From positions 1-64,000 of the forward strand of contig CAMTOJ010000012.1 of NCBI GenBank assembly GCA_947074145.1: a DNA stretch of 64,000 nt. Direction: 5' to 3'. The notes beneath the pieces were generated by a model. The model saw only the letters and a list, made by a program, of their open reading frames with translations. It was not told where the DNA came from and did not search any database. The stretch comes from an uncultured Bacteroidales bacterium (lineage in GTDB: Bacteria > Bacteroidota > Bacteroidia > Bacteroidales > JAUNSR01). Position numbers and translations under genes: made by a program. This document shows, one piece after another, positions 1-64,000 of the stretch. Within the stretch, counting starts at the first letter, position 1, and each line of letters begins with the position of its first letter.

Positions 1-929
1 CTTACGGAAGAGCTGATAAAGCAGCAAACTGGCTTCTTATGTCAAGACTTCTTCTTAATGCAGAGGTATATACTGGTTCTCCAAGATGGAATGATGCAGC
101 AACTTATTCTAAAAAGATCATCGACTCTCCATATTCTATGATAGATAATTACAAATATCTGTTTATGGGCGATAATGATGGTTCTGCAGTAAATAACTCA
201 AAAGATGAAATCATTCTTCCTATTTCAGTTCACTATTCTATGACAAGAAGTTGGACTACAGGATTTTTCCTTCTTGCTTCAACACACATGTCGGATATGC
301 CGGCTTGGGGTATAGATGACGGATGGGCAGGAAATAGAGCAAGATCTTCTCTTGTAAACAAGTTCTTCGAAACAGGAATTCCGGGAAATGCTGATCTCTC
401 TGATCTTTCTACTCTTGAAGATGAAAGAGCTATGTTTTTTGCAAAAGACAGAACTTTGGAAATTGAAAATGTCAATGTGTTTGAACAAGGTTTTTCTGTA
501 TCTAAATTCTCTAACCTGAGAGCTGACGGAGAAAAACCAAACGATAATAAAAGTCCGGATATGGATGTTCCTTTCTTAAGAACAGCCGAAGCATATCTTA
601 CTTATGCTGAAGCTTCTTTAAGATCAGGAAACAGTGGTGAGGCATTATGGGCCGTTAACCTAGTAAGAAACAGAGCTGGAGCTCGTTCTTTCACATCTGT
701 TACACTTGATGACATCCTTGATGAAAAAGCAAGAGAGTTCTTTTTTGAAGGTCACAGAAGAACAGATCTTATAAGATACGGATATTTTGGTGGTTCATCC
801 GCTTATACTTATGAATGGAAAGGTGGAGCAAGATATGGTTCAAACTTCAGAGATATTTATAATCTCTTTCCTATTCCCGACTCAGACCTGAATGCAAATC
901 ATAATTTGATTCAGAATCCTGGTTATTAA
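1..929 (+). CDS. SusD-like starch-binding outer-membrane lipoprotein, 3' part
   Basis: This is the C-terminal part of a RagB/SusD-family protein; the reading frame is open to the left edge (codons from position 3 read YGRADKAANWLLMSRL), so the ATG at 39 is internal. SusD proteins sit on the cell surface as a lid on a SusC TonB-dependent porin and bind the oligosaccharide before import. Visible family features are the helical stretch around GRADKAANWLLMSRLLL, the segment FLRTAEAYLTYAEASLRSG, the REFFFEGHRRTDLIRYGYF motif and the typical ending NLFPIPDSDLNANHNLIQNPGY. Seven bases separate it from the SusE-like gene, followed by a GH97 enzyme and a pullulanase, so the ligand is very probably an alpha-glucan. 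The SusC partner would lie just outside the window. Family assignment is firm; the substrate is inferred from neighbours. Confidence 0.93.
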   Translation, partial: YGRADKAANWLLMSRLLLNAEVYTGSPRWNDAATYSKKIIDSPYSMIDNYKYLFMGDNDGSAVNNSKDEIILPISVHYSMTRSWTTGFFLLASTHMSDMPAWGIDDGWAGNRARSSLVNKFFETGIPGNADLSDLSTLEDERAMFFAKDRTLEIENVNVFEQGFSVSKFSNLRADGEKPNDNKSPDMDVPFLRTAEAYLTYAEASLRSGNSGEALWAVNLVRNRAGARSFTSVTLDDILDEKAREFFFEGHRRTDLIRYGYFGGSSAYTYEWKGGARYGSNFRDIYNLFPIPDSDLNANHNLIQNPGY

Positions 930-936
930 TTAAAAT

Positions 937-2157
937 GTGAAAATGAATATGAAAAAAATAGCATTTATTTTAGCTTTAGGTATGCCATTGGCTTTTATGT
1001 CATGTGAAAAGGATGATGCAAAATCAATGATTAATATCGAATCGCAGACAGGAACACTTTCATTTAAACTTTTTGATTTAGAAGACAGTTCAGAGATCTT
1101 TGAAATTCTTGAAGAAAATATGAGTGAAGTATTCAAGACTTTAAGTTATGAAAGACCTGATTTTGGTATAACTCTTGCTCATACTTATTCTTTAGAAGCT
1201 TCTTTAGATGAAACTTTTCCTACAAGTAAGACAATTGCTCTTACTTCAAGCAGCAATGATGAAGAAATAGAAATCGTTACAACGAACATAAATACTACAA
1301 TTCTAAGACTTATTGCTTTAGAAGAGACAGAGCAAGAGAATGGAGCAGAAACTCGCACTGATGATGAAGATCTGATTCCTGTTCAAAAAGTATACATTAG
1401 AGTAAAATGTGTGGTAAGTACAGCTACAGAAGGACCAACTAATCCAAATCCGATTGTTAAACCGGCTTATTCTAACCCTATAGCTCTTAGTATACGTCCA
1501 TTCCAAAGTAAAGAGGCTGCTATCCCTGCAACATACTATATAATAGGTCTTGGAGACGGATGGGATAACGATCCTGCATTCATCGGAACATCTTTAATTC
1601 CTTTGAGTATGACTCCGAATTATGAATATGATGCAATTGAAGGTCATGGAATCTTTACTCATACTGCATACATAAGAGATGATCAGGGATTCAAACTTAT
1701 TGGTACACCGGGAAATTGGGACGATCAATGGGGTACCGGAGATGCCGGTTATGTTTTCCAAGATGGTGGTTCAGGTAACATTACAGTTCCTGCAAACGGT
1801 TTCTATACTATAACTCTTAATACAATTACTAATGAGTTAAGCATTGATCCCGCAACAGTAACACCGGTTGAATATCAATTTATTGAATTGATTGGTGATT
1901 ATAACGGATGGAGCAATGAAACTGTAGTTCTAAACATTACTCCGGGAAGTAACGGTTATATATGGTATACGGATATCACTATTCCTGATGGAGGTATTAA
2001 GTTCCGTGCTGATGGTGATTGGGCTGTAAAAGATTGGGGTGGTGATACATTCCCATTCTGTACAAAACCTTCAGGAGGTAATATTCCTGCTACTGAAGGC
2101 TCTTACAGAGTAGTATTCAATCAACTTGACGGTTGTTACATGTTCTTCAAAAAATAA
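937..2157 (+). CDS. SusE/SusF-like surface glycan-binding lipoprotein
   Basis: A 406-residue lipoprotein: signal peptide MKMNMKKIAFILALGMPLAFMSC with the lipobox cysteine followed by EKDD, an acidic surface-export type of signal. Residues about 25-190 form the SusE N-terminal beta-sandwich; two starch-binding modules follow (about 195-300, YYIIGLGDGWDNDP; about 310-405, IELIGDYNGWSNE), each with the W-containing strand pattern of SusE/SusF carbohydrate-binding domains. It would bind alpha-glucans at the surface without catalysis. The start is GTG at 937; the in-frame ATG at 943 is an equally good candidate. SusF normally has three such modules, so two modules point to SusE. No separate SusF gene is present before the GH97 gene. 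Confidence 0.87.
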   Translation: MKMNMKKIAFILALGMPLAFMSCEKDDAKSMINIESQTGTLSFKLFDLEDSSEIFEILEENMSEVFKTLSYERPDFGITLAHTYSLEASLDETFPTSKTIALTSSSNDEEIEIVTTNINTTILRLIALEETEQENGAETRTDDEDLIPVQKVYIRVKCVVSTATEGPTNPNPIVKPAYSNPIALSIRPFQSKEAAIPATYYIIGLGDGWDNDPAFIGTSLIPLSMTPNYEYDAIEGHGIFTHTAYIRDDQGFKLIGTPGNWDDQWGTGDAGYVFQDGGSGNITVPANGFYTITLNTITNELSIDPATVTPVEYQFIELIGDYNGWSNETVVLNITPGSNGYIWYTDITIPDGGIKFRADGDWAVKDWGGDTFPFCTKPSGGNIPATEGSYRVVFNQLDGCYMFFKK

Positions 2158-2178
2158 CAAACAAATATTTCAAACTAA

Positions 2179-4428
<2,250 letters not shown>

Positions 4429-4470
4429 GCATATCTTTTTTATTAGAAGAATTCAAAAAAGCAATATTGT

Positions 4471-4498
4471 TCGGGATTTATCAATCCGTAAATCCCGA
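4471..4498. other. Intercistronic inverted repeat between susB and pullulanase
   Basis: TCGGGATTTA and TAAATCCCGA form a perfect 10-bp stem with an 8-base loop. There is no real T-run after it, so it is more likely a processing or mRNA-stabilising hairpin, or a weak attenuator, than a full terminator. It lies in the 213-bp gap before the pullulanase start. Confidence 0.5.
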
Positions 4499-4641
4499 CG
4501 ATATTTCTTAATCTCAATCGTTTGTTAAATATATTAAATAAATATTGGTATAATAAATAATTACTTCTTAGAATAATATTTACATTTCAATTTAAATGTC
4601 TTAATACCATTTAAATGAAAAATAAAAACAAAGAAACTAAT

Positions 4642-6672
4642 ATGAGAAATTTACTTGTTAATGCCGGAAGCGCGGCAATGATTGCACTATCTTTAGTTAC
4701 TGTCATTCCTGATATGCAGGCAAAAGAAGCTTACAGATCTTCGGTAAATTACAGCTTGCTTCCGTCTTACAATGGTGAAGATCTTGAATTGTCTCACGAT
4801 TCAAAAAGTTTTAACTTCAAACTTTGGTCCCCTTTCGCAAAGGAAGCAAGAGTTAAAATTTATAAGAACGGTGTAGGTGGAGAGGCTGAAAATATTTTCA
4901 ATATGACTCTTGACAGAAACACCGGTGTATGGAGCTATACTTCTGATGAAAATCTGATGGATAAATTCTATACTTTCCAAATCAATAATAATGGTCAATG
5001 GCTGGATGAAACACCTGGTGTATGGGCTAAGGCTGTTGGTGTTAACGGACTACGTGCTGCTATTATCGATTTCAATAAAACAAACCCAATTGGTTGGGAA
5101 ACAGATAAAGGTCCTGAAGTAAAAAACATTACAGATGTTATCATTTACGAAATGCACTACCGTGATTTCTCTATGCACAAAAATTCAGGAATTACAAATA
5201 AGGGTAAATATGTTGCTCTTCTTGAAGATGGTACATTGTCTCTAAACGGAGAGAAAACCGGTATCGACCATATTAAAGAGCTAGGCATCACTCATGTCCA
5301 TATCCTTCCTTCTTATGACTACAATAGTATAGACGAATCTCAACTTCCGTCTAATCAATATAACTGGGGATACGACCCTATCAACTACAATGTTCCTGAG
5401 GGTTCATACTCTACTAACCCTGTTGATCCTTATTCTCGAATAAGAGAAATGAAGCAGATGATAAAAGCTCTTCATGATGCAGGTATTGGTGTTATCATGG
5501 ATGTGGTTTACAATCATACAGGTATAACAGAAGGATCAAACTTCGAACTTACTGCTCCGGGGTATTATTATCGCAAACGTCAGGACGGAACTTTTTCTGA
5601 TGCCTCAGGTTGCGGAAATGAAACAGCTTCCGACAGACAACAAATGAGAAATTTCATTGTTAACTCCATTAAATATTGGATGGAAGAATTTCATATCGAC
5701 GGATTCCGTTTCGACCTTATGGCAATCCACGATATTGAAACAATGAATGAAGTTGCTAAAGTTGCCAAGTCTGTTAATCCGTCTGCTTTCATATACGGAG
5801 AGGGTTGGACGGCCGGAGATTCTCCTCTTCCAATCGAACATCGTGCTCTAAAAGAGAATGTTGATAAAATGACTAATATTGCCGTATTCAGCGATGATAT
5901 TCGCGATGCTGTAAAAGGCCATTATTCAAATGAAAAAGACAGAGGTTTTGCTACAGGAAAAGAGGGTAACGAAGAAACTGTAAAAATCGGAATTGTAGCC
6001 GCGACTGCTCATCCTCAGGTAAACTACAAAAAAGGAAACAATTCTAAGTTTGCTTATGCCTCATCTCCTACTCAGATTATCAATTATGTATCTTGTCACG
6101 ACGATTTGACACTTACTGATAAACTTGCTATCTCTTTGGAAGGTGCTTCTGTTGAAGATCGAATAAGTGCTGCTAAACTTGCTCAAACAATTGTATTTAC
6201 TTCTCAGGGTACTCCATTTATGTTTGCCGGAGAAGAAGTATTCAGAGATAAACAGGGTGTTCACAACTCTTATAAATCACCTGATTCAATTAATGCTATT
6301 GACTGGAATCAAAAGAAAGAATACCGCGATCTTTTCGATTACTACAAAAATCTTATAGCTCTTCGTAAAGCTCATCCTGCTTTTAGAATGACATCTGCAA
6401 AGGATGTTGCTAAGAATATTGTATTCGATAATGTCAAAGAACCTAATCTTATCTCTTATTCTATTAAGAATAATGCTAATGGAGATGAATGGTATGAAAT
6501 CAAACTTGTTTTCAACGGATCTGATAAAGATCAAAACGTGAAGATTTCAAAAGCAGATTGGACAATAATTGCAAATGACGGACAACTTGACAAAGATGGA
6601 ATTGGAACTACAAAAGGAGGATCTATCAAAGTCTCCCCTCGTTCTGCTCTTATTTTGGCAAGAAAAAAATAA
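4642..6672 (+). CDS. pulA: Type I pullulanase (GH13 with CBM48)
   Basis: Debranching enzyme cutting alpha-1,6 links of pullulan, amylopectin or glycogen. Start chosen at ATG 4642 (MRNLLVNAGSAAMIALSLVTVIPDMQAKE), giving a normal signal peptide; the ORF-track start is 27 bases earlier. Residues about 45-130 are a CBM48-like beta domain (FNFKLWSPFAKEARVKIYKNG). The pullulanase signature YNWGYDP is present. The GH13 catalytic triad is visible: nucleophile D358 (DGFRFDLMA), acid E387 (YGEGW) and D487 (VSCHDD). The C-terminal beta domain ends PRSALILARKK. The signal peptide lacks a lipobox, so a periplasmic location is likely. It completes the alpha-glucan pathway with the GH97 enzyme and is the last gene before a strong terminator. 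Confidence 0.93.
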   Translation: MRNLLVNAGSAAMIALSLVTVIPDMQAKEAYRSSVNYSLLPSYNGEDLELSHDSKSFNFKLWSPFAKEARVKIYKNGVGGEAENIFNMTLDRNTGVWSYTSDENLMDKFYTFQINNNGQWLDETPGVWAKAVGVNGLRAAIIDFNKTNPIGWETDKGPEVKNITDVIIYEMHYRDFSMHKNSGITNKGKYVALLEDGTLSLNGEKTGIDHIKELGITHVHILPSYDYNSIDESQLPSNQYNWGYDPINYNVPEGSYSTNPVDPYSRIREMKQMIKALHDAGIGVIMDVVYNHTGITEGSNFELTAPGYYYRKRQDGTFSDASGCGNETASDRQQMRNFIVNSIKYWMEEFHIDGFRFDLMAIHDIETMNEVAKVAKSVNPSAFIYGEGWTAGDSPLPIEHRALKENVDKMTNIAVFSDDIRDAVKGHYSNEKDRGFATGKEGNEETVKIGIVAATAHPQVNYKKGNNSKFAYASSPTQIINYVSCHDDLTLTDKLAISLEGASVEDRISAAKLAQTIVFTSQGTPFMFAGEEVFRDKQGVHNSYKSPDSINAIDWNQKKEYRDLFDYYKNLIALRKAHPAFRMTSAKDVAKNIVFDNVKEPNLISYSIKNNANGDEWYEIKLVFNGSDKDQNVKISKADWTIIANDGQLDKDGIGTTKGGSIKVSPRSALILARKK

Positions 6673-6796
6673 ATAAAAGAGATTTCATAAATTAATAAAA
6701 ACGAAAAACATAGCATATTCCGAAAATTATCTTTCATACACCTTAACCTAAACCTTAAACTTTACTAGAACGTTTTTATTAATTAATTGAGTAAAG

Positions 6797-6834
6797 GGCT
6801 GTTGCGATGGATATCGCGGCAGCCTTGTTTTTTT
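6797..6834 (+). terminator. Terminator of the sus-type operon
   Basis: GGCTGTTGCGAT - GGAT - ATCGCGGCAGCC forms a 12-bp stem with G-T pairs, followed by TTGTTTTTTT. It lies about 125 bp after the pullulanase stop and faces the right way. Confidence 0.8.
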
Positions 6835-7010
6835 GTTCTTATTCAATATATGTTTGTCGATGTTCGCTTTAATGAGGAACTTGTCTATGTATTCCCTACT
6901 TCTACTGAGATGGATAACATTGTTACCATTTTATACTGAGCACTTAAAGGCATTTGTTAAATAGATTTATACAACCAATAATACTAATATTATATTAGCA
7001 TTTAGATGGA

Positions 7011-7105
7011 TATCCACCTGTATTAATACGTCATCCCCTTGAAGAAAGTTGCTCAAGGGGCAATTGTTTCAGGTATATATCCACCTGTATTAATACGTCA
7101 TCCCC
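7011..7105. repeat. Two direct copies of a 28-bp element, 67 bp apart
   Basis: TATCCACCTGTATTAATACG... occurs at 7011-7038 and again at 7078-7105, identical over 28 bases (ending GTCATCCCC). Each copy contains the palindrome GTATTAATAC. Confidence 0.85.
7035..7060. other. Hairpin inside the repeat spacer
   Basis: CCCCTTGA and TCAAGGGG form a perfect 8-bp stem with a 10-base loop, starting at the last four bases of the first repeat copy. No T-run follows on either strand, so it is not an ordinary terminator. Confidence 0.55.
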
Positions 7106-7717
7106 CCTGATGTTATCTTTAAATTCTCAGGAATGTTAATCAAAAAGCTATACACTCAAGTTAAATCATTATTAATTAAATTAAAACCAAGAAGATAATT
7201 ATTCATTTTATTTATTACAATGGACTCTTTTTTTGCCTCCTTCTCCTTTTTTATATCCTTCTCCATTTTTTATTCTCTCCATCATTTTTTCATCTTTCTC
7301 TAGCATTTTTTCATTCCAAAGCTATAACCACAAAACTCGAAAGCTACTTCCGGATAGTACGTTAGCTATGACGGATTTGCTTATTAGCTAATGTGTAAGT
7401 CAATCGTAGCTTTGGTGTTTCTGATCATTGCTAACGAATATAACAGAGGTAGTTTTGGTGGAGAAAAAGTGTAAGCAGAGATTTGAAAAGGTTTTCGGGT
7501 TTAGTAATTTCAGGTTAATGTTGTTGGATTTTAGATTGCGCTGAAATAAGGATCATATTAGAAAAGTATAGTATTATGGTTTAATTTTGTTGAATAGTAA
7601 ATGATTTAAAGAAGATAAAATGAGTTATTATTTAATATGCGACGAGTTTAAGTAGAAGGTTTGTTATTATTTTCCTGATAATATTTGAATATAGCGGTTA
7701 TTTATCCTTGTACATAC

Positions 7718-7752
7718 AAAAAAGGCATCCCCTTTTTCGGGGATGCCTTTCT
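7718..7752 (-). terminator. Terminator after the PpiD-like gene
   Basis: On the minus strand AAAGGCATCCCC - GAAAAA - GGGGATGCCTTT is a perfect 12-bp stem followed by TTT. It lies 20 bp beyond the stop of the PpiD-like gene. Confidence 0.9.
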
Positions 7753-7772
7753 TATTCTTTTATAATTGCTTA

Positions 7773-9917
7773 TTAATAGAAATTGATTCTATTGTCTTCA
7801 ATTTTTGCTTTATTTTTTAGAACTTCCATTGCTTGGTATTGCATTCTATAAGTCATGCTATTCTCAAGTGTTTTCTTTTCTTCTTCTTCATTAAATGTTG
7901 CTTCTGAAGGAGTCTTGTTATATACACTATATACATAAACAGCATTTTTACCTGCGATAGGTCCTTGTATTGTATTTTGTTTCACATAAGGAGCCAAACC
8001 TGATAAAACAGCCTCTGTACCAAGACCTGTAATACGAGTTGTATTGAAGTTTACAAATTTTGCGGTATCAATTGATGCACCCATCTCTTTTGCATAAGCA
8101 TCTAAAGATGTATATCCTTTAGCTTTAAGATCTTGTACTAGTTTAGCACCTTTCTTTTCTGATGCAATTTCATTTCTCAAATTATTCTCAACCTGAGCAA
8201 GAGGAGTATATCCAGCAGGAGTCTCACCAGTTAATGCTAAAACAAGAAATTTATTATCAATTTCAAAAATTTCAGAAACAGAACCCACTTTTGAATGGAA
8301 TGCCCAACGTACGGCCTGCCGTGCATTTTGAATATTTCCGATTGTAGCATCACTTGTCGATAATCTAGCTGCTGTCATAAGATTAAATCCATTCTCTGCA
8401 GCATTTTTTTCTAATGCTTCTACATTGTTATTATTAGCAACAAACTGATTAACTCTACTATAAGTACTCTGGATAGTTCTACTTGACGGTGTAACACTAA
8501 TAGAATATTCTGCTATGTTTGCCTTTTTAATATCTTTAGTCTTTTCAGTTACTTCAACAACATGTATTCCGTAATCTGTACGAATAGTAAAATAAGTTTT
8601 TAGTTTTGCATCAAAACAAGCATTTTTAAATATCTGTCCTACATTTCTTAGAGCAGTAAGTTCTGTGAACCAACCAAGATTTCCACCATTGGCTGCTGAA
8701 TTTCTATCGATCGAGAACTGATTTGCAAGTTCTGCAAAATTACCTTTCTTAGCCTGAAGTACATTTAAGATACTATCTGCAAGTGCTATACCTTGTGCTT
8801 CATTCTGAAGAGAAATCATAATATGTCTTGCTTGAATTGAGTCAGGACCATTCTTTCTTCCCATCAATCGATACATTCTGTACTCATCACTTTCCAAATA
8901 AGGACCGAAAACATCATTTATTGTAGCTGTTTCTGCAAATTGTTTCTCATCCGGAGAAAGAGTTGAAAGAGCAACATAAGCATCAATATATGGAGTTTCT
9001 GAACTTAAGTTTACAAAATCTGAGATTTCAGTTGTTGTAGCAAACTCTTCTCTAAGACTTGTTATCTCTTTCTCTGCATCTTGATAATCTGCTTCACTTG
9101 GTAGAATATCAACATAGAAATATTTTGCAGAACGAGTTGCTCCTTGTTTGAAACGAGAATCTTTCAATTTTGCGTAAAGATCTGAAATTTCCGATTTCGA
9201 AACTGACACGATCGAATCTGGCACAGTCCTTAGACTCTGACGAACATATGCGAAATCACTATTGATTTTTCCTCCGTCAAAGTTCTGTTTTACATCAAGC
9301 TTATTTGGCATGATTGTTCTTGAAAGAAGTGTTGTATATTTATCTTCAAGTCTTTGTTTTTTGATTGTTTTTTCCCAAAACAACCAAAACTGTCTTGCCT
9401 GTATAAGTTCCTGGCTAGCTACTCCTCCCTGAGCTCCATCTTCAATGCTTGTAACGGTATTGACAAAATTGATTAACATATTTCTATCAAATTCACCTGT
9501 TTGTTGGTTACGGAAAAACGGCATCTGCTGAAGAATAGGAGAAATATTATCTCCACTAACCATGTCTGTAAGCTCCTCTACGCTTACTGTCATTCCAAGT
9601 TTATCGGCTTCTTCGGTTACTAGAGTTTCACGAACAAGGTTATCATAGACCTGTGTATTTATCTGTTGGTAATATTCTGCCGGAAGATTGTTTTGTCCTG
9701 TCTGTAGTTGATAAATTTCAGTAAGATCGTTGACATTTTTCTGGAATGTTTCATAAGTGATTTTTTCACCATTGATTACCATTACTTTGTTTTGTGACTG
9801 TTGCCACCATGCCTGACCTCCACTAAAAAGGTCTCCGATAATAAAAGCAAACAACGCCACCCCTATTGCCGTTACCAAAAGAGCTGCTTTGCTTCTAATT
9901 TTTTCTAATGTAGCCAT
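7773..9917 (-). CDS. PpiD-like periplasmic peptidyl-prolyl isomerase/chaperone
   Basis: A 714-residue membrane-anchored folding factor for proteins leaving the Sec channel. The layout matches PpiD: short cytoplasmic start, one transmembrane helix (AALLVTAIGVALFAFIIGDLF, about residues 10-31), a SurA_N/SurA_N-like chaperone region (VMVINGEKITYETFQ..., about 45-240), and a parvulin-type rotamase domain at about 345-455 (IQARHIMISLQNE ... NGGNLGWF ... GIHVVEV). A second, degenerate PPIase-like region follows. It is the last gene of the minus-strand envelope block and is followed by a terminator. Whether the parvulin domain is active cannot be told from sequence alone. Confidence 0.88.
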   Translation of the reverse strand: MATLEKIRSKAALLVTAIGVALFAFIIGDLFSGGQAWWQQSQNKVMVINGEKITYETFQKNVNDLTEIYQLQTGQNNLPAEYYQQINTQVYDNLVRETLVTEEADKLGMTVSVEELTDMVSGDNISPILQQMPFFRNQQTGEFDRNMLINFVNTVTSIEDGAQGGVASQELIQARQFWLFWEKTIKKQRLEDKYTTLLSRTIMPNKLDVKQNFDGGKINSDFAYVRQSLRTVPDSIVSVSKSEISDLYAKLKDSRFKQGATRSAKYFYVDILPSEADYQDAEKEITSLREEFATTTEISDFVNLSSETPYIDAYVALSTLSPDEKQFAETATINDVFGPYLESDEYRMYRLMGRKNGPDSIQARHIMISLQNEAQGIALADSILNVLQAKKGNFAELANQFSIDRNSAANGGNLGWFTELTALRNVGQIFKNACFDAKLKTYFTIRTDYGIHVVEVTEKTKDIKKANIAEYSISVTPSSRTIQSTYSRVNQFVANNNNVEALEKNAAENGFNLMTAARLSTSDATIGNIQNARQAVRWAFHSKVGSVSEIFEIDNKFLVLALTGETPAGYTPLAQVENNLRNEIASEKKGAKLVQDLKAKGYTSLDAYAKEMGASIDTAKFVNFNTTRITGLGTEAVLSGLAPYVKQNTIQGPIAGKNAVYVYSVYNKTPSEATFNEEEEKKTLENSMTYRMQYQAMEVLKNKAKIEDNRINFY

Positions 9918-10034
9918 TGTATTATTGTTAATTATTATTCATTTTTTCTATAAGGCGTACGAAGATACAAAAATAGACAATAAAATCTGTATATAAATAT
10001 AAAAAAATAGTCCCTGAGGCATGTTCAAAAGCAC

Positions 10035-11294
10035 TTATGCAATTTTCAAACGTACTAGATCAATCCTTGCAGTTGCAATTTTCATTATCTTTATTTTAAA
10101 ATTTCCTATTTCTAGATCGTCATGCAATTTAGGTATTGTTTTGTAGTAATGTAAGATGAAACCGGCAAGTGTTGAATACTCATCAGACTCAGGAATTTCG
10201 AGATCAAAAAGCTCATTTATCTTCTCTATTTCCAATCGTCCGGAAAGTTCATACTCACCCTCTCCTATCTGTTTTGCTACATAAAACTTATTGTCGTGCT
10301 CATCTTCAAAATCACCGAATATCTCTTCAAAGAGATCCTCCATCGTTATTACACCGGCAGTTCCTCCAAACTCATCAACAACTGCTGCTATACTTTTCTT
10401 TTTTTCAAGTAGTTGCTTCATCAGTTTATTTGCCGACATGGTTTCGGGAACAATGGGAATTGTGATTATCTTCTGAGTCCACTCTTTGGGCCTTTTAAAC
10501 ATCTCAGAAGAGTGGATATAACCTATTATGTTGTCTATATTTCCTTTATATACCGGAATTTTTGAATATCCCGTTTCAATAAAAATATTGCTTAAAACCG
10601 ATAGCGAAGTTTCTATATTTACTGCAGTCAATTCAGTTCTGGGGATCATACAATCACGCACTTTCAAGGACGAAAAATCAAGTGCGTTCTGAAACAATTT
10701 CACCTCATGATCATTTGGCGCTTCTGTAGTAGAATCATCAATACTTTTTTGTATAAAAAAATCAAGATCAACTCTCGTTATAAGCCTTGCATCTTTATCT
10801 TTCAACATTTTAACCCCAAGCATTTTTAATATACGCTTTGCTAAAAAAGTAGTAAAAATAGCAACGGGCCAAAGAATTATATAGATTAGAAATAATGGTA
10901 AAGCAAAAATATTTAATGAAAAGTTTGGATTTATCTTAAACAACGTTTTGGGAAGAAATTCCGCAGTAACTAGTATTATAAGTGTTGATATAATAGTTTG
11001 AATCACAACTATCACCGCATCATTGTTTATGATTTTAGCGATAGAAGGTTCAAGCAATAATGACATTAATATACCATAAATTACAAGTGCAATATTATTA
11101 CCTACAAGCATAGTGGAAATAAAAACCTCGCTATTCTTATAAAATATCTCTAAAATAGAAGATGTGAAACCTTTCTTCTTCTTATCAAGCTCATACCTCA
11201 CTTTATTCGATGAAACGAATGCTATTTCTATACCCGAAAAAAATCCGGAGAAAATAAGTGCGATTATTATATATATTATATATCCCGTATCCAT
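10035..11294 (-). CDS. CNNM/CBS-domain membrane protein (CorC/HlyC family)
   Basis: A 419-residue inner-membrane protein. Residues about 1-190 are a CNNM (DUF21) transmembrane domain with four hydrophobic stretches. A CBS pair follows (about 205-325, including VRDCMIPRTELTAV and AVVDEFGGTAGVITMEDLFEEIFGD). The last 80 residues are the CorC_HlyC domain (EGEYELSGRLEIEKINELF). CNNM proteins are linked to Mg2+ (and Co2+) transport; in gliding Bacteroidetes a relative is called GldE. Older names such as hemolysin are misleading. It lies between lptC and the PpiD-like gene, an arrangement I associate with Bacteroidales. Confidence 0.9.
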   Translation of the reverse strand: MDTGYIIYIIIALIFSGFFSGIEIAFVSSNKVRYELDKKKKGFTSSILEIFYKNSEVFISTMLVGNNIALVIYGILMSLLLEPSIAKIINNDAVIVVIQTIISTLIILVTAEFLPKTLFKINPNFSLNIFALPLFLIYIILWPVAIFTTFLAKRILKMLGVKMLKDKDARLITRVDLDFFIQKSIDDSTTEAPNDHEVKLFQNALDFSSLKVRDCMIPRTELTAVNIETSLSVLSNIFIETGYSKIPVYKGNIDNIIGYIHSSEMFKRPKEWTQKIITIPIVPETMSANKLMKQLLEKKKSIAAVVDEFGGTAGVITMEDLFEEIFGDFEDEHDNKFYVAKQIGEGEYELSGRLEIEKINELFDLEIPESDEYSTLAGFILHYYKTIPKLHDDLEIGNFKIKIMKIATARIDLVRLKIA

Positions 11295-11396
11295 CTGTCT
11301 TTTAAATTATTAAAAAATTATTTCAAATTTATTGATAATTTGAGTTCTATATATTTAAATTTGGAATATGTGCGATAATACTACAGGAAAACACAA

Positions 11397-11999
11397 TTAT
11401 TTATCATTACCAATCGTATCATTATTAATTGTATTCGTTTTATCAACTTCATCATTCACATATATGATTGCATTGGTATTTAAAATCTGATAGTCACTCA
11501 TCGATTCATCAGAAATAAAACCATATCCTTCTAGTATATACTCAATTGTTTCAATTCTGATAAATTTATCAGAATATATCTTTTGTTTTTTTTGATCCCA
11601 AAAAAGCTCTTCTGTTAGGAATCTCTCGTGCTTTTGATTGAATACCTCTACATTTCCAACCAATCTCCAAAGCTTTTCATTAGAAAAGAAATAAGCTGTA
11701 TCTCCTGCAATACTTGCTTCAGCCTGATATACGGAATCGAATTTCTCAACAAATATTTTTTCCGGAAAATACCAATATGGAGATACAGTTTTGTCGTAAA
11801 CCTCCCAAATCTTTGCATTTATCCTGTACTTCGTAACTCCCGAATCAGAAATAAGTGTCACAACATCTTCACTATGTAATGTTGGTTTAACCTCTTCTTC
11901 TTGGGTTACTATGTTTTGCTCTTTCTCAGGACCTTTACAACAGTAAATATACGGGATAAGCATCGCCACCATCCCTATTGAAAAATATCGTGTAAACAT
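11397..11999 (-). CDS. lptC: LptC-like LPS-export periplasmic lipoprotein
   Basis: A 200-residue protein with a signal/anchor MFTRYFSIGMVAMLIPYIYCCKG (lipobox YCC). The body is the LptC beta-jellyroll: SDSGVTKYRINAKIWEVYD, WYFPEKIFVEKFD, and SIAGDTAYFFSNEKLWRLVGNVEV. LptC takes lipopolysaccharide from LptBFG and passes it along the periplasmic Lpt bridge. In Bacteroidetes the protein is often lipidated rather than membrane-spanning. It sits in the coaX-OMP-TPR-lptC block, which supports the call. Confidence 0.88.
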   Translation of the reverse strand: MFTRYFSIGMVAMLIPYIYCCKGPEKEQNIVTQEEEVKPTLHSEDVVTLISDSGVTKYRINAKIWEVYDKTVSPYWYFPEKIFVEKFDSVYQAEASIAGDTAYFFSNEKLWRLVGNVEVFNQKHERFLTEELFWDQKKQKIYSDKFIRIETIEYILEGYGFISDESMSDYQILNTNAIIYVNDEVDKTNTINNDTIGNDK

Positions 12000-12076
12000 T
12001 AATATATAACAAATTATTTAACCGATAGACCGGAAAACTAATGTTAATTCCAGGCTTCATAGACAAAAATAAACAT

Positions 12077-12130
12077 AAAAGCTATATATCTAACCATATT
12101 GAATAAATATGAATTAAATATATAGCTTTT
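12077..12130 (-). terminator. Terminator after the TPR protein gene
   Basis: AAAAGCTATATA and TATATAGCTTTT form a 12-bp stem with a long AT-rich loop, followed on the minus strand by TATGTTTATTTTT. It lies between the TPR gene and lptC and may split them into two transcription units or only reduce read-through. Confidence 0.5.
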
Positions 12131-12168
12131 GTGCTTAAATATATAAAATATCTATTTTACTTATAGAA

Positions 12169-13524
12169 TTATCTTACTACTGTTTTTTCTTGAATCCATC
12201 CTCCAATCGTAATTGTTTCTCCTTTTTTAAGATTTGGATGCATGAATACATCTTGATTGGAAGGAAAACGTGATCTGTAAGATGAAATCATAGAGTTGAT
12301 TTCTGCAGTTTTTGAAGAATCCACAGATTTAGCTCTTTCCAATTTATCAACAGCAGCATAATATACAGTCTGAGCCAAAACATGATCTGAAGGATAAATA
12401 TCTGAAGCTGAATTTGCATACATATTAGCTATCAAGATATATGGTGTAGATTGATTTGGATCTGCTTGAAGAGATTTATTTGCGAATTCTCTTGCCTTAG
12501 AATATGCTCTTCTTTTATTGTATATCACAGCCATACTCAAATAAATATCAGCTTTTTCATCATCTGTTGTAGCTAGTTCGGCAGCTTCATTAAAGAAAGT
12601 AAGAGCTTGATCAAAATCATCTTTTTTCATTGATTGTCTTGCCATACCCATTGCTGATTCAGAAGTAGGTTCAATCTTGTGAGCATATTCAGATGCAATA
12701 AAGTAAGAATCACTTTCCTGACATTTAGATCTGCGAAGCAATGCTATAGTTTGTTTCAAGAATGCAACATTTTCTTTATTTTCTTCAATTTTTGCTCCGA
12801 AAACACTTTCTAAAGCCTCACAATCAGCAGCTCCACTTTTGGCGTAAGACTCTGTAACGTAAGTTTTAACATTTTCAGTATATTCTATCATTTTATCTTT
12901 TGCAAGAGTATTAAGATATTCATCAAGATACTCTAATGATTTTAGATAATTATTGATATATATTTCTCTGTTTTCAGGATTATTTTTATATCTTCTTTCA
13001 GAAACATCAACCCAAGCCTTTACAACCTCTGGACTTGACATTCCTAATCTGCTTTCTATTGAAATATTAAGCATTTCATATGCTTGATCTAAATCAGCAT
13101 CTTTTCCATATACAGCAACATAATCAACTCCTTTATTACCTAAAATTCTCTCAGTTGGATATTGTCTGTCATTACCGAAGTATTTGATACGTTGATCATA
13201 AACATTCATCAACTTTTCTTTAAGTGCAGCAAGTTTTGCAGGATCCTTTTCTTGAGAAATCTGCCATTTTACAATATTAACCCCATGAATATACAGGTTT
13301 TTTGAAGCTGCTGGACATTCAGAGAAAGCAAGCTCCCAATAATCTAATGCTTCTTTATAGTTTCTTTGTTTTGCATAAGGTTCATATAAGCTAATGTTCT
13401 GAATACAACGAAGACTATCTTCTCCCATACCAAATCTTGTACCAGAAGCTGCTCCCGTTTGAGCGAACAAAGACGAGCTGCCTAAAGTTAAGGCAATAGT
13501 CAATAAAATATTTCCGGATTTCAT
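12169..13524 (-). CDS. Secreted TPR-repeat protein
   Basis: A 451-residue periplasmic or outer-membrane-associated protein with signal peptide MKSGNILLTIALTLGSSSLFAQ. Helical repeat units are visible: YKEALDYWELAFSECP near the start, then DDFDQALTFFNEAAELAT, DEKADIYLSMAVIYNKRRAYSKAREFANKSLQADPN and TPYILIANMYANSA towards the end. The family is conserved in this position in Bacteroidales; its biochemical role is not established. Between an outer-membrane protein gene and lptC, it is likely to serve envelope assembly, but this is inferred only from context. Confidence 0.85.
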   Translation of the reverse strand: MKSGNILLTIALTLGSSSLFAQTGAASGTRFGMGEDSLRCIQNISLYEPYAKQRNYKEALDYWELAFSECPAASKNLYIHGVNIVKWQISQEKDPAKLAALKEKLMNVYDQRIKYFGNDRQYPTERILGNKGVDYVAVYGKDADLDQAYEMLNISIESRLGMSSPEVVKAWVDVSERRYKNNPENREIYINNYLKSLEYLDEYLNTLAKDKMIEYTENVKTYVTESYAKSGAADCEALESVFGAKIEENKENVAFLKQTIALLRRSKCQESDSYFIASEYAHKIEPTSESAMGMARQSMKKDDFDQALTFFNEAAELATTDDEKADIYLSMAVIYNKRRAYSKAREFANKSLQADPNQSTPYILIANMYANSASDIYPSDHVLAQTVYYAAVDKLERAKSVDSSKTAEINSMISSYRSRFPSNQDVFMHPNLKKGETITIGGWIQEKTVVR

Positions 13525-13547
13525 ATCTCTAATTATATTTATTATTA

Positions 13548-14825
13548 TTATTTCAATCTATTTTTTAAGAACCACATCTCATTGAATGTTAATCCTATAT
13601 TAAGCTTAAGATAGTTTTCTGACAAGAAATCTCTATTCCCAGGCTTTATAGTCGCATACTCAAGTGCTACATTCAAGGCAGATTTTTGACGCAAGATTGG
13701 AAGTCCTACACCTATCGAAATTCCATACTCATCATTCTTGCTATTTCTTACATTAATATAAGAGTTATTGTAATTGAATCCTAAACGGTATTTCATTCTT
13801 TTATAATATTTGTCCCCATAAAAGCCATCAGGGCTATATTCTGCGCCTACTGCTATTTTTGTTCTGTCGAACAATGCACCATTTTGCACTTGATAATCTT
13901 CATTATATGCTTTCACATCGGACCATAATTCTCTTTTAAAATCAGCTCCTACTGTAAGTTTATTATCATATACATAACTTACTCCAATTCCAAATATCTG
14001 AGGTAAGTTAAGAGTATGAGTAGCTACTATTGTATCTGACTGTGTAAGAGTTTTCACATCCGACAACTCTGTCCAAATATCCATTTTAGGAGCATATGTC
14101 AAACCGATAGTTGCCTTCTGCTTTTTATTAATTTCCAATGTATACTGTACACCGAATGTCAAATCAAAACCTTTCACATTCAAGGTATTTGTATTAGAGG
14201 ATGTTGTTATCGATGTATTTGAATAAGCCATACTCCATCCTGTAGAAGTAACCCCCCAAATATACCCCGCATTAACACCTACTGAAAGACTTTTTATGGG
14301 TGAATAAGCGAAACCTACCATTGCTTTGTTTAATCCTCCTGTACCTACATATTTTCTTGTTACTGATAGAGTATCAGATCCGGCTATAAGATCAGATTCG
14401 TTTCCGTATGAATACCCCACATAACTATAAGGTAACAGACCAACTGTTGCAGCAAATTGTCGACCTAAAGGTACTTGGAAAGCAAGATAATCAATACCTC
14501 CACTCCAATCAGTCTTTGAAACTCCAGGTTCTTTAAACACACTCATCTGACCATTCATTCCGAAATCAAAAAGAAAAGTCAATGAATCTATCGATGTGTA
14601 TGATGCCGGATTCAAGACATTTATTTGAGAATTATTTCTTAAACCGATGCCGATTCCTCCCATCCCTCTTGATGCTGTAAAAGCATTATCTGCTAAAGAA
14701 CCATATCCATACCTCGAGTAAGGAGTGTTTCCATTATCACTCGGATTAAGATCCTGTGCCATCATCACTGTTTTACTCAAACACAAAACTAACATCAGCA
14801 ATATTGCCTTCTTATTTCTCAACAT
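13548..14825 (-). CDS. Outer-membrane beta-barrel protein of unknown role
   Basis: A 425-residue protein with signal peptide MLRNKKAILLMLVLCLSKTVMMAQD and many alternating amphipathic beta strands (FAATVGLLPYSYVGYSYG, ATIGLTYAPKM, IFGIGVSYVYDNKLTVGADF, LGFNYNNSYINVR) ending KLNIGLTFNEMWFLKNRLK. The early segment YSRYGYGSLADNAFTASRGMGGIGIGLR and later barrel strands resemble FadL/OmpP1-like proteins, but no hydrophobic-substrate hatch can be identified with certainty. Its start overlaps the end of coaX by 14 bases, so the two are translationally coupled. Confidence 0.85.
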   Translation of the reverse strand: MLRNKKAILLMLVLCLSKTVMMAQDLNPSDNGNTPYSRYGYGSLADNAFTASRGMGGIGIGLRNNSQINVLNPASYTSIDSLTFLFDFGMNGQMSVFKEPGVSKTDWSGGIDYLAFQVPLGRQFAATVGLLPYSYVGYSYGNESDLIAGSDTLSVTRKYVGTGGLNKAMVGFAYSPIKSLSVGVNAGYIWGVTSTGWSMAYSNTSITTSSNTNTLNVKGFDLTFGVQYTLEINKKQKATIGLTYAPKMDIWTELSDVKTLTQSDTIVATHTLNLPQIFGIGVSYVYDNKLTVGADFKRELWSDVKAYNEDYQVQNGALFDRTKIAVGAEYSPDGFYGDKYYKRMKYRLGFNYNNSYINVRNSKNDEYGISIGVGLPILRQKSALNVALEYATIKPGNRDFLSENYLKLNIGLTFNEMWFLKNRLK

Positions 14826-15561
14826 TATAGTTCAATATTCTATTTAGACCTTTTAAAACCAAATTTTTATCCACAAAGATGGGATAATTAATATTCTCTG
14901 ACAAGAAAAAAGCATCACCTCCCGTTAAAAATACAAAAACCGAATCATATTTTTTTTGCATTTCTTCAATAAATCCTTCAATTTCATATACTAGTCCTTT
15001 TATTACTCCACATCTGATAGCAGTCTGGGTCGTATTTCCGAAATCCGGAAGTTCTCCTGTTTTGTCTACTAAGGGAAGTGCATCTGTAAATTCATTCAAA
15101 GATTTAAATCGCATCTGCATGCCCGGTGCTATATTGCCACCTCGATAAACTTTATGCCTATCCATAAAATCATAGGTTATAGCGGTTCCGGCATCAATAA
15201 CTATGATGTTGCTATCTTCTTTTTCTGCCTCAGCTCCGGCTATTGCCGCTATTCTATCGACACCGAGCGTATTTGGCGTTTTATATCCTATTTTAAAAGG
15301 TAAAGACGTATTTTGATTCAAATAAATCAAATTTAAGAAATTTTCTTGTATTTTTTCAATAACACTCCCCTCTATTTTTTTTACCGAAGATATAATTACA
15401 TTCTCAATATTATATTTATGGCCCAAAGACAATAGTATTTCAGAACTCAAGTCCTCATATATTGTCTTTTCTATAATTATATTTTTTTCAAAGACAGCAA
15501 CCTTTGCTATCGTATTTCCCTGATCAATTATTAAGTTCAAATCTATAATATTTAGTGACAA
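14812..15561 (-). CDS. coaX: Type III pantothenate kinase
   Basis: Catalyses ATP-dependent phosphorylation of pantothenate, the first step of CoA synthesis. The ASKHA-fold motifs are visible: LIIDQGNT (phosphate 1), the substrate motif LGVDRIAAIAGA, and VIDAGTAITYDF with GGNIAPGMQMRFKSL. Length is 249 residues, normal for CoaX. There is no ATG: the ORF starts at TTG 15561 (MSLNIIDLNLIIDQGNT), and an alternative TTG at 15540 gives MNLIIDQGNT, closer to the usual family N-terminus. It leads the minus-strand envelope block and is divergent from the DivIC-like gene. Confidence 0.93.
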   Translation of the reverse strand: MSLNIIDLNLIIDQGNTIAKVAVFEKNIIIEKTIYEDLSSEILLSLGHKYNIENVIISSVKKIEGSVIEKIQENFLNLIYLNQNTSLPFKIGYKTPNTLGVDRIAAIAGAEAEKEDSNIIVIDAGTAITYDFMDRHKVYRGGNIAPGMQMRFKSLNEFTDALPLVDKTGELPDFGNTTQTAIRCGVIKGLVYEIEGFIEEMQKKYDSVFVFLTGGDAFFLSENINYPIFVDKNLVLKGLNRILNYNVEK

Positions 15562-15714
15562 ATGTATAAATTTTTATACTTATACATTATAAATCTTTAT
15601 TTATTTAATAGTAATTTGATATTAAGGGCTTTTTTAATTAGTTATTTATAAACACAATTATTAAATTTGTAATCAGTATTTTAATCATAATACTATACTT
15701 GAATTCAAACCAAT

Positions 15715-16041
15715 ATGCCTATAAAATCCTTTTTTTATTCAGTAAAATCAAATACTTCTGATACTATCTCATTTGTAAAGCAATTGAGAATTATGAGAGT
15801 TATTATAGCTATATTTGCAATATATATATTGTTTGTTTCAGAAAATAGTTTTTGGAAAAGAGCTTCAAACCAATATAGAATAATAGGGTTGAAAAGAGAA
15901 ATAAATATTCACAAAAAGGAGATTGAAGACTCAAAACAAAAACTTAATGAATTAAATTCAAATAAAACCAATCTCGAAAAATTTGCAAGAGAACAATATC
16001 TCATGAAAAAAACAAATGAAGATATTTTCCTGATTAAATAA
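15715..16041 (+). CDS. FtsB/DivIC-type septum formation protein
   Basis: A 108-residue bitopic protein: cytoplasmic N-terminus, one membrane helix (LRIMRVIIAIFAIYILFVSENS, about residues 24-45), then a coiled coil (LKREINIHKKEIEDSKQKLNELNSNKTNLEKFAREQYLMKK). The FAREQYLMKKTNEDIFLI ending is typical of the FtsB/DivIC family, which links FtsL and FtsQ in the divisome. It is divergent from coaX; a TAAATTTG -7-like box lies at 15662-15669, but no good -33 box could be seen. Confidence 0.87.
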   Translation: MPIKSFFYSVKSNTSDTISFVKQLRIMRVIIAIFAIYILFVSENSFWKRASNQYRIIGLKREINIHKKEIEDSKQKLNELNSNKTNLEKFAREQYLMKKTNEDIFLIK

Positions 16042-16055
16042 TTAGTGTACATTCT

Positions 16056-16388
16056 ATGAAAGAAAAATTAAACTCTTACATGTTTAGGGTATCGGCGATA
16101 GTAATTCTTATTTCTACTGTAGCTTATCTTTTTGAAAAAAATATTTCTCCTTATTTTTTTGCTGTTGCAGCTGCCGGTATTGCCGTTTCTAAACTTAATC
16201 AACAATATAATGGTAATAATTTAAGAATTAAACGACTTTTTAGGCTTCAGAAGATGGCGGGAATACTATATGTTGGTGCCTCATATTTTATGTTTAAACC
16301 ACACAACCAGTGGATACCTCTTCTTCTTTGTGCCGCGGCATTGGAATTATATACCAATACTATTATAAGCAAAGAATTGAATAAATAA
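16056..16388 (+). CDS. Small membrane protein, function unknown
   Basis: A 110-residue protein with about four hydrophobic stretches (FRVSAIVILISTVAYLF, YFFAVAAAGIAVSKL, AGILYVGASYFMF, WIPLLLCAAALELYTN). It is 14 bases downstream of the DivIC-like gene and is closed by a terminator, so the two form one operon. I do not recognise a characterised homologue; it resembles small hypothetical membrane proteins found beside DivIC in Bacteroidales. Confidence 0.75.
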   Translation: MKEKLNSYMFRVSAIVILISTVAYLFEKNISPYFFAVAAAGIAVSKLNQQYNGNNLRIKRLFRLQKMAGILYVGASYFMFKPHNQWIPLLLCAAALELYTNTIISKELNK

Positions 16389-16411
16389 TTGTATTTATAT
16401 TTATTATAAGC

Positions 16412-16447
16412 AAAAAAAGAGATTGAATTACTTCAATCTCTTTTTTT
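16412..16447 (+). terminator. Terminator after the DivIC operon
   Basis: AAAAAAAGAGATTGAA - TTAC - TTCAATCTCTTTTTTT is a 16-bp perfect stem with a built-in T-run, about 25 bp after the last stop. The following 290 bp before the next gene show nothing else I can support. Confidence 0.9.
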
Positions 16448-16739
16448 GTTTTATATATTAGAATCTATGAAAATCGTTAAGCCATAGTCTTTTTTAATCT
16501 CTCAAATCAATCTTGCAGTTTCTTTGATAATAAACTATATCTTTTTTAGTAGTATTAAAATGCATCAATTATTAAGAGTCAAATTAATATAGCGTTAAGT
16601 ATTCTCATATTCATAAAAATCTATGCTAAGACTAATTTAAATCTTTATCTTATAAATTAACCTATTCTATTTAGACATATAAAAAAAATAAACTTTTAGT
16701 TAGAGATTATGTTCTAAGGTAAACGAACAGAATTAGTTG

Positions 16740-17690
16740 ATGAGAGATGAGCTAAAAAATAAATTGATAGGCAATTTGTTGATTTTGGGAACTATTGTGA
16801 TATATAGTTTTAACACCAATTATATGAAAACTGTTGTTCCTACCTGGATTGGACCTTTTGGTCTTGTTTTCTTTCGTTGCCTAGCTTCTTTTATAGGTTT
16901 TTTTATCATCATTCTTTTCCTTCCACGTAAAGAACTTGTTATTAGTAGCAAAAAAGAGAAAATATTTCTTTTGATAGGGGGAGTACTAGGAATGGGAGCC
17001 AATATGCTTTTTTATATTATAGGACTTGAAAAATCCGGGCCTATTGATGCTTTTATCATAAGAACTTCACAACCCATAATAGTCTTAATATTATCTATTA
17101 TATTTTTCAATGCTCATTTATATTGGAACAAAGTATTAGGTATAATTCTCGGTATAGGCGGAACAGTCTATATAACTGCTTTTCAAACTAAAACCGGTAC
17201 ATCTGATGGAATTCCATATTTAGGAGATCTTTATTTATTGATAAGCTCTATTTTTTATTCAACTTATCTTGTCTTGATAAAAAGATATACTATGAAAATT
17301 AATCCGTTTGTCATTCTTACTTGGTTGGCTTTTTCGGGAACTATTTTAACTATGCCATTTGGATTGAAAGAGTTAATCGAGGCTCCATTATGGAGTAAAC
17401 CTTTGGATATTGCAATAATGGGGGAAATTCTTTTCATATTGTTTTGTTCAACAATGATTGTAAATATTCTTATAGTTAAAGCCCTAAAATATGTTTCTTC
17501 ATTTACAGCAAGTATTTATATATTTCTTCTGCCTATAACAGGATCTTTAATAACTATTTGGATGGGGCTTCAATCTTTGTCATTAAATAAGATCATAGCT
17601 TTTATTCTCATTCTATCAGGATTTGTTTTTATCAACATCAATAAGAGGTCGAAAAGGACCTCACCTCATTATCCACTCTATGACCATTAA
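16740..17690 (+). CDS. EamA/DMT-superfamily permease
   Basis: A roughly 316-residue inner-membrane transporter with ten hydrophobic segments in two EamA repeats (first from LLILGTIVIYSFNTNYMK, second from YLGDLYLLISSIFYSTYLVLIKRY). The family exports amino acids, nucleosides or other metabolites; the substrate cannot be read from sequence. I use ATG 16740 rather than the TTG three bases earlier. It is followed after 12 bp by a DsrE-like gene, suggesting co-transcription, possibly for a sulfur-containing or thiol compound, though that is speculative. Confidence 0.88.
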   Translation: MRDELKNKLIGNLLILGTIVIYSFNTNYMKTVVPTWIGPFGLVFFRCLASFIGFFIIILFLPRKELVISSKKEKIFLLIGGVLGMGANMLFYIIGLEKSGPIDAFIIRTSQPIIVLILSIIFFNAHLYWNKVLGIILGIGGTVYITAFQTKTGTSDGIPYLGDLYLLISSIFYSTYLVLIKRYTMKINPFVILTWLAFSGTILTMPFGLKELIEAPLWSKPLDIAIMGEILFILFCSTMIVNILIVKALKYVSSFTASIYIFLLPITGSLITIWMGLQSLSLNKIIAFILILSGFVFININKRSKRTSPHYPLYDH

Positions 17691-17702
17691 TATATAACAA
17701 CT

Positions 17703-18053
17703 ATGGAAAAATATAAAATCGTCTTTTTAATTCGAGACAATAATAAATGGATTAATCTTTTTGGTAATATTGAAAATATCTGCAAACAATCTCATAAAAT
17801 AGAAAAAATATCAGTTGTTATTACAGACACAGCAGTTATGTCTTGCTTATTGGGTGCGAAGATTAATTGGTTCAACAAAGAGATAAAAAGTGCATTAGAC
17901 AAAAAGGTAGAATTCTTTGTCTGCATTAATACAATGCATAAATACAATATCGATTTGAATTCAATTTTACCTGCTTTTTCTTTAGCTACCGAGGGTGGAA
18001 TAATAAAAATTGTAGAGTTAGAATCAAAAGGATTTCATAAAATAGAATTATAA
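17703..18053 (+). CDS. DsrE-like small cytoplasmic protein
   Basis: A 116-residue protein with the alternating alpha/beta pattern of DsrE/DsrF-like proteins: YKIVFLIRD, KISVVITDTAVMSCLL, VEFFVCINTMHKYNID, and GGIIKIVELESKGFHKIEL. The cysteine in FVCINTM is where many family members carry a functional cysteine. Such proteins handle persulfide sulfur or act as small regulatory folds. No other sulfur-relay genes are nearby, so the role here is open. Confidence 0.65.
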   Translation: MEKYKIVFLIRDNNKWINLFGNIENICKQSHKIEKISVVITDTAVMSCLLGAKINWFNKEIKSALDKKVEFFVCINTMHKYNIDLNSILPAFSLATEGGIIKIVELESKGFHKIEL

Positions 18054-18085
18054 TTTAGATAATGGTATCTCTTTTATACTGAAAA

Positions 18086-18132
18086 AATATAAGAATAAAA
18101 GCATCATAATGACGATTTTTTATTCTTATATT
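18086..18132. terminator. Bidirectional terminator
   Basis: AATATAAGAATAAAA and TTTTTATTCTTATATT form a long AT-rich stem between the converging DsrE-like and pectate lyase genes. Both strands have flanking T-rich sequence. Confidence 0.7.
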
Positions 18133-18143
18133 ATTATATTCTT

Positions 18144-19580
18144 TTAGTATAAATGTTCAACAATTGAATTTAGATAGATTTCAATATTTGTATAATGGTT
18201 ATCAGAATCAATAGTTTTTAGAACAGAATCGTGGGCATCATTTTTATTCAAACCATTACTATCTTCCCAATAATCTGGAATTCCATCATTATCCGTATCT
18301 TGCTTGAGATCATAAGTATTATATTGAGGCCATCCCCCGACATCTTGTTGGGAGTCTATAATTCCGGGTTTACCGGATTTGGAACCGGAAAATGTCACTG
18401 TTCCTGTTTTAACCTCTTCCACAATCCTTTTATCTACTATATCTCTTTTATTCGAGGTACCAGCATATAATAATACTTTTTCATATGCACTCAGCGCATC
18501 ATCGGTAGGAATTGAGCATATTTCAAATTCGGTGTCTGATTTAATCTGTTGCTTTTCTACTCTATTATTATGTGGATGTATCCCTTTCCAGTTGTCAGAA
18601 CTAACTTCATCATTTCCAATAACAACATTACCATCTACATAGAATTCTCCATAAATCCCCCCTTTTTCATAAGGTTCGAATATTCTGTGTCTCACATTAT
18701 TGTTGGTAGCCGGACCATATTTGTAATAATTATTTATGATGTTATAACTACCTCCTTCGGCTGCATATCCGCTATTATATCCCCAATTGTAAATCACATT
18801 ATTTCTAAAATCAACTTGTTCAAGATCGGGACGGTCGGTATATCGACTTCCACAAAGACGAGGATTTCGACTATTGTGATGAGCTATGAGGTTGTGATGA
18901 AATGTAGCTTTCTGGCCTCCCCAAATAGCTCCATAGCCATGATCTCCTTTTATATGTGCAGAACTGTTAAGGCTCTCTGATAATATACACCACTGCATAG
19001 TGAAATTTTTGTTATCATAGAAAGAAGAACATTCATCGGTACTCCAACTCATTGAGCAATGATCTATAATGATATTAGATTGGCGTCTACCCCATAAAGC
19101 ATCATCTTCAACTTGATATAGATCACCCATCCTGAATCTGATAAATCGGATTATCACATTATCCGATTTTACTTGGACAGAATTACCGGACAGACAGATA
19201 CCGTCCCCGGGGGCACTCTGACCGGCTATTGTCAAATCGCCATTGCTAATCTCCAATCGACTTTTTAAATCTATTTTCCCGGATACAGAAAAAACAATTA
19301 TTCTCGGATAATCCTGATTAACAGCCCATCTCAAAGACCCCTCCTTTTCATCATCTTCCAAACGAGTAACTTTCAATACGATTCCATCTCTTCCCCCTTT
19401 AGTAAATTTCCCGGCACCTTGAGCCCCGGGAAAAGCGACAGTCTTATTAGTATGCTCTTTTACCGAAGTTGACTCATATTGTTTTTCTTCGGTTTTATGT
19501 GTTTTGCATGAATATGAAGCGATACATGAAATGATAGATATAAAAATCAATTTTCTCTTGACTATTTTAGACCTTAACAT
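18144..19580 (-). CDS. Secreted pectate lyase-family lipoprotein (PL1-like)
   Basis: A 478-residue lipoprotein: MLRSKIVKRKLIFISIISCIASYSC with the lipobox SYSC. The mature part begins VAFPGAQGAGKFTKGGRDG, typical of Bacteroidetes pectate lyases, and continues as a right-handed beta-helix (LTIAGQSAPGDGICLSG, NVIIRFIRFRMGD, IIIDHCSMSWSTDECSSFYD, TMQWCILSES). A calcium-binding-like tail DTDNDGIPDYWEDSNGL is present near the C-terminus. It would cleave polygalacturonate by beta-elimination. No SusC/SusD pair or other pectinase is adjacent, so it stands alone. PL1 versus a related beta-helix family is not certain. Confidence 0.85.
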   Translation of the reverse strand: MLRSKIVKRKLIFISIISCIASYSCKTHKTEEKQYESTSVKEHTNKTVAFPGAQGAGKFTKGGRDGIVLKVTRLEDDEKEGSLRWAVNQDYPRIIVFSVSGKIDLKSRLEISNGDLTIAGQSAPGDGICLSGNSVQVKSDNVIIRFIRFRMGDLYQVEDDALWGRRQSNIIIDHCSMSWSTDECSSFYDNKNFTMQWCILSESLNSSAHIKGDHGYGAIWGGQKATFHHNLIAHHNSRNPRLCGSRYTDRPDLEQVDFRNNVIYNWGYNSGYAAEGGSYNIINNYYKYGPATNNNVRHRIFEPYEKGGIYGEFYVDGNVVIGNDEVSSDNWKGIHPHNNRVEKQQIKSDTEFEICSIPTDDALSAYEKVLLYAGTSNKRDIVDKRIVEEVKTGTVTFSGSKSGKPGIIDSQQDVGGWPQYNTYDLKQDTDNDGIPDYWEDSNGLNKNDAHDSVLKTIDSDNHYTNIEIYLNSIVEHLY

Positions 19581-19727
19581 CTTTGGTTTTGTTTATATTA
19601 ATAATGTGTTAATCATTGACTGATAATTTTCTAAATATAATTATTAGGATCTGAACTTACACATCATATTCGTTAGATTTTGATAAAATTTATTTTCAAT
19701 ATTGATTACTTATTAAACATTATAATT

Positions 19728-20072
19728 ATGGAACTATTCATCTCTTCCATTTTTAAGTATTTCACCCATTTATCTGCATCAGATATTATTGGGTATATAG
19801 CTTCCATTTGTTTGATATTTGGTTATCTACCTCAAACAATTCATACTATAAAAACACGAAAAACAGATGATATTGCTGTTGGGACATTTCTTCTAATGGG
19901 AATTGGAAGTTTATTTTTTGGAATACAAGGAATAATGCTTTCCAATATACCTCTTATTGTTACCAATTTTATAACATTTTCCTTAAGCTCAATTATATTC
20001 GCTATAAAAATGTATAACGATCATTTCAAAATTACAGACAGTGATGTAGATAGAAAGAAAAAGAAATATTAA
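19728..20072 (+). CDS. SemiSWEET sugar transporter (PQ-loop family)
   Basis: A 114-residue protein from ATG 19728 (MELFISSIFKYF); the ORF-track start at 19680 is a TTG and adds 16 residues. It has three membrane helices, and the PQ-loop motif is visible as YIASICLIFGYLPQTIHTIKTRKTDDI, followed by FLLMGIGSLFFGIQGIML and ITFSLSSIIFAIKMY. SemiSWEETs dimerise and passively move sugars such as sucrose or glucose. It stands alone, with a terminator right after it. Confidence 0.87.
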   Translation: MELFISSIFKYFTHLSASDIIGYIASICLIFGYLPQTIHTIKTRKTDDIAVGTFLLMGIGSLFFGIQGIMLSNIPLIVTNFITFSLSSIIFAIKMYNDHFKITDSDVDRKKKKY

Positions 20073-20092
20073 ACATTAATGAGATATAAAAA

Positions 20093-20143
20093 AAAAGCAG
20101 AATTCCTTTTATTTAGCATTAAAGTAGGAATTCTGCTCTTTTA
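20093..20143. terminator. Bidirectional terminator between SemiSWEET and nifJ
   Basis: AGCAGAATTCCT and AGGAATTCTGCT form a perfect 12-bp stem with A-run before and CTTTTATT after, serving both converging genes. Confidence 0.85.
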
Positions 20144-20146
20144 TTA

Positions 20147-23100
20147 TTAGCAATTATTTCTGTTTTTCAATATCTCAAATAACTTCTCACAAGTATCACT
20201 CAAAGCAGACTGAAGTATCTTTGATTCTTTAGGCAAAGTCTCCTCAAGATCTGCATAGCGATCCTCTCCGTCAAGATATTGAGACAAAGTACCATCTGGT
20301 TTCTGGTAATCGATTGTTAGAGGATCTTTACCTGTTGCGTTATTTTCAGGATTATATCTATACAAAGGCCAATAACCGGAAGCTACAGCCCTAGATTCCT
20401 CAATAATATTCATTCCCATACCTTTTCTCAAACCATGGTTAATACATGGACAATATGCTATTACAATGGAAGGACCATTATAATTTTCGGCCTCGGTTAA
20501 GGCCTGTATTGTATGTTCTTTGTTTGCTCCTATTGAAACCGAGGCTACATAAACTGAGCCATAAACCATTGCCATACGACCAAGATCTTTCTTATTTGTA
20601 CGTTTACCAACAGATGAAAATTTCGCTATTGCTCCTAATGGTGTGGCTTTAGAAGTTTGACCGCCTGTATTGGAATAACATTCTGTATCAAGAACTAGAA
20701 TATTAACATTTTCTCCCGAAGCCAAAACATGATCAAGACCTCCATATCCAATATCGTAAGCCCAACCGTCACCCCCGATTATCCATATGCTCTTTTTTCC
20801 TAAAAGATCGGAACTATCCAAAATATCTGCGATTATCTTAATAGATGAATATTTATTCAAGTTCTCTTTTAATTTATTTCCTATAACAATTGATTTTTCT
20901 GGATCTTCCTTATCAACAAGCCATTCATTCAACATTTCACATGTATCCTTATCCAGACCTGCTTGATTTACAGCCTGAGTGATTAATATTTCAAGTTTAT
21001 CTCTTCTTTGTTTAATAGCTGTCGCTATACCGTATCCATACTCTGCTGCATCCTCAAATAAAGAATTACCCCATGCCGGGCCTTGCCCGTTTTTATTGAT
21101 AGTATAGGGCATACTAGGCATACTTGCACCCCAGATAGAACTACAACCGGTAGCATTTGCCACTATCATCCGTTCTCCGAAAAGTTGAGTTACAAGTTTC
21201 ACATAAGGTGTCTCTCCACATCCGGCACAACATCCTGAGAACTCTAACAGAGGTTGTTGAAATTGAGATCCTCTTATACTGTTTCGTGGTACAAGATTAT
21301 CTTTCACAGTTATATTAGCCTTGGCAAAATCGAGATTTATCTTTTGTGTATCAATAAGCTCATCATAAGGTTTCATACTTAAAGCCTTTACAGGACAAAC
21401 ATTCACACAAGATTCGCACCCGACACAATCTTCTGGATATATTTGAATTCGATAATTAAGATTTAAGAAAACATCTCCTCCTTTTGCTTTTTTGACAATG
21501 AATGACTGTGGAGCTTTAGCTAATTCTTCTGCAGTGGCAAGATATGGTCTTATTGCGGCATGAGGACAAACGAACGAACATTGGGTACATTCAATGCATA
21601 TCTTATCATCCCATTCTGGTAAAGATACTGCGACACCCCTTTTCTCATAAGCGGTTGTTCCGGGTGGAACTTTTCCGTCCGCAGCAAAAAGAGATACCGG
21701 TAAACTATTACCTTTTAAAGCCAATATTGGTTTTGCTACATTCTTAATGAAATCCGGTATCTTTTCTGTTTCATTATTTTTTTCTTCAGCTTGTAGCCAG
21801 GAAGAAGGATATTTGATTTCCTGAATTGCTGTAATAGTCATATCTACAGCTTTTATGTTTTTTAAAACTATATCATCACCCTCTTTTTCATAGATTTTTT
21901 TAATATCTGTTTTTAGAAGTGATATTGCTTTATCAAAATCAAGAACATTTGATAATTTAAAAAACACAGTCTGCATTATCATATTGATTCTTATTCCTAA
22001 TCCTACTTCTGAGGCTATTTTTTCTGCATCTATATTATAAAATTTCAAGTTCTTATTTGCAATCTCTCTTCTCATGTTTGCAGGAAGCTTTTGTTCCATT
22101 TCTTGCAATGTCCATGATGAATTAAGAATAAAAACACCATTTTCTTTTATACCCTCAAGAATATCAAACTTGTTTACATAACTATCCTTATGACATGCTA
22201 TATAATCGGCATCAGTGATTAGATATGCAGATTTTATAGGTGTGTTTCCAAACCTCAAATGAGAAACAGTATATCCTTCAGACTTCTTTGAGTCATATGA
22301 GAAATATGCCTGTACATATAGATCTGTGTTATCTCCAATGATATTTGAGGCTTGTTTATTTGCCCCGACTGTACCATCAGATCCGATACCAAAAAATTTA
22401 CATTGAATAGTTCCTTCTGGCGTGGTTTCTATTTTTTCTGTAATTTCCAATGATAATTTGGAGACGTCATCATTTATTCCTACTGTAAATCGCAATTTTG
22501 GAGTTTCACTCTTCATATTTTCATACACAGCCTTCACCATTGAAGGTGTCAAGTCCTTAGAGCTTAACCCATAGCGACCACCTATTACTTTGATAAATTT
22601 TTCTTTTGTTAATAAAGCTGTACATATATCCTGAAATAGAGGTTCTCCTTGCGATCCTGGTTCCTTTGTTCTGTCAAGTACTGTAATCAATTTTACAGAA
22701 TCAGAAATAACAGATATAAAGGAATCAACAGAAAAGGGACGATATAATCTTACCTTTATCAGACCTATCTTTTCACCTTTTTTAAGAAGATAATCAATCG
22801 TCTCTTCAATTACATCACAGCTTGAACCCATTGAGACGATTAAAAACTCTGCCTCTTTATCTCCTACGTAGTCAAATAAACCATATTTTCTTCCTGTTAT
22901 CCGGTATACATCATTCATCTTATTCTCAACTATTTCCGGAAATGTATCATATATGAGATTAGCTGCTTCTCTATTTTGAAAATACACATCAGGGTCTTGA
23001 GCGGTTCCTCTTATTTCCGGATGTTCCGGATTCATTGCTCTTTTTCTAAAATCTTTTATTTTATCATAATTAATCAATGGAGCTATATCATCATACTCTA

Positions 23101-23656
23101 TTGTTTCAATAGTTTCCATTTCACTTGATGTTCTCATTCCATCAAAAAAATGGCAGACCGGTATTGACCCTTCAATTGCCGCGAGATGAGCAACAAGAGC
23201 AAGATCCATACATTCCTGAACAGATGAAGAAGCAAGAAATGCAAAACCGGTTTGACGACAAGCCATCACATCCTGATGATCCCCAAAAATCGATAAAGCA
23301 TGCGTTGATAAAGAACGAGTTGTTACATGAAAAACTGCCGGAAGTAACTCTCCGGCAATTTTATACATATTAGGTATCATTAACATTAATCCTTGTGAGG
23401 CTGTATAAGTAGTAGCAAGCGCTCCTCCACATAAACTGCCATGAACTGCACCTGCTGCACCCAGTTCAGATTCCATCTCTCTTACAACCATAGGTTGTCC
23501 GTATAGATTTTTAATCCCATTGTTTGCCCACATATCAGCAAGTTCTCCCATATCCGAAGCTGGAGATATGGGATAGATGGTCGCTACATCTGACAACGCA
23601 TATGATATATATGTAGTTGCAGTACAACCATCCATCACACTCTTTTTAGATTTCAT
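20147..23656 (-). CDS. nifJ: Pyruvate:ferredoxin (flavodoxin) oxidoreductase-type 2-oxoacid oxidoreductase
   Basis: A single-chain, about 1169-residue PFOR that oxidatively decarboxylates a 2-oxoacid with CoA, passing electrons to ferredoxin. I start at MKSKKSVMDG (23656), not at the ATG five codons earlier. Domain order is normal: pyrimidine-binding domain I (IYPISPASDMGELADMW; HVTTRSLSTHALSIFGDH), domains II and III (GSDGTVGANKQASNIIGDN), two [4Fe-4S] clusters (CIECTQCSFVCPHAAI and CVGCESCVNVCP), and the ThDP domain with the proximal-cluster cysteines (CCAGCGETPYVK; GCSSIWGASMPSMPY; GGDGWAYDIGYGG). The usual YPITPSS reads YPISPAS. It is 27 bp downstream of the AEC permease and ends the oxalate operon. 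Pyruvate is the default substrate; a different oxoacid cannot be excluded. Confidence 0.93.
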   Translation of the reverse strand: MKSKKSVMDGCTATTYISYALSDVATIYPISPASDMGELADMWANNGIKNLYGQPMVVREMESELGAAGAVHGSLCGGALATTYTASQGLMLMIPNMYKIAGELLPAVFHVTTRSLSTHALSIFGDHQDVMACRQTGFAFLASSSVQECMDLALVAHLAAIEGSIPVCHFFDGMRTSSEMETIETIEYDDIAPLINYDKIKDFRKRAMNPEHPEIRGTAQDPDVYFQNREAANLIYDTFPEIVENKMNDVYRITGRKYGLFDYVGDKEAEFLIVSMGSSCDVIEETIDYLLKKGEKIGLIKVRLYRPFSVDSFISVISDSVKLITVLDRTKEPGSQGEPLFQDICTALLTKEKFIKVIGGRYGLSSKDLTPSMVKAVYENMKSETPKLRFTVGINDDVSKLSLEITEKIETTPEGTIQCKFFGIGSDGTVGANKQASNIIGDNTDLYVQAYFSYDSKKSEGYTVSHLRFGNTPIKSAYLITDADYIACHKDSYVNKFDILEGIKENGVFILNSSWTLQEMEQKLPANMRREIANKNLKFYNIDAEKIASEVGLGIRINMIMQTVFFKLSNVLDFDKAISLLKTDIKKIYEKEGDDIVLKNIKAVDMTITAIQEIKYPSSWLQAEEKNNETEKIPDFIKNVAKPILALKGNSLPVSLFAADGKVPPGTTAYEKRGVAVSLPEWDDKICIECTQCSFVCPHAAIRPYLATAEELAKAPQSFIVKKAKGGDVFLNLNYRIQIYPEDCVGCESCVNVCPVKALSMKPYDELIDTQKINLDFAKANITVKDNLVPRNSIRGSQFQQPLLEFSGCCAGCGETPYVKLVTQLFGERMIVANATGCSSIWGASMPSMPYTINKNGQGPAWGNSLFEDAAEYGYGIATAIKQRRDKLEILITQAVNQAGLDKDTCEMLNEWLVDKEDPEKSIVIGNKLKENLNKYSSIKIIADILDSSDLLGKKSIWIIGGDGWAYDIGYGGLDHVLASGENVNILVLDTECYSNTGGQTSKATPLGAIAKFSSVGKRTNKKDLGRMAMVYGSVYVASVSIGANKEHTIQALTEAENYNGPSIVIAYCPCINHGLRKGMGMNIIEESRAVASGYWPLYRYNPENNATGKDPLTIDYQKPDGTLSQYLDGEDRYADLEETLPKESKILQSALSDTCEKLFEILKNRNNC

Positions 23657-23683
23657 AAATATCAGATTCAATTTTATTTATTT

Positions 23684-24706
23684 CTATCCCGCGACGAGCC
23701 GCGCTAACCATATCCAAAGTGGAGCAGTACCCATAAAAAGCAATGTACTAAATGCTAAAGAGGATGTGCCCGTTCTGACATAAGTTTGAAAACGACTTCC
23801 TATGATAATTCCTGAAAAAACAGGAGGTAATGCACCCGCCAAAACTACCATTTGAAGTTTTTCTGCATCAAGACCTATTAGTTTGCCCAACAATAAGAAA
23901 AGAGCAGGCATAATAAAAAGTTTCACAATAGAATTATAAATCACTTCCTTATCAAACTCAATGCTTGTTGCCGATAAAGTCAAACCGGCCGCAAACACTG
24001 CCACTCCGGCATTTGCTTTACCAATGAGAACAAATGAAGGCTCTGCAATTGGAGGAAATTTTATCCCGCACAAAACAATTATCACGGCTATAATTGGCGA
24101 CCAAACTACAGGTTCTTTCATTGCGTTTAGAAATGCACTACCATGATGAACTTTTTGTGGTGCTGTTGCTGTAGCAGTGCCGGCTGAAGTCGCTGTTGCA
24201 GTTCCAGAAGAAGTAGCTTCTTTTGCATGCAGCTCAGCTAATGCTTTTTGAGGATTAAGAATCACCAATGCTATAGGTATTGCTATGGCATTTACTACAA
24301 TCGCAACAATTGCAACAACAAGACCGGTTGATGCACTTGCTCCGTAAATAGGCTCAAGTATAGCATAACCAAGGAAACCTATTGTAGGTGCCCCTCCTAT
24401 TAATCCGCATATTGCTGATTCGCCGGTGGTATGCTTAAAAAACTTTTTACAGGAAAAATATGACCAGAAATAACATCCTATAATTACAACAAGACTGACA
24501 AGTGATAATCTTGCATCTTGAAATAACATCTCTCTATCAGCTTTAACGATTGAAACAAATAAAGCCGCAGGAAGACAGTAATTTAGAACAAGTTTATTAA
24601 AACTTCGTGATGTACCTGGCTGGAATACTTTTCTTTTTCCGGCTATATAACCTAAAATCATGATTATATATATCGGTAATAAGTCAGTTAATATAATTTT
24701 TAGCAT
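23684..24706 (-). CDS. AEC-family permease, probable oxalate/organic-acid transporter
   Basis: A 340-residue inner-membrane protein of the auxin efflux carrier family, which includes malonate and malate permeases. Ten hydrophobic segments are visible, starting [24 protein letters not shown]. The two halves are joined by a cytosolic loop around residues 160-195. That loop carries a low-complexity stretch, [17 protein letters not shown], coded by a degenerate tandem repeat. It lies 19 bp after oxc and before nifJ, so oxalate uptake, or oxalate/formate exchange, is the natural inference. It is not related to OxlT of Oxalobacter, which is an MFS protein. Confidence 0.85.
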
Positions 24707-24725
24707 AAACTTTTCATTTGATTAT

Positions 24726-26447
24726 TTAATCCTTAAGTATGGTTTTAGGATTTAAACTACTTATATGACCACTCTCTGTTCCATCTTTGGGATCAATAAC
24801 GCAGTTTATTAATGTTGGTTTTCCTGAACTTATACCATCAGAAAGTGCTTTCGTTAATTCTTCAGGTGTAGTCGCATTATAAGGAGTACCACCGAAAGCT
24901 TCAATTAATTTATCATATCTTGCATCTGCCATCAGTGTAGTTGGTGAAGGATCAGGACCTCCTCCAAGATTAGTATGCCAGCCATTGTAAATACCACCAT
25001 TGTTAAAAACAACAACTGTTATAGGTAGCTTGAATCGACAGATTGTTTCTATCTCCATTCCACTAAAACCGAAAGCACTATCTCCCTCTATAGCAACTAC
25101 AGGTTTTCCTGTTGTGATAGCTGCACCTATTGCAAATCCCATTCCTATACCCATGACTCCCCAAGTTCCACAATCCAAACGATGACGTGGATAATATATG
25201 TTTACAACATTTCTTGTATCATCAAGAGTATTTGCTCCTCCATTAACAAGATAAATATCCTTATTCTGTTCAAGAACAGATTTAACTGCTTTAAGAGCAT
25301 TAAAGAAATTCATCGGCGATGTATTATTATTTAGTTTTATCGCCATTTTTGCATCATTCTTTTGTTTATCTTGATTGATACCTTCCATCCATGATGGTTG
25401 AGGTTTTATATTATATTTTGACAATCCTTTAACCATCAAATCCATACTTGAAACAATATCTCCCACTACAGGAGCTTCAATTGGCCTATTGCTGTCAATC
25501 TCTTGAGGATCAATGTCAAGTTGAATAAAACGCACGTTAGGATTCCAATGTTTTCCTTTTCCATGAGCCAACAGCCAGTTGAGTCGGGCACCTAATAATA
25601 CAACAACATCTGCATTTTCCAAAACATAGGAACGAGCAGCTGCTGCACTCTGAGGATGATCATCAGGTAATAATCCTTTAGCCATAGACATTGGAAGGAA
25701 AGGTATTCCGGTTTTTTCTATAAACTCTTTTATATCATCATCTGCTTGAGCATAAGCAGCTCCTTTACCCAATATTATTAATGGATTTTTTGCCGTAGAC
25801 AAAAGGTGTAATGCCTTATCCACAGATTCACAAGATGGTATTACTTTAGGTGATGGATCTTCAACTTTAAACAGTGTTTTTGCTGCTTCATCCTTATCCA
25901 TAATACTACTTAATAAAGCAGTCGTAAGATCAAGATAAACACCACCCGGGCGACCTGAAACCGCAGCTCGAATAGCCCTGGCTAATCCTATTGCGATATC
26001 TTCTGGTTTGTTAATTCTATAAGATGCTTTAACAAAAGGTTTGGCAATATTCATTTGATCTAACTCTTCATAATCACCCTGTTGTAAGTCGATTATAGAT
26101 CTTGTACTTGATCCGCTTATTTGAATCATTGGGAAACCATTTGTTGTTGCATTAGCAAGAGCTGTTAATCCGTTTAGAAAACCGGGAGCTGAAACTGTTA
26201 GGCATATTCCTGGTTTTTTTGTTAGAAAGCCTGTTATTGCAGCTGCATTTCCGGCAGATTGTTCATGACGAAAAGCAATATAACGAATTCCTTCTTCTTG
26301 TAAATGACGAGCAAGATCAGTTACAGGGATTCCGCATACTCCATATACTACTTCAATATCATTTTTCTTAAGTGCGTCCACAACAATGTGCATACCGTCA
26401 GTAAGGTTTTGAGCTTGTGGTTGTGTCTGAGGTTTTATATTATCCAT
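24726..26447 (-). CDS. oxc: Oxalyl-CoA decarboxylase
   Basis: ThDP-dependent enzyme converting oxalyl-CoA to formyl-CoA and CO2. The 573-residue length fits the family (Oxalobacter 568). Motifs: the ThDP-activating glutamate in FRHEQSAGNAAAITGF; PGGVYLDL; the ThDP/Mg motif GDSAFGFSGMEIETICRF ... VVFNNGGIYNG; and the C-terminal active-site lid ESGHISSLNPK. FNNGGIYNG and the lid separate it from acetolactate synthase and other homologues. It is followed by the permease (19 bp) and preceded by frc, separated by a hairpin. Together with Frc it forms the classic oxalate cycle. Confidence 0.95.
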   Translation of the reverse strand: MDNIKPQTQPQAQNLTDGMHIVVDALKKNDIEVVYGVCGIPVTDLARHLQEEGIRYIAFRHEQSAGNAAAITGFLTKKPGICLTVSAPGFLNGLTALANATTNGFPMIQISGSSTRSIIDLQQGDYEELDQMNIAKPFVKASYRINKPEDIAIGLARAIRAAVSGRPGGVYLDLTTALLSSIMDKDEAAKTLFKVEDPSPKVIPSCESVDKALHLLSTAKNPLIILGKGAAYAQADDDIKEFIEKTGIPFLPMSMAKGLLPDDHPQSAAAARSYVLENADVVVLLGARLNWLLAHGKGKHWNPNVRFIQLDIDPQEIDSNRPIEAPVVGDIVSSMDLMVKGLSKYNIKPQPSWMEGINQDKQKNDAKMAIKLNNNTSPMNFFNALKAVKSVLEQNKDIYLVNGGANTLDDTRNVVNIYYPRHRLDCGTWGVMGIGMGFAIGAAITTGKPVVAIEGDSAFGFSGMEIETICRFKLPITVVVFNNGGIYNGWHTNLGGGPDPSPTTLMADARYDKLIEAFGGTPYNATTPEELTKALSDGISSGKPTLINCVIDPKDGTESGHISSLNPKTILKD

Positions 26448-26482
26448 AATAATTTTAATATGATTATCACAAAATATTGAAT

Positions 26483-26522
26483 AACGGTCTTATGATAATA
26501 AAATTATTATCATAAGACCGTT
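26483..26522. other. Perfect 17-bp inverted repeat between frc and oxc
   Basis: AACGGTCTTATGATAAT and ATTATCATAAGACCGTT form a perfect 17-bp stem with a 6-base loop. The T-run lies on the plus-strand side only, so on the operon's own (minus) strand it is a stem without a U-tract, more like an mRNA processing or stability element than a terminator. Confidence 0.8.
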
Positions 26523-26526
26523 TTTT

Positions 26527-27798
26527 TTATTTGCAAACAATATGTCCTGTTCTGAATTTATCGATATCTGCATCGGTATATCCTATTTCTTTTAAGATCT
26601 CATTTGTATGCTCACCTAACAAAGGTGCTGACTTCACCTCAGGTGTAAAGTCTGAGAATTTAGGAGGACATCCTATGGTTACATATTTACCTCGAATCGG
26701 TTGATCAACTTCAACAAGGGTACCGCATTTATATAAAGATTCATCTTTTTCAATCTCTAACATACTTAAAACAGGACCACAAGGAACACCTTTCTTTCCT
26801 AGTTCATCAACTATTTCGTGTTTATCTTTATTTATAGTATACTCTTCAACACCTTTATAAATTTCCTGTTTTACAAGATTGCGAGCTTCAGGTGTATTAA
26901 ATTTAGGATCAGTTATCCATTCAGGTTTTCCTAATGCCTGACAAGCTTCATCAAATGCTTTGGCTTCATTTTGAAGAACGATATATACATATGCATTTGG
27001 ATCTGTTTCCCAACCTTTACATTTATAACACCATCCAAGTACCTGTCCACCTTCAACATTACCGGCACGTGGCACAGTATCTCCAAATTTTTCAGAAGGA
27101 TATTCAGGAAGATGTTTAAGGACACCTATATTCTGAAGCATTAACTGGTCACGTAGTTTTATTCGACAAAGATTCAATACAGCATCCTGCATTGATTGTT
27201 GTACAAAACATCCCTCTCCTGTCTTTTCTCTTTTGAGCAAAGCTGCAAGTAATCCGATAGCAAGATGCATACCAGTGTTACTATCTCCAAGTGCAGCTCC
27301 TGATTGAGTAGGAATATTATATTCACCATCCCACCATCCTGTTGTTGCAGCAGCGCCTCCGGCACATTGAGCAACTGGTTCAAAAGCCTTTACGCTTGCA
27401 TAAGGAGAGTCGTCGTTAAATCCCTTAATTGTCCCATAAATAACACGAGGATTCATTTTATGAACCTCTTCCCAAGAAAAGCCTAAACTATCCGCTGCAC
27501 CTGGGTGAAGATTTTCCACAAATATATCTGCACCCTTTATAAGTTTGGTAAGAATCTCTTTTCCTTCAGGTGTCTTGACATTCAATTCTATTGAGCGTTT
27601 ATTACTATTTAATTGAAGAAAATACAAACTGTCCATTCCTTCAAAATCAAGTAATTCGTTTCTTGTTGGATCTCCACTTCCAACTCTCTCGATTTTAATG
27701 ACATCTGCTCCTAACCATGCTAAAAGTTGAGTACATGACGGACCTGACTGCACTTGTGTCCAGTCTATAATTTTAATTCCTTGCAATGGTGAAACCAT
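26527..27798 (-). CDS. frc: Formyl-CoA:oxalate CoA-transferase
   Basis: Class III CoA-transferase (CaiB/BaiF) moving CoA from formyl-CoA to oxalate. Length 423, close to the 428 of Oxalobacter Frc. Visible features: [23 protein letters not shown] at the N-terminus, the catalytic aspartate in LGDSNTGMH, and the conserved [14 protein letters not shown] and [13 protein letters not shown]-like regions ([13 protein letters not shown]). The glycine-rich active-site loop, GGGGQP in YfdW/Frc as I recall, reads EGGQVL here. It is the first gene of the operon and has a strong Shine-Dalgarno sequence. Acetyl-CoA:oxalate transferase is the main alternative, but the adjacent oxc favours formyl-CoA. Confidence 0.92.
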
Positions 27799-27804
27799 AA
27801 TAAT

Positions 27805-27812
27805 TCCTCCTT
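27805..27812 (-). promoter_or_regulatory. Strong Shine-Dalgarno site of frc
   Basis: AAGGAGGA on the minus strand, six bases before the frc ATG at 27798. This is a full-strength SD sequence; most genes in this window have no recognisable one, as is normal for Bacteroidetes. Confidence 0.85.
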
Positions 27813-28257
27813 AATCAATTTTTTAGTTTCTTAAAAATGAAAAACAAAAAAAGATCTTCTCTCTGTTCATTATAATTGAAAATCCTCTTTTATTCGATTA
27901 ATATATAATCATTCCCTATTTTAACAACTCCGGTTTAATATAGTTCAGATTGGTTTTTTTATAATTTGAGTAAAAACCATGTGTTATTTATCTATAGTTT
28001 AAAAATGGACACTTTATCCTATTACCTATAGTAATTAGTTTATATACAAGGATTTTACATTTGTTATTATTTAAAAAATAGTATAGGTCAAGAAAATGAA
28101 AACAAATTATAATAACTAAATTATATCATCTCTTCGATAAAGAATAAGATTTTCGTTTTCAGAAATATTATTCATGATTTACATATGGTAGGGTTACAAA
28201 ATATGATAAAAACATAGAGGACTAACTGATAATCGGATTATTATGAATAGGAATTAA
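27813..28257. other. Leader/promoter region of the oxalate operon
   Basis: About 445 bp without a gene. It must hold the frc promoter, but I found no clear TTTG-N19-TAnnTTTG pair. One 8-bp inverted repeat, TGGTTTTT (27951-27958) with AAAAACCA (27972-27979), is a possible operator; evidence is weak. The palindromic hexamer CTATAG occurs twice, near 27992 and 28026. Confidence 0.35.
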
Positions 28258-28307
28258 AAAAAGTCCCATTCCGGATATTCATAAGAATTTTACGGTATGG
28301 GACTTTA
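28258..28307 (-). terminator. Terminator after the XusB-like genes
   Basis: On the minus strand AAAGTCCCATACCG pairs with CGGAATGGGACTTT (13 of 14) and is followed by TTTTT. It lies about 50 bp after the DUF4374 stop and separates that operon from frc. Confidence 0.85.
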
Positions 28308-28358
28308 ATAAAATATGAAATGAAATTTTAACAAAGAAAGTCTTTTGACCTATATCAA

Positions 28359-29651
28359 TTATTTTACGATGTTAACTGATTTCAAAAGTTCATTCTTTTC
28401 AAACGTCATTAAAGACGTAGCAACTCCTGTAGCTGCATCAATAGCATATATAGTTGGATGATCCAAGGCTGTTGTACCAGAAGAACTTGACATTGATGTT
28501 GCAGCAGCCAATGGTAGATAGAATACACCATCATATCCGTCACCCCATCCTATAGAAAATGAATAAACAGAAGGATTGGGTAATCCACTTACCCATTTAA
28601 ATGATTTGTCACTCATCTTAACAACAGCCATTAATCCTGACTCAGCCATGTTACCATAAGCACCTTTATTTGTAAAGAATTCCAATAAAAAATAATCGTC
28701 ACTTATATAGAAAGCCTTACGAAAACGATAACCATCAGATTGTGCTAGAATATCGAAATGATAATCAGTATCAAATGATTTTGTTCCTGATTTTATTCTT
28801 ATGGCTCCAACTTTGGAATCATCACTACTAGAACCTGAAAATATATAAACATTTCCATTCTCATCTGCTGCACTTTGTGTATAACGTACGCTTCTCATAG
28901 CTCCCACAGAACTGCCGATACGCTCATCTGTTATAAACTTTTGTGAATCTATATTCAGGCTATAATCGGTAAATGCTACGGCTGCCAAATCCTGATCTGA
29001 ATAATTCACAACGACAGCTACCTGATTATTTCCCATATCTACGATATTAGAAAAAGTCGGAGTTGTTTCATTGATTGCTATAGAAGGAAGATTAACTGCT
29101 ATATTATTACTTGAAATAATATCATTATTATTTCCAACGACCATAGCAAAAGGATTTGAGATTTGTGCAGCATAAGAATAATTTCCGAATATCCCCGTAT
29201 TTCCAAAAGAAGCAACAACAACCGGTTCACCTATTTCTGAAAGCTCTTGATTAGTTAATTTATATGATCTCAGACCTGCTGTAGAAGAACCTATGCCTCC
29301 GTTTTCTACAGAAGCTGCGCCTCTTGCATAAATATATCCGGTAAGAGTTGATGTATTTTCATTATAGGTCAACTGGGTAAAAGTATCCGGTACTTTTAAT
29401 GCCGATTCATCATTATATACAGTTTCGTTATATCGAGGTAATAAGATATCTGAATATACTTTCATTCCGACACCTGCAACAAGATCATTTTCTGGATCTC
29501 CGGATGTCACTATCATAAAAACATCTTTTGCCTGTTCATCAGGTTGCTGTGATTGTAATACATCTGAATCATTGTCATCACTACATGAAACTGTTATAAA
29601 ACCGACACAACATACTATTATTGAGCGCTTTACCAAAGTAAGTTTTTTCAT
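28359..29651 (-). CDS. DUF4374 lipoprotein, XusB-like (copy 2)
   Basis: A 430-residue lipoprotein, MKKLTLVKRSIIVCCVGFITVSC followed by SDDNDSD. The rest is a beta-propeller-type DUF4374 domain with repeated strands (TGYIYARGAASVENGG, NGNVYIFSGSSSDDSKVGAIRIK, MSDKSFKWVSGLPNP) and the final VYSFSIGWGDGYDGVFYLPLA. As I recall, XusB of B. thetaiotaomicron belongs to DUF4374 and holds ferric xenosiderophores at the surface for the receptor XusA. The gene directly follows a second DUF4374 gene (31-bp gap), to which it is clearly paralogous, sharing the FSGS-KxGA-RI and KSFKWISGLPN blocks. Iron-siderophore binding is inferred from family and context. Confidence 0.85.
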   Translation of the reverse strand: MKKLTLVKRSIIVCCVGFITVSCSDDNDSDVLQSQQPDEQAKDVFMIVTSGDPENDLVAGVGMKVYSDILLPRYNETVYNDESALKVPDTFTQLTYNENTSTLTGYIYARGAASVENGGIGSSTAGLRSYKLTNQELSEIGEPVVVASFGNTGIFGNYSYAAQISNPFAMVVGNNNDIISSNNIAVNLPSIAINETTPTFSNIVDMGNNQVAVVVNYSDQDLAAVAFTDYSLNIDSQKFITDERIGSSVGAMRSVRYTQSAADENGNVYIFSGSSSDDSKVGAIRIKSGTKSFDTDYHFDILAQSDGYRFRKAFYISDDYFLLEFFTNKGAYGNMAESGLMAVVKMSDKSFKWVSGLPNPSVYSFSIGWGDGYDGVFYLPLAAATSMSSSSGTTALDHPTIYAIDAATGVATSLMTFEKNELLKSVNIVK

Positions 29652-29682
29652 TCTACGTTTTTTAATAATTAATAATTGATTG

Positions 29683-30978
29683 TTATTTATAGTTCAAATA
29701 TCCTATTGTTCTTATTTCATAAACACCTTTCAATGTGATCCCTTTTGTAGCCTGAGCTGATTCTGGATCAACAATATAAATAGAAGCATCTTCACCGAAA
29801 CTAGTAATCGGCATATATAATTTCCCGTCATTAAACATCGGTACCCCTCCTGTTTCTGCGCCCGAAAGGATAAGACTCTTATTTGGAAGGCCGGAAATCC
29901 ATTTAAATGATTTCTCCTCCATATCGACGATTGCGAACTGATGCCCGGGAGTTATTGTTGAGATATTGATATCATTATATATTTCAAGACAAAACTTGTT
30001 GTCGGTCATATGCCATAAACGTCTGATAGTATATCCTCCTGTCTGTTCTTCAATATTGAAATAATAATCCTTGTCAAATTCAGATGATCCGGTAGTTATT
30101 CGAAGAGCACCACAGGCTTTTGTCGTATTTTTGTCAAATGAACCGGAAAAAACATATACAGTTCCATTATCTGTTTTTCCTAACTGAGAGAAAACTTGTG
30201 ATCTGTATTGACCTGCACTATAGCTAATTCTGTCATCTCTATATATGTTTTTTATTTTCAAATCCTTATCCATATGAGCAACCCAAACACTATCAGGAAA
30301 AGCAACATCTCCTATACTCGAACCATTACCTGTTCCTGTCTGATTGAATGAAGATTGAACCATACTTGAAAGAAATTCACCGTTACCAAGATCAACAACA
30401 CCGGCAAAGGTTATCTGCTCATCATTTGATGTTATATCTTCTGTCCAGATTGTTGTGGTTCGCTCTAATGAAACAGAATTATCATTTATATCCCAAAAAG
30501 AGAAAGTGGCGCCGTCGTTTCTTGTTCCGTCAGCCGAAACCTGACCGGCAACACTTGTCATAAGTTGGCTACCAAAGAATCCGTAATTTGAAAAACGGCT
30601 CGATATCTTGAATTCCCCCAATTTTTCAAGAGAAGAATCCTTTTTATATCGAAAACCATATCCTATACCGGCAAATTGTTGTTGGTAGACCATTCCTATT
30701 GCTACATCTTCTTTGAATATCCAAGTATATTCGGTTTGTGGGAGTTCCATTATATTGGAACTTATATTAAGATCACCTTCCTCCAGGGATTCTGCCTGCA
30801 TTATATATTCGGTTCCACTACTTGCTTTTACTGCAATAAAATATGGACCGGTTCCACTTTGAAGAACATCTCCATTCGATATATTCTCATCTTTTTCACA
30901 CGAAGAAAATAATGAGACAGAGCCTATCAGAAAACTGAATCTGAATAATCTCTTAAATAATAAACTCTTTTGATTCAT
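29683..30978 (-). CDS. DUF4374 lipoprotein, XusB-like (copy 1)
   Basis: A 431-residue lipoprotein, MNQKSLLFKRLFRFSFLIGSVSLFSSC with the mature end EKDENISNGD. DUF4374 features: GTVYVFSGSFDKNTTKACGALRI, FDKDYYFNIEEQTGGYTIRRLW, EEKSFKWISGLPNKS and a final PMFNDGKLYMPI strand. It starts ten bp after the TonB receptor stop, so it is the primary receptor partner. Compared with copy 2 the framework is conserved but loops differ, as expected if the two bind different ligands or form a relay. Substrate unknown. Confidence 0.86.
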   Translation of the reverse strand: MNQKSLLFKRLFRFSFLIGSVSLFSSCEKDENISNGDVLQSGTGPYFIAVKASSGTEYIMQAESLEEGDLNISSNIMELPQTEYTWIFKEDVAIGMVYQQQFAGIGYGFRYKKDSSLEKLGEFKISSRFSNYGFFGSQLMTSVAGQVSADGTRNDGATFSFWDINDNSVSLERTTTIWTEDITSNDEQITFAGVVDLGNGEFLSSMVQSSFNQTGTGNGSSIGDVAFPDSVWVAHMDKDLKIKNIYRDDRISYSAGQYRSQVFSQLGKTDNGTVYVFSGSFDKNTTKACGALRITTGSSEFDKDYYFNIEEQTGGYTIRRLWHMTDNKFCLEIYNDINISTITPGHQFAIVDMEEKSFKWISGLPNKSLILSGAETGGVPMFNDGKLYMPITSFGEDASIYIVDPESAQATKGITLKGVYEIRTIGYLNYK

Positions 30979-30988
30979 TTTTTTATAA

Positions 30989-33361
30989 TTAGTTGTTAAG
31001 TTGTTTATGAAAGAAATAGCGAAATTTTAGAGAGAAATTCCGCCCCGGTTTCTGTAAACTATAATTATCATATAAAAGAGCATCTGTTATATTACCTGCT
31101 TGCACAGCAATGTTAAACCTCCCATTATTTATCGAATAAGTCATATTTATATCATGTGACATCTGTCTTGGAATATAAAGTTTAGCTCCTTCGCCTGCCC
31201 ATGAACGAAAAAATTTCTCTGTAAAAAGTAAATTATATCCCAATGTCAGGTTATTTTTCTTGCCGAATAATCTATAGAAAGTATAAGAGGCATCTGCATT
31301 TCCAAACAAGTAGGGAAGATTTGGAACACGATTATTATAAGTTACGGATTCAGAACCAATAGCAGTATATAATTCTTTATCCCTCATATCATGATAAGAA
31401 AAATTGGATCCGACCACTAAAATATTTTTATAGTAATATCTCAATGTTATATCCGTACCTAATCCTAAAACTTTTCCGTGATTCGCGCTTGTAGCTATAC
31501 CTTTTGACCCAATAGTTCTGATTATATAATCAGTAACATATCTGGAAAATGCTCCAAAATCGATAGTAAAAGAATGTTTCTTATCAAAATAATGAGAGTA
31601 AGAAAGATTCATATTAAAATTGTTGCTGTTTTCAGGTCTTATATTTGCTGCGCCGTTTTCATAATCACCGTCACCGAAAAGTTCTGTATCTGTCGGTAAT
31701 CTATATGTCTTTTCATAAGAAATCTTATATTGAAGGTCTGAAGTGAAGAAATATGTTCCGGCCACTCCATAACCGAAAACATCACTATTTCGGGTTTGTT
31801 CTTCATACTGATCTCTTCCGGTTATTGCAACGTTAACAGGACCACAAACATTAGTGTAATAATATTTACCGAATAATGATGCATTCCATTTATCACTGTG
31901 TACATATTTATATGATAAACCAAGTATATTCTTTTCATTCTTTCTTCTCATAAAGGTTGCAGCACTACTCTGCATTGAATTAGCAGCTGAATTCGTGGTC
32001 TTACGCACATAATGGCTATACATATTATTCAACGAGAAAAAATGATTCTCTCCTATTCGATATTTTAGATTAGCAACACTATAACCGGTTTTCCCATGAA
32101 ATTCGGCAAGAGTAGCAACCCCTTCTCCTTGAGTATCCTTGTCTATATATTCACCACTCCAGTTATATTCACGCGCTACTGTATCAACGTTATTTGTAGA
32201 GACATCGGAATATCTCACACTCAGATCCACATCCAGATTTTTTATAATGAAATTTTTCTTTTCGTAATTCAAAGAGGGTGTTATTGCATTTGAAGTACGA
32301 TATTTACCACCGAAAACGATAGTCATCAGATTTGCATTCTGTATTTGTGCATATTCGCGACTATAATTTAAGCCTACGATAAAACGGTTAGCCCACCTCT
32401 TATTTTCTACTCCTGTCTGAAATATCACAGCCTCATTATGATATTTATCATGAAAGCGGCGAAACCAATCCTCTTGTTGTGACACACTGCTGGTCATAAG
32501 ATCGGTATATTTGGTTTTTATCTTATAATCATTATCTGAATAGTTTTGATATGCATTAAGCTGGAGAATAAAACCTTTTTTTGATGTATATCCGAAGTTC
32601 AAATTTGATTTATGTGTATTAAATGAACCATAAGAATATGAAGCATCAAGATATGTATTGGATGTTTTAGATGTCACTATATTTATAGCTCCACCTAATG
32701 CATCACCACCAAACTCGACCGGAACTACTCCTTTATAGATTTCGATCCTTTCCGCTATATTGACAGGAATATTATTTAATTTAAAAGATGAACCCGACCC
32801 TTCCATCGGTACTCCATCTATAAAGATTTTAATATGTCTTCCTGTAAAACCATTAAGATTTATCTGAGTACCAGAACCAAGTCCCCCTTCTTCTCTTAAT
32901 CTTACTCCTGATACTGTATTAAGGATATGAGCAAGATCAAGAGATGTATTACTTAATTTTTTTGTATCAATTGCGACGGCATTATAAGCTGAGTTGTTAA
33001 TAACATCAACAGCCTTTCCCAATATCTCGACTTCTTCTATCTCCTCAATTTTTGGGATTAATGTTAAATTCATTTTTATGCGTTCACCGTCTAATAATGT
33101 CAAATCTTTTTCGACCGTTTCATACCCCAACGCAGAAACAACAAGAGTATAATGTCCCTGTTTAGCTACTATGTGATAAAGCCCTTCTGAATTGCTGGCA
33201 CTCCCGAATCCTGTATTTTTAAGATATACGGTAGCGAACTCGACAATTCCATTTTCTATTGAAAATATCCTACCTGAAATGACAGCTTCTTTTTTATGGG
33301 CAAAAGCAGATAATGAATTCACCAAAACAACCAAAACCAACACTAAACTCCTAAATTTCAT
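30989..33361 (-). CDS. TonB-dependent outer-membrane receptor, XusA-like
   Basis: A 790-residue receptor. Signal peptide MKFRSLVLVLVVLVNSLSAFAH; carboxypeptidase-regulatory-like domain at about 25-105 (GRIFSIENGIVEFATVYLKNTGFGSASNSEGLYHI); plug domain at about 110-235 (LDLAHILNTVSGVRLREEGG ... FIDGVPMEGSG ... IEIYKGVVPVEFGGDALGGAINIVT); then a 22-strand-type barrel ending LKFRYFFHKQLNN. This is a FecA/CirA-like metal-chelate receptor rather than a SusC porin, which is about 1000 residues. It is followed by two DUF4374 lipoproteins, as in the xus locus, but no PepSY membrane reductase (XusC) follows. Ferric siderophore is the best guess. Confidence 0.9.
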   Translation of the reverse strand: MKFRSLVLVLVVLVNSLSAFAHKKEAVISGRIFSIENGIVEFATVYLKNTGFGSASNSEGLYHIVAKQGHYTLVVSALGYETVEKDLTLLDGERIKMNLTLIPKIEEIEEVEILGKAVDVINNSAYNAVAIDTKKLSNTSLDLAHILNTVSGVRLREEGGLGSGTQINLNGFTGRHIKIFIDGVPMEGSGSSFKLNNIPVNIAERIEIYKGVVPVEFGGDALGGAINIVTSKTSNTYLDASYSYGSFNTHKSNLNFGYTSKKGFILQLNAYQNYSDNDYKIKTKYTDLMTSSVSQQEDWFRRFHDKYHNEAVIFQTGVENKRWANRFIVGLNYSREYAQIQNANLMTIVFGGKYRTSNAITPSLNYEKKNFIIKNLDVDLSVRYSDVSTNNVDTVAREYNWSGEYIDKDTQGEGVATLAEFHGKTGYSVANLKYRIGENHFFSLNNMYSHYVRKTTNSAANSMQSSAATFMRRKNEKNILGLSYKYVHSDKWNASLFGKYYYTNVCGPVNVAITGRDQYEEQTRNSDVFGYGVAGTYFFTSDLQYKISYEKTYRLPTDTELFGDGDYENGAANIRPENSNNFNMNLSYSHYFDKKHSFTIDFGAFSRYVTDYIIRTIGSKGIATSANHGKVLGLGTDITLRYYYKNILVVGSNFSYHDMRDKELYTAIGSESVTYNNRVPNLPYLFGNADASYTFYRLFGKKNNLTLGYNLLFTEKFFRSWAGEGAKLYIPRQMSHDINMTYSINNGRFNIAVQAGNITDALLYDNYSLQKPGRNFSLKFRYFFHKQLNN

Positions 33362-33415
33362 CTACTTAAATGATTATTTTATTTTTATCGTGTCTAAATA
33401 AGACTTTAATGAGCG

Positions 33416-33446
33416 CAAAAGTATACTCTTTTAGAAACCAAACAAA
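33416..33446 (-). promoter_or_regulatory. Bacteroidetes-type promoter of the TonB receptor operon
   Basis: On the minus strand TTTG (33446-33443), 19 bases, then TACTTTTG (33423-33416), an exact fit to the TTTG-N19-21-TAnnTTTG sigma consensus. Expected transcription start is about 45-50 bp upstream of the receptor ATG. Confidence 0.75.
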
Positions 33447-33619
33447 TATTTTGAAGTAGATCAAATGCTATAAAAATTGGGGTTTAATAACAGAAAAATA
33501 ATAGATGAATCTCAAGTTTTTTCTCTTCACGCTGGCAATTACAAATTCGATATTTTTAAATAGTTATCATTCAAAACATTAGTACTGACTTTAAAGAAAG
33601 ATTGAATAAAAATCAAGCT

Positions 33620-33641
33620 CTTAAAGTTTAATAACTTCAAG
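33620..33641. promoter_or_regulatory. Candidate operator in the divergent XusA/LysR gap
   Basis: CTTAAAGTT - TAAT - AACTTCAAG is a 9-bp inverted repeat with one mismatch. It lies between the two divergent promoters, where a LysR protein would be expected to bind a dyad of this size. Confidence 0.45.
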
Positions 33642-33695
33642 ATGGTAGAAATTTCATTTTAGATATATATTATTTTTATTTATTCTAAATTAAAA

Positions 33696-33725
33696 TTGAA
33701 CTTGCAAGAGTATTATATAACTTTG
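33696..33725 (+). promoter_or_regulatory. Promoter of the LysR-type regulator
   Basis: TTG (33696-33698), 19 bases, TAACTTTG (33718-33725), matching the Bacteroidetes -33/-7 consensus, 57 bp before the ATG. Confidence 0.7.
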
Positions 33726-33781
33726 CGTGGGGAAAATGAAGATGAAATAAAATAAAAAAATATAGGATTTACTGATTATTT

Positions 33782-34696
33782 ATGAAGACAAACTTAGAAT
33801 GGCTTAGAACTTTTAAAGCAATATATGAATTAGGTACAATGAGCGATGCAGCAAAAGAACTTAATATTTCTCAACCTGGGGTCAGTCTACATCTTAATTC
33901 ACTTGAGGCTTACGTCGGTCATCCTTTATTTGAACGCGGAACAAGAAAGATGATTCCCAACGAAAGAGCAAAACTTCTATATATAGAAATACTTAGTTCT
34001 ATTTCAAAACTGGAGGAAGTTGAAAATACTTTTCGTAACAAATCAGAAAAAAGAAAACTTACCGTTAGCATCGGAATGTATCCCGGATTATTCCGGCAAC
34101 TTCTTGAACCTCATATTCCTAATCTTGATTTTAATCTGATTCTTCACCTTGAGAATAATGATAAAATGAGGCCTTTACTCGAAAACGGATCAGTAGATAT
34201 GATTATAACGACCGATCATCTTCCTTGTAAGAATACTATTTATGAAGTTCTGGGTAAATCTCAATTCATTCTTGTAGCTGGTAAGAATACCAATATATCA
34301 GATTTTCAAACTCTTAATTTTGAGAATAAAAAACAGATAAGCAGATGGCTTCAGTCCCAAATCTGGTACACGACATCTGATAGGGAAAAATTTATCAAAT
34401 TCTGGAAATTAAACTTTAAAAGGGACCCTGACTTCGCTCCTAATTATACCGTTCCCGATAAATTTTCTATTTTAAGATGCCTAAGCAATGGTGACGGAAT
34501 AGCTGTCTTACCGGCTTCAATATGTCATGATGCTATAACAACGGGGGATATAAAATTTCTTTGGAAAGGTTATGTGGATATGAAAAATACTTTATATTTC
34601 GGACAACGAAAAAAAAGTCTTCTTCATGATGAATTACTCCATCTTAAAGAGATTATCATTCCTGAATTTGAAAAAAGTCATCCCGAAATTTATTGA
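33782..34696 (+). CDS. LysR-family transcriptional regulator
   Basis: A 304-residue LTTR. The N-terminal winged helix-turn-helix is clear: LEWLRTFKAIYELGTMSDAAKELNISQPGVSLHLNSLEAYVGHPLFERG (residues 3-52). The linker helix and a LysR-substrate domain follow (TVSIGMYPGLFRQLLEP ... MIITTDHLP ... LSNGDGIAVLPASI). LysR proteins usually control the divergent gene, here the TonB/DUF4374 operon, and bind a small co-inducer. The oxalate operon follows that operon, so oxalate or an iron-oxalate signal is conceivable. Target and ligand are inferences. Confidence 0.93.
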   Translation: MKTNLEWLRTFKAIYELGTMSDAAKELNISQPGVSLHLNSLEAYVGHPLFERGTRKMIPNERAKLLYIEILSSISKLEEVENTFRNKSEKRKLTVSIGMYPGLFRQLLEPHIPNLDFNLILHLENNDKMRPLLENGSVDMIITTDHLPCKNTIYEVLGKSQFILVAGKNTNISDFQTLNFENKKQISRWLQSQIWYTTSDREKFIKFWKLNFKRDPDFAPNYTVPDKFSILRCLSNGDGIAVLPASICHDAITTGDIKFLWKGYVDMKNTLYFGQRKKSLLHDELLHLKEIIIPEFEKSHPEIY

Positions 34697-34702
34697 ACTA
34701 AA

Positions 34703-34748
34703 AAAGCGAACTCATAAGATGTCATAATTCTACTTATGGGTTCGCTTT
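34703..34748. terminator. Bidirectional terminator after the LysR gene
   Basis: AAAGCGAACTCATAAG and CTTATGGGTTCGCTTT form a 16-bp stem with one G-T pair, followed by ATTTTTCT. It serves the LysR gene and the converging synthetase gene. Confidence 0.85.
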
Positions 34749-34771
34749 ATTTTTCTATAAATTTAATATTA

Positions 34772-36832
34772 CTACTTTTCTATTCTTAATCTCGCATCCA
34801 CTGCTATAACATCTTCTTCTGAACCCAAAAGAGGATTAATATCGAGCTCTTTTATTTCAGTAGCAAACCTTAATAATGAAGATAATCTAACGATTATTTC
34901 TGCAAACATAAATTCATTCACGCTTTTCTGACCTCTTGTACCTTTTATGATTTTATAAGCTCTTAACGAATGGATCATAGATTCGGCTTCATTAAATGAT
35001 AAAGGAGCAAGACCCGAAGCTATATCTTTAAGTACTTCGACAAATATACCCCCGAGACCGCAAAGTATGATATGACCGAAACGTGGTTCATATTTTGCTC
35101 CGATAAACAATTCTGTTCCTTTTATCATAGGCTGAATCATAACTTCTGTAGCTCCATCAATTGACATGAGCCTATCGAATTCAAATGCAAGATGCTCAGA
35201 AGAATGAATATTAAGAACTACACCTCCGACATCTGTCTTATGTATAGGTCCGACTACTTTAGCCACTATCGGATAGCCGATATTTTCAGCTTCATTAATT
35301 ACTTCATCTTTTGAGCAAGAAACAAAATCAGGAATCATTGGAATATTAGCACAAGCAAATATCTGTTGTACAACTTCGGGATTTACATATCCGTCTTTAT
35401 CTATTGAATCGATTATTTTTCGAAGCCTCGGGACATCGACACCTGTCAGTTGCGGCCCCTCATTACTTGGTGGTGGAACATTATAAACACGGCTGATGGC
35501 AGTTGCAAGGGTTACCTCATCAGAGAAATTCACATTTCCTTTTTCAATAAACATCTTTACCTCATCACCGGCTGTTATTATTGAAGGTAGAATAGGAAAT
35601 ATTGGTTTTTTAGAACTCCTTATCTTTTCATCCAGCACCTTATAGGCATCATAAACCTGCACAAGCCCCGGACTTCCGAAAATTACTGCTATGGCATCAA
35701 TATTCTCAAATTTGTTTTCACAATAATCTATCGCAAGAGCCAAATGTTCAGGTGTCCCTGTTGCAAGAATATCTATCGGGTTTGATACGGCTGAGCCGGG
35801 ATAAAGTCCGGCTTTCAACTCCTCGGCAATTGGTCCGTGAAGATCGGGAACTTCAAGTCCCCCCTTTGATAAAGCATCTGTAAGCATCACTGCCGGGCCC
35901 CCAGCATGTGTAATTATGGCTATATTTTTACCTTTTATCTCTTTAAGAGTAAAAATTGCGGCAACAGTGGTCAGCTCTTCTCGACTGAAACATCTCACAA
36001 TTCCGGCTTTACGAAACAAAGCTTCTACAGCTAGATCACTACTTGCTATTGCTCCCGTGTGAGAAGATGCAGCTCTTGCGCCCGATTCTGAAGAACCTGA
36101 TTTAATAGCTGCAATCTTGCACCCTTTTCTTATCAGAGAAGAAGCATGAAGCAATAGTTTGTCAGGGTCTTTTATATTTTCGATATATAGGAGTTTTATC
36201 TTCGAACTTTCACCCTCCTTATAATTGACATCCATATATTCGAGGATATCCTCAACACCTATTTGAGTTGCATTACCAACCGACCAAATAGAATTGAAAA
36301 CAAGCCCTTTTGCAACCGATGATTCAAGTATATAAACCACTGTTGCTCCTGAACTTGATATAAGATCGGCTCCTTGATGTTTGAATTTTGGTATAGGCAA
36401 AGTAAATACACCATGATAATTGCTATTCATTATTCCTATGCAATTAGGACCAATCAGCGATGCTTTATATATGTTACATATATCTTTAATCCTTTCTTCA
36501 AGCAATTTCCCCTCTGGCGTCTCCTCTGAAAATCCGGCTGACAGGATTATAAACGCTCTGACTTTCTTATCGCGGGCAAGTGTTTCAACTGCATCAGGAC
36601 AAGCCGCAGCAGGTATAGCTATTATAGCCAGATCTGCTTCAGGAACAGTAGAAACATCTTCGTAGCATTTTATACCCTGAACCTCCTTTTCTTTTGGATT
36701 AACTGCATAAAGTTTGCCTTTATATTTTCCTTCTTTAAGATTTCGGATAACCTTTCCTCCGGGTTTTCGGATATTGTCTGATCCTCCAACAACAATTATG
36801 GATTCAGGATTAATCAATTGCCTATTTATCAT
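34772..36832 (-). CDS. ADP-forming acetate/acyl-CoA synthetase (fused alpha-beta)
   Basis: A 686-residue ADP-forming acyl-CoA synthetase that conserves the thioester bond as ATP (acyl-CoA + ADP + Pi to acid + ATP). Order of domains: CoA-binding Rossmann domain (SIIVVGGSDNIRKPGGKVIRNL, residues 11-32), ligase-CoA region with the phospho-histidine loop SHTGAIASSDLAV near 255, a further succinyl-CoA-ligase-like part, and an ATP-grasp domain from about 475 (PIVAKVVGPIHKTDVGGVVLNI ... GLGGIFVEVLKD ... ELDINPLL). With PFOR it could turn pyruvate-derived acetyl-CoA into ATP. Formyl-CoA from oxalate is another possible substrate, but this is speculative. Confidence 0.9.
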   Translation of the reverse strand: MINRQLINPESIIVVGGSDNIRKPGGKVIRNLKEGKYKGKLYAVNPKEKEVQGIKCYEDVSTVPEADLAIIAIPAAACPDAVETLARDKKVRAFIILSAGFSEETPEGKLLEERIKDICNIYKASLIGPNCIGIMNSNYHGVFTLPIPKFKHQGADLISSSGATVVYILESSVAKGLVFNSIWSVGNATQIGVEDILEYMDVNYKEGESSKIKLLYIENIKDPDKLLLHASSLIRKGCKIAAIKSGSSESGARAASSHTGAIASSDLAVEALFRKAGIVRCFSREELTTVAAIFTLKEIKGKNIAIITHAGGPAVMLTDALSKGGLEVPDLHGPIAEELKAGLYPGSAVSNPIDILATGTPEHLALAIDYCENKFENIDAIAVIFGSPGLVQVYDAYKVLDEKIRSSKKPIFPILPSIITAGDEVKMFIEKGNVNFSDEVTLATAISRVYNVPPPSNEGPQLTGVDVPRLRKIIDSIDKDGYVNPEVVQQIFACANIPMIPDFVSCSKDEVINEAENIGYPIVAKVVGPIHKTDVGGVVLNIHSSEHLAFEFDRLMSIDGATEVMIQPMIKGTELFIGAKYEPRFGHIILCGLGGIFVEVLKDIASGLAPLSFNEAESMIHSLRAYKIIKGTRGQKSVNEFMFAEIIVRLSSLLRFATEIKELDINPLLGSEEDVIAVDARLRIEK

Positions 36833-36940
36833 ATGATATTAATGTTAAGATTCGGTTTACGTCATTTGTATATACAAATGTAAACAAGTTCTTTCTATTA
36901 ACATATAAATGAAACTTATTGCTTTTTGTTTAAATAATAT

Positions 36941-37540
36941 CTATACTATAGCCTGACTCGGACAATTCTTAACACACTTCATACATTGATGGCAGAACAG
37001 CGCATTAGTTGCCTTAACTTGTTTATTCTGTATAACGAAAACCTGTGCAGGGCAACGTTTCACACATTTAGCACATTTGATACATTTTTCATTATCTACA
37101 TTCGGCATAAACGCTTTACCATTTTTACGATTGTGAAACCATCCGAATCGCTTATGGATATGAAAAACAGAGATTGCAATAACAATTAAACCGAATTTTC
37201 CGTGAATACCTCCAAGAGGATTATGTTCTGCTCCTATAATGAAAATAACAGCTACTATAATTCCTGATATAAATGTAATAAAAGATAACCATGATAACCA
37301 TTTTGTTGCTTTAGCATTAAGTTTTCTGACTCTTTTCAACCAGTTTCCCAAACCACCCCAATGAATATAAAGATGATATATTACAGCCGACATACATAAA
37401 AGGCAAACAATTATATGGGTCCATACCCATGTGCGAAATTCTATTCCGATAAATGCATTATTGCCAATAATCTCTAAAAGAATTGAACTGACAGCAGTCA
37501 GCACTCCGAGAATCAATAAAATGATATTAAAACTATACAT
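36941..37540 (-). CDS. Membrane ferredoxin with DUF4405/cytochrome b-like helices
   Basis: A 199-residue protein with four membrane helices (FNIILLILGVLTAVSSILLEII; TWVWTHIIVCLLCMSAVIYHLYIHWG; WLSFITFISGIIVAVIFIIG; FGLIVIAISVFHIHKRFGW), the second and fourth carrying histidines able to hold heme. The cytosolic tail has two [4Fe-4S] motifs, CIKCAKCVKRCP and CHQCMKCVKNCP. It could pass ferredoxin electrons to quinone or the reverse. It precedes the ADP-forming synthetase by 108 bp on the same strand and is divergent from an AraC gene. No partner dehydrogenase is adjacent. Confidence 0.82.
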   Translation of the reverse strand: MYSFNIILLILGVLTAVSSILLEIIGNNAFIGIEFRTWVWTHIIVCLLCMSAVIYHLYIHWGGLGNWLKRVRKLNAKATKWLSWLSFITFISGIIVAVIFIIGAEHNPLGGIHGKFGLIVIAISVFHIHKRFGWFHNRKNGKAFMPNVDNEKCIKCAKCVKRCPAQVFVIQNKQVKATNALFCHQCMKCVKNCPSQAIV

Positions 37541-37631
37541 ATATTATGTCTTTATTTATTATGTAAAAATATGTCTTAAAGCACATATTTACATTCTTAA
37601 TATTTGCAGATACATATTCTATATTTGCTGA

Positions 37632-38510
37632 ATGAAAAAAGAACCTATAAATAACAACATTGCCGACAATATCTCTTCTATTGCCGAAATCAGAATACTA
37701 AGCGCAAAAAAGAATCCAGATCATTACCCGAAAGGTTATCATCGCCACAATTGCTATCAATTAGTAATAGTAGAAAAAGGTTATCTTGAAATAATGGTAA
37801 ACTGTTTATTACAAAGGATTGAAAAAAACACCATCGTAATGCTTGGAAATGATTTACCGCATGGTTCGATAGTTTATTCTAATGATATAAAAGTAACTTT
37901 AATCCATATTCCTTATTCTTCGGTCTCATGGTGCGCATCTATTCCTGATCTTGAATTAAAGTTTAGATTTATAAAGGAAAGTAGTGCAGGTTATCTTTTC
38001 ACATCTGAAAAATCGACAAAAAAGATTATTGGTTTGAGTAAAAAAATGCTTAAAAGTGAAGGTTTCGGAAAAGTTTCTTTTCTATTTGAACTACTTGATA
38101 TCTTAAGTAATGAATCTGATATTAAAAAGATAATATATGATACTTCTTCTGATATAGCAATTACAAATTTGAAACATCAAAGCCCTATTGATAGAACATT
38201 TGATTATATATACAAACACTATACCGATACATTTACACTCGATGAAATAGCATCATATGCCGGACAAAACCCGACAGCTTTATGTCGGGCGTTCAAAAAA
38301 CGTTCCGGCTTTGCAATATTCAGTTTTATAAATCGTATTCGAATAGAACAAGCTTGTCGCTTACTTCTCGATTATGAACTGTCTATCTCTCAAATTGCGT
38401 TTGTGGTGGGGTATAACTCTTTTTCCCATTTCAGCACTCAGTTTCAACGTATAGTTAATCTTTCACCTACTGAATATCGTCAGAAAAAAATGATTAGGAA
38501 AATCAATTAA
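37632..38510 (+). CDS. AraC-family transcriptional regulator with cupin domain
   Basis: A 292-residue regulator: N-terminal cupin sensor (PKGYHRHNCYQLVIVEKGYLEIMVN, residues 35-60) and C-terminal AraC double helix-turn-helix (FTLDEIASYAGQNPTALCRAFKKRSG ... LSISQIAFVVGYNSFSHFSTQFQRIVNLSPTEYRQ). The sensor pattern is that of sugar-responsive regulators. It is divergent from the membrane ferredoxin gene (91-bp gap) and overlaps tail to tail by eight bases with the next AraC gene. Confidence 0.9.
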   Translation: MKKEPINNNIADNISSIAEIRILSAKKNPDHYPKGYHRHNCYQLVIVEKGYLEIMVNCLLQRIEKNTIVMLGNDLPHGSIVYSNDIKVTLIHIPYSSVSWCASIPDLELKFRFIKESSAGYLFTSEKSTKKIIGLSKKMLKSEGFGKVSFLFELLDILSNESDIKKIIYDTSSDIAITNLKHQSPIDRTFDYIYKHYTDTFTLDEIASYAGQNPTALCRAFKKRSGFAIFSFINRIRIEQACRLLLDYELSISQIAFVVGYNSFSHFSTQFQRIVNLSPTEYRQKKMIRKIN

Positions 38511-39411
38511 ACAATATCTCTACACGATATTGATTGGGGGTTTTACCTACATTCTGTTTGAACAGTCTTGTAAAATGTTGAGGATATTGAAATCCCAAAC
38601 CATAAGCGATTTCACTTATGGTTTTGGTTGTTGATGCTATTTGTTCTTTAGCCCTATCTATCAGTTTTAACTGAATATATTCCTGAGCTGATTTTCCGGT
38701 TTCTTTCTTTATAAGATCACCAAAATAATTAGGAGAAAGAAACACCTTTTCTGCAAAATACTTCACTGTGGGCAATCCCTTTTCAAGCTGAATATTATTC
38801 TCAAAGTATTCATTAAGATTCATCTCAAATTTCTGAATTATATCAAGATTGACATCCTCTCGTGTTACAAACTGTCGCTCATAAAAACGCATACAATAAT
38901 TCAACAAAAGCTCAATATTCATTGCTATAAGAATCTTGCTATGCTTATCTATAGCATGTGTCAATTCCTGACTAATCTGTTGAAGTAGTTCCATTATCAA
39001 ACTCTTTTCTCTTTCTGAAAGATGCAAGGCTTCATAAGATGAATAAGAAAAGAAATTGAATTTTCCAATATTATGACCTAATGAAGTTCGTCTAATAAGA
39101 TCGGGATGAAATAATATTCCATAAACTTCAGGTTTCACTTCATCCTGTACTGTAACCACATCAACGATTTGTCCCGGAGCGAAACTTACTATTGTACCCT
39201 CTTGATAATCATATTTTTGACGTCCGTATTTAATATCGCATGATTTTGAACATTTTAGATATAAAGCATAGATGCCATAATGCATTCTGATATTATTGAC
39301 AACTTTGGTCGCTTTTGTCAGATCTATCACCGAAACTAAAGGATGAAGAGTTTCAAGACCATAAAGTTTATTATATGCATCTACACTATCAAGATGAATT
39401 ACATTTTCCAT
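38503..39411 (-). CDS. AraC-family transcriptional regulator
   Basis: A 302-residue regulator with a cupin-like N-terminal half (IRMHYGIYALYLKCSKSCDIKYGRQKYDYQEGTIVSFAPGQ) and a C-terminal AraC DNA-binding domain at about 205-300 (TVKYFAEKVFLSPNYFGDLIKKETGKSAQEYIQ ... TISEIAYGLGFQYPQHFTRLFKQNVGKTPNQYR). This subtype is very common in Bacteroidetes and often controls a divergent gene; here that is the O-acetyltransferase, 207 bp away. The stop overlaps the end of the convergent AraC gene. Confidence 0.9.
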   Translation of the reverse strand: MENVIHLDSVDAYNKLYGLETLHPLVSVIDLTKATKVVNNIRMHYGIYALYLKCSKSCDIKYGRQKYDYQEGTIVSFAPGQIVDVVTVQDEVKPEVYGILFHPDLIRRTSLGHNIGKFNFFSYSSYEALHLSEREKSLIMELLQQISQELTHAIDKHSKILIAMNIELLLNYCMRFYERQFVTREDVNLDIIQKFEMNLNEYFENNIQLEKGLPTVKYFAEKVFLSPNYFGDLIKKETGKSAQEYIQLKLIDRAKEQIASTTKTISEIAYGLGFQYPQHFTRLFKQNVGKTPNQYRVEILFN

Positions 39412-39618
39412 ACTATTTTTCTGTTTTATGTAAAGGTATAATGTTTTATGAATGTGTCTAATATGACCGGATAATTATCAGTAATTATGGTAATGAACTC
39501 TGTAATATATATACAATGCATGGCAAAATCTGACAATAATTTTGTACAGAACAAAAAGATATGATAAGAGATTATCAATCTTATAATAACAAGTCAGAAT
39601 AAATCAAAACAGAAAACT

Positions 39619-40182
39619 ATGGAATTAAAAGATTTTTTAGACAAAGTCGACAATAGGGAAATGATTGTATGGGGAACGGAAGAATATAAATTTATGGCAA
39701 ATATTAGCCAAGAAGCAATGAAAATAACTTGCAAGTTGAATAATTCCTATAATACGCCTGAGCAGATAATATCTCTGTTTTCCGAATTAACAGGCAGAAT
39801 GATTGATGAGAATTTCGGACTTTTCCCACCTTTTTATACAGATTTCGGGAAAAATATTAAGTTAGGCAAAAACGTGTTCATTAATTCGGGTTGTCAGTTT
39901 CAGGATCAGGGTGGTATATATATAGGAGATTATTCTCTCATAGGACCTAAAACTGTGCTTGCGACTTTAAATCATTGCTTCGCTCCTGAAGATCGGGGTT
40001 CTCTAATTCCGGCTCCTATAAGAATCGGGAAATGCGTCTGGATTGGTGCTAATGTCACTATTGTTCCGGGTATAACAATCGGTGATAATGCAATAATTGG
40101 AGCCGGTGCTGTAGTTACTAAAGATGTACCTGAAAATACTATTTATGCTGGTGTTCCTGCTAAACAGATTGGAATAATATAA
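39619..40182 (+). CDS. Maltose/galactoside-type sugar O-acetyltransferase
   Basis: A 187-residue hexapeptide-repeat enzyme of the LacA/Maa/NodL type, transferring acetyl from acetyl-CoA to a sugar hydroxyl. The N-terminal Mac-like helical region (EYKFMANISQEAMKITCKLN) is followed by the left-handed beta-helix GKNVFINSGCQFQDQGGIYIGDYSLIGP, the catalytic histidine in LNHCFAPEDRG, and IRIGKCVWIGANVTIVPGITIGDNAIIGAGAVVTKDVP. A TAATTTTG -7-like box lies at 39537-39544, with no matching -33. Confidence 0.9.
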   Translation: MELKDFLDKVDNREMIVWGTEEYKFMANISQEAMKITCKLNNSYNTPEQIISLFSELTGRMIDENFGLFPPFYTDFGKNIKLGKNVFINSGCQFQDQGGIYIGDYSLIGPKTVLATLNHCFAPEDRGSLIPAPIRIGKCVWIGANVTIVPGITIGDNAIIGAGAVVTKDVPENTIYAGVPAKQIGII

Positions 40183-40282
40183 AGAAACTCTTTCTCCTAT
40201 AAAAGCGCTATATTTCAACCAGTTAGCTTTATAACCATTTGGTTTAATGCTACATTTATTTTGAAAAAGAGTTATATAATAA

Positions 40283-40319
40283 AATTAGCATCAATACATT
40301 TATTGTATTGATGCTAATT
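40283..40319. terminator. Bidirectional hairpin terminator
   Basis: AATTAGCATCAATACA and TGTATTGATGCTAATT form a perfect 16-bp stem with a 5-base loop between the converging acetyltransferase and menB genes. The T-rich tail is on the minus strand (TTATTATAT), so it mainly ends the men operon. Confidence 0.65.
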
Positions 40320-40393
40320 GAAATACTCTTTATTATCAATGGTAAAAAGAATATTTTTAAATTATGCCTTTATATTTATAATTCAAATAATTA

Positions 40394-41221
40394 TTATCCC
40401 GGAAATTTTGGAAATTTCTGGAAATCCGGATCCCTTTTTTCAAGAAATGCATGTTTTCCTTCCTGTGCTTCCTCCATAAGATAATACATCATTGTTGCAT
40501 CTCCGGCAAACTCCATAAGACCTCTTTGTCCATCAAGTTCTGCATTAAGACCTCTCTTTATCATTCTAAGAGCCATAGGACTTCTTTGAAGCATTATTTT
40601 GCACCACTCCACGGTGGTATCCTCCAGTTCATCTAAAGTAACAACTTTATTCACCATTCCCATTGCTTCTGCTTCAGCTGCGGTATATTGTTGACATAGA
40701 TACCAAATCTCACGAGCTTTTTTCTGACCTACACAGCGTGCAAGATAAGATGATCCGAAACCGGCATCAAAACTTCCCACTTTAGGACCTGTTTGTCCGA
40801 ATTTTGCATTATCGGAAGCAATAGTTAGATCACACACAACATGAAGAACATGCCCTCCACCAATTGCATAACCGTTGACCATAGCAACTACTGGTTTGGG
40901 AATAGAGCGTATAGCTTTATGAAGATCAAGCACATTAAGTCGTGGCACTCCGTTTGCATCTACATATCCGCCTACACCTTTTACCTTCTGATCTCCACCT
41001 GAACAAAAAGCTTTTGTTCCTGCACCGGTTAATACAATAACACCTATATCCTCGCTTTCACGACAGATTGACATAGCGTCAAGCATATCAAAAATTGTCT
41101 GTGGTCTGAAGGCATTATAAACTTCAGGACGGTTAATGGTGATCTTGGCTATACCTTCAAATATTTCAAATTTGATATCAGAATATTCCTTCAACGGAAT
41201 CCATTCTCTTTCGTTATTCAT
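40394..41221 (-). CDS. menB: 1,4-dihydroxy-2-naphthoyl-CoA synthase
   Basis: Crotonase-family enzyme closing the second ring of menaquinone from o-succinylbenzoyl-CoA. The 275 residues include the oxyanion-hole motif [10 protein letters not shown], the [21 protein letters not shown] block and the MenB-specific [20 protein letters not shown], with the catalytic aspartate and the glycine of the bicarbonate-dependent type. The ending [14 protein letters not shown] is also typical of MenB. It is the last gene of menF-menD-menB; no menC or menE follows. Confidence 0.96.
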
Positions 41222-41248
41222 ATATTTTATATTATTTATAGTCTGTTT

Positions 41249-42940
41249 CTATTTAAAATAAGATCTTAAAATCTCATCATTAATTTCTCGTGGTGTAAAA
41301 ACTTCAAGTATAGTAGGTTTATCCCAGGCATAAATAATTTTCATTGCTCTTTTTAACTCTTTCTCATTTTGAGCCGATATATAATTTAAACCGTATGCTT
41401 CTGAGAGCTTTGAGATATCAATATTGTGGGTCGCCTCGAAATACTCCTCCATTTCAGGAAGTGTTGAAGGACCTTTTATAAATCTAAAAATTCCTCCCCC
41501 ATTATTATTAATGACAATAATTTTAATATTGGAAGAAAGTTTTTTATTCCATAAAGCATTTATATCATATAGAAAACTCAAATCTCCAGTGATCAACGTT
41601 GTATCGCCATAATAAGTAGAAGCCGCACCTATTGCAGTAGATGTTGATCCGTCAATACCACTTGTTCCTCTGTTTGCATCAACTCTTACTACTCTGTTAT
41701 TCTTAAAGAGTTGATGATATCTTACGGATGTTCCGTTAGATAACTGAAGCTTTGATTCTTTTGGTAGCATAGGTAAAATTATCGAGAAAGCTTTAAAATC
41801 GCTCCATACAAGATTTTTTAAAAATTGGCTATGGTGCTCTTCGGCTTTCTTATTAAGTTGCACCCATTTATCAGCATATTTAGATTTATTTCCTTGAATA
41901 TGTGGCAAAAGGGAATGAAGGAAATTTACAGGTTTACTACATATTTTGTGAGTTAATACAGAATATGTATCAATCGTATAATTCTCTTCTCCTATATGCC
42001 AATGCTGTGAAGGTGGATATTCTCGAATAAATTTCTTAATAAACTTAGATATAAGAGGGCCTCCAAAACTTATCAGAAGATCTGGTCGATATGTCTTAAT
42101 TTGATTTGCTGTCAAACGAGATATTGTACGATCGATATTAGCAATAAGTTTATCACCACGCATATTTGATATACTTTCACTCAAAACAGCAATCTGTGGT
42201 TGTCCGGCTAAAGAATTAAGTATTTTATTAAGTTCTTCATCTGGGACCTGCATCGAAACCAAAATCATTACTTTCAAAGAACAATTAATCGATTGTGCAT
42301 ACTCAATCGCATCCTCTTTAGACAAGTTCTTCAGCGGAGATATTTGTGTGAGAATACGTGGAATAACCGAAGTAGCCTCTGATATTTTGCAAAGCGGTTC
42401 CTCCAATGGTACATTTATATGGACAGGACCTTTGGCTGCTGACATTGAAATATTAATCGCCTCGTTTACTATTCGGTTATTATACCATATATCAGATTCT
42501 TTATCTGACTCAGATCGATATTGACAACTATATTTTACAATTTTGTCGAAGATATTCTCTTGTCTGATAGTCTGACTATCATTTTGATCAATCCATTCTT
42601 TGGGTCTGTCAGCAGAAATAACAATTAATGGAATTTGTTGATAATAAGCCTCTGCTATGGATGGAGAAAGGTTTAATAATGCAGTTCCCGAAGTACATAC
42701 AATAACAACTGGTTCCCCTGTTTGCTGAGCCACACCCAAAGCATAAAATCCTGCACTACGCTCGTCAACCAGAGAGATGCACTCAATTCCCGACTCGCGA
42801 TTGAACGCAACTGATAAGGGTGCATTTCTTGATCCCGGCGATATCACAGCTCTTTTTACTCCTTTCATTTTACAAAGTCGTGTTAATAGCTGAATATTTG
42901 TCTTATCAGTACTTTTATTAGAAATCTTTCTTGTTGCCAT
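41249..42940 (-). CDS. menD: 2-succinyl-5-enolpyruvyl-6-hydroxy-3-cyclohexene-1-carboxylate synthase
   Basis: ThDP enzyme adding the succinyl semialdehyde unit from 2-oxoglutarate to isochorismate. At 563 residues it has normal length. Motifs: VISPGSRNAPLSVAFN, VDERSAGFYALGVAQQTGEPV with the ThDP glutamate, CTSGTALLNLSPSIAEAYY, SADRPKEWIDQNDSQTIRQ, and the Mg/ThDP site GDLSFLYDINALWN ... INNNGGGIFRFI. The gap to menB is 27 bp. Confidence 0.96.
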   Translation of the reverse strand: MATRKISNKSTDKTNIQLLTRLCKMKGVKRAVISPGSRNAPLSVAFNRESGIECISLVDERSAGFYALGVAQQTGEPVVIVCTSGTALLNLSPSIAEAYYQQIPLIVISADRPKEWIDQNDSQTIRQENIFDKIVKYSCQYRSESDKESDIWYNNRIVNEAINISMSAAKGPVHINVPLEEPLCKISEATSVIPRILTQISPLKNLSKEDAIEYAQSINCSLKVMILVSMQVPDEELNKILNSLAGQPQIAVLSESISNMRGDKLIANIDRTISRLTANQIKTYRPDLLISFGGPLISKFIKKFIREYPPSQHWHIGEENYTIDTYSVLTHKICSKPVNFLHSLLPHIQGNKSKYADKWVQLNKKAEEHHSQFLKNLVWSDFKAFSIILPMLPKESKLQLSNGTSVRYHQLFKNNRVVRVDANRGTSGIDGSTSTAIGAASTYYGDTTLITGDLSFLYDINALWNKKLSSNIKIIVINNNGGGIFRFIKGPSTLPEMEEYFEATHNIDISKLSEAYGLNYISAQNEKELKRAMKIIYAWDKPTILEVFTPREINDEILRSYFK

Positions 42941-43042
42941 TATTCATTATTATCTTCAGAAAAAAACATTTTTATTAAGAACTCTTGTAAAATAACTATT
43001 AAACAATCAATGTTGTTCTTTTAAATTGGATATTTTTCGATT

Positions 43043-44203
43043 TTATTTAAATACAGAGAGTATAGTTTGCGATTTTATACATGTTTCCTCCCATTCATTC
43101 TCCGGTATTGAATCTTGCGTAATACCTCCTCCGACAAATATATATGATTTGTTTTTTAGTAAAAGCGAAGATCTTAGATTTACAAAAAGTTTGAATCCTT
43201 GGTTAGAGTTGTGAGATTCTTTCGTGCTATCAGAGTTAATTATCCCAATAAATCCACCGTAGTAAAGTCTGGAATGTTTCTCTGTTTTTATTATTAATTC
43301 ATAAGATTTTTCCTTTGGATATCCGCATAAAGCAGGTGTAGGATTCAGATCTTTTACCAAAGAGACTATTCTCTTTTTTTCAGGTTTTGCTGATATTTGT
43401 GTCATTAAATGTTCAAAATCTCCGGCTCTTACACTGAGTCTTTCCCCTATTTTTACTGATTGACATTCATTCTTTTTAAAAATATCAACAATATAATTGG
43501 TCACAAGCTCTTGTTCATAATACTCTTTTGATGTCCATTTTTTTTCAGGTTTCTTTGTTCCCGCAAGGGAAACTGAAGTAAATACGCCTTTAGAATAATC
43601 AGCCAACAACTCTGGTGAAGCACCTATCCATGTCAAAGTACCTTGTATATTTATAAGAAAAATGAATGCATGATCATATTTACATTCAAGTTTAAAAAAT
43701 AATTGCGAAGCATCTTTAACACTATTATTTTCATTTTTTATGACTCTAGATAGAATCATTTTATCGATTTCTCCATTTTTAATTTTATCCACCACTTCTT
43801 GACATTGATTGATATATTCAGTTTTATCAATCTGATAAAAATCATCATCCTGAAATGTGATTAATTTCTGAACTGATTCTTTTTCATATTCAAATTTTTC
43901 GATATGGTTCAATATAATCTCTTCGGTTATTTTTATAGAGGTTATATCATTAAGAGAGAAATCAACTGTAATATCTTGTGGTAATAAAATCGTCGGATAA
44001 GCACTTTTTTGTGAAGATTCATTGCTTTCAATTTGAAACGGAGAGATAACAAATCCGCTTTTTGTAATCAGGTCATCTGTCTTTATTATGACTGGATAAG
44101 ATGAAATACCTATTGTAATATTGGTGGAGAAAGGTTCTCTATATAAATAAAAGGATATATTTTTTTCGATTAATTTATTTATTGCATTAATAATACCTAC
44201 CAT
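43043..44203 (-). CDS. menF: Isochorismate synthase
   Basis: Chorismate-binding enzyme converting chorismate to isochorismate, the committed step of menaquinone synthesis. I prefer ATG 44203 (MVGIINAINKLIEKN, 386 residues) over the TTG at 44224 in the ORF track. The C-terminal half carries the family motifs: KMILSRVIK, WIGASPELLADYSKGVFTSVSLAGTKK, HLMTQISA, LNPTPALCGYPKE, and YYGGFIGIINSDSTKE ending VGGGITQDSIPENEWEET. A 102-bp gap separates it from menD. Confidence 0.92.
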   Translation of the reverse strand: MVGIINAINKLIEKNISFYLYREPFSTNITIGISSYPVIIKTDDLITKSGFVISPFQIESNESSQKSAYPTILLPQDITVDFSLNDITSIKITEEIILNHIEKFEYEKESVQKLITFQDDDFYQIDKTEYINQCQEVVDKIKNGEIDKMILSRVIKNENNSVKDASQLFFKLECKYDHAFIFLINIQGTLTWIGASPELLADYSKGVFTSVSLAGTKKPEKKWTSKEYYEQELVTNYIVDIFKKNECQSVKIGERLSVRAGDFEHLMTQISAKPEKKRIVSLVKDLNPTPALCGYPKEKSYELIIKTEKHSRLYYGGFIGIINSDSTKESHNSNQGFKLFVNLRSSLLLKNKSYIFVGGGITQDSIPENEWEETCIKSQTILSVFK

Positions 44204-44230
44204 TTTCAACTTATTAGAATGCAAATATAA

Positions 44231-44261
44231 ATTATTCCATGCTTTATAAGCATGGAATAAT
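44231..44261 (-). terminator. Hairpin between aspA and menF
   Basis: ATTATTCCATGCTT - TAT - AAGCATGGAATAAT is a perfect 14-bp stem just ahead of the menF start. On the minus strand TTTATATTTG follows, so it may end the aspA transcript. Confidence 0.6.
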
Positions 44262-44376
44262 TCATCAATTTTTCAATCAAAAGATCGAATAAAATCATTA
44301 CTCTAAGATATGATATTAATATTCAGATATTATGCACGGATATTAATAACGGTTGATTAATAATATCTATATGATT

Positions 44377-45810
44377 TTATTTTAACATTGATCTATTTGG
44401 TTTAGTCATATTCTCAGGTTGAAGAATATTATCCAACTCTTGTTTTGGCATTATATTTTCTTCAAGAATCAAATCATAAATACCTTTTCCTGTTTCCATC
44501 GCTTTTCTAGCAAGACGTGAGCAAACTTCATATCCAAGATATGGAAGAAGAGATGTTACAATACCAATACTATTATAAACAAGATCTTTACAATGTTTTT
44601 CATTTGCAGTGATGCCAATAATACATTTATCTCTTAATGTATTCATTCCCTTTGTAAGCATCTCTATAGATTGGAACATGCAATAAACAATGATAGGTTC
44701 CATTACATTAAGCTCAAGCTGTCCTGCCTCTGCAGCAAAAGTCACTGTAAGGTCATTACCGAAAACTAAGAATGCTATTTGATTCACTACTTCAGGTATA
44801 ACAGGGTTTACCTTTCCCGGCATAATAGATGATCCGGGCTGCATTGGAGGCAAATTTATTTCATTAAATCCTGCACGAGGGCCGCTTGATAGCAAACGAA
44901 GGTCATTACATATTTTAGATAATTTTACTGCAAGTCTTTTAACCGCAGAGCTATACATTACAAATGAACCGGTATCATTTGTAGCTTCGATAAAGTTTTG
45001 TGCTGCAACAATGGGGAATTGTGTAATTTCTGCTAAATATTTTATACAAAGTGCTGAATATTGGGGATTTGCAGCAATACCTGTACCAATAGCTGTAGCT
45101 CCCATATTTACCTCAAGAAAAAGGTTTACATTCTGCTCTAAACGTGGTATCTCTTCAGAAAGATTAGTTGCATAAGCATCAAACTCCTGACCTAAAGTCA
45201 TTGGCACCGCATCCTGCAACTGAGTTCTACCCATTTTCAATATATTTGAAAATTGAACACCTTTAACCGTAAATGCCTCAATAAGGTAGTTTAATGCACT
45301 GACAAGTTTTCGATTAGCTAAATAAAGTGCAATTTTAACTGCTGTTGGATAGACATCATTAGTTGATTGTGATTTATTGACATCATCATTTGGATGAAGG
45401 AATTTATATTCTCCCTTCTGATGTCCCATTATTTCGAGAGCTCTATTGGTTATAACCTCATTTGCATTCATATTGGTGGATGTTCCTGCACCACCTTGAA
45501 CCATATCTACAACAAACTGATCGTTAAACTTACCCATTCTTATCTCTTTACAAGCTTCGATAATAGCATTTGCTTTCTCTTTACTTATCTCACCCAGGTC
45601 TCTGTTTGCCATTGCTGCAGCCTGCTTCACCATAGCGAGTGCCTGAATAAGTTCAGGAAAGAAATCCAATGTTACTCCGCTTATATTGAAATTTTCTAAA
45701 GCTCTATAGGTCTGTACTCCGAAATAATATTGATCAGGAATCTCTTTTTCTCCCAAAAAGTCATGTTCAATACGTGACTTTCCTTGGCCATTGTTCAAAT
45801 TTATCATCAT
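44377..45810 (-). CDS. aspA: Aspartate ammonia-lyase
   Basis: Reversibly splits L-aspartate to fumarate and ammonia, feeding fumarate respiration. The 477 residues show the aspartase/fumarase superfamily motifs: RIEHDFLGEKEIPDQYYFGVQT at the start, GAGTSTNMNANEV, HPNDDVNKSQSTNDVYPTA, GRTQLQDAVPMTLGQEF, and the mobile signature loop GSSIMPGKVNPVIPEV. QLQDAVPM and the opening EHDFLGEKEIP favour aspartase over fumarase C. Menaquinone genes lie next to it, consistent with fumarate reduction, although they form a separate unit. Confidence 0.94.
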   Translation of the reverse strand: MMINLNNGQGKSRIEHDFLGEKEIPDQYYFGVQTYRALENFNISGVTLDFFPELIQALAMVKQAAAMANRDLGEISKEKANAIIEACKEIRMGKFNDQFVVDMVQGGAGTSTNMNANEVITNRALEIMGHQKGEYKFLHPNDDVNKSQSTNDVYPTAVKIALYLANRKLVSALNYLIEAFTVKGVQFSNILKMGRTQLQDAVPMTLGQEFDAYATNLSEEIPRLEQNVNLFLEVNMGATAIGTGIAANPQYSALCIKYLAEITQFPIVAAQNFIEATNDTGSFVMYSSAVKRLAVKLSKICNDLRLLSSGPRAGFNEINLPPMQPGSSIMPGKVNPVIPEVVNQIAFLVFGNDLTVTFAAEAGQLELNVMEPIIVYCMFQSIEMLTKGMNTLRDKCIIGITANEKHCKDLVYNSIGIVTSLLPYLGYEVCSRLARKAMETGKGIYDLILEENIMPKQELDNILQPENMTKPNRSMLK

Positions 45811-45962
45811 ATCTTTCTTGCTTTAAATGTTTGTAAAAGCATCATCGATAGTAAAACAATAGTCTTTTTTTTAAGTTCAATTTTAAGGATTAGTTTGTAA
45901 ATAAATGTTCGTTTTTTTTAAGTACAGAGTTTAATTTTCTAAATTTTTGTTTTTTAAATCTG

Positions 45963-46715
45963 TTACAATATTCTACTCGATAAAAAAAGATGAAATTGTT
46001 CTTTATAAGAATCTGAAATCGGAATATATTCAGTACCAAAAACTATTCTGTTACGCTCAATAACTTTAATTTTATCTTTTCTTACAATAAAAGATCTATG
46101 TACTCTTATAAATTCATTTTCGTCTAATGTTTCCTCGATTTGCTTCATCGAAATTTTTGAGATTATCGGATGTTTCTCCCCCTCAATATATATTTTGACA
46201 TAATCTTTCAAACCTTCTACATATAATATTTTGTTGATCTCGATTTTAACAAGCTTATATTCTGTTTTAACAAAAATGAATTCGTTATTTTCTTTAAGAA
46301 TAATTTCTTTTTTATTATTATTATTTTCGTTTGCTTTTATGAGCAATTCTTTATGCCGCAAACCTTTATTTGCGGAATTAAGAAATTCGGCATAATTGAT
46401 AGGTTTAAGCAAATAATCTACTGCATTTACCTTAAATCCCTCAAGGGCATACTGCTGGAAAGCGGTTACAAAAATCACCTGTGTCTTATCCGAAATTATT
46501 TTAGCTAATTCAATTCCGTTTAGATCCGGCATCTGAATATCCAGAAAAACGATATCCGGTTCACTTTTTTCAATCGCACTTACAGCTTCTACGGAAGAAT
46601 CATATTTACCTATAAGCTCAAGAAACGGAGTTTTTATAACATAAGATTCTAAAAGAGCCAAAGCCAATGGTTCATCATCAACAATTATTGTCTTTAGTTT
46701 TATATTCTCTTTCAT
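45963..46715 (-). CDS. LytTR-type response regulator
   Basis: A 250-residue two-component regulator. The receiver domain (residues 7-120) has the acidic pair DDEP, phospho-acceptor aspartate in PDIVFLDIQMPDLNG, and VDYLLKPI. The LytTR DNA-binding domain follows at about 145-248 (ILYVEGLKDYVKIYIEGEKHPIISKISMKQIEE ... FIRVHRSFIVRKDKI). It starts 15 bp after its sensor kinase and lies downstream of the efflux operon, which it may control. Confidence 0.93.
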   Translation of the reverse strand: MKENIKLKTIIVDDEPLALALLESYVIKTPFLELIGKYDSSVEAVSAIEKSEPDIVFLDIQMPDLNGIELAKIISDKTQVIFVTAFQQYALEGFKVNAVDYLLKPINYAEFLNSANKGLRHKELLIKANENNNNKKEIILKENNEFIFVKTEYKLVKIEINKILYVEGLKDYVKIYIEGEKHPIISKISMKQIEETLDENEFIRVHRSFIVRKDKIKVIERNRIVFGTEYIPISDSYKEQFHLFLSSRIL

Positions 46716-46730
46716 AACTATTGAATAACG

Positions 46731-47792
46731 TTATTTCTGTTTTATGATTATTATTTCTGCTTCAAATTGATCTATATTTCTTTCTGCTATAAACTTGGCA
46801 TTCTTTCCATAGATTAATGACAACCTTTTTTGTAGGTTATCCAAACCTATTCCGGATCCGCTTCTGTCATCATTGCTTTTTTCAAAATAACTATTTATGA
46901 CACGAAATATCAATTGATTTTCATTGAGGGTTAATTTTATATGAACATATGATTTTCCAATACTGTTTATTCCATGCTTAAAGGCATTTTCTATCAGAGA
47001 AATAAAAATCATTGGTGCAATTTGCCAATCTTTGGTTTCTCCCTCTATGGAAAATGTTATTTCAACTTTCGATGAAAAACGAAGTTTTACAAGATCGAGA
47101 TAGTTGTTTATAAAATCAATCTCTTTCACAAGATCTACCTCTTCTTGATCATTATCATATAAGACATAGCGTAAAAGTTTACTTAACTGATGTATAGCCG
47201 ACTGTGCATGATCTTGAGATATTGCAACAAGTGAGTATATGTTATTTAAAGTATTAAACAGAAAATGAGGATTAAGCTGACTTTTAAGATTTTTGAGTTC
47301 TGCTTCATAGTGATTTTTCATCATTTCCTTCCTTTTTGATTCGAATTGATACCATTGCGAACTCATTTTTATCGCTACAGATAATGCTGCCGTAAGAACA
47401 TAAAAAATAGAATCTCTTCCAATCTTAAGCATCCAACCCAATCTCATTGGAGGTTTATGTCCCTCTGGTCCGGGACGAAACTCTTTGAAGGGTATAAAAA
47501 TATCATCAACGAGAAACATTAGTATCGAGCCTATAATAATCACAATGATGTTAATTGTCAAGAAGGTGCTCACTCTGCGGTTAAAAAGATACTTATTAAT
47601 AAGAAAAAAATAATTGAAATAAAATATGATTATAATGATAAGTTGGCTAAAACAGAATCTGATATAAAACAATAACCAATTATCATCAATATCATTTGGC
47701 ATAAAAAGAATAGGTGAAGAAAATAAAATCATCCATATTATAAGATGAATAAGTATTTCTACATATTTTGATGGTCTTTTATCTGTAAACAT
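46731..47792 (-). CDS. LytS-like sensor histidine kinase
   Basis: A 353-residue membrane kinase: four N-terminal membrane helices (LIIWMILFSSPILFM; LIIIIIFYFNYFFLI; TFLTINIIVIIIGSILMFLV; FYVLTAALSVAIKM), then the His_kinase region LKSQLNPHFLFNTLNNIYSLVAI with the phosphorylated histidine, and a HATPase domain (FISLIENAFKHGI ... SGSGIGLDNLQKRLSLIYG). It has no separate sensor domain. Paired with the LytTR regulator. Confidence 0.93.
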   Translation of the reverse strand: MFTDKRPSKYVEILIHLIIWMILFSSPILFMPNDIDDNWLLFYIRFCFSQLIIIIIFYFNYFFLINKYLFNRRVSTFLTINIIVIIIGSILMFLVDDIFIPFKEFRPGPEGHKPPMRLGWMLKIGRDSIFYVLTAALSVAIKMSSQWYQFESKRKEMMKNHYEAELKNLKSQLNPHFLFNTLNNIYSLVAISQDHAQSAIHQLSKLLRYVLYDNDQEEVDLVKEIDFINNYLDLVKLRFSSKVEITFSIEGETKDWQIAPMIFISLIENAFKHGINSIGKSYVHIKLTLNENQLIFRVINSYFEKSNDDRSGSGIGLDNLQKRLSLIYGKNAKFIAERNIDQFEAEIIIIKQK

Positions 47793-47865
47793 TTTAGTTA
47801 GATTTTAGGAGTGAAAATATAACTTTTTCACATCATTATATAATATTCGGAATTTTCTTTAAAAA

Positions 47866-47914
47866 GATAGAGCTTGCATCACCTGTTTCACAACAGATTA
47901 CGGCAAACTCTATC
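47866..47914 (-). terminator. Terminator of the efflux operon
   Basis: On the minus strand GATAGAGTTTGC pairs with GCAAGCTCTATC (11 of 12 plus G-T), followed by TTTTTAAAG. It separates the macB-like gene from the kinase gene. Confidence 0.7.
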
Positions 47915-48020
47915 GACTCTACTTACTAACTACTAATTGTAACTTTGAATTAAAGTTAAAAAAGTTTCTTCTTGAATAATTAGCTTCTACTCAACCATTT
48001 TTAATAACTTAAAATCTTTT

Positions 48021-49241
48021 TTATTCATATCTTATTGCTTCAATAGGATCCAAACTTGCAGCTTTCTTTGCCGGATACCATCCGAAAAAAATACCAGTAA
48101 GAGAACATACTGCAAAAGAAAGCAATACAGACCATGGCTGTATAAGAACCGGCCAACCTGCTGCAAATTTTACAATGAACGTTACAGATACTCCCAGAAA
48201 TATTCCGATAATTCCACCTACAAAGCTCAATAAAATTGCCTCTATCAGGAATTGCATAAGAATATCTTTTCCCTTGGCTCCTATTGACATTCTCAATCCA
48301 ATCTCTCGAGTCCTTTCAGTCACGGATACATACATTATATTCATAATTCCTATACCTCCAACCAAAAGTGAAATACCGGCAATGCAAGATAATAATAATG
48401 TCATAAGATCTGTTGTCGAGGTCAACATTGAAGTTAATTCTTCCTGTGATCTAACTTCAAAATTATCATCTGCTCCCTCTTTTATCTTATGATTAAATCT
48501 TAAGATCTCTTCAATTTCTTCAACAGCCTTGGGTGACATCTCTTCATTTATTGCAGAGGCATAAATTCCTTGCAGATAATTTATGGCCAAAACTCTTTTT
48601 TGTACCGTAGTATAAGGAGCAATAAGCAGATCATCCTGATCCATTCCCATGCTATTGTAACCTTTCGACTCCAGTATTCCTATAATTTTAAAAGGCGTCT
48701 TGTTAAATCTTATATATCGTCCAAGGGGAGATTCTCCATTTGGAAAAAGATTATCTGATACAGTTTTTCCAATAAGACAGACCTTTGCAAAAGTCTTTAT
48801 ATCTTGCTCAGAGAAAACATCACCCTCACTAACCTTATATTTTCTAATCTCAAGATAATCAGGATTTACGCCATATAATGTAGTAGGTGTATTATTTGAA
48901 GAATATATTGCCTGTCCAGAACTTGTTACCGATGGTGAAACTGCAGCAACATATCGACTTTTGTTTACTATTGCTTTATAATCTTCAATCTTCAGACTCT
49001 GCATACTAGAAGCATCTTGTCTGACCCCTCCCATTCTCATACTTCCGGGATGAATCATAAGCATATTAGAGCCCATTTCTGATATCTGTGACCGTATACT
49101 TTGTTTTGAACCCTGACCGATGGCAAGCATCGTTATAACCGATGCAACCCCGATAATGATACCAAGCATCGTCAGAAATCCCCTGAACTTATTGGTATTT
49201 AGTGCCCTTAAAGCTATTTTAAAGAGGTTTGCAAAATTCAT
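48021..49241 (-). CDS. macB: MacB-type ABC transporter permease
   Basis: A 406-residue FtsX-like permease: an N-terminal helix (KFRGFLTMLGIIIGVASVITMLAIG), a large MacB periplasmic core domain (about 45-240, PSVTSSGQAIYSSNNTPTTLYGVNP), then three C-terminal helices around LLLSCIAGISLLVGGIGIMNIMYVSVTERTREIGLRMSIGA and the ending KKAASLDPIEAIRYE. In E. coli MacB the ATPase is fused; here it is the separate upstream gene. Tripartite export of macrolides, peptides or lipids with MacA and TolC. Confidence 0.93.
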   Translation of the reverse strand: MNFANLFKIALRALNTNKFRGFLTMLGIIIGVASVITMLAIGQGSKQSIRSQISEMGSNMLMIHPGSMRMGGVRQDASSMQSLKIEDYKAIVNKSRYVAAVSPSVTSSGQAIYSSNNTPTTLYGVNPDYLEIRKYKVSEGDVFSEQDIKTFAKVCLIGKTVSDNLFPNGESPLGRYIRFNKTPFKIIGILESKGYNSMGMDQDDLLIAPYTTVQKRVLAINYLQGIYASAINEEMSPKAVEEIEEILRFNHKIKEGADDNFEVRSQEELTSMLTSTTDLMTLLLSCIAGISLLVGGIGIMNIMYVSVTERTREIGLRMSIGAKGKDILMQFLIEAILLSFVGGIIGIFLGVSVTFIVKFAAGWPVLIQPWSVLLSFAVCSLTGIFFGWYPAKKAASLDPIEAIRYE

Positions 49242-49294
49242 ATATTATATCTCATTTATTAATATCAATTCGGGTTCTATGCTCCGATTTTATA

Positions 49295-50053
49295 TCATTT
49301 TTCAACTATTACATCATCTTGTTTTGGCAAGGCGGCAAGCTCTACTCTGGCATCTTTTATATTTGCATTCCTTGTATCGCTAATAACCATTCCATCTCTC
49401 AAAGATATTGTTCGACTGCTAAACTCACTCATTTCCGGATTATGTGTAACGAAAAGAATTGTTCTCCCTGCTTTATACAAATCCTGAAACAATGCCAATA
49501 TTTCAAGAGATGTTCGCGTATCAAGATTTCCGGTTGCCTCATCTGCAAGAAGTATTACAGGATCATTTACCAAAGCTCTGGCAATTGCCACACGTTGTTG
49601 TTGTCCACCTGACATCTGATTTGATTTATGATCAAGTCTATCACCTAGACCCACAAGTTTTAATGCTTCTATAGCTTTTTCACGACGTTGTTTTGCTGGA
49701 ATACGAGGATTATAAATCAATGGAAGTTCTACATTTTCAATTGATGTTGTCTTTGGCAAAAGATTGTAGTTCTGAAATATGAATCCGATTTTACTGTTTC
49801 TTATCTCAGCTCTTTTATCCTTGCTCATCGTATCTGTCCTAATTCCATCTAGATAATACTCTCCGGATGTTGGAGTATCCAGACAACCTAATATGTTAAG
49901 CAACGTCGATTTTCCGGAACCACTGGTACCCATAATAGTTACAAATTCTCCGGCATCCACACTGAAACTTACTCCTCTAAGCGCCTTTACGACCTCATTA
50001 CCTACTGTAAATCTGCGCTTTATATCAACAAGTCTTATTATCTCTTTTTTCAT
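49295..50053 (-). CDS. MacB/LolD-type ABC transporter ATPase
   Basis: A 252-residue ATPase with Walker A GTSGSGKSTLLN, Q-loop IFQNYNLLPKTTSIENVELPL, signature MSGGQQQRVAIARAL, Walker B VILLADEATGNLD and the switch histidine in FVTHNPEM. It powers the neighbouring MacB-type permease (53-bp gap). Confidence 0.95.
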   Translation of the reverse strand: MKKEIIRLVDIKRRFTVGNEVVKALRGVSFSVDAGEFVTIMGTSGSGKSTLLNILGCLDTPTSGEYYLDGIRTDTMSKDKRAEIRNSKIGFIFQNYNLLPKTTSIENVELPLIYNPRIPAKQRREKAIEALKLVGLGDRLDHKSNQMSGGQQQRVAIARALVNDPVILLADEATGNLDTRTSLEILALFQDLYKAGRTILFVTHNPEMSEFSSRTISLRDGMVISDTRNANIKDARVELAALPKQDDVIVEK

Positions 50054-50075
50054 ACCTTATTTTTATAAGGAACAT

Positions 50076-51218
50076 TTATTTTTTTCTTGATGGAGGTCCT
50101 TGCATAAAAGGACTCTTTTCTCCATTCATTTGAGGCGCGCCTGCTCCGGGTGTTTGTAAAGATTCATCTACTACTACAACATCACCTTCTTTTAGTCCCT
50201 TCACAATTTCAACATTTATTCTATCATCATATCCCACCGTAACAGGCACTCTCAATTGTTTTTCTGCATTCTTAACCCAGACCCCTGTCTGATTATTTTC
50301 AACGTCTGCTTTATACTTTAAAGCTTTTGATGGTATGGCAAGAACATTATTTTTTTCTAAAGTTTTTATAGTAACATTTGCTGTCAATCCCGGTTTTAAT
50401 TTCAGGTCAGGATTAGGTGCTGCTATTACGACCTGATAAGTCACTACATTTGAAGTCGTTGTAGCTTCAAGTCTTACTTGAGTAACATAACCGGTAAACT
50501 TATCATTTGGATATGCATCTACATCAAAACTAACATTTTGTCCTTCTGCAACTTCACCTATATCTGCTTCATCAACATCAGCAATTACCTGCATTTTTGT
50601 TAAATCGTTTGCAATAGTAAATAGTGTAGGTGTAGAAAAGCTTGCAGCAACAGTCTGACCTTCATCGACTGCTCTCGACAGCACTATTCCATCAATTGGC
50701 GAATATATGGTGGCAAATCCCAAATTAGTTTTTGATTTAACCATATCTGAACGGCTTTTATCATAACTATTCTTTGATTTGAGATAATTGTATTCGGCAA
50801 GTTCGTATTCAGTATCTGAGACCATCTGCTTTTCATGCAACTCTTTGGAACGATTAAATAAACGTGTCTGATACTCATATTCCACTTTTGCAGCAAGCAT
50901 ATTCGATGTCTGCGACTCTAGTTCTGCTTCAAGTGTTGTTTTATCAAGCTCTGCTAGTATCTGTCCTTTTTTTACCTCTGAATTATAATCAACATATATT
51001 TTTGAGATAATACCCGAAACCTGAGTACCAACCTCTACATTAGTTATCGGTTCAAGAGTTCCTGTAGCTGTTACCTCTCTCGACATATTGATTTTTTTAG
51101 CTACAGCAGTTTCAATCATTTTTTTTGATTCACCTCCTTGTTTACAATTGGTAAAAGAAAAAAGCATTACAAAAGCTGCTGCACTTAAGACGAAATTTTT
51201 ATTCATCATTATATTCAT
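50076..51218 (-). CDS. macA: MacA-type periplasmic adaptor (membrane fusion) lipoprotein
   Basis: A 380-residue adaptor: lipoprotein signal MNIMMNKNFVLSAAAFVMLFSFTNC, lipoyl half-motif VGTQVSGIISKIYVDYNSEVKKGQILAELDK, alpha-helical hairpin at about 100-160 (SQTSNMLAAKVEYEYQTRLFNRSKELHEKQMVSDTEY), second lipoyl half IYSPIDGIVLSRAVDEGQTVAA, beta-barrel and membrane-proximal domains. It joins MacB and the TolC-like channel. The tail is Pro/Gly-rich. Confidence 0.93.
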   Translation of the reverse strand: MNIMMNKNFVLSAAAFVMLFSFTNCKQGGESKKMIETAVAKKINMSREVTATGTLEPITNVEVGTQVSGIISKIYVDYNSEVKKGQILAELDKTTLEAELESQTSNMLAAKVEYEYQTRLFNRSKELHEKQMVSDTEYELAEYNYLKSKNSYDKSRSDMVKSKTNLGFATIYSPIDGIVLSRAVDEGQTVAASFSTPTLFTIANDLTKMQVIADVDEADIGEVAEGQNVSFDVDAYPNDKFTGYVTQVRLEATTTSNVVTYQVVIAAPNPDLKLKPGLTANVTIKTLEKNNVLAIPSKALKYKADVENNQTGVWVKNAEKQLRVPVTVGYDDRINVEIVKGLKEGDVVVVDESLQTPGAGAPQMNGEKSPFMQGPPSRKK

Positions 51219-51258
51219 TTTCTTATATTCTTTTTTTATTATCCTATCTTACAATACA

Positions 51259-52572
51259 TTAGTCTGACAAACCGATATTATTGTAAAATTCAAGAAGTTT
51301 TATATCAAGTAAAGCACTATATTTTGCCTGTATTCTATCTTGCATGGCACTCAATAATGAATTTTTTTCCACAAGAAGATCCACTGCATTAAGCATTCCC
51401 AGATTAAACTTCTGTTGTACTAAATCGTAACTTTCCTCTGCAGCTGCTAATTGGGCAAGTGAAGCTTCGTATTGACTTTGTGCAGAAATAGCATCAAGGT
51501 GAATTGTCGTTATCGTATTTGTAATCTCAAGTATTATATTTTCATAATATAATTCAGAATCAATTATCGATATTCCCGCTCTTTCTACTCTCGATTTTGT
51601 CTGTCGATTATTAAAAATAGGAACAGATACGGTTATTCCGATATTCTCATTAAACCCCTTACCTATCTGTTTCCCGAAATTGTTAGAAGAAATAGAGTTA
51701 TGCCCCGTCGTAATCGAACCATTAAGTGAGATTGTAGGGATCCATTCTCCTGCCGCTATTTTCTTTTCAAGCTGAGATATACGCATCTGAGCTGACGCTC
51801 CTTTTATCTCAGGCATATTAATAAGTGCATTATCCAAAACTTCTGTAAGACCCGGTATAAGAGGCAATTGTGTTTGTTCATCAATAGGAAAGTCAACTTC
51901 AAATTCGTTATCATTACCAAGTTGAAGCAACTGCTTCAAAGTCAATAAAGCCTCTGACTCTCCTGTTTTAGCCATCACTAACTGATAATTATCTTTTTTA
52001 TATTGACTTTCAACCTGAGCTAAATCCACTTTACTTATCATTCCCGATCTAAACAATTCGGTTGAACGTTCAAGTTCCTTTGCCGAAGTAGCAAGAATCT
52101 GTTCATTTGTAATTACCGATTCACGAGTATAAAGCAACTGATAATATTGACGTATAATCTGAATCTTTATATTATTGCTTGTTGTCAAAAACTCCCACAA
52201 CGCATATTCCCGACTTACTTTTGATTGTTCAATCGTATTAAGACGTCTTCCTCCATTATACAATGTCATTCCAGCCGATAGATTATAAGTTCCGGAATAA
52301 ATGACATTTTCATCTGCGACATTATCAAAATTTACATTTTGGCTGGTATTGAAAGTCAATGATGGAAAAAGTGCAGCCTTAGACTCTTTTAGATTAACTT
52401 CCGCTTCATCTATCCGAAGCCCGGAACGCAGAATACTAATATTGTTTTCAGAAGCATATGAGAGACAATCGTCAAGATTCCATGACTCTCCATCATTCGC
52501 CAAAAGAGAGAATGACGACCATATTCCGCCAATAACCAACAATAATTTATATTTCATTTTATTAACCCTCAT
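51259..52572 (-). CDS. TolC-family outer-membrane efflux channel
   Basis: A 437-residue TolC-like protein, one protomer of the trimeric exit duct. After the signal peptide (the start may be ATG 52557, MKYKLLLVIGGIWSSFSLLAN) come two OEP repeats with the WNLDDCLSYASENN and ALFPSLTFNTSQN entry motifs, AGMTLYNGGRRLNTIEQSK, and AGEWIPTISLNGSITTG ... VSVPIFNNRQTKSRVERA in the second half. It is the first gene of the efflux operon. Confidence 0.93.
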   Translation of the reverse strand: MRVNKMKYKLLLVIGGIWSSFSLLANDGESWNLDDCLSYASENNISILRSGLRIDEAEVNLKESKAALFPSLTFNTSQNVNFDNVADENVIYSGTYNLSAGMTLYNGGRRLNTIEQSKVSREYALWEFLTTSNNIKIQIIRQYYQLLYTRESVITNEQILATSAKELERSTELFRSGMISKVDLAQVESQYKKDNYQLVMAKTGESEALLTLKQLLQLGNDNEFEVDFPIDEQTQLPLIPGLTEVLDNALINMPEIKGASAQMRISQLEKKIAAGEWIPTISLNGSITTGHNSISSNNFGKQIGKGFNENIGITVSVPIFNNRQTKSRVERAGISIIDSELYYENIILEITNTITTIHLDAISAQSQYEASLAQLAAAEESYDLVQQKFNLGMLNAVDLLVEKNSLLSAMQDRIQAKYSALLDIKLLEFYNNIGLSD

Positions 52573-52594
52573 CTCTTTTTGAATTTCTATACAC

Positions 52595-52602
52595 CAAAAC
52601 TA
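52595..52602 (-). promoter_or_regulatory. Possible -7 box of the efflux operon
   Basis: TAGTTTTG on the minus strand matches TAnnTTTG, 23 bp before the first possible TolC start. No matching -33 TTTG is at the right distance, so this is tentative. Confidence 0.35.
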
Positions 52603-52668
52603 CAGATGAGCGATTGCTTTGAAAAAAATATTAGACGGATCACCCTTTTTCGTAGACGAAAAGAAAAA

Positions 52669-52705
52669 ATCCGATATTAATAATTTTTCATTATCAATAT
52701 CGGAT
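52669..52705 (-). terminator. Terminator after the pseudouridine synthase gene
   Basis: On the minus strand ATCCGATATTGATAAT pairs with ATTATTAATATCGGAT and is followed by TTTTTTC. It isolates the exonuclease/RluA pair from the efflux operon. Confidence 0.9.
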
Positions 52706-52714
52706 CACTATTTT

Positions 52715-54334
52715 TTAAAATTCCGGATTCTTCGAGACATATATCTTTTGTCCTGTAAAAGGATGAATAAATCTCATTGAAAACGAATGAAGATACAATC
52801 GTTTATCCTTTTTTCCATAAAGTTCATCTCCCTTTATCGGCACATTAAGTCCGTCTTTATGTGCACTATGCATTCTAAGTTGATGAGTTCTTCCGGTAAT
52901 AGGATTAAAATCTATTCGTGTTATATTATTTAAATGTTCAATTACTTTAAAATAAGTAATTGACTCTTTTCCATTTTCATAATCAACCTTTTGCTTTGGT
53001 CTCTCTATGTAGTCGGACGATAAAGGCAGTTTGATTACTCCACTTTCAACGCTTATATTACCATCCAGCAAAGCTATATAATGTTTCTCTATCGAGTGGG
53101 AAGAGAAAAGCTGTTGAAACATCTTATAATTTACCTCCCCTTTTGCAAACATCAACAATCCGGAAGTTGCCATATCAAGACGATGTACCGCTTTTAAATC
53201 AGATCTTCCGAATTCCGACTTCAAAATATCCTCGACCGATTCACTCTTTATCTTTCCCGGTACTGAAAGTATCGCCTGCGGTTTATTCACTATAATAATA
53301 TAATCATCTTCAAACACTTTTTCAATTGTCTGAAGCGATACTGATTGCTCAAGAGGATTATCTTCTACATCAAGCCCCTGTAACATATACCCCAGAATCG
53401 GCCCACATTTACCCGAACAAGAAGGATAAAACTCCATTTCTTTTCTGATTATCGAAACAGGCGATTTACCAATCCAAAACTCTGCCATTGCCACAGGTTT
53501 CAACCCATTAGCATAAGCAAACTGCAATAACTTAGGAGCACAACATTCTCCTGATCCACCGGGAGGAAATTTTAATACCGTCTTTATGAATATCTCTGTA
53601 AGAGTAGATTTTTCACCTAACGCATTGAGCACAATATAACTATCAAAAAGCCTCTTTTGAAGATCTGCAGATCTTTGTTTACGTTCTCTTTTTAGATCCT
53701 CGATAATATTCTGAAATTGTTCAAGTTCCAGCTTTTTGTGCATTATATCTTCGTTGATATTCGATTGAATTCTTTTTAATTCAGCCTTATAAAACTGACT
53801 CTCTTTTATCAATTTCTCTTTATCGACAACATCTCTCATCTCATCTCTTAATCTCTTTTTTTCTTTCATTAGAATTTTGAATTCGGAGATACGCGTGATA
53901 CCATCTTTTTCGGTTCTACTTAGAGATAATTTGAGTTCTTCATGCTCCATAGAATGTTCCAACTTATCTATATTCAAACTTAAGCCAGAAATCACAGATT
54001 CCTCTTTTTTGAAATAACCGCCAGGATTAAGAAGATTATAAATAGGTGGTACGAAATATTTATGTTGATTTTTGTTATTAAGAAGTCCTGAATATGCAGC
54101 AAGAAAACCGGGTGTCCCCGTATCATCAAGGACAATTAAAACTCCGAACATTTTACCTTCCGAAACATCCGGAAAAAGTGGTATATTTTCTTTTATATAT
54201 TCATAAACTTCGTTTGCTGCATATCGACATAAAATATGCGGTTCATAACAAAAAGGAAAAGTAAATTTAATAGGGAGTTCGATTCCCGATATATCCTCTT
54301 TGAAAAAATGTATTTTATCTGAAATAGACTCCAC
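52715..54334 (-). CDS. RluA-family RNA pseudouridine synthase with long N-terminal domain
   Basis: A 539-residue protein starting at GTG 54334; no in-frame ATG occurs before residue 62. The C-terminal 210 residues are a RluA-type synthase (IIVNKPQAILSVPG; catalytic aspartate in AVHRLDMATSGLLMFAK; RIDFNPITGRTHQLRMH). The first 330 are an extension: an alpha/beta part (FGVLIVLDDTGTPGFLAAYSGL), a long charged coiled coil (about 120-225) and a cysteine-containing module (GSGECCAPKLL ... YPSCSGKCGPILGYML). Large RluA proteins of this layout occur in Bacteroidetes and vibrios. rRNA or tRNA is the likely target. Confidence 0.9.
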   Translation of the reverse strand: MESISDKIHFFKEDISGIELPIKFTFPFCYEPHILCRYAANEVYEYIKENIPLFPDVSEGKMFGVLIVLDDTGTPGFLAAYSGLLNNKNQHKYFVPPIYNLLNPGGYFKKEESVISGLSLNIDKLEHSMEHEELKLSLSRTEKDGITRISEFKILMKEKKRLRDEMRDVVDKEKLIKESQFYKAELKRIQSNINEDIMHKKLELEQFQNIIEDLKRERKQRSADLQKRLFDSYIVLNALGEKSTLTEIFIKTVLKFPPGGSGECCAPKLLQFAYANGLKPVAMAEFWIGKSPVSIIRKEMEFYPSCSGKCGPILGYMLQGLDVEDNPLEQSVSLQTIEKVFEDDYIIIVNKPQAILSVPGKIKSESVEDILKSEFGRSDLKAVHRLDMATSGLLMFAKGEVNYKMFQQLFSSHSIEKHYIALLDGNISVESGVIKLPLSSDYIERPKQKVDYENGKESITYFKVIEHLNNITRIDFNPITGRTHQLRMHSAHKDGLNVPIKGDELYGKKDKRLYLHSFSMRFIHPFTGQKIYVSKNPEF

Positions 54335-54343
54335 TATGATTCA

Positions 54344-54913
54344 TTAAAATTTACCACAAACTTTATTATAGATTTCACGACAAAGAGTCAGATCATAATT
54401 AGCATCATGAAGCAGTGAGTCATCAACATTGACTCCAAGATATTTGGCTACTGTCGATTGTTTAAAATCTGGCATATTATTTCTTACATCCGACAAAAAC
54501 GGAGTGGCAAGTACCATTACATCTATAGAGTTTGACCAAAACCATGATCCGAAATAGTTATCGCTGTTCTGAAGAAAAAATCCGCGAAGAAAATTGTTAT
54601 CAAAAGAGGAATTATTATACCCTGCAAGAAAATACTTATCTCCTTTATCATAGCGATTTACATAACGTTCTAAAATCACTATAAGCTGATCATAGATCTT
54701 CTTCATTGGTGGATAACTCATTATTTGTTCTTGGGTGACATTACAAACTTTTAATGCCTCCGGTTCAATTTGCGCTTTCGGATTAGGTTGAACAAAAAGA
54801 TTAAACTCCTCTTTTGTTTCTCCATCGATCACAATCTGTCCACTTATCTGATGTATTCCATGTCGTCCCGGATTGGTACCGGTGGTCTCAAGATCGAAAA
54901 ATAATATTTTCAT
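54344..54913 (-). CDS. DEDDh-type 3'-5' exonuclease
   Basis: A 189-residue RNase T/DnaQ-like exonuclease: Exo I FFDLETTG, Exo II in YNNSSFDNNFLRGFF, Exo III LLHDANYDLTLCREIY with the H-x4-D arrangement. It is not the replicative epsilon subunit, lacking any extra domain. The RluA-type gene starts nine bp later, so they are an operon; DNA or RNA as substrate is unclear. Confidence 0.88.
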   Translation of the reverse strand: MKILFFDLETTGTNPGRHGIHQISGQIVIDGETKEEFNLFVQPNPKAQIEPEALKVCNVTQEQIMSYPPMKKIYDQLIVILERYVNRYDKGDKYFLAGYNNSSFDNNFLRGFFLQNSDNYFGSWFWSNSIDVMVLATPFLSDVRNNMPDFKQSTVAKYLGVNVDDSLLHDANYDLTLCREIYNKVCGKF

Positions 54914-55069
54914 TTTTATCCCGTTTTTTTGACAAATATATCATTCAATATCATTTTAAGCCACTAAAATCGTATCAAAACTTTCAATTTTACCAATAAA
55001 TAATATTTATGATTAACTCATAAAAGAAACACAAATCAATATATTATCTATTTTTACAAAAAAACAATT

Positions 55070-55483
55070 ATGATTTTTCAAACAGAATTCTCGCTTAAAG
55101 CTCGCACTCGTGGTTTTCATCTTATAACAGATGAAATCTTAAGAAAAATAGAAAAGTTTCCCGCAACAGGTATCGTTAATATATTTATTAAGCACAGCTC
55201 TGCTGCTCTTTCAATCAATGAAAATGCCGATCCTTCAGTAAGAGAAGATATGGAGGCTATCTTCAATCGTCTGATTAAGGAACGCGAACCATACTACCGA
55301 CATAATTACGAGGGAGACGACGATATGCCGGCACATGCCAAAACATCGATTATCGGTCCATCAATCTCTATCCCTATTACTAATCATAAATTAAACATGG
55401 GTATTTGGCAAGGAATATATCTATGTGAGTTCCGTGATTATGGAGGTGCCCGAAAAATTGTGATTACAGTAATGGGTGAATAA
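55070..55483 (+). CDS. YjbQ/UPF0047 family protein
   Basis: A 137-residue protein of the secondary thiamine-phosphate synthase-like family. It has NIFIKHSSAALSINENADPSVREDME and HNYEGDDDMPAHAKTSIIGPSISIPI, with the conserved histidines, and ends GGARKIVITVMGE. Members show weak thiamine-phosphate synthase activity when overexpressed; the natural role is unsettled. It stands alone, divergent from the exonuclease. Confidence 0.92.
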   Translation: MIFQTEFSLKARTRGFHLITDEILRKIEKFPATGIVNIFIKHSSAALSINENADPSVREDMEAIFNRLIKEREPYYRHNYEGDDDMPAHAKTSIIGPSISIPITNHKLNMGIWQGIYLCEFRDYGGARKIVITVMGE

Positions 55484-55490
55484 AATTATT

Positions 55491-55542
55491 AAAAAGTAAA
55501 AAAGGATCTTTCCCATACAAGAAAGATCCTTTTTTACTTTTT
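55491..55542. terminator. Bidirectional terminator
   Basis: AAAAAGTAAAAAAGGATCTTT and AAAGATCCTTTTTTACTTTTT form a perfect 21-bp stem with a 10-base loop, between YjbQ and the converging surface-protein cassette. Confidence 0.92.
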
Positions 55543-55551
55543 ATTCTAAAT

Positions 55552-58500
55552 TTATTTGAAAACTTTAATCGTTTTGTTTCCTACTTTAATGAAATAAATC
55601 CCATGTTCAATATTTATTGTCTCAATTCTATTTTGTCCGCTATAAATTTGTTGACTAATTACCAATTCTCCGCTTAAACTATAGATATAAATCATTGTCG
55701 TTTCATGACTATTTATAAATATATAATCTTTGAAAGGATTAGGATAAGCGCTTAAATTTAGCTCAACATCATCTGTTCCGGTAATTGTTGATTCGGTATA
55801 TTTTACAAAAAGATTAGAGTCTTTTTCAACTTCATAAATTTCTTCTCCATCTATCGATTCTAACCAAACAGCCATATATCCATCAATATTCATCACAGGA
55901 AGAACTCCATTTGTAAAAATTGTAGAAGATTCTTGAATCAAATTATCAGAATAATCCACCTTAAAAACCTTCTCACCTTTTAATACAGGATACTTTTCAT
56001 TATTTAAGTCCTGACCGAAAGCTTCACCAAGTTTCCATGCAATTTCCCCTAATTCAAGAGTTTCATTATTTACGATTGTCTGCTTATCTTCACTATCATC
56101 CCCATATCCTGTTTCCGATTTAATACTATAACAGTTCTCATTCACAGAAATAGATATATTACCGTTTATTGCATTTCCGATGTAAGTCTGACTATTCGTA
56201 ATAATATTACCTATATTCAAAGCATTCTGAATTGACCCATCAGCTGATGTATTAGATGATATGCCTGCAACATAATTTGTATTACCTTTAATATTTCCTG
56301 TATTTATAACATTCGAAATTTTGGTAGCTGCAGCACTACCAACTATACCCCCAACATTATTAGAAGAACTTGTTATATTTCCGCTATTTGAAGCGATATC
56401 AATAATACTTGTTGTTCCTGTCTGTATTTGCCCGGCAATACCTCCTATTGTTGACGAAGTAGCTGTTATATTTCCCTTGTTATGGCAATTGATAATTGTA
56501 GTATTATTATTTATATATCCGAATAACCCGGCTGTATATTGAGCTCCTGAAACATTCACTTCATTAATACAATTTTCAAATTTTGTTGCACCGTTTACAT
56601 AACCTACAAGTCCGGCTGTATAATTCTTAGTATTAATAATATCTCCTTCAACTGTTATATTCTTTATATTTCCTTCATTCATATAACCGAACAAAGCCTG
56701 ATAAGTAGCATTTGCATTAATATATAATCCTTCAATTCTGTATCCGAAGCCATCAAATGTTCCACCGTAACGATTCGAAGAAGTACTATTACCAATCGGT
56801 GTCCATTCAAAATTCCCCAGATCAATATCTGAAGTAAGAATTGCGCAAGCCAAGCGATTTCCACTATTCACATGAATTGCAAACCATGCAAGCTCACTTG
56901 CTTTTGAAATTTTATAGTAATCAACCAGTCCATTATAAATACCACCTGTTTCATCAGACTCTTCCTGCGAAACAATCATAGGTTCAGAGATAGATATTCC
57001 ATCCCATAGATTTTCATCACCGGGTTTCAAATCTATTTTAAAGCTCTGCACTTCCTGACCATCTGATAATACATAAAAACTATTTCGGTAAATACTATAT
57101 CCATCACTTTTTACATAAACATCATACTTCCCATATTGAACAATAGATTGAAAATTATCATCAATCTCAATCTCTTCTCCATCTTTATTTTTCACAATAA
57201 ACTCGGCTCCGGCCGGAACACCTTCAAAAACAACTTTGAAATATTTTGTTGTAACAACACTAATTGAGATATCCGGTAAAGCACCAAAATAATTATGACG
57301 TGAAAGAGCTGTAAAATTAGCTCCAATTCCATGTAAGGGATTCACCTCTCTATGCGCACCAAATTCTGAACCATATCCTTTCATTTGAAGTGCTCCTTTT
57401 TTCAAATCAATTGTTTTCTCAACATTCCACTCTTTTTCAACCTTTGATTTAATAATCTGTATTTCAGGAGAACCTGCAAATTTATATTGGCTCGAGCTTG
57501 AAATCAGAGATGAGCCATTTGGTGTATCATTATAAACAATGGATGTTGACATATTATATATTCCTGCCAGTTTATTTGCAGGACTGAATAAACCATAAAA
57601 CTGCACCTGATACTCATCTCCCGGCTGAAGGGTAAATCCGGGATTTGAAACATTCTCTATTTCATATTTGACCGGTTTTGCTGTTGCCACCTGATATTCT
57701 GATGCTCCTGTTTCTGATGTAAGTTTTATTATGTTTCGCCCCAAAGTCAATAAGACAGTATAACTACCATCTGCATTTTGTTCTATATTTTTGAACCCTT
57801 CATATTTAGAAATATTGACATCCATTTGAGGATTTGCAATACTTACATTAGATACACCCTCGGGTGTAAATGTATATTCATATCCGTTAAGTTCACTCAG
57901 ATAATAGAACACATCATGCTCTGAATCAATAGAAAGATTAGTATCCGGCACCCTATTATCTTGAGGTATAAACATATTTCTTTTTATTGATTCTTCATTA
58001 TCTTGATCAACAGTCAACACAAATGTACCTGTATTCTCTGGCCATATGGCGCTCCATAAATTACCTCCATAAAAAGATGCAGGTATTTCTGTTGTTGTTG
58101 AATTGTAAATCTGAAGGTTAATAGCATCATAAGTAACCTGCACTATTACGCTTCCCTTTCCTTTTGCCGTAATTAACCCATTCTTATCAATCTCTACTAT
58201 ATCACTACATGGATCTCCATTCATATCTATTATAGTATAATGATAATCGGGCTCAATAAAATAGTTACCGACAGTATTATTTGTCAATTGCCAGCTTCGT
58301 AAATTCAACAATTGATAACTGTCCCCCTTTTTCATCTTCAATTCACCCTCCCTATTGACATTCAAAAGAATATCCGCAACATTTGTAGCGGTATTAGATG
58401 TTACATCATAATCTATAAATTTAGGAGTTCTAAGATTCAGCATCTCTTCACTAATTACCATTGGTGATATATTCGTAGTCATTGTAAAAATTCCACCATT

Positions 58501-59256
58501 AGTTAATTTTCCCGGCTGAGACACCTTGAAATTATATGTACAAGCTGACCCAAGAGTAAAAATATACTCCTTTTTATTATCTTTTATAATCGAATCCTTT
58601 GGTGAAATTTCAGTGAAAGGAGCATAATGCATACTACCTGATTTCAACCCTACAAACAAGTGTGCCTCTGTTGGCACTGTTATGGAATATTCTCGTTCCA
58701 TTGGTATAACGAAACCTGCATTTAAACTTGTAGCTGTTACTGTATTACAATTATTGAAAGAACTCATATATCCTTCCTTAACTTTCTCTTCGCTTTGATC
58801 GGATGTTATTCTAAAACTATCCCCAAGGTTAATCAAAAAAGTTTCTCTTCCGGCTGTTGTTGACTCACCTGTTGTGATAACTCGAACCTTCCCCTCATTG
58901 CTATTTGCATTAATTGTGAGAAAATAATCCTGATTCATTATCCACCCGCTATTAGATATCCAAGTAGTGATTGTACTAATACTGAAAGTCTGTGAAGACT
59001 CTTCCGTTATTTCTATCTCCAAAGTACCATTAGAAACTCCATTTGTATTAAACCCCGTAACAATATACTCTCCTGGTTCTGTTTCAAAATTATAACTATA
59101 TGTAACAGCAGAGCCTACCTCTACTTTTTCATTTGTAGTCTTATTAATCAGCTCCATTGTCCGACTGATTGAATTCATCTTTATCGTGACATCGACAGCC
59201 AGCATATTTATCGTATTTATAACTACGATAAATATGGCTAAGTAAAATTTTCTCAT
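55552..59256 (-). CDS. Large secreted GLUG-repeat surface protein with T9SS sorting domain
   Basis: A 1234-residue extracellular protein. Signal peptide MRKFYLAIFIVVINTINMLAVD; residues about 25-820 are beta-rich and contain a Big_2-like piece (EIDKNGLITAKGKGSVIVQVTYD) and a carboxypeptidase-regulatory-like piece (FIVKNKDGEEIEIDDNFQSIVQYGKYDVYVKSDGYSIY). Residues about 824-1042 hold six GLUG-type repeats (GGIAGQI, GGIVGSA, AGLFGYI). The last 75 are a T9SS type A sorting domain (AYPNPFKDYIF ... IYFIKVGNKTIKVFK). GLUG repeats occur in adhesins and peptidases; no catalytic motif is visible. Last gene of the cassette. Confidence 0.87.
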   Translation of the reverse strand: MRKFYLAIFIVVINTINMLAVDVTIKMNSISRTMELINKTTNEKVEVGSAVTYSYNFETEPGEYIVTGFNTNGVSNGTLEIEITEESSQTFSISTITTWISNSGWIMNQDYFLTINANSNEGKVRVITTGESTTAGRETFLINLGDSFRITSDQSEEKVKEGYMSSFNNCNTVTATSLNAGFVIPMEREYSITVPTEAHLFVGLKSGSMHYAPFTEISPKDSIIKDNKKEYIFTLGSACTYNFKVSQPGKLTNGGIFTMTTNISPMVISEEMLNLRTPKFIDYDVTSNTATNVADILLNVNREGELKMKKGDSYQLLNLRSWQLTNNTVGNYFIEPDYHYTIIDMNGDPCSDIVEIDKNGLITAKGKGSVIVQVTYDAINLQIYNSTTTEIPASFYGGNLWSAIWPENTGTFVLTVDQDNEESIKRNMFIPQDNRVPDTNLSIDSEHDVFYYLSELNGYEYTFTPEGVSNVSIANPQMDVNISKYEGFKNIEQNADGSYTVLLTLGRNIIKLTSETGASEYQVATAKPVKYEIENVSNPGFTLQPGDEYQVQFYGLFSPANKLAGIYNMSTSIVYNDTPNGSSLISSSSQYKFAGSPEIQIIKSKVEKEWNVEKTIDLKKGALQMKGYGSEFGAHREVNPLHGIGANFTALSRHNYFGALPDISISVVTTKYFKVVFEGVPAGAEFIVKNKDGEEIEIDDNFQSIVQYGKYDVYVKSDGYSIYRNSFYVLSDGQEVQSFKIDLKPGDENLWDGISISEPMIVSQEESDETGGIYNGLVDYYKISKASELAWFAIHVNSGNRLACAILTSDIDLGNFEWTPIGNSTSSNRYGGTFDGFGYRIEGLYINANATYQALFGYMNEGNIKNITVEGDIINTKNYTAGLVGYVNGATKFENCINEVNVSGAQYTAGLFGYINNNTTIINCHNKGNITATSSTIGGIAGQIQTGTTSIIDIASNSGNITSSSNNVGGIVGSAAATKISNVINTGNIKGNTNYVAGISSNTSADGSIQNALNIGNIITNSQTYIGNAINGNISISVNENCYSIKSETGYGDDSEDKQTIVNNETLELGEIAWKLGEAFGQDLNNEKYPVLKGEKVFKVDYSDNLIQESSTIFTNGVLPVMNIDGYMAVWLESIDGEEIYEVEKDSNLFVKYTESTITGTDDVELNLSAYPNPFKDYIFINSHETTMIYIYSLSGELVISQQIYSGQNRIETINIEHGIYFIKVGNKTIKVFK
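56130..56785 (-). repeat. GLUG-repeat coding region
   Basis: About six units of 28-31 residues, each with an N-C-x-N-x-GNI strand and a GG(I/L)xG turn, forming a predicted right-handed beta-helix. Units are diverged, so the DNA is not a simple tandem repeat. Confidence 0.7.
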
Positions 59257-59267
59257 TTGCTAAATTC

Positions 59268-60920
59268 TTATTTGATTATTGATTTTGTTGTTACACCTAT
59301 TTTAATGATATAGAACCCACGAGGTAAATCTGAAATATTTATCTCACTCATTCCCTTTTCAAGTTTTTCAGTACGAATCACTTTCCCTGAACTTGAATAA
59401 ATAACCAATTCATCCTCCTGATATTCAGTTTCAATTATAATAGAGTTTGCATCTTTTAGATATTTGAAACTTATTATTTCTTTATGATTATCGTTTTCCA
59501 AATCTGTGATATTAGATGATTGTGTTTTAATATATGCAGCTGTTTTTTCTGATCTGTTTCCTGCATAATCAACAGCTTCAATCTCTACAAGATATTCTGT
59601 ACCTGATTCCAAACCTGTTAATGTATACTCGGTAGTAGAAACCCTTTTCTGTTTCTCTCCATTGAGATAGATATTATACTCTTTTACTCCGAAATTATCA
59701 GAAGATACATCCCATGTTAAAGTAATCGTGTATAAAGAAGTTTCACCTTCAAGGTTCATTGGCTTAGTTGGAGCTGTAATATCTGTTGTGTTTATAGTTA
59801 TAGATGCTCTATCAGATATCTCTCCATCGATTGCTATTGCCTCAATTCCCAACAGATATTCAGTAAATGGTTTAAGATCTTCTATTAAATATTCGGTTAC
59901 ATTTTCAACTCTCATTAATAATTCTTCATTCACATAAATGTTATAACCCGATATTACTATATCAGAAACAGCTTCATTCCATGAAAAAAGGATATTAGAT
60001 TCTGAAGCCTCTGCTATTAGCCCCGTGGGGCGATTAGGTATAATAGATTGTTGAACCTCTTTTACCTGCAACTTATCCATACAAAAATAAACGGCCGTAT
60101 TAGGTCCAAGCCCGTCAAATTCACTTACATCTGTCGATTCCATTGTAAAGTATATCCCCGTAACTGCACCAAGAGAAGAAAGATCTACCCATTGCCAATC
60201 AGGACTTTGTTTCAATTCACCATCTTTAAACTCGGCAAGAATATGATCAACCTTAATACCTATATCCTTTCCATCCTCATTAAATCCGTGAATCGTTAGT
60301 TTAAACATATCTCCTTCCTTTTTAAAAGGTGATGCAAACCCGTCACCATAAAGAGTTCCATAATAAGGCCAAGGGTGATTACAGATATAAATACCTTGGG
60401 GTTTGTACATCTTTCCGTTATTAAATCTAACCTGTAAACAAGGATCGCCACCCATAAACAGTTCCATCCAATAGCCCCAATTTGCCACCAGGTAAGGAAT
60501 ACCGGCCTGGGCTATTACTTTCCCGTTTTCATCCATCATCACATTCCCCAGTTCATCGGTTTTTATTCCGCCTCCTGCCATACATCCCCACTGATTGGAT
60601 ATCCATCCATCGGAACTATCAAGCATTCCATAGTTTTTCGTATCTCCACTTGTACAATATGTAAATCCATCCCAGTAATAGCCCTCCGAACTGTCTTCTT
60701 CACTGAAGCTTCCGGGATTATGTGTTAGCGAAAAAAAATCAAAATCAATTTTTCTGAACTTCTTTGATCCATTATAAGTTTCAACCCAATGACCTTTATC
60801 TTGAAAAACATCAAATTTAACAGGGTTAGTAGGTTTCTGTAAATCAAGTGTGATAATATCATCTGCATTTGCTTTAAAAAAGAGAGATGCAGCAAAAAGA
60901 AAAAGTAATGTTTTTTTCAT
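59268..60920 (-). CDS. DUF4465-fibronectin III surface protein with T9SS sorting domain
   Basis: A 550-residue extracellular protein. Signal peptide MKKTLLFLFAASLFFKANAD; DUF4465 domain at about 20-290 (EEDSSEGYYWDGFTYC ... VYFCMDKLQVKEVQQ); two fibronectin type III modules (PTGLIAEASESNILFSWNEAV; PTKPMNLEGETSLYTITLTWDVS, about 300-480); and a T9SS type A C-terminal domain (ELVIYSSSGKVIRTEKLEKG ... RGFYIIKIG). DUF4465 proteins are, from memory, common beside BtuG/BtuB-like cobalamin genes in Bacteroidetes. The ligand is not shown by sequence. Gap to the next gene 11 bp. Confidence 0.88.
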   Translation of the reverse strand: MKKTLLFLFAASLFFKANADDIITLDLQKPTNPVKFDVFQDKGHWVETYNGSKKFRKIDFDFFSLTHNPGSFSEEDSSEGYYWDGFTYCTSGDTKNYGMLDSSDGWISNQWGCMAGGGIKTDELGNVMMDENGKVIAQAGIPYLVANWGYWMELFMGGDPCLQVRFNNGKMYKPQGIYICNHPWPYYGTLYGDGFASPFKKEGDMFKLTIHGFNEDGKDIGIKVDHILAEFKDGELKQSPDWQWVDLSSLGAVTGIYFTMESTDVSEFDGLGPNTAVYFCMDKLQVKEVQQSIIPNRPTGLIAEASESNILFSWNEAVSDIVISGYNIYVNEELLMRVENVTEYLIEDLKPFTEYLLGIEAIAIDGEISDRASITINTTDITAPTKPMNLEGETSLYTITLTWDVSSDNFGVKEYNIYLNGEKQKRVSTTEYTLTGLESGTEYLVEIEAVDYAGNRSEKTAAYIKTQSSNITDLENDNHKEIISFKYLKDANSIIIETEYQEDELVIYSSSGKVIRTEKLEKGMSEINISDLPRGFYIIKIGVTTKSIIK

Positions 60921-60930
60921 ATTCGTATTA

Positions 60931-62118
60931 TTATTGTTTTATAAATCTTATTATTTCATCTCCCGAAATCAATATATAGATCCCTTTATTCATAAATCCA
61001 CACTCGATTTCCGAAGTCCCTGCCATTACATTAGTGTTAATCATCAATAACCCACACGATGAATAAACATAAATATCTCTTTCTTCAGAAGATGTCAAGA
61101 TCAATTTATCGGTTACAGAACTTCGTAAAACAGAGATCACCGATCTATTTTTCTCTTCTATTATATTATTTGGTTCTTTTTTCAAAAGATGCAAATCTTG
61201 TGCGCCAACAATTTCGGTTGATGTTTCACCCAACCCTCCACAATATTGATTTACTCCTGTATAAACCTTTATAAAGTGAACTCCCGGTAATTCTACCGAA
61301 TCTCCATTTTTATCGACAGCCCATTCAATCTTGAAATTCGATCGTTCGTCAAAATTGGGATGATTATCAGCATATCCCCAGGCATAAGAATATAATACAT
61401 AATATGAACCCTCTCCGCTCTCATCAATATAATTGTCAGCCAATTTTGTACCCTCAAATGTTATCTCCTCATCATCAATCCAAAGTGGATAATATGATTG
61501 ATTATGAAAAATATTACGAGCCATATAACCGTTCTTTCCCTGATTTGATTCCCATCGTATATATGTTGTATCATTCAAAAAAGGATAACTATTATCAGGA
61601 GTTTTTATCTTATTCTCATCAGGTTTGTAATAAGTAATCTTATAATTATGAATGGTTTGAGAACTTCTATATTCACTTCCTGCAAGTTCGTACCATTCAT
61701 CATCAGGTTTTCCGTTTCCATTGGCATCATAAGAGACCATCACAATCCCCGGTTCGCAACTTCCTCCGCCGGAATGAGCATCAGCATTCGGATTAGTATT
61801 TGCATAAAACGCATTTCCCAATATCTTAAAATCGTATTCCCCTTTTACATTTTCCACCATATGATCGAAACCGAAAGTGATATAACCGCCATAACCACCC
61901 AAAGAAACAATTACACCGGTTTCACCCTCTATCGATTCCTCAGCCTTTAGCCTCATATCATTTTTTGTATCGCCCTGTTCATACAAAGGAAGTTTATTGA
62001 CAAACTGCCCCGGAGCAGGCATATACTCATACACTTTATAGATATATGGAGATTGCGAATATGCATCAAAACCAACTCCACATATCACTAACAACAGACC
62101 TCTTGCTAACAATTTCAT
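60931..62118 (-). CDS. Conserved cell-surface protein with T9SS sorting domain
   Basis: A 395-residue protein with signal peptide MKLLARGLLLVICGVGFDAYSQ. The family core is clear: YMPAPGQFVNKLP near the start, VSLGGYGGYITFGFDHMV, GGGSCEPGIVMVSYDANGNGKPDDEWYELAGSEY with a possible Ca-binding Asp/Asn loop, and VHFIKVYTGVNQYCGGLGETSTEIVGAQDLHLL. The last 70 residues form a T9SS-like domain (YVYSSCGLLMINTNVMAGTSEIE ... GIYILISGDE). It is usually listed as a cell surface protein in BtuG-like loci; no function is known. A paralogue lies at the right window edge. Confidence 0.82.
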   Translation of the reverse strand: MKLLARGLLLVICGVGFDAYSQSPYIYKVYEYMPAPGQFVNKLPLYEQGDTKNDMRLKAEESIEGETGVIVSLGGYGGYITFGFDHMVENVKGEYDFKILGNAFYANTNPNADAHSGGGSCEPGIVMVSYDANGNGKPDDEWYELAGSEYRSSQTIHNYKITYYKPDENKIKTPDNSYPFLNDTTYIRWESNQGKNGYMARNIFHNQSYYPLWIDDEEITFEGTKLADNYIDESGEGSYYVLYSYAWGYADNHPNFDERSNFKIEWAVDKNGDSVELPGVHFIKVYTGVNQYCGGLGETSTEIVGAQDLHLLKKEPNNIIEEKNRSVISVLRSSVTDKLILTSSEERDIYVYSSCGLLMINTNVMAGTSEIECGFMNKGIYILISGDEIIRFIKQ

Positions 62119-62129
62119 ATTGAATTATT

Positions 62130-63872
62130 TTATAATATTATTTTATAATTATCCGATCCAGCCCTCACTAAATAGCACTTTCCTCTATTCAGATTTTTGA
62201 AACTATGATCTTCATCAGTTATCAGTCTTTCTATAAGATTTCCTGAGAGGTCATAAAGAGATATCTCAACTGGCGAACATATTCCTTCTATTTTGATCTG
62301 ATTATTAACACCTATAACCCTTATATTCAAATTATTACTCTCATCAATCCCTGTTTCAGAATTAACAATCACATTCAACACCTTATCCTCATACTTTCCA
62401 TTTGAATTAAATCGTACAGTAATAGTGATATTATCTTTTATTAAATCTTCACCGGCAGATAATTTCAACTCATCATTTTCAATTCTTGCGTTGATTTTCT
62501 TATTACTAATGCCCACTATCCTCTTTGTTATAGCTGCATCATTATTATCCTTATCTTTTGCCATCGAGGAAAGATCAATGGAAACCTCCTCATTTGTCGA
62601 TAAGAAAACCTGGTTAAAATCATCAATTTCAGGAGAATGGATATCCGGAAAAATAAATAATGAAGGAAACCAGTATCTCTTTATCGGCTCATATTGTTTA
62701 AGCTTGTTCCCTTCATTATCGAGCTGATAGAAAAAATATGATTGATTGACATTATCTATAAATAGCGAAGCATAAATCTTATCATCATACGGATTAATTC
62801 TTATGGCACATCCTAAGAAATAGCGACTCTCCTTACTACTATCATAAATCGTTGTAAATGTTTCGGTATCTATATCATACATAAACATTGTCGATGTTGT
62901 AAACCAGCTCCATTTGTTAGAGTTATAGGTGAAATACAATCTATTTTGATTAAATGATGCACATAGCGAACCCGCACTCCAGGCATACCATGACTGATTA
63001 ATACCATACTCTTGAGGCATCTCTATGATCTTTGTTTCAAGAGTTTTTGGATCGATTTTTAATAATTGATCCCCCTGCCACATCTCTCCCGTAGATCCGA
63101 ATACTCCATAAGGAAAATTCTGATACGACATATTCGAATTTCTACCTACCCAGATACATCCATCCTTACTTTGCGTCATTGTACTGAAACAACCCTCTAT
63201 TATAGTTTCTATTTTATCTTTTTCAGGATTTATTACAAGCACGCCTTTATCCTGCTGAATAGCGAAAACATAATCATGGCTACGAATCATCATTCCTATC
63301 TGATTACGGTATAAAGGACCCAATCCGTCAGATTTATCTTCCTTTCCTGTTACTAAAGGATTTTCCGAACCTTCAATCCTTCCTTTTATCTCATACGAAT
63401 TAAGATCCATAATAAAGATCCCATTGGATGTACCCAGATAACCCTTATCCTCTCTTACCCCCACAAAGCTCCTGCCATCAGCAGCCGATTTACCATTGAG
63501 TTCATATATCACAGGTATAGTTTTCTTAATTTTCATAGTTGACGCATCTGCGACAACTATTCTGCCACCTGTCAGTTTTCCCTCTGCTTTATCCTGATCC
63601 TGCTTGGAAATGATATAAATATTATCTCCATATATAGCTCCATATTGTGCAGTACAACCTAATGACAGATTTCCATTATCATTATTATTCTGTACTATCA
63701 GATAATCGAATTCACTTGTTTGGGTATTAAGAAAATTGATTGTACTGTTATTATTTCCAAACCGATCTTCGTTCAAAACAAAAACTCCCGTTTCATATTT
63801 TAACTGCGCTTCGACATTAGATAAACCGGTTACAGCTATCAATGACCATATCAATAATTTTTCTAATCTCAT
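62130..63872 (-). CDS. YncE/DUF5074-type beta-propeller surface protein, BtuG-like, with T9SS domain
   Basis: A 580-residue protein. Signal peptide MRLEKLLIWSLIAVTGLSNVEAQ; a propeller of about 400 residues begins ETGVFVLNEDRFGNNNSTINFLN, the DUF5074 opening, with blades such as GRIVVADASTMKIKKTIPVI, NGIFIMDLNSYEIKGRIEG and GVLVINPEKDKIETIIEG. A short Ig-like linker and a T9SS-like ending (VEISLYDLSGNLIERL ... RAGSDNYKIIL) follow. BtuG2 of B. thetaiotaomicron, a lipoprotein propeller, binds cobalamin very tightly. Here there is no lipobox and T9SS attachment is expected. Cobalamin as ligand is inferred only from the family. Confidence 0.8.
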   Translation of the reverse strand: MRLEKLLIWSLIAVTGLSNVEAQLKYETGVFVLNEDRFGNNNSTINFLNTQTSEFDYLIVQNNNDNGNLSLGCTAQYGAIYGDNIYIISKQDQDKAEGKLTGGRIVVADASTMKIKKTIPVIYELNGKSAADGRSFVGVREDKGYLGTSNGIFIMDLNSYEIKGRIEGSENPLVTGKEDKSDGLGPLYRNQIGMMIRSHDYVFAIQQDKGVLVINPEKDKIETIIEGCFSTMTQSKDGCIWVGRNSNMSYQNFPYGVFGSTGEMWQGDQLLKIDPKTLETKIIEMPQEYGINQSWYAWSAGSLCASFNQNRLYFTYNSNKWSWFTTSTMFMYDIDTETFTTIYDSSKESRYFLGCAIRINPYDDKIYASLFIDNVNQSYFFYQLDNEGNKLKQYEPIKRYWFPSLFIFPDIHSPEIDDFNQVFLSTNEEVSIDLSSMAKDKDNNDAAITKRIVGISNKKINARIENDELKLSAGEDLIKDNITITVRFNSNGKYEDKVLNVIVNSETGIDESNNLNIRVIGVNNQIKIEGICSPVEISLYDLSGNLIERLITDEDHSFKNLNRGKCYLVRAGSDNYKIIL

Positions 63873-63876
63873 TTCT

Positions 63877-64000
63877 TTAAAGAATTGGTATATAATTTTT
63901 AAAATCCTCTACATGCAGATCTTCCGCTCTTGACAATTCGGTAGATGTTTCACCTAACCAGCCACATTGTTGATTTACACCGGTATAAACTCTTATAAAA
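63877..64000 (-). CDS. 3' end of a second cell-surface protein (paralogue)
   Basis: The minus strand is open to the right edge and reads FIRVYTGVNQQCGWLGETST ... ELSRAEDLHVEDF and ends at a TAA (63877-63879), four bases before the propeller start. It matches residues about 290-325 of the protein at 60931-62118 (IKVYTGVNQYCGGLGETSTE). Unlike that protein it stops shortly after the DLH block and has no T9SS domain, so it must be anchored differently, for example as a lipoprotein. Confidence 0.8.
   Translation of the reverse strand, partial: FIRVYTGVNQQCGWLGETSTELSRAEDLHVEDFKNYIPIL

Follow-up and report, generated by a model that had tools for sequence, protein, structure and literature searches.

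The window analysed here is a stretch of 64,000 nucleotides from one contig of an uncultured Bacteroidales bacterium. ORF and profile searches locate three minus-strand reading frames at window positions 28359-33361, a TonB-dependent transporter and then two DUF4374 lipoproteins, separated by 10 and 31 bp. As an earlier note on this DNA had described, the two lipoproteins are paralogs (29% identity, E 3e-33, pairwise alignment). In the following, the DUF4374 gene beside xusA is called B1 and the far one B2; a genome search finds these two to be the sole DUF4374 genes of the window's genome. The operon and its flanking signals are the following:

33416..33446, minus strand: Bacteroidetes-type promoter-like motif upstream of xusA (TTTG, spacer, TANNTTTG; consensus match only)
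30989..33361, minus strand: xusA-like transporter, 790 aa, with CarbopepD_reg-like N-terminus, Plug and TonB barrel (Pfam)
29683..30978, minus strand: B1, XusB-like DUF4374 lipoprotein adjoining xusA, 431 aa (DUF4374 E 4.4e-62)
28359..29651, minus strand: B2, divergent DUF4374 lipoprotein distal to xusA, 430 aa (DUF4374 E 3.2e-25)
28260..28306, minus strand: rho-independent terminator of the xus operon, a stem-loop with U-run at 28253-28259 (-20.3 kcal/mol, z -4.7)

The transporter belongs to the XusA family. It aligns over 777 residues (8-784) with B. theta XusA from the cryo-EM structure of the XusAB complex (PDB 9gbc_A, E 6e-209), and its closest relatives are this protein and the MxcH model. 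The label "FecA-type" given to it earlier is loose; the description of a XusA/XusB-like locus holds for the transporter as well as for B1, which folds as XusB (see below). With B. theta XusABC (BT_2065, BT_2064, BT_2063) the system shares a full-length XusA, a DUF4374 propeller lipoprotein directly downstream of xusA, and a XusC ortholog somewhere in the genome. It differs in having two DUF4374 proteins instead of one, and in the location of XusC outside the operon.

Both DUF4374 proteins carry lipoprotein signal peptides, and direct reading of their sequences displays the lipid cysteine followed by an acidic stretch (CEKDEN in B1, CSDDND in B2). Such an acidic stretch after the lipid cysteine is a surface-export signal. 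The same rule is given in the published work on XusB (PMC13142918), and this feature of XusABC is present in B1 and B2.

Conservation of the B1-B2 pair

A DUF4374 match is found in 30 of 393 genomes of the order, and two such genes occur only in the window's genome and in its congener G003. For a wider sample, genome contigs were scanned with a XusA alignment, and the best 80 of 571 confirmed stretches were named. Tandem DUF4374 genes are present in four other loci among these best 80 of 571; identities are given for the window's B1 against the first gene and its B2 against the second:

L082 (G003, uncultured Bacteroidales MAG, sister species): 76% and 78%
L083 (Prevotella sp. BIN10): 59% and 57%
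L084 (Prevotellaceae Marseille-P2826): 59% and 51%
L098 (uncultured Dysgonomonas): 46% and 46%

Compared with each other across the tandem loci, B1 and B2 are 26-31% identical. A tree built from 106 DUF4374 proteins places all five B1 in a single clade (SH-aLRT 97) and all five B2 in a second (100); the two clades mirror each other in their internal branching and are not sisters. This is a quick tree, in which the long B2 stem leaves the exact position of B2 unsure. A recent tandem duplication is ruled out, as the split between B1 and B2 orthologs precedes the split of the species. Since the separate clades mirror each other over five genomes, xusA, B1 and B2 travel as a unit and represent a conserved Xus sub-type. 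The expression "duplicated XusB", used in the earlier note, is right in naming a paralogous pair and misleading in that the paralogs are old and separately conserved.

A pattern scan upstream of xusA in the five loci found no Fur-like site consistently above shuffles; one site in L084 scores 14/19, but lies within the coding start. A LysR-type neighbour was considered as a conserved regulator and dismissed, since a search of four congeners at E <= 1e-20 did not retrieve it. In Dysgonomonas an AraC-type regulator (L098 5723-6601) is divergent from xusA; it is 31% identical over its full length to a gene at window 37632-38510, which is 4 kb away from xusA.

Fold and ligand-contact positions of B1 and B2

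The earlier note had proposed structure prediction for both DUF4374 proteins. Sequence search relates B1 to solved XusB proteins in the PDB (1.2e-32), with matches to 9gar and 8gex and not to 9hqe. Its AF2 model has a pLDDT of 77, and the top 20 Foldseek matches in the PDB are all XusB (TM up to 0.84). Profile, PDB sequence and predicted fold agree on a DUF4374 seven-bladed propeller, and as modelled B1 is a XusB in fold and family. B2 matches XusB at 2.3e-15 in the sequence search. Its AF2 model, built before B2 orthologs had been identified, is of low confidence (pLDDT 56) and too poor for judging the pocket; its 20 best PDB matches are nevertheless all XusB. Judged by profile and PDB sequence, B2 is a lipoprotein of the DUF4374/XusB family, with its fold taken from the weak model only.

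B. theta XusB contacts ferric enterobactin by hook residues N120/S121, by R167/S168 in loop L2, R255 in L3, and Y411/Q413 in L4 (Silale et al. 2026, PMC13142918). B. viscericola XusB likewise binds ferric enterobactin, and the hookless XusB of B. fragilis takes ferrichrome, not ferric enterobactin (PMC13142918). Alignment displays that the contact positions common to the B. theta and B. viscericola binders are kept in 5/5 B1 orthologs, namely R259/S260 (the Arg-Ser pair of L2), Y98/Q100 (Tyr-x-Gln of L4), and the hook-tip serine within a Gly-Ser-Ser tip. The hook of B1 is present but short, with 26 residues between its anchors versus about 50 in long XusBs, a difference of about 24. The L3 arginine of B. 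theta XusB is absent from B1, and also from canonical relatives such as L042. Given these shared contact positions, B1 may be read as catecholate-type, and we consider it slightly more likely than not that it binds a catecholate.

Among the solved proteins, Barnesiella viscericola XusB (9gar) shares the blade order of B1 (Foldseek TM 0.71-0.75) and is a ferric enterobactin binder with the L2 and L4 positions as in B1, but it has a longer hook, acts as single binder, and is only 22% identical to B1 in the fold alignment. Bacteroides fragilis XusB of the ferrichrome type (9hqe/9hqk) is the best fold match of B1 by E-value (TM 0.69-0.84). B. theta XusB differs from B1 in blade order as well: it (9gbc_B, 8gex) is circularly permuted relative to other DUF4374 proteins, such that residues 45-146 of a canonical protein (L042 7229-8626) match its residues 354-460, and residues 151-461 match 32-348. 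None of the 106 other DUF4374 proteins has the permuted order. This permutation would explain the "unique hook position" of the published work; the word permutation is not used in the main text of PMC13142918.

Neither the hook nor the L4 glutamine is present in B2, which therefore does not fit the catecholate type of XusB. In 5/5 orthologs only 9 residues remain between the hook anchors, compared with 26 in B1, and an arginine (Y-x-R) stands at the site of Q413. This arginine is not among the residues listed there for other DUF4374 groups. All five B2 retain Arg-Ser in L2 and the tyrosine in L4, and they have strongly conserved loop residues of their own (GYIYxRGA, RSVRY). The lost hook together with the exchange of Gln for Arg suggests a different specificity of B2, and the chances that its ligand differs from that of B1 appear about even. 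In the same way, as B1 and B2 differ at ligand-contact positions, the earlier proposal that two binders widen the ligand range is a fair reading. In being a short hookless propeller B2 resembles B. fragilis XusB. A ferrichrome-type assignment is, however, not supported: both B1 and B2 fall outside the B. fragilis-like clade of the tree, neither groups with the ferrichrome-type relatives L059-L061, and these lack the Arg-Ser pair that B1 and B2 keep.

XusC outside the operon

There is no PepSY gene in the neighbourhood of the xus locus, so that the same-operon XusC of XusABC is missing in the window's genome. Among the 80 related loci (best 80 of 571), about 20 likewise lack a PepSY gene nearby; hence, an operon-linked XusC is not a strict criterion of such systems. 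The window's genome has two PepSY_TM genes. For one of them, on contig C56 (6298-7596), the only match at E <= 1e-10 lies directly beside DUF4374 in 12/12 canonical Xus genomes, which identifies it as the XusC ortholog and rules out a loss of XusC. The earlier statement "no XusC" is therefore true of the locus and does not extend to the genome.

In G003 the trio is flanked on one side by a tRNA-Met gene, with an OmpA-like gene beyond, and on the other by a PepSY gene, which is convergent with B2 and 58.6% identical to the one on C56. The OmpA-like gene, tRNA-Met, PepSY and next genes are all present on C56, and the trio is absent. By this comparison, trio and XusC were separated in the lineage of the window's genome, or joined in that of G003. 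The tRNA-Met (CAT) gene (L018 3265-3339 / L019 5905-5979) marks a site with the trio in G003 and without it in the window's genome, and is a possible point of integration or recombination.

The other tandem loci vary in this respect. XusC is likewise alone on another contig in the Dysgonomonas genome, and Marseille-P2826 has, about 1.16 Mb from the trio, another Xus locus that is complete and includes XusC. The only PepSY gene found in BIN10 is a more distant one, beside a DUF4374 gene of its own. A short nitroreductase-family protein with an apparent signal peptide is encoded directly after B2 in L083 (11703-12305) and L084 (11874-12518), and could be a stand-in reductase for XusC. Canonical XusC has about 381 aa; in three of the genomes it is longer (432-458 aa), with a charged low-complexity insertion in the window's genome and G003:

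L019 6298-7596: window's genome
L017 16123-17499: G003
L170 1483-2820: Dysgonomonas

Proposed function and the oxalate neighbourhood

Based on this dataset, ferric-chelate uptake of some kind is very probable for the operon. More specifically, we propose that the three genes probably serve to capture and import ferric siderophores of other organisms, with B1 as catecholate lid and B2 as second binder. XusA would be the TonB-driven pore. By analogy with XusAB, B1 would be the lid that caps it and presents a catecholate-type ferric siderophore, and B2, as a surface-exposed hookless propeller, would most likely supply this XusA with ferric chelates of another class. The chelate would be reduced in the periplasm by the XusC-type PepSY membrane protein acting in trans from contig C56, and expression would presumably follow iron. 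Still more narrowly, and tentatively, the contact residues may indicate a Xus sub-type with two dedicated lids, in which B1 is catecholate-type and the hookless, Arg-bearing B2 takes a chelate class new for DUF4374.

The operon next to the locus encodes frc, oxc, a YfdV-type transporter and pyruvate:ferredoxin oxidoreductase:

26527-27798, same strand as the xus operon: frc
24726-26447: oxc

The earlier note had seen this adjacency, which is real, and had considered a link to oxalate, which does not hold up. A locus that imports ferric oxalate, or is regulated together with oxalate breakdown, would account for two operons on one strand with only 560 bp between frc and the xus operon. The xus terminator, however, lies within this gap at a distance of about 460 bp from frc, and xusA is preceded by a promoter-like motif of its own. 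In G003 the trio is on contig C1 and the oxalate operon (75-94% identity) on contig C68, with unrelated genes upstream of frc; between the two genomes frc shares 94% identity, and its neighbours in the operon 75-86%. The trio likewise lacks flanking oxalate genes in L083, L084 and L098, so that frc/oxc adjacency occurs in 0/4 other tandem-B loci and the association is not conserved. Oxalyl-CoA decarboxylase is found in 7 of 393 genomes, near a DUF4374 gene only in the window's genome. One further genome (G029) carries both systems on different contigs, and the genome survey detected no DUF4374 in the oxalate-positive G001, G142, G237 and G377. A literature search found no paper joining xenosiderophores and oxalate. 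Since trio and oxalate genes are apart elsewhere, their adjacency is, as far as tested, particular to the window's genome; it looks incidental to the xus operon, and a role in ferric oxalate import or joint regulation seems very improbable. The neighbourhood of a gene in a single genome is a poor guide to function, and the oxalate operon may serve as a warning in this regard.

Two further alternatives concern the substrate and B2. Propeller-lidded TonB transporters also serve vitamin B12, as in BtuBG, and the fold search also retrieves the B12 lipoprotein BT2095, with lower similarity (TM about 0.5-0.65); a substrate other than a ferric siderophore, e.g. cobalamin or a haem-type molecule, is thus conceivable. 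The components of BtuBG belong to other families, though, and match in fold only weakly; in sequence as in fold XusA and XusB are much nearer, and the genome has an ortholog of the XusC-type reductase, which makes such a chelate improbable. On the other hand, B2 may be an accessory protein, one that either supports the XusA-B1 lid structurally or, released in vesicles, serves as a reservoir keeping chelates away from competitors. Its lost hook and L4 Gln and its co-inheritance with B1 in all five genomes would fit this, and B. theta is known to shed excess XusB in vesicles (PMC13142918). Yet the L2 Arg-Ser pair, the L4 tyrosine and the conserved loop residues of its own are what would be expected of a working ligand site, and we regard an accessory role as rather unlikely. 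We favour siderophore capture by B1 and B2 for a common XusA.

In the xus locus a known system occurs in a conserved variant with two binders. To our knowledge, the structurally studied Xus systems have a single surface binder. The two-binder variant is unmentioned in PMC13142918, and a prior description lies within what an open-access search cannot exclude. Xus systems take iron-loaded siderophores from competitors and influence competition in the gut. With its two binders, the version described here would allow a natural test of the number of chelate classes that one transporter accepts, and of what XusB needs for handing its ligand to XusA.

Follow-up and report, generated by a model that had tools for sequence, protein, structure and literature searches.

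T9SS-tailed homologues of B12-binding proteins at the 3' end of a probable cobamide-uptake operon in an uncultured Bacteroidales bacterium

Introduction

Cobamide operon 1 of Bacteroides thetaiotaomicron carries the genes btuK1-btuK2-btuH1-btuB1-btuGH-btuJ1 (PMC12751083, PMC10404256). It has a cobalamin riboswitch, BtuB with a lipidated BtuG, and accessory proteins of the BtuK, BtuH and BtuJ types, all of which are lipoproteins; the known surface capture of B12 in Bacteroides is likewise the work of lipoproteins only. Within the transporter, the lipid anchor and linker of BtuG lie against BtuB and could be the hinge of the lid, while BtuH does not remain bound to the transporter (PMC10404256). 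DUF4465 corresponds to the BtuJ family, eight diverse members of which bind B12 (PMC13398666), and BtuK2 of B. thetaiotaomicron, a paralog of BtuK, does not bind B12 (PMC12751083). In a search of open-licence papers, which counts as weak evidence, the accessory binders described were lipoproteins, with no link to the T9SS and no repeated swap of anchor.

Here, we describe a locus from a 3.71-Mb draft genome of an uncultured Bacteroidales bacterium. The stretch of DNA analyzed, hereafter the window, comprises 64,000 nucleotides (C12:1-64000) of a contig that continues to position 72044. The locus shares with operon 1 of B. thetaiotaomicron the cobalamin riboswitch, BtuB with a lipidated BtuG, and BtuK-, BtuH- and BtuJ-type accessory proteins. 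It differs in that BtuK-, BtuH- and BtuJ-like proteins carry signal peptide I and a T9SS tail, in that the BtuJ-like protein has two additional Fn3 domains, and in the presence of a further protein built on a conserved module that we call GLUGN.

Results

An earlier note on the window had described a cassette of four genes with gaps of 10-11 bp, and we found these genes on the minus strand at the positions it gave (Table 1), separated by 11, 10 and 11 bp. The note had also placed a BtuB-like receptor and possibly a cobalamin riboswitch to the right of the window, and both lie there. The best PDB match of the receptor is BtuB1 of B. thetaiotaomicron (8blw, E 3e-125), and the neighboring BtuG matches BtuG1 of the same entry (E 3e-40). 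The riboswitch, btuB, btuG and the lipidated btuH occupy one strand upstream of the cassette with intergenic gaps of at most 43 bp. No riboswitch was found inside the 64-kb window; the operon extends to 68745, and positions 63877-64000 are part of a separate gene, that of lipidated BtuH. On the simplest reading of the sequence, the four cassette genes would lie at the 3' end of an operon of seven genes, about 13 kb long, under the cobalamin riboswitch, a single transcript being deduced from the gene spacing.

Table 1. Features of the cobamide locus (contig positions; the window ends at 64000)
Feature	Position	Strand	Remarks
Intrinsic terminator	55495..55538	-	20-bp stem; 3' of the last gene, closes the operon
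GLUGN protein	55552..59256	-	1234 aa; signal peptide I, GLUGN module (aa 21-780), degenerate GLUG repeats, predicted T9SS tail
BtuJ-like protein	59268..60920	-	550 aa; DUF4465, two Fn3 domains, predicted T9SS tail
BtuH-like protein (BtuH-T9)	60931..62118	-	395 aa; signal peptide I, BtuH B12-binding-type domain, predicted T9SS tail
BtuK-like protein	62130..63872	-	580 aa; DUF5074 7-bladed propeller, Ig-like domain, weak T9SS-type tail
Lipidated btuH	63877-65160	-	lipobox LIGC; the window holds the 3' end (63877..64000)
Lipidated btuG	65109-66296	-	lipobox LIGC; beyond the window
btuB	66340-68349	-	beyond the window
Cobalamin riboswitch	68540-68745	-	RF00174, 107 bits (gathering score 31.5); beyond the window

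With an upstream cobalamin riboswitch, a BtuB-type TonB-dependent receptor and a lipidated BtuG adjoining btuB, the operon has the core of a BtuBG locus. It departs from the usual pattern, in which the accessory binders are surface lipoproteins, in that lipidation among these binders is confined to one BtuH; each of the four window proteins combines signal peptide I with a tail and has no lipobox. The surface system built for T9SS attachment that the note had proposed thus holds for an accessory layer with T9SS tails, but the core is a classic lipoprotein BtuBG.

To score the C-termini, we trained a model on 27 tails from other proteins of this genome, the cassette's own tails being excluded. 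The four cassette proteins scored 46.1, 30.6, 23.4 and 10.7 bits, as against at most 2.6 bits for the BtuB, BtuG and lipidated BtuH of the operon and all other open reading frames of the window. Pfam passed a T9SS tail in two of the four, and the two tails that it missed, including the weakest, that of the DUF5074 protein, outscored 1000 of 1000 shuffles of their own sequences. The T9SS-type C-termini that the note had assigned to all four proteins are therefore recovered, one of them weakly. The genome encodes SprA (2505 aa), a full-length PorU sortase (NF033707, 1137 bits) and about 50 proteins with T9SS tails, and export of the four window proteins by the T9SS is predicted from these sequences.

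The DUF5074 domain of the propeller passes Pfam (PF16819, E 4e-114), and in a profile search the protein matched BtuK1 (9s6c, E 2e-37). An AlphaFold2 model (mean pLDDT 77.6) shows a propeller followed by an Ig-like domain and, at the C-terminus, a beta-sandwich; its best fold match was again 9s6c, entitled "B12 Binding protein - BtuK1," followed by BtuG2 with cyanocobalamin, the protein with which the note had wished it compared. The window protein shares the 7-bladed DUF5074/YncE-like propeller of these top matches, BtuK1 (9S6C) and BtuG2 (8BMY), and differs from them in its identity of about 18%, its extra Ig-like domain, its T9SS-type tail and its distance from btuB. Lipoprotein relatives aligned with it end with the propeller, whereas T9SS forms extend into the Ig-like domain and tail. 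Both sequence and model suggest that this propeller may bind B12.

Two other identities for the propeller were considered and rejected. The suggestion that it stands in for BtuG failed, because a lipidated BtuG adjoins btuB and the best match is BtuK1; moreover, the propeller has no lipobox and is separated from btuB by two genes, one of which encodes that BtuG. A siderophore propeller of the XusB kind was discarded because XusB is a DUF4374 protein.

BtuH-T9 resembles the H domain of BtuG1 (E 8e-83) and BtuH2 (E 5e-46). At the BtuH2 contact residues taken from PMC8941943, it retains six of the eight B12-contact positions (Q333, N399, F401, H476, Y510 and L578) and loses two aromatic contacts, W511 being replaced by Y and W577 by G (BtuH2 numbering). 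Compared with BtuH2 (7BIZ, PMC8941943), the C-terminal B12-binding domain is homologous, but BtuH-T9 has neither PKD domains nor a lipobox, its tail is of T9SS type, and W511 and W577 are replaced. Its close paralog is the lipidated BtuH encoded two genes upstream in the same operon, which has a lipobox and an extra N-terminal domain and no tail, whereas BtuH-T9 has signal peptide I and an 80-residue tail and lacks the extra domain. Judged by the BtuH protein (72% identity), the closest named relative is the draft genome of a Paludibacter sp. The conserved positions point to probable B12 binding by BtuH-T9.

The DUF4465-Fn3 assignment likewise passes Pfam (PF14717, E 2e-28, plus two Fn3 domains), and the protein matches BtuJ1 with an E value of 5e-10. 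Residues N241, T242 and Y245 of the BtuJ1 HI-loop, the binding loop, are retained, and Tyr146 of the DE-helix is replaced by Trp. Thus, the protein shares with the BtuJ/DUF4465 family (9FCT, PMC13398666) the PF14717 domain with its HI-loop motif N-T-x-x-Y, and is set apart by the T9SS tail, the Fn3 domains and the DE-helix Trp in place of Tyr. It is a putative B12 binder.

In the GLUG protein of the note, the degenerate GLUG repeats fall below the Pfam cut-off. They follow a conserved N-terminal module of about 760 residues, GLUGN, and precede the tail. A profile search with GLUGN returned no PDB relative, and a fold search (model mean pLDDT 76.6) yielded nothing beyond low-TM-score matches to chains of Ig-like domains. 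Among 149 genomes searched, the source genome included, GLUGN was found in two, both times in a B12 locus. Altogether it sits in a B12 locus in 14 loci, usually adjoining a DUF4465 gene and in several loci fused to DUF4465; the named loci were retrieved through their BtuH gene and their linkage is not independent, the unbiased search being that of the 149 genomes. GLUGN has its own cobalamin riboswitch (84 bits) in one relative (L113), and in three others (L131, L132 and L142) such a riboswitch immediately precedes a BtuH-DUF4465-GLUGN sub-operon. Regulation and linkage, as read from these loci, tie GLUGN to B12.

The genome encodes MetH and methylmalonyl-CoA mutase. CbiC, which marks de novo synthesis of corrins, was not found in it, and the cell therefore probably relies on imported cobamides. 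Three further cobalamin riboswitches are present. Two of them head ordinary btuB-btuG loci, in whose annotated stretch there are no T9SS-tailed binders, and the third precedes a carboxylase operon.

We then compared anchors across about 100 Bacteroidota loci from related and named genomes, scoring the proteins of B12 loci for a lipobox and a T9SS tail. With the lipobox test being a pattern match, not a trained predictor, and the tail model derived from one genome, 67 BtuG and BtuG-BtuH proteins had a lipobox and no protein of these two kinds had a tail that passed the threshold, while 77 accessory BtuH, DUF4465, DUF5074 and GLUGN proteins had a lipobox only, 43 a tail only, 2 ambiguously both, and 64 neither under strict rules. 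The mutual exclusion of lipobox and tail (Fisher p 1.5e-10) and the difference between BtuG and accessory proteins (p 2e-10) are descriptive values, as related genes are not independent. Many of the 64 proteins with neither combine signal peptide I with a short tail, seen in Paludibacteraceae homologues, that Pfam and NCBIfam do not recognize. With a model of this short tail, one such genome gave 95 copies and another 84, with 30 of 30 inspected copies at the extreme C-terminus, and both genomes encode SprA. BtuG is essentially always a lipoprotein, and homologues of BtuH, BtuJ and BtuK bear either of the two, lipobox or T9SS tail, and hardly ever the two together. In one relative (L116), a BtuG-BtuH fusion lacks the lipobox and has a T9-like tail.

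In quick trees of BtuH, lipidated and T9SS forms were interleaved, with at least four anchor changes after removal of long branches, and the hypothesis that the T9SS form arose only once was rejected (p 0.0017). Among 31 genomes with a BtuH locus, a T9SS-tailed binder was present in 19 of the 27 with SprA and in none of the 4 without (p 0.016), and Bacteroides genomes without SprA had lipoproteins only. The exceptions are four draft genomes (L119, L125, L152 and L161) with non-lipidated binders in which SprA was not found, perhaps because part of the sequence is missing. SprA is present in Pedobacter, Chitinophaga and Arenibacter, yet their binders are lipoproteins, so the T9SS permits the swap of anchor and does not force it. 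The gene order of the cassette recurs in many genomes, and T9SS cassettes with their own cobalamin riboswitch occur in some relatives (L077, L080, L131, L132 and L142).

Discussion

We conclude that the window very probably holds the 3' end of a riboswitch-controlled cobamide-uptake operon whose last genes would provide auxiliary, T9SS-delivered B12 capture feeding BtuBG. At the level of sequence, our comparisons demonstrate the gene content and order, the tails, the riboswitches and a repeated switch of anchor. The proposed mechanism runs as follows. Scarce B12 would free expression through the riboswitch, with BtuB and BtuG forming the outer-membrane core of the transporter. The products of the last four genes would pass the inner membrane through Sec and then be exported across the outer membrane by the T9SS, and PorU would cleave the tail and fix them to surface lipopolysaccharide, or some might be let go. 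We infer that the binders so attached would catch cobamides and hand B12 to BtuG and BtuB. Lipidated BtuG would stay fixed, its anchor and linker being the hinge of the BtuBG lid, and the accessory binders would meet the transporter transiently, making their anchor exchangeable; the hinge and the transient contact of BtuH would explain why BtuG keeps its lipid while accessory binders switch. Several observations count against this reading: the two aromatic contacts lost in BtuH-T9, the Trp in place of Tyr146 in the BtuJ-like protein, the failure of the B. thetaiotaomicron paralog BtuK2 to bind B12, the lack of a convincing structural match for GLUGN, the low tail score of the DUF5074 protein, and the T9-like tail on the BtuG-BtuH fusion of L116.

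The main rival holds that the tailed binders are for the most part released or vesicle-borne, diffusible B12 traps, siderophore-like, and not cell-fixed helpers of BtuBG. Release of T9SS cargo does occur in some species. The genome, however, encodes a full-length PorU sortase, the cassette tails are of what we take to be the type-A kind, normally attached, and the operon retains a lipidated BtuH, as would fit binders that work at the cell. Even with the precedent of the B. thetaiotaomicron BtuJ lipoproteins, which act as B12 carriers on vesicles (PMC12751083), we regard such traps as unlikely. It is less likely still that the ligand of the cassette is something other than free B12, be it another tetrapyrrole, a precursor such as cobinamide or a host corrinoid carrier. 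The two altered aromatic contacts of BtuH-T9 and the absence of a profile or convincing fold match for GLUGN would fit such a ligand, but cobalamin riboswitches control both this operon and the separately regulated cassettes, and each of the three recognizable domains has proven cobamide binders among its homologues. A third reading, given how common T9SS tails are in the genome, is that the four genes encode ordinary T9SS surface proteins beside a B12 operon by chance. We give this next to no weight, because three of the four proteins carry domains of B12 binders, the gene order recurs, GLUGN is tied to B12 loci in both of its 149-genome occurrences, the genes form a contiguous run ending in a terminator, and conserved linkage and riboswitch-driven cassettes without btuB were both found.

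Beyond this operon, we tentatively propose, with rather less than even confidence, that Bacteroidota have repeatedly moved B12-binding domains from lipid anchors to the T9SS, building a second, T9SS-delivered capture layer with GLUGN as a new class of protein that handles cobamides, and that BtuG alone, whose anchor would be the lid hinge, is excluded from this change of anchor. GLUGN, which has no family or structure match, would thus be a candidate new component of B12 capture. The lipidated and the T9SS-tailed BtuH of one operon offer a natural pair for comparing anchor and function. If the proposal is true, the scavenging of a vitamin would be a dedicated role of the T9SS, and surface binders would carry their anchors as exchangeable modules.

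Fused binder domains and a probable T9SS tail variant

Among the loci compared with the B12-uptake operon from other Bacteroidota genomes, we found single secreted proteins in which B12-binder domains are fused, combining either DUF4465 with GLUGN, the conserved module of the window's GLUG protein, or BtuH with DUF4465. BtuG is as a rule a lipoprotein, and a further fusion, of BtuG with BtuH in locus L116, looks like the sole departure from this. In the genomes of loci L132 and L142, about 90 proteins per genome end in a C-terminal tail of about 40 amino acids with the consensus K-x-x-R-N-G-Q-L-x-I-x-R-x-G-x-x-Y-N-x-x-G. Scans of the tail-bearing proteins matched no Pfam or NCBIfam model to this tail, which is probably a variant of the T9SS tail.

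Coordinates of features in the window, elsewhere in its genome and in the compared loci
Feature	Location	Strand	Remarks
Fused B12-binder proteins	L074:337-3492; L107:7674-9722; L133, L135, L165		628 aa in L133, L135 and L165
BtuG-BtuH fusion	L116:8810-11044		immediately after btuB; signal peptide I and T9-like tail, no lipobox
UPF0047 (YjbQ-type) gene	window 55070-55483	+	converges on operon
Cobalamin riboswitch	contig C4:63452-63650 (L040:3453-3651)	+	112.8 bits

Related loci in the same genome

The operon shares its terminator, which acts in both directions, with the convergent UPF0047 gene. Contigs C32 (L041) and C5 (L042) carry two more btuB-btuG loci with a cobalamin riboswitch, neither containing T9SS-tailed binders within its annotated stretch. 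The C32 locus is followed by a gene for a 382-amino-acid lipoprotein that, by eye, looks like a BtuF-type binding protein and has no matches in NCBIfam. On contig C4, an operon encoding a biotin carboxylase, a biotin carrier and an MmdA-like carboxyltransferase starts about 185 bp past the cobalamin riboswitch, and this arrangement suggests that propionyl-/methylmalonyl-CoA carboxylation is under B12 control.
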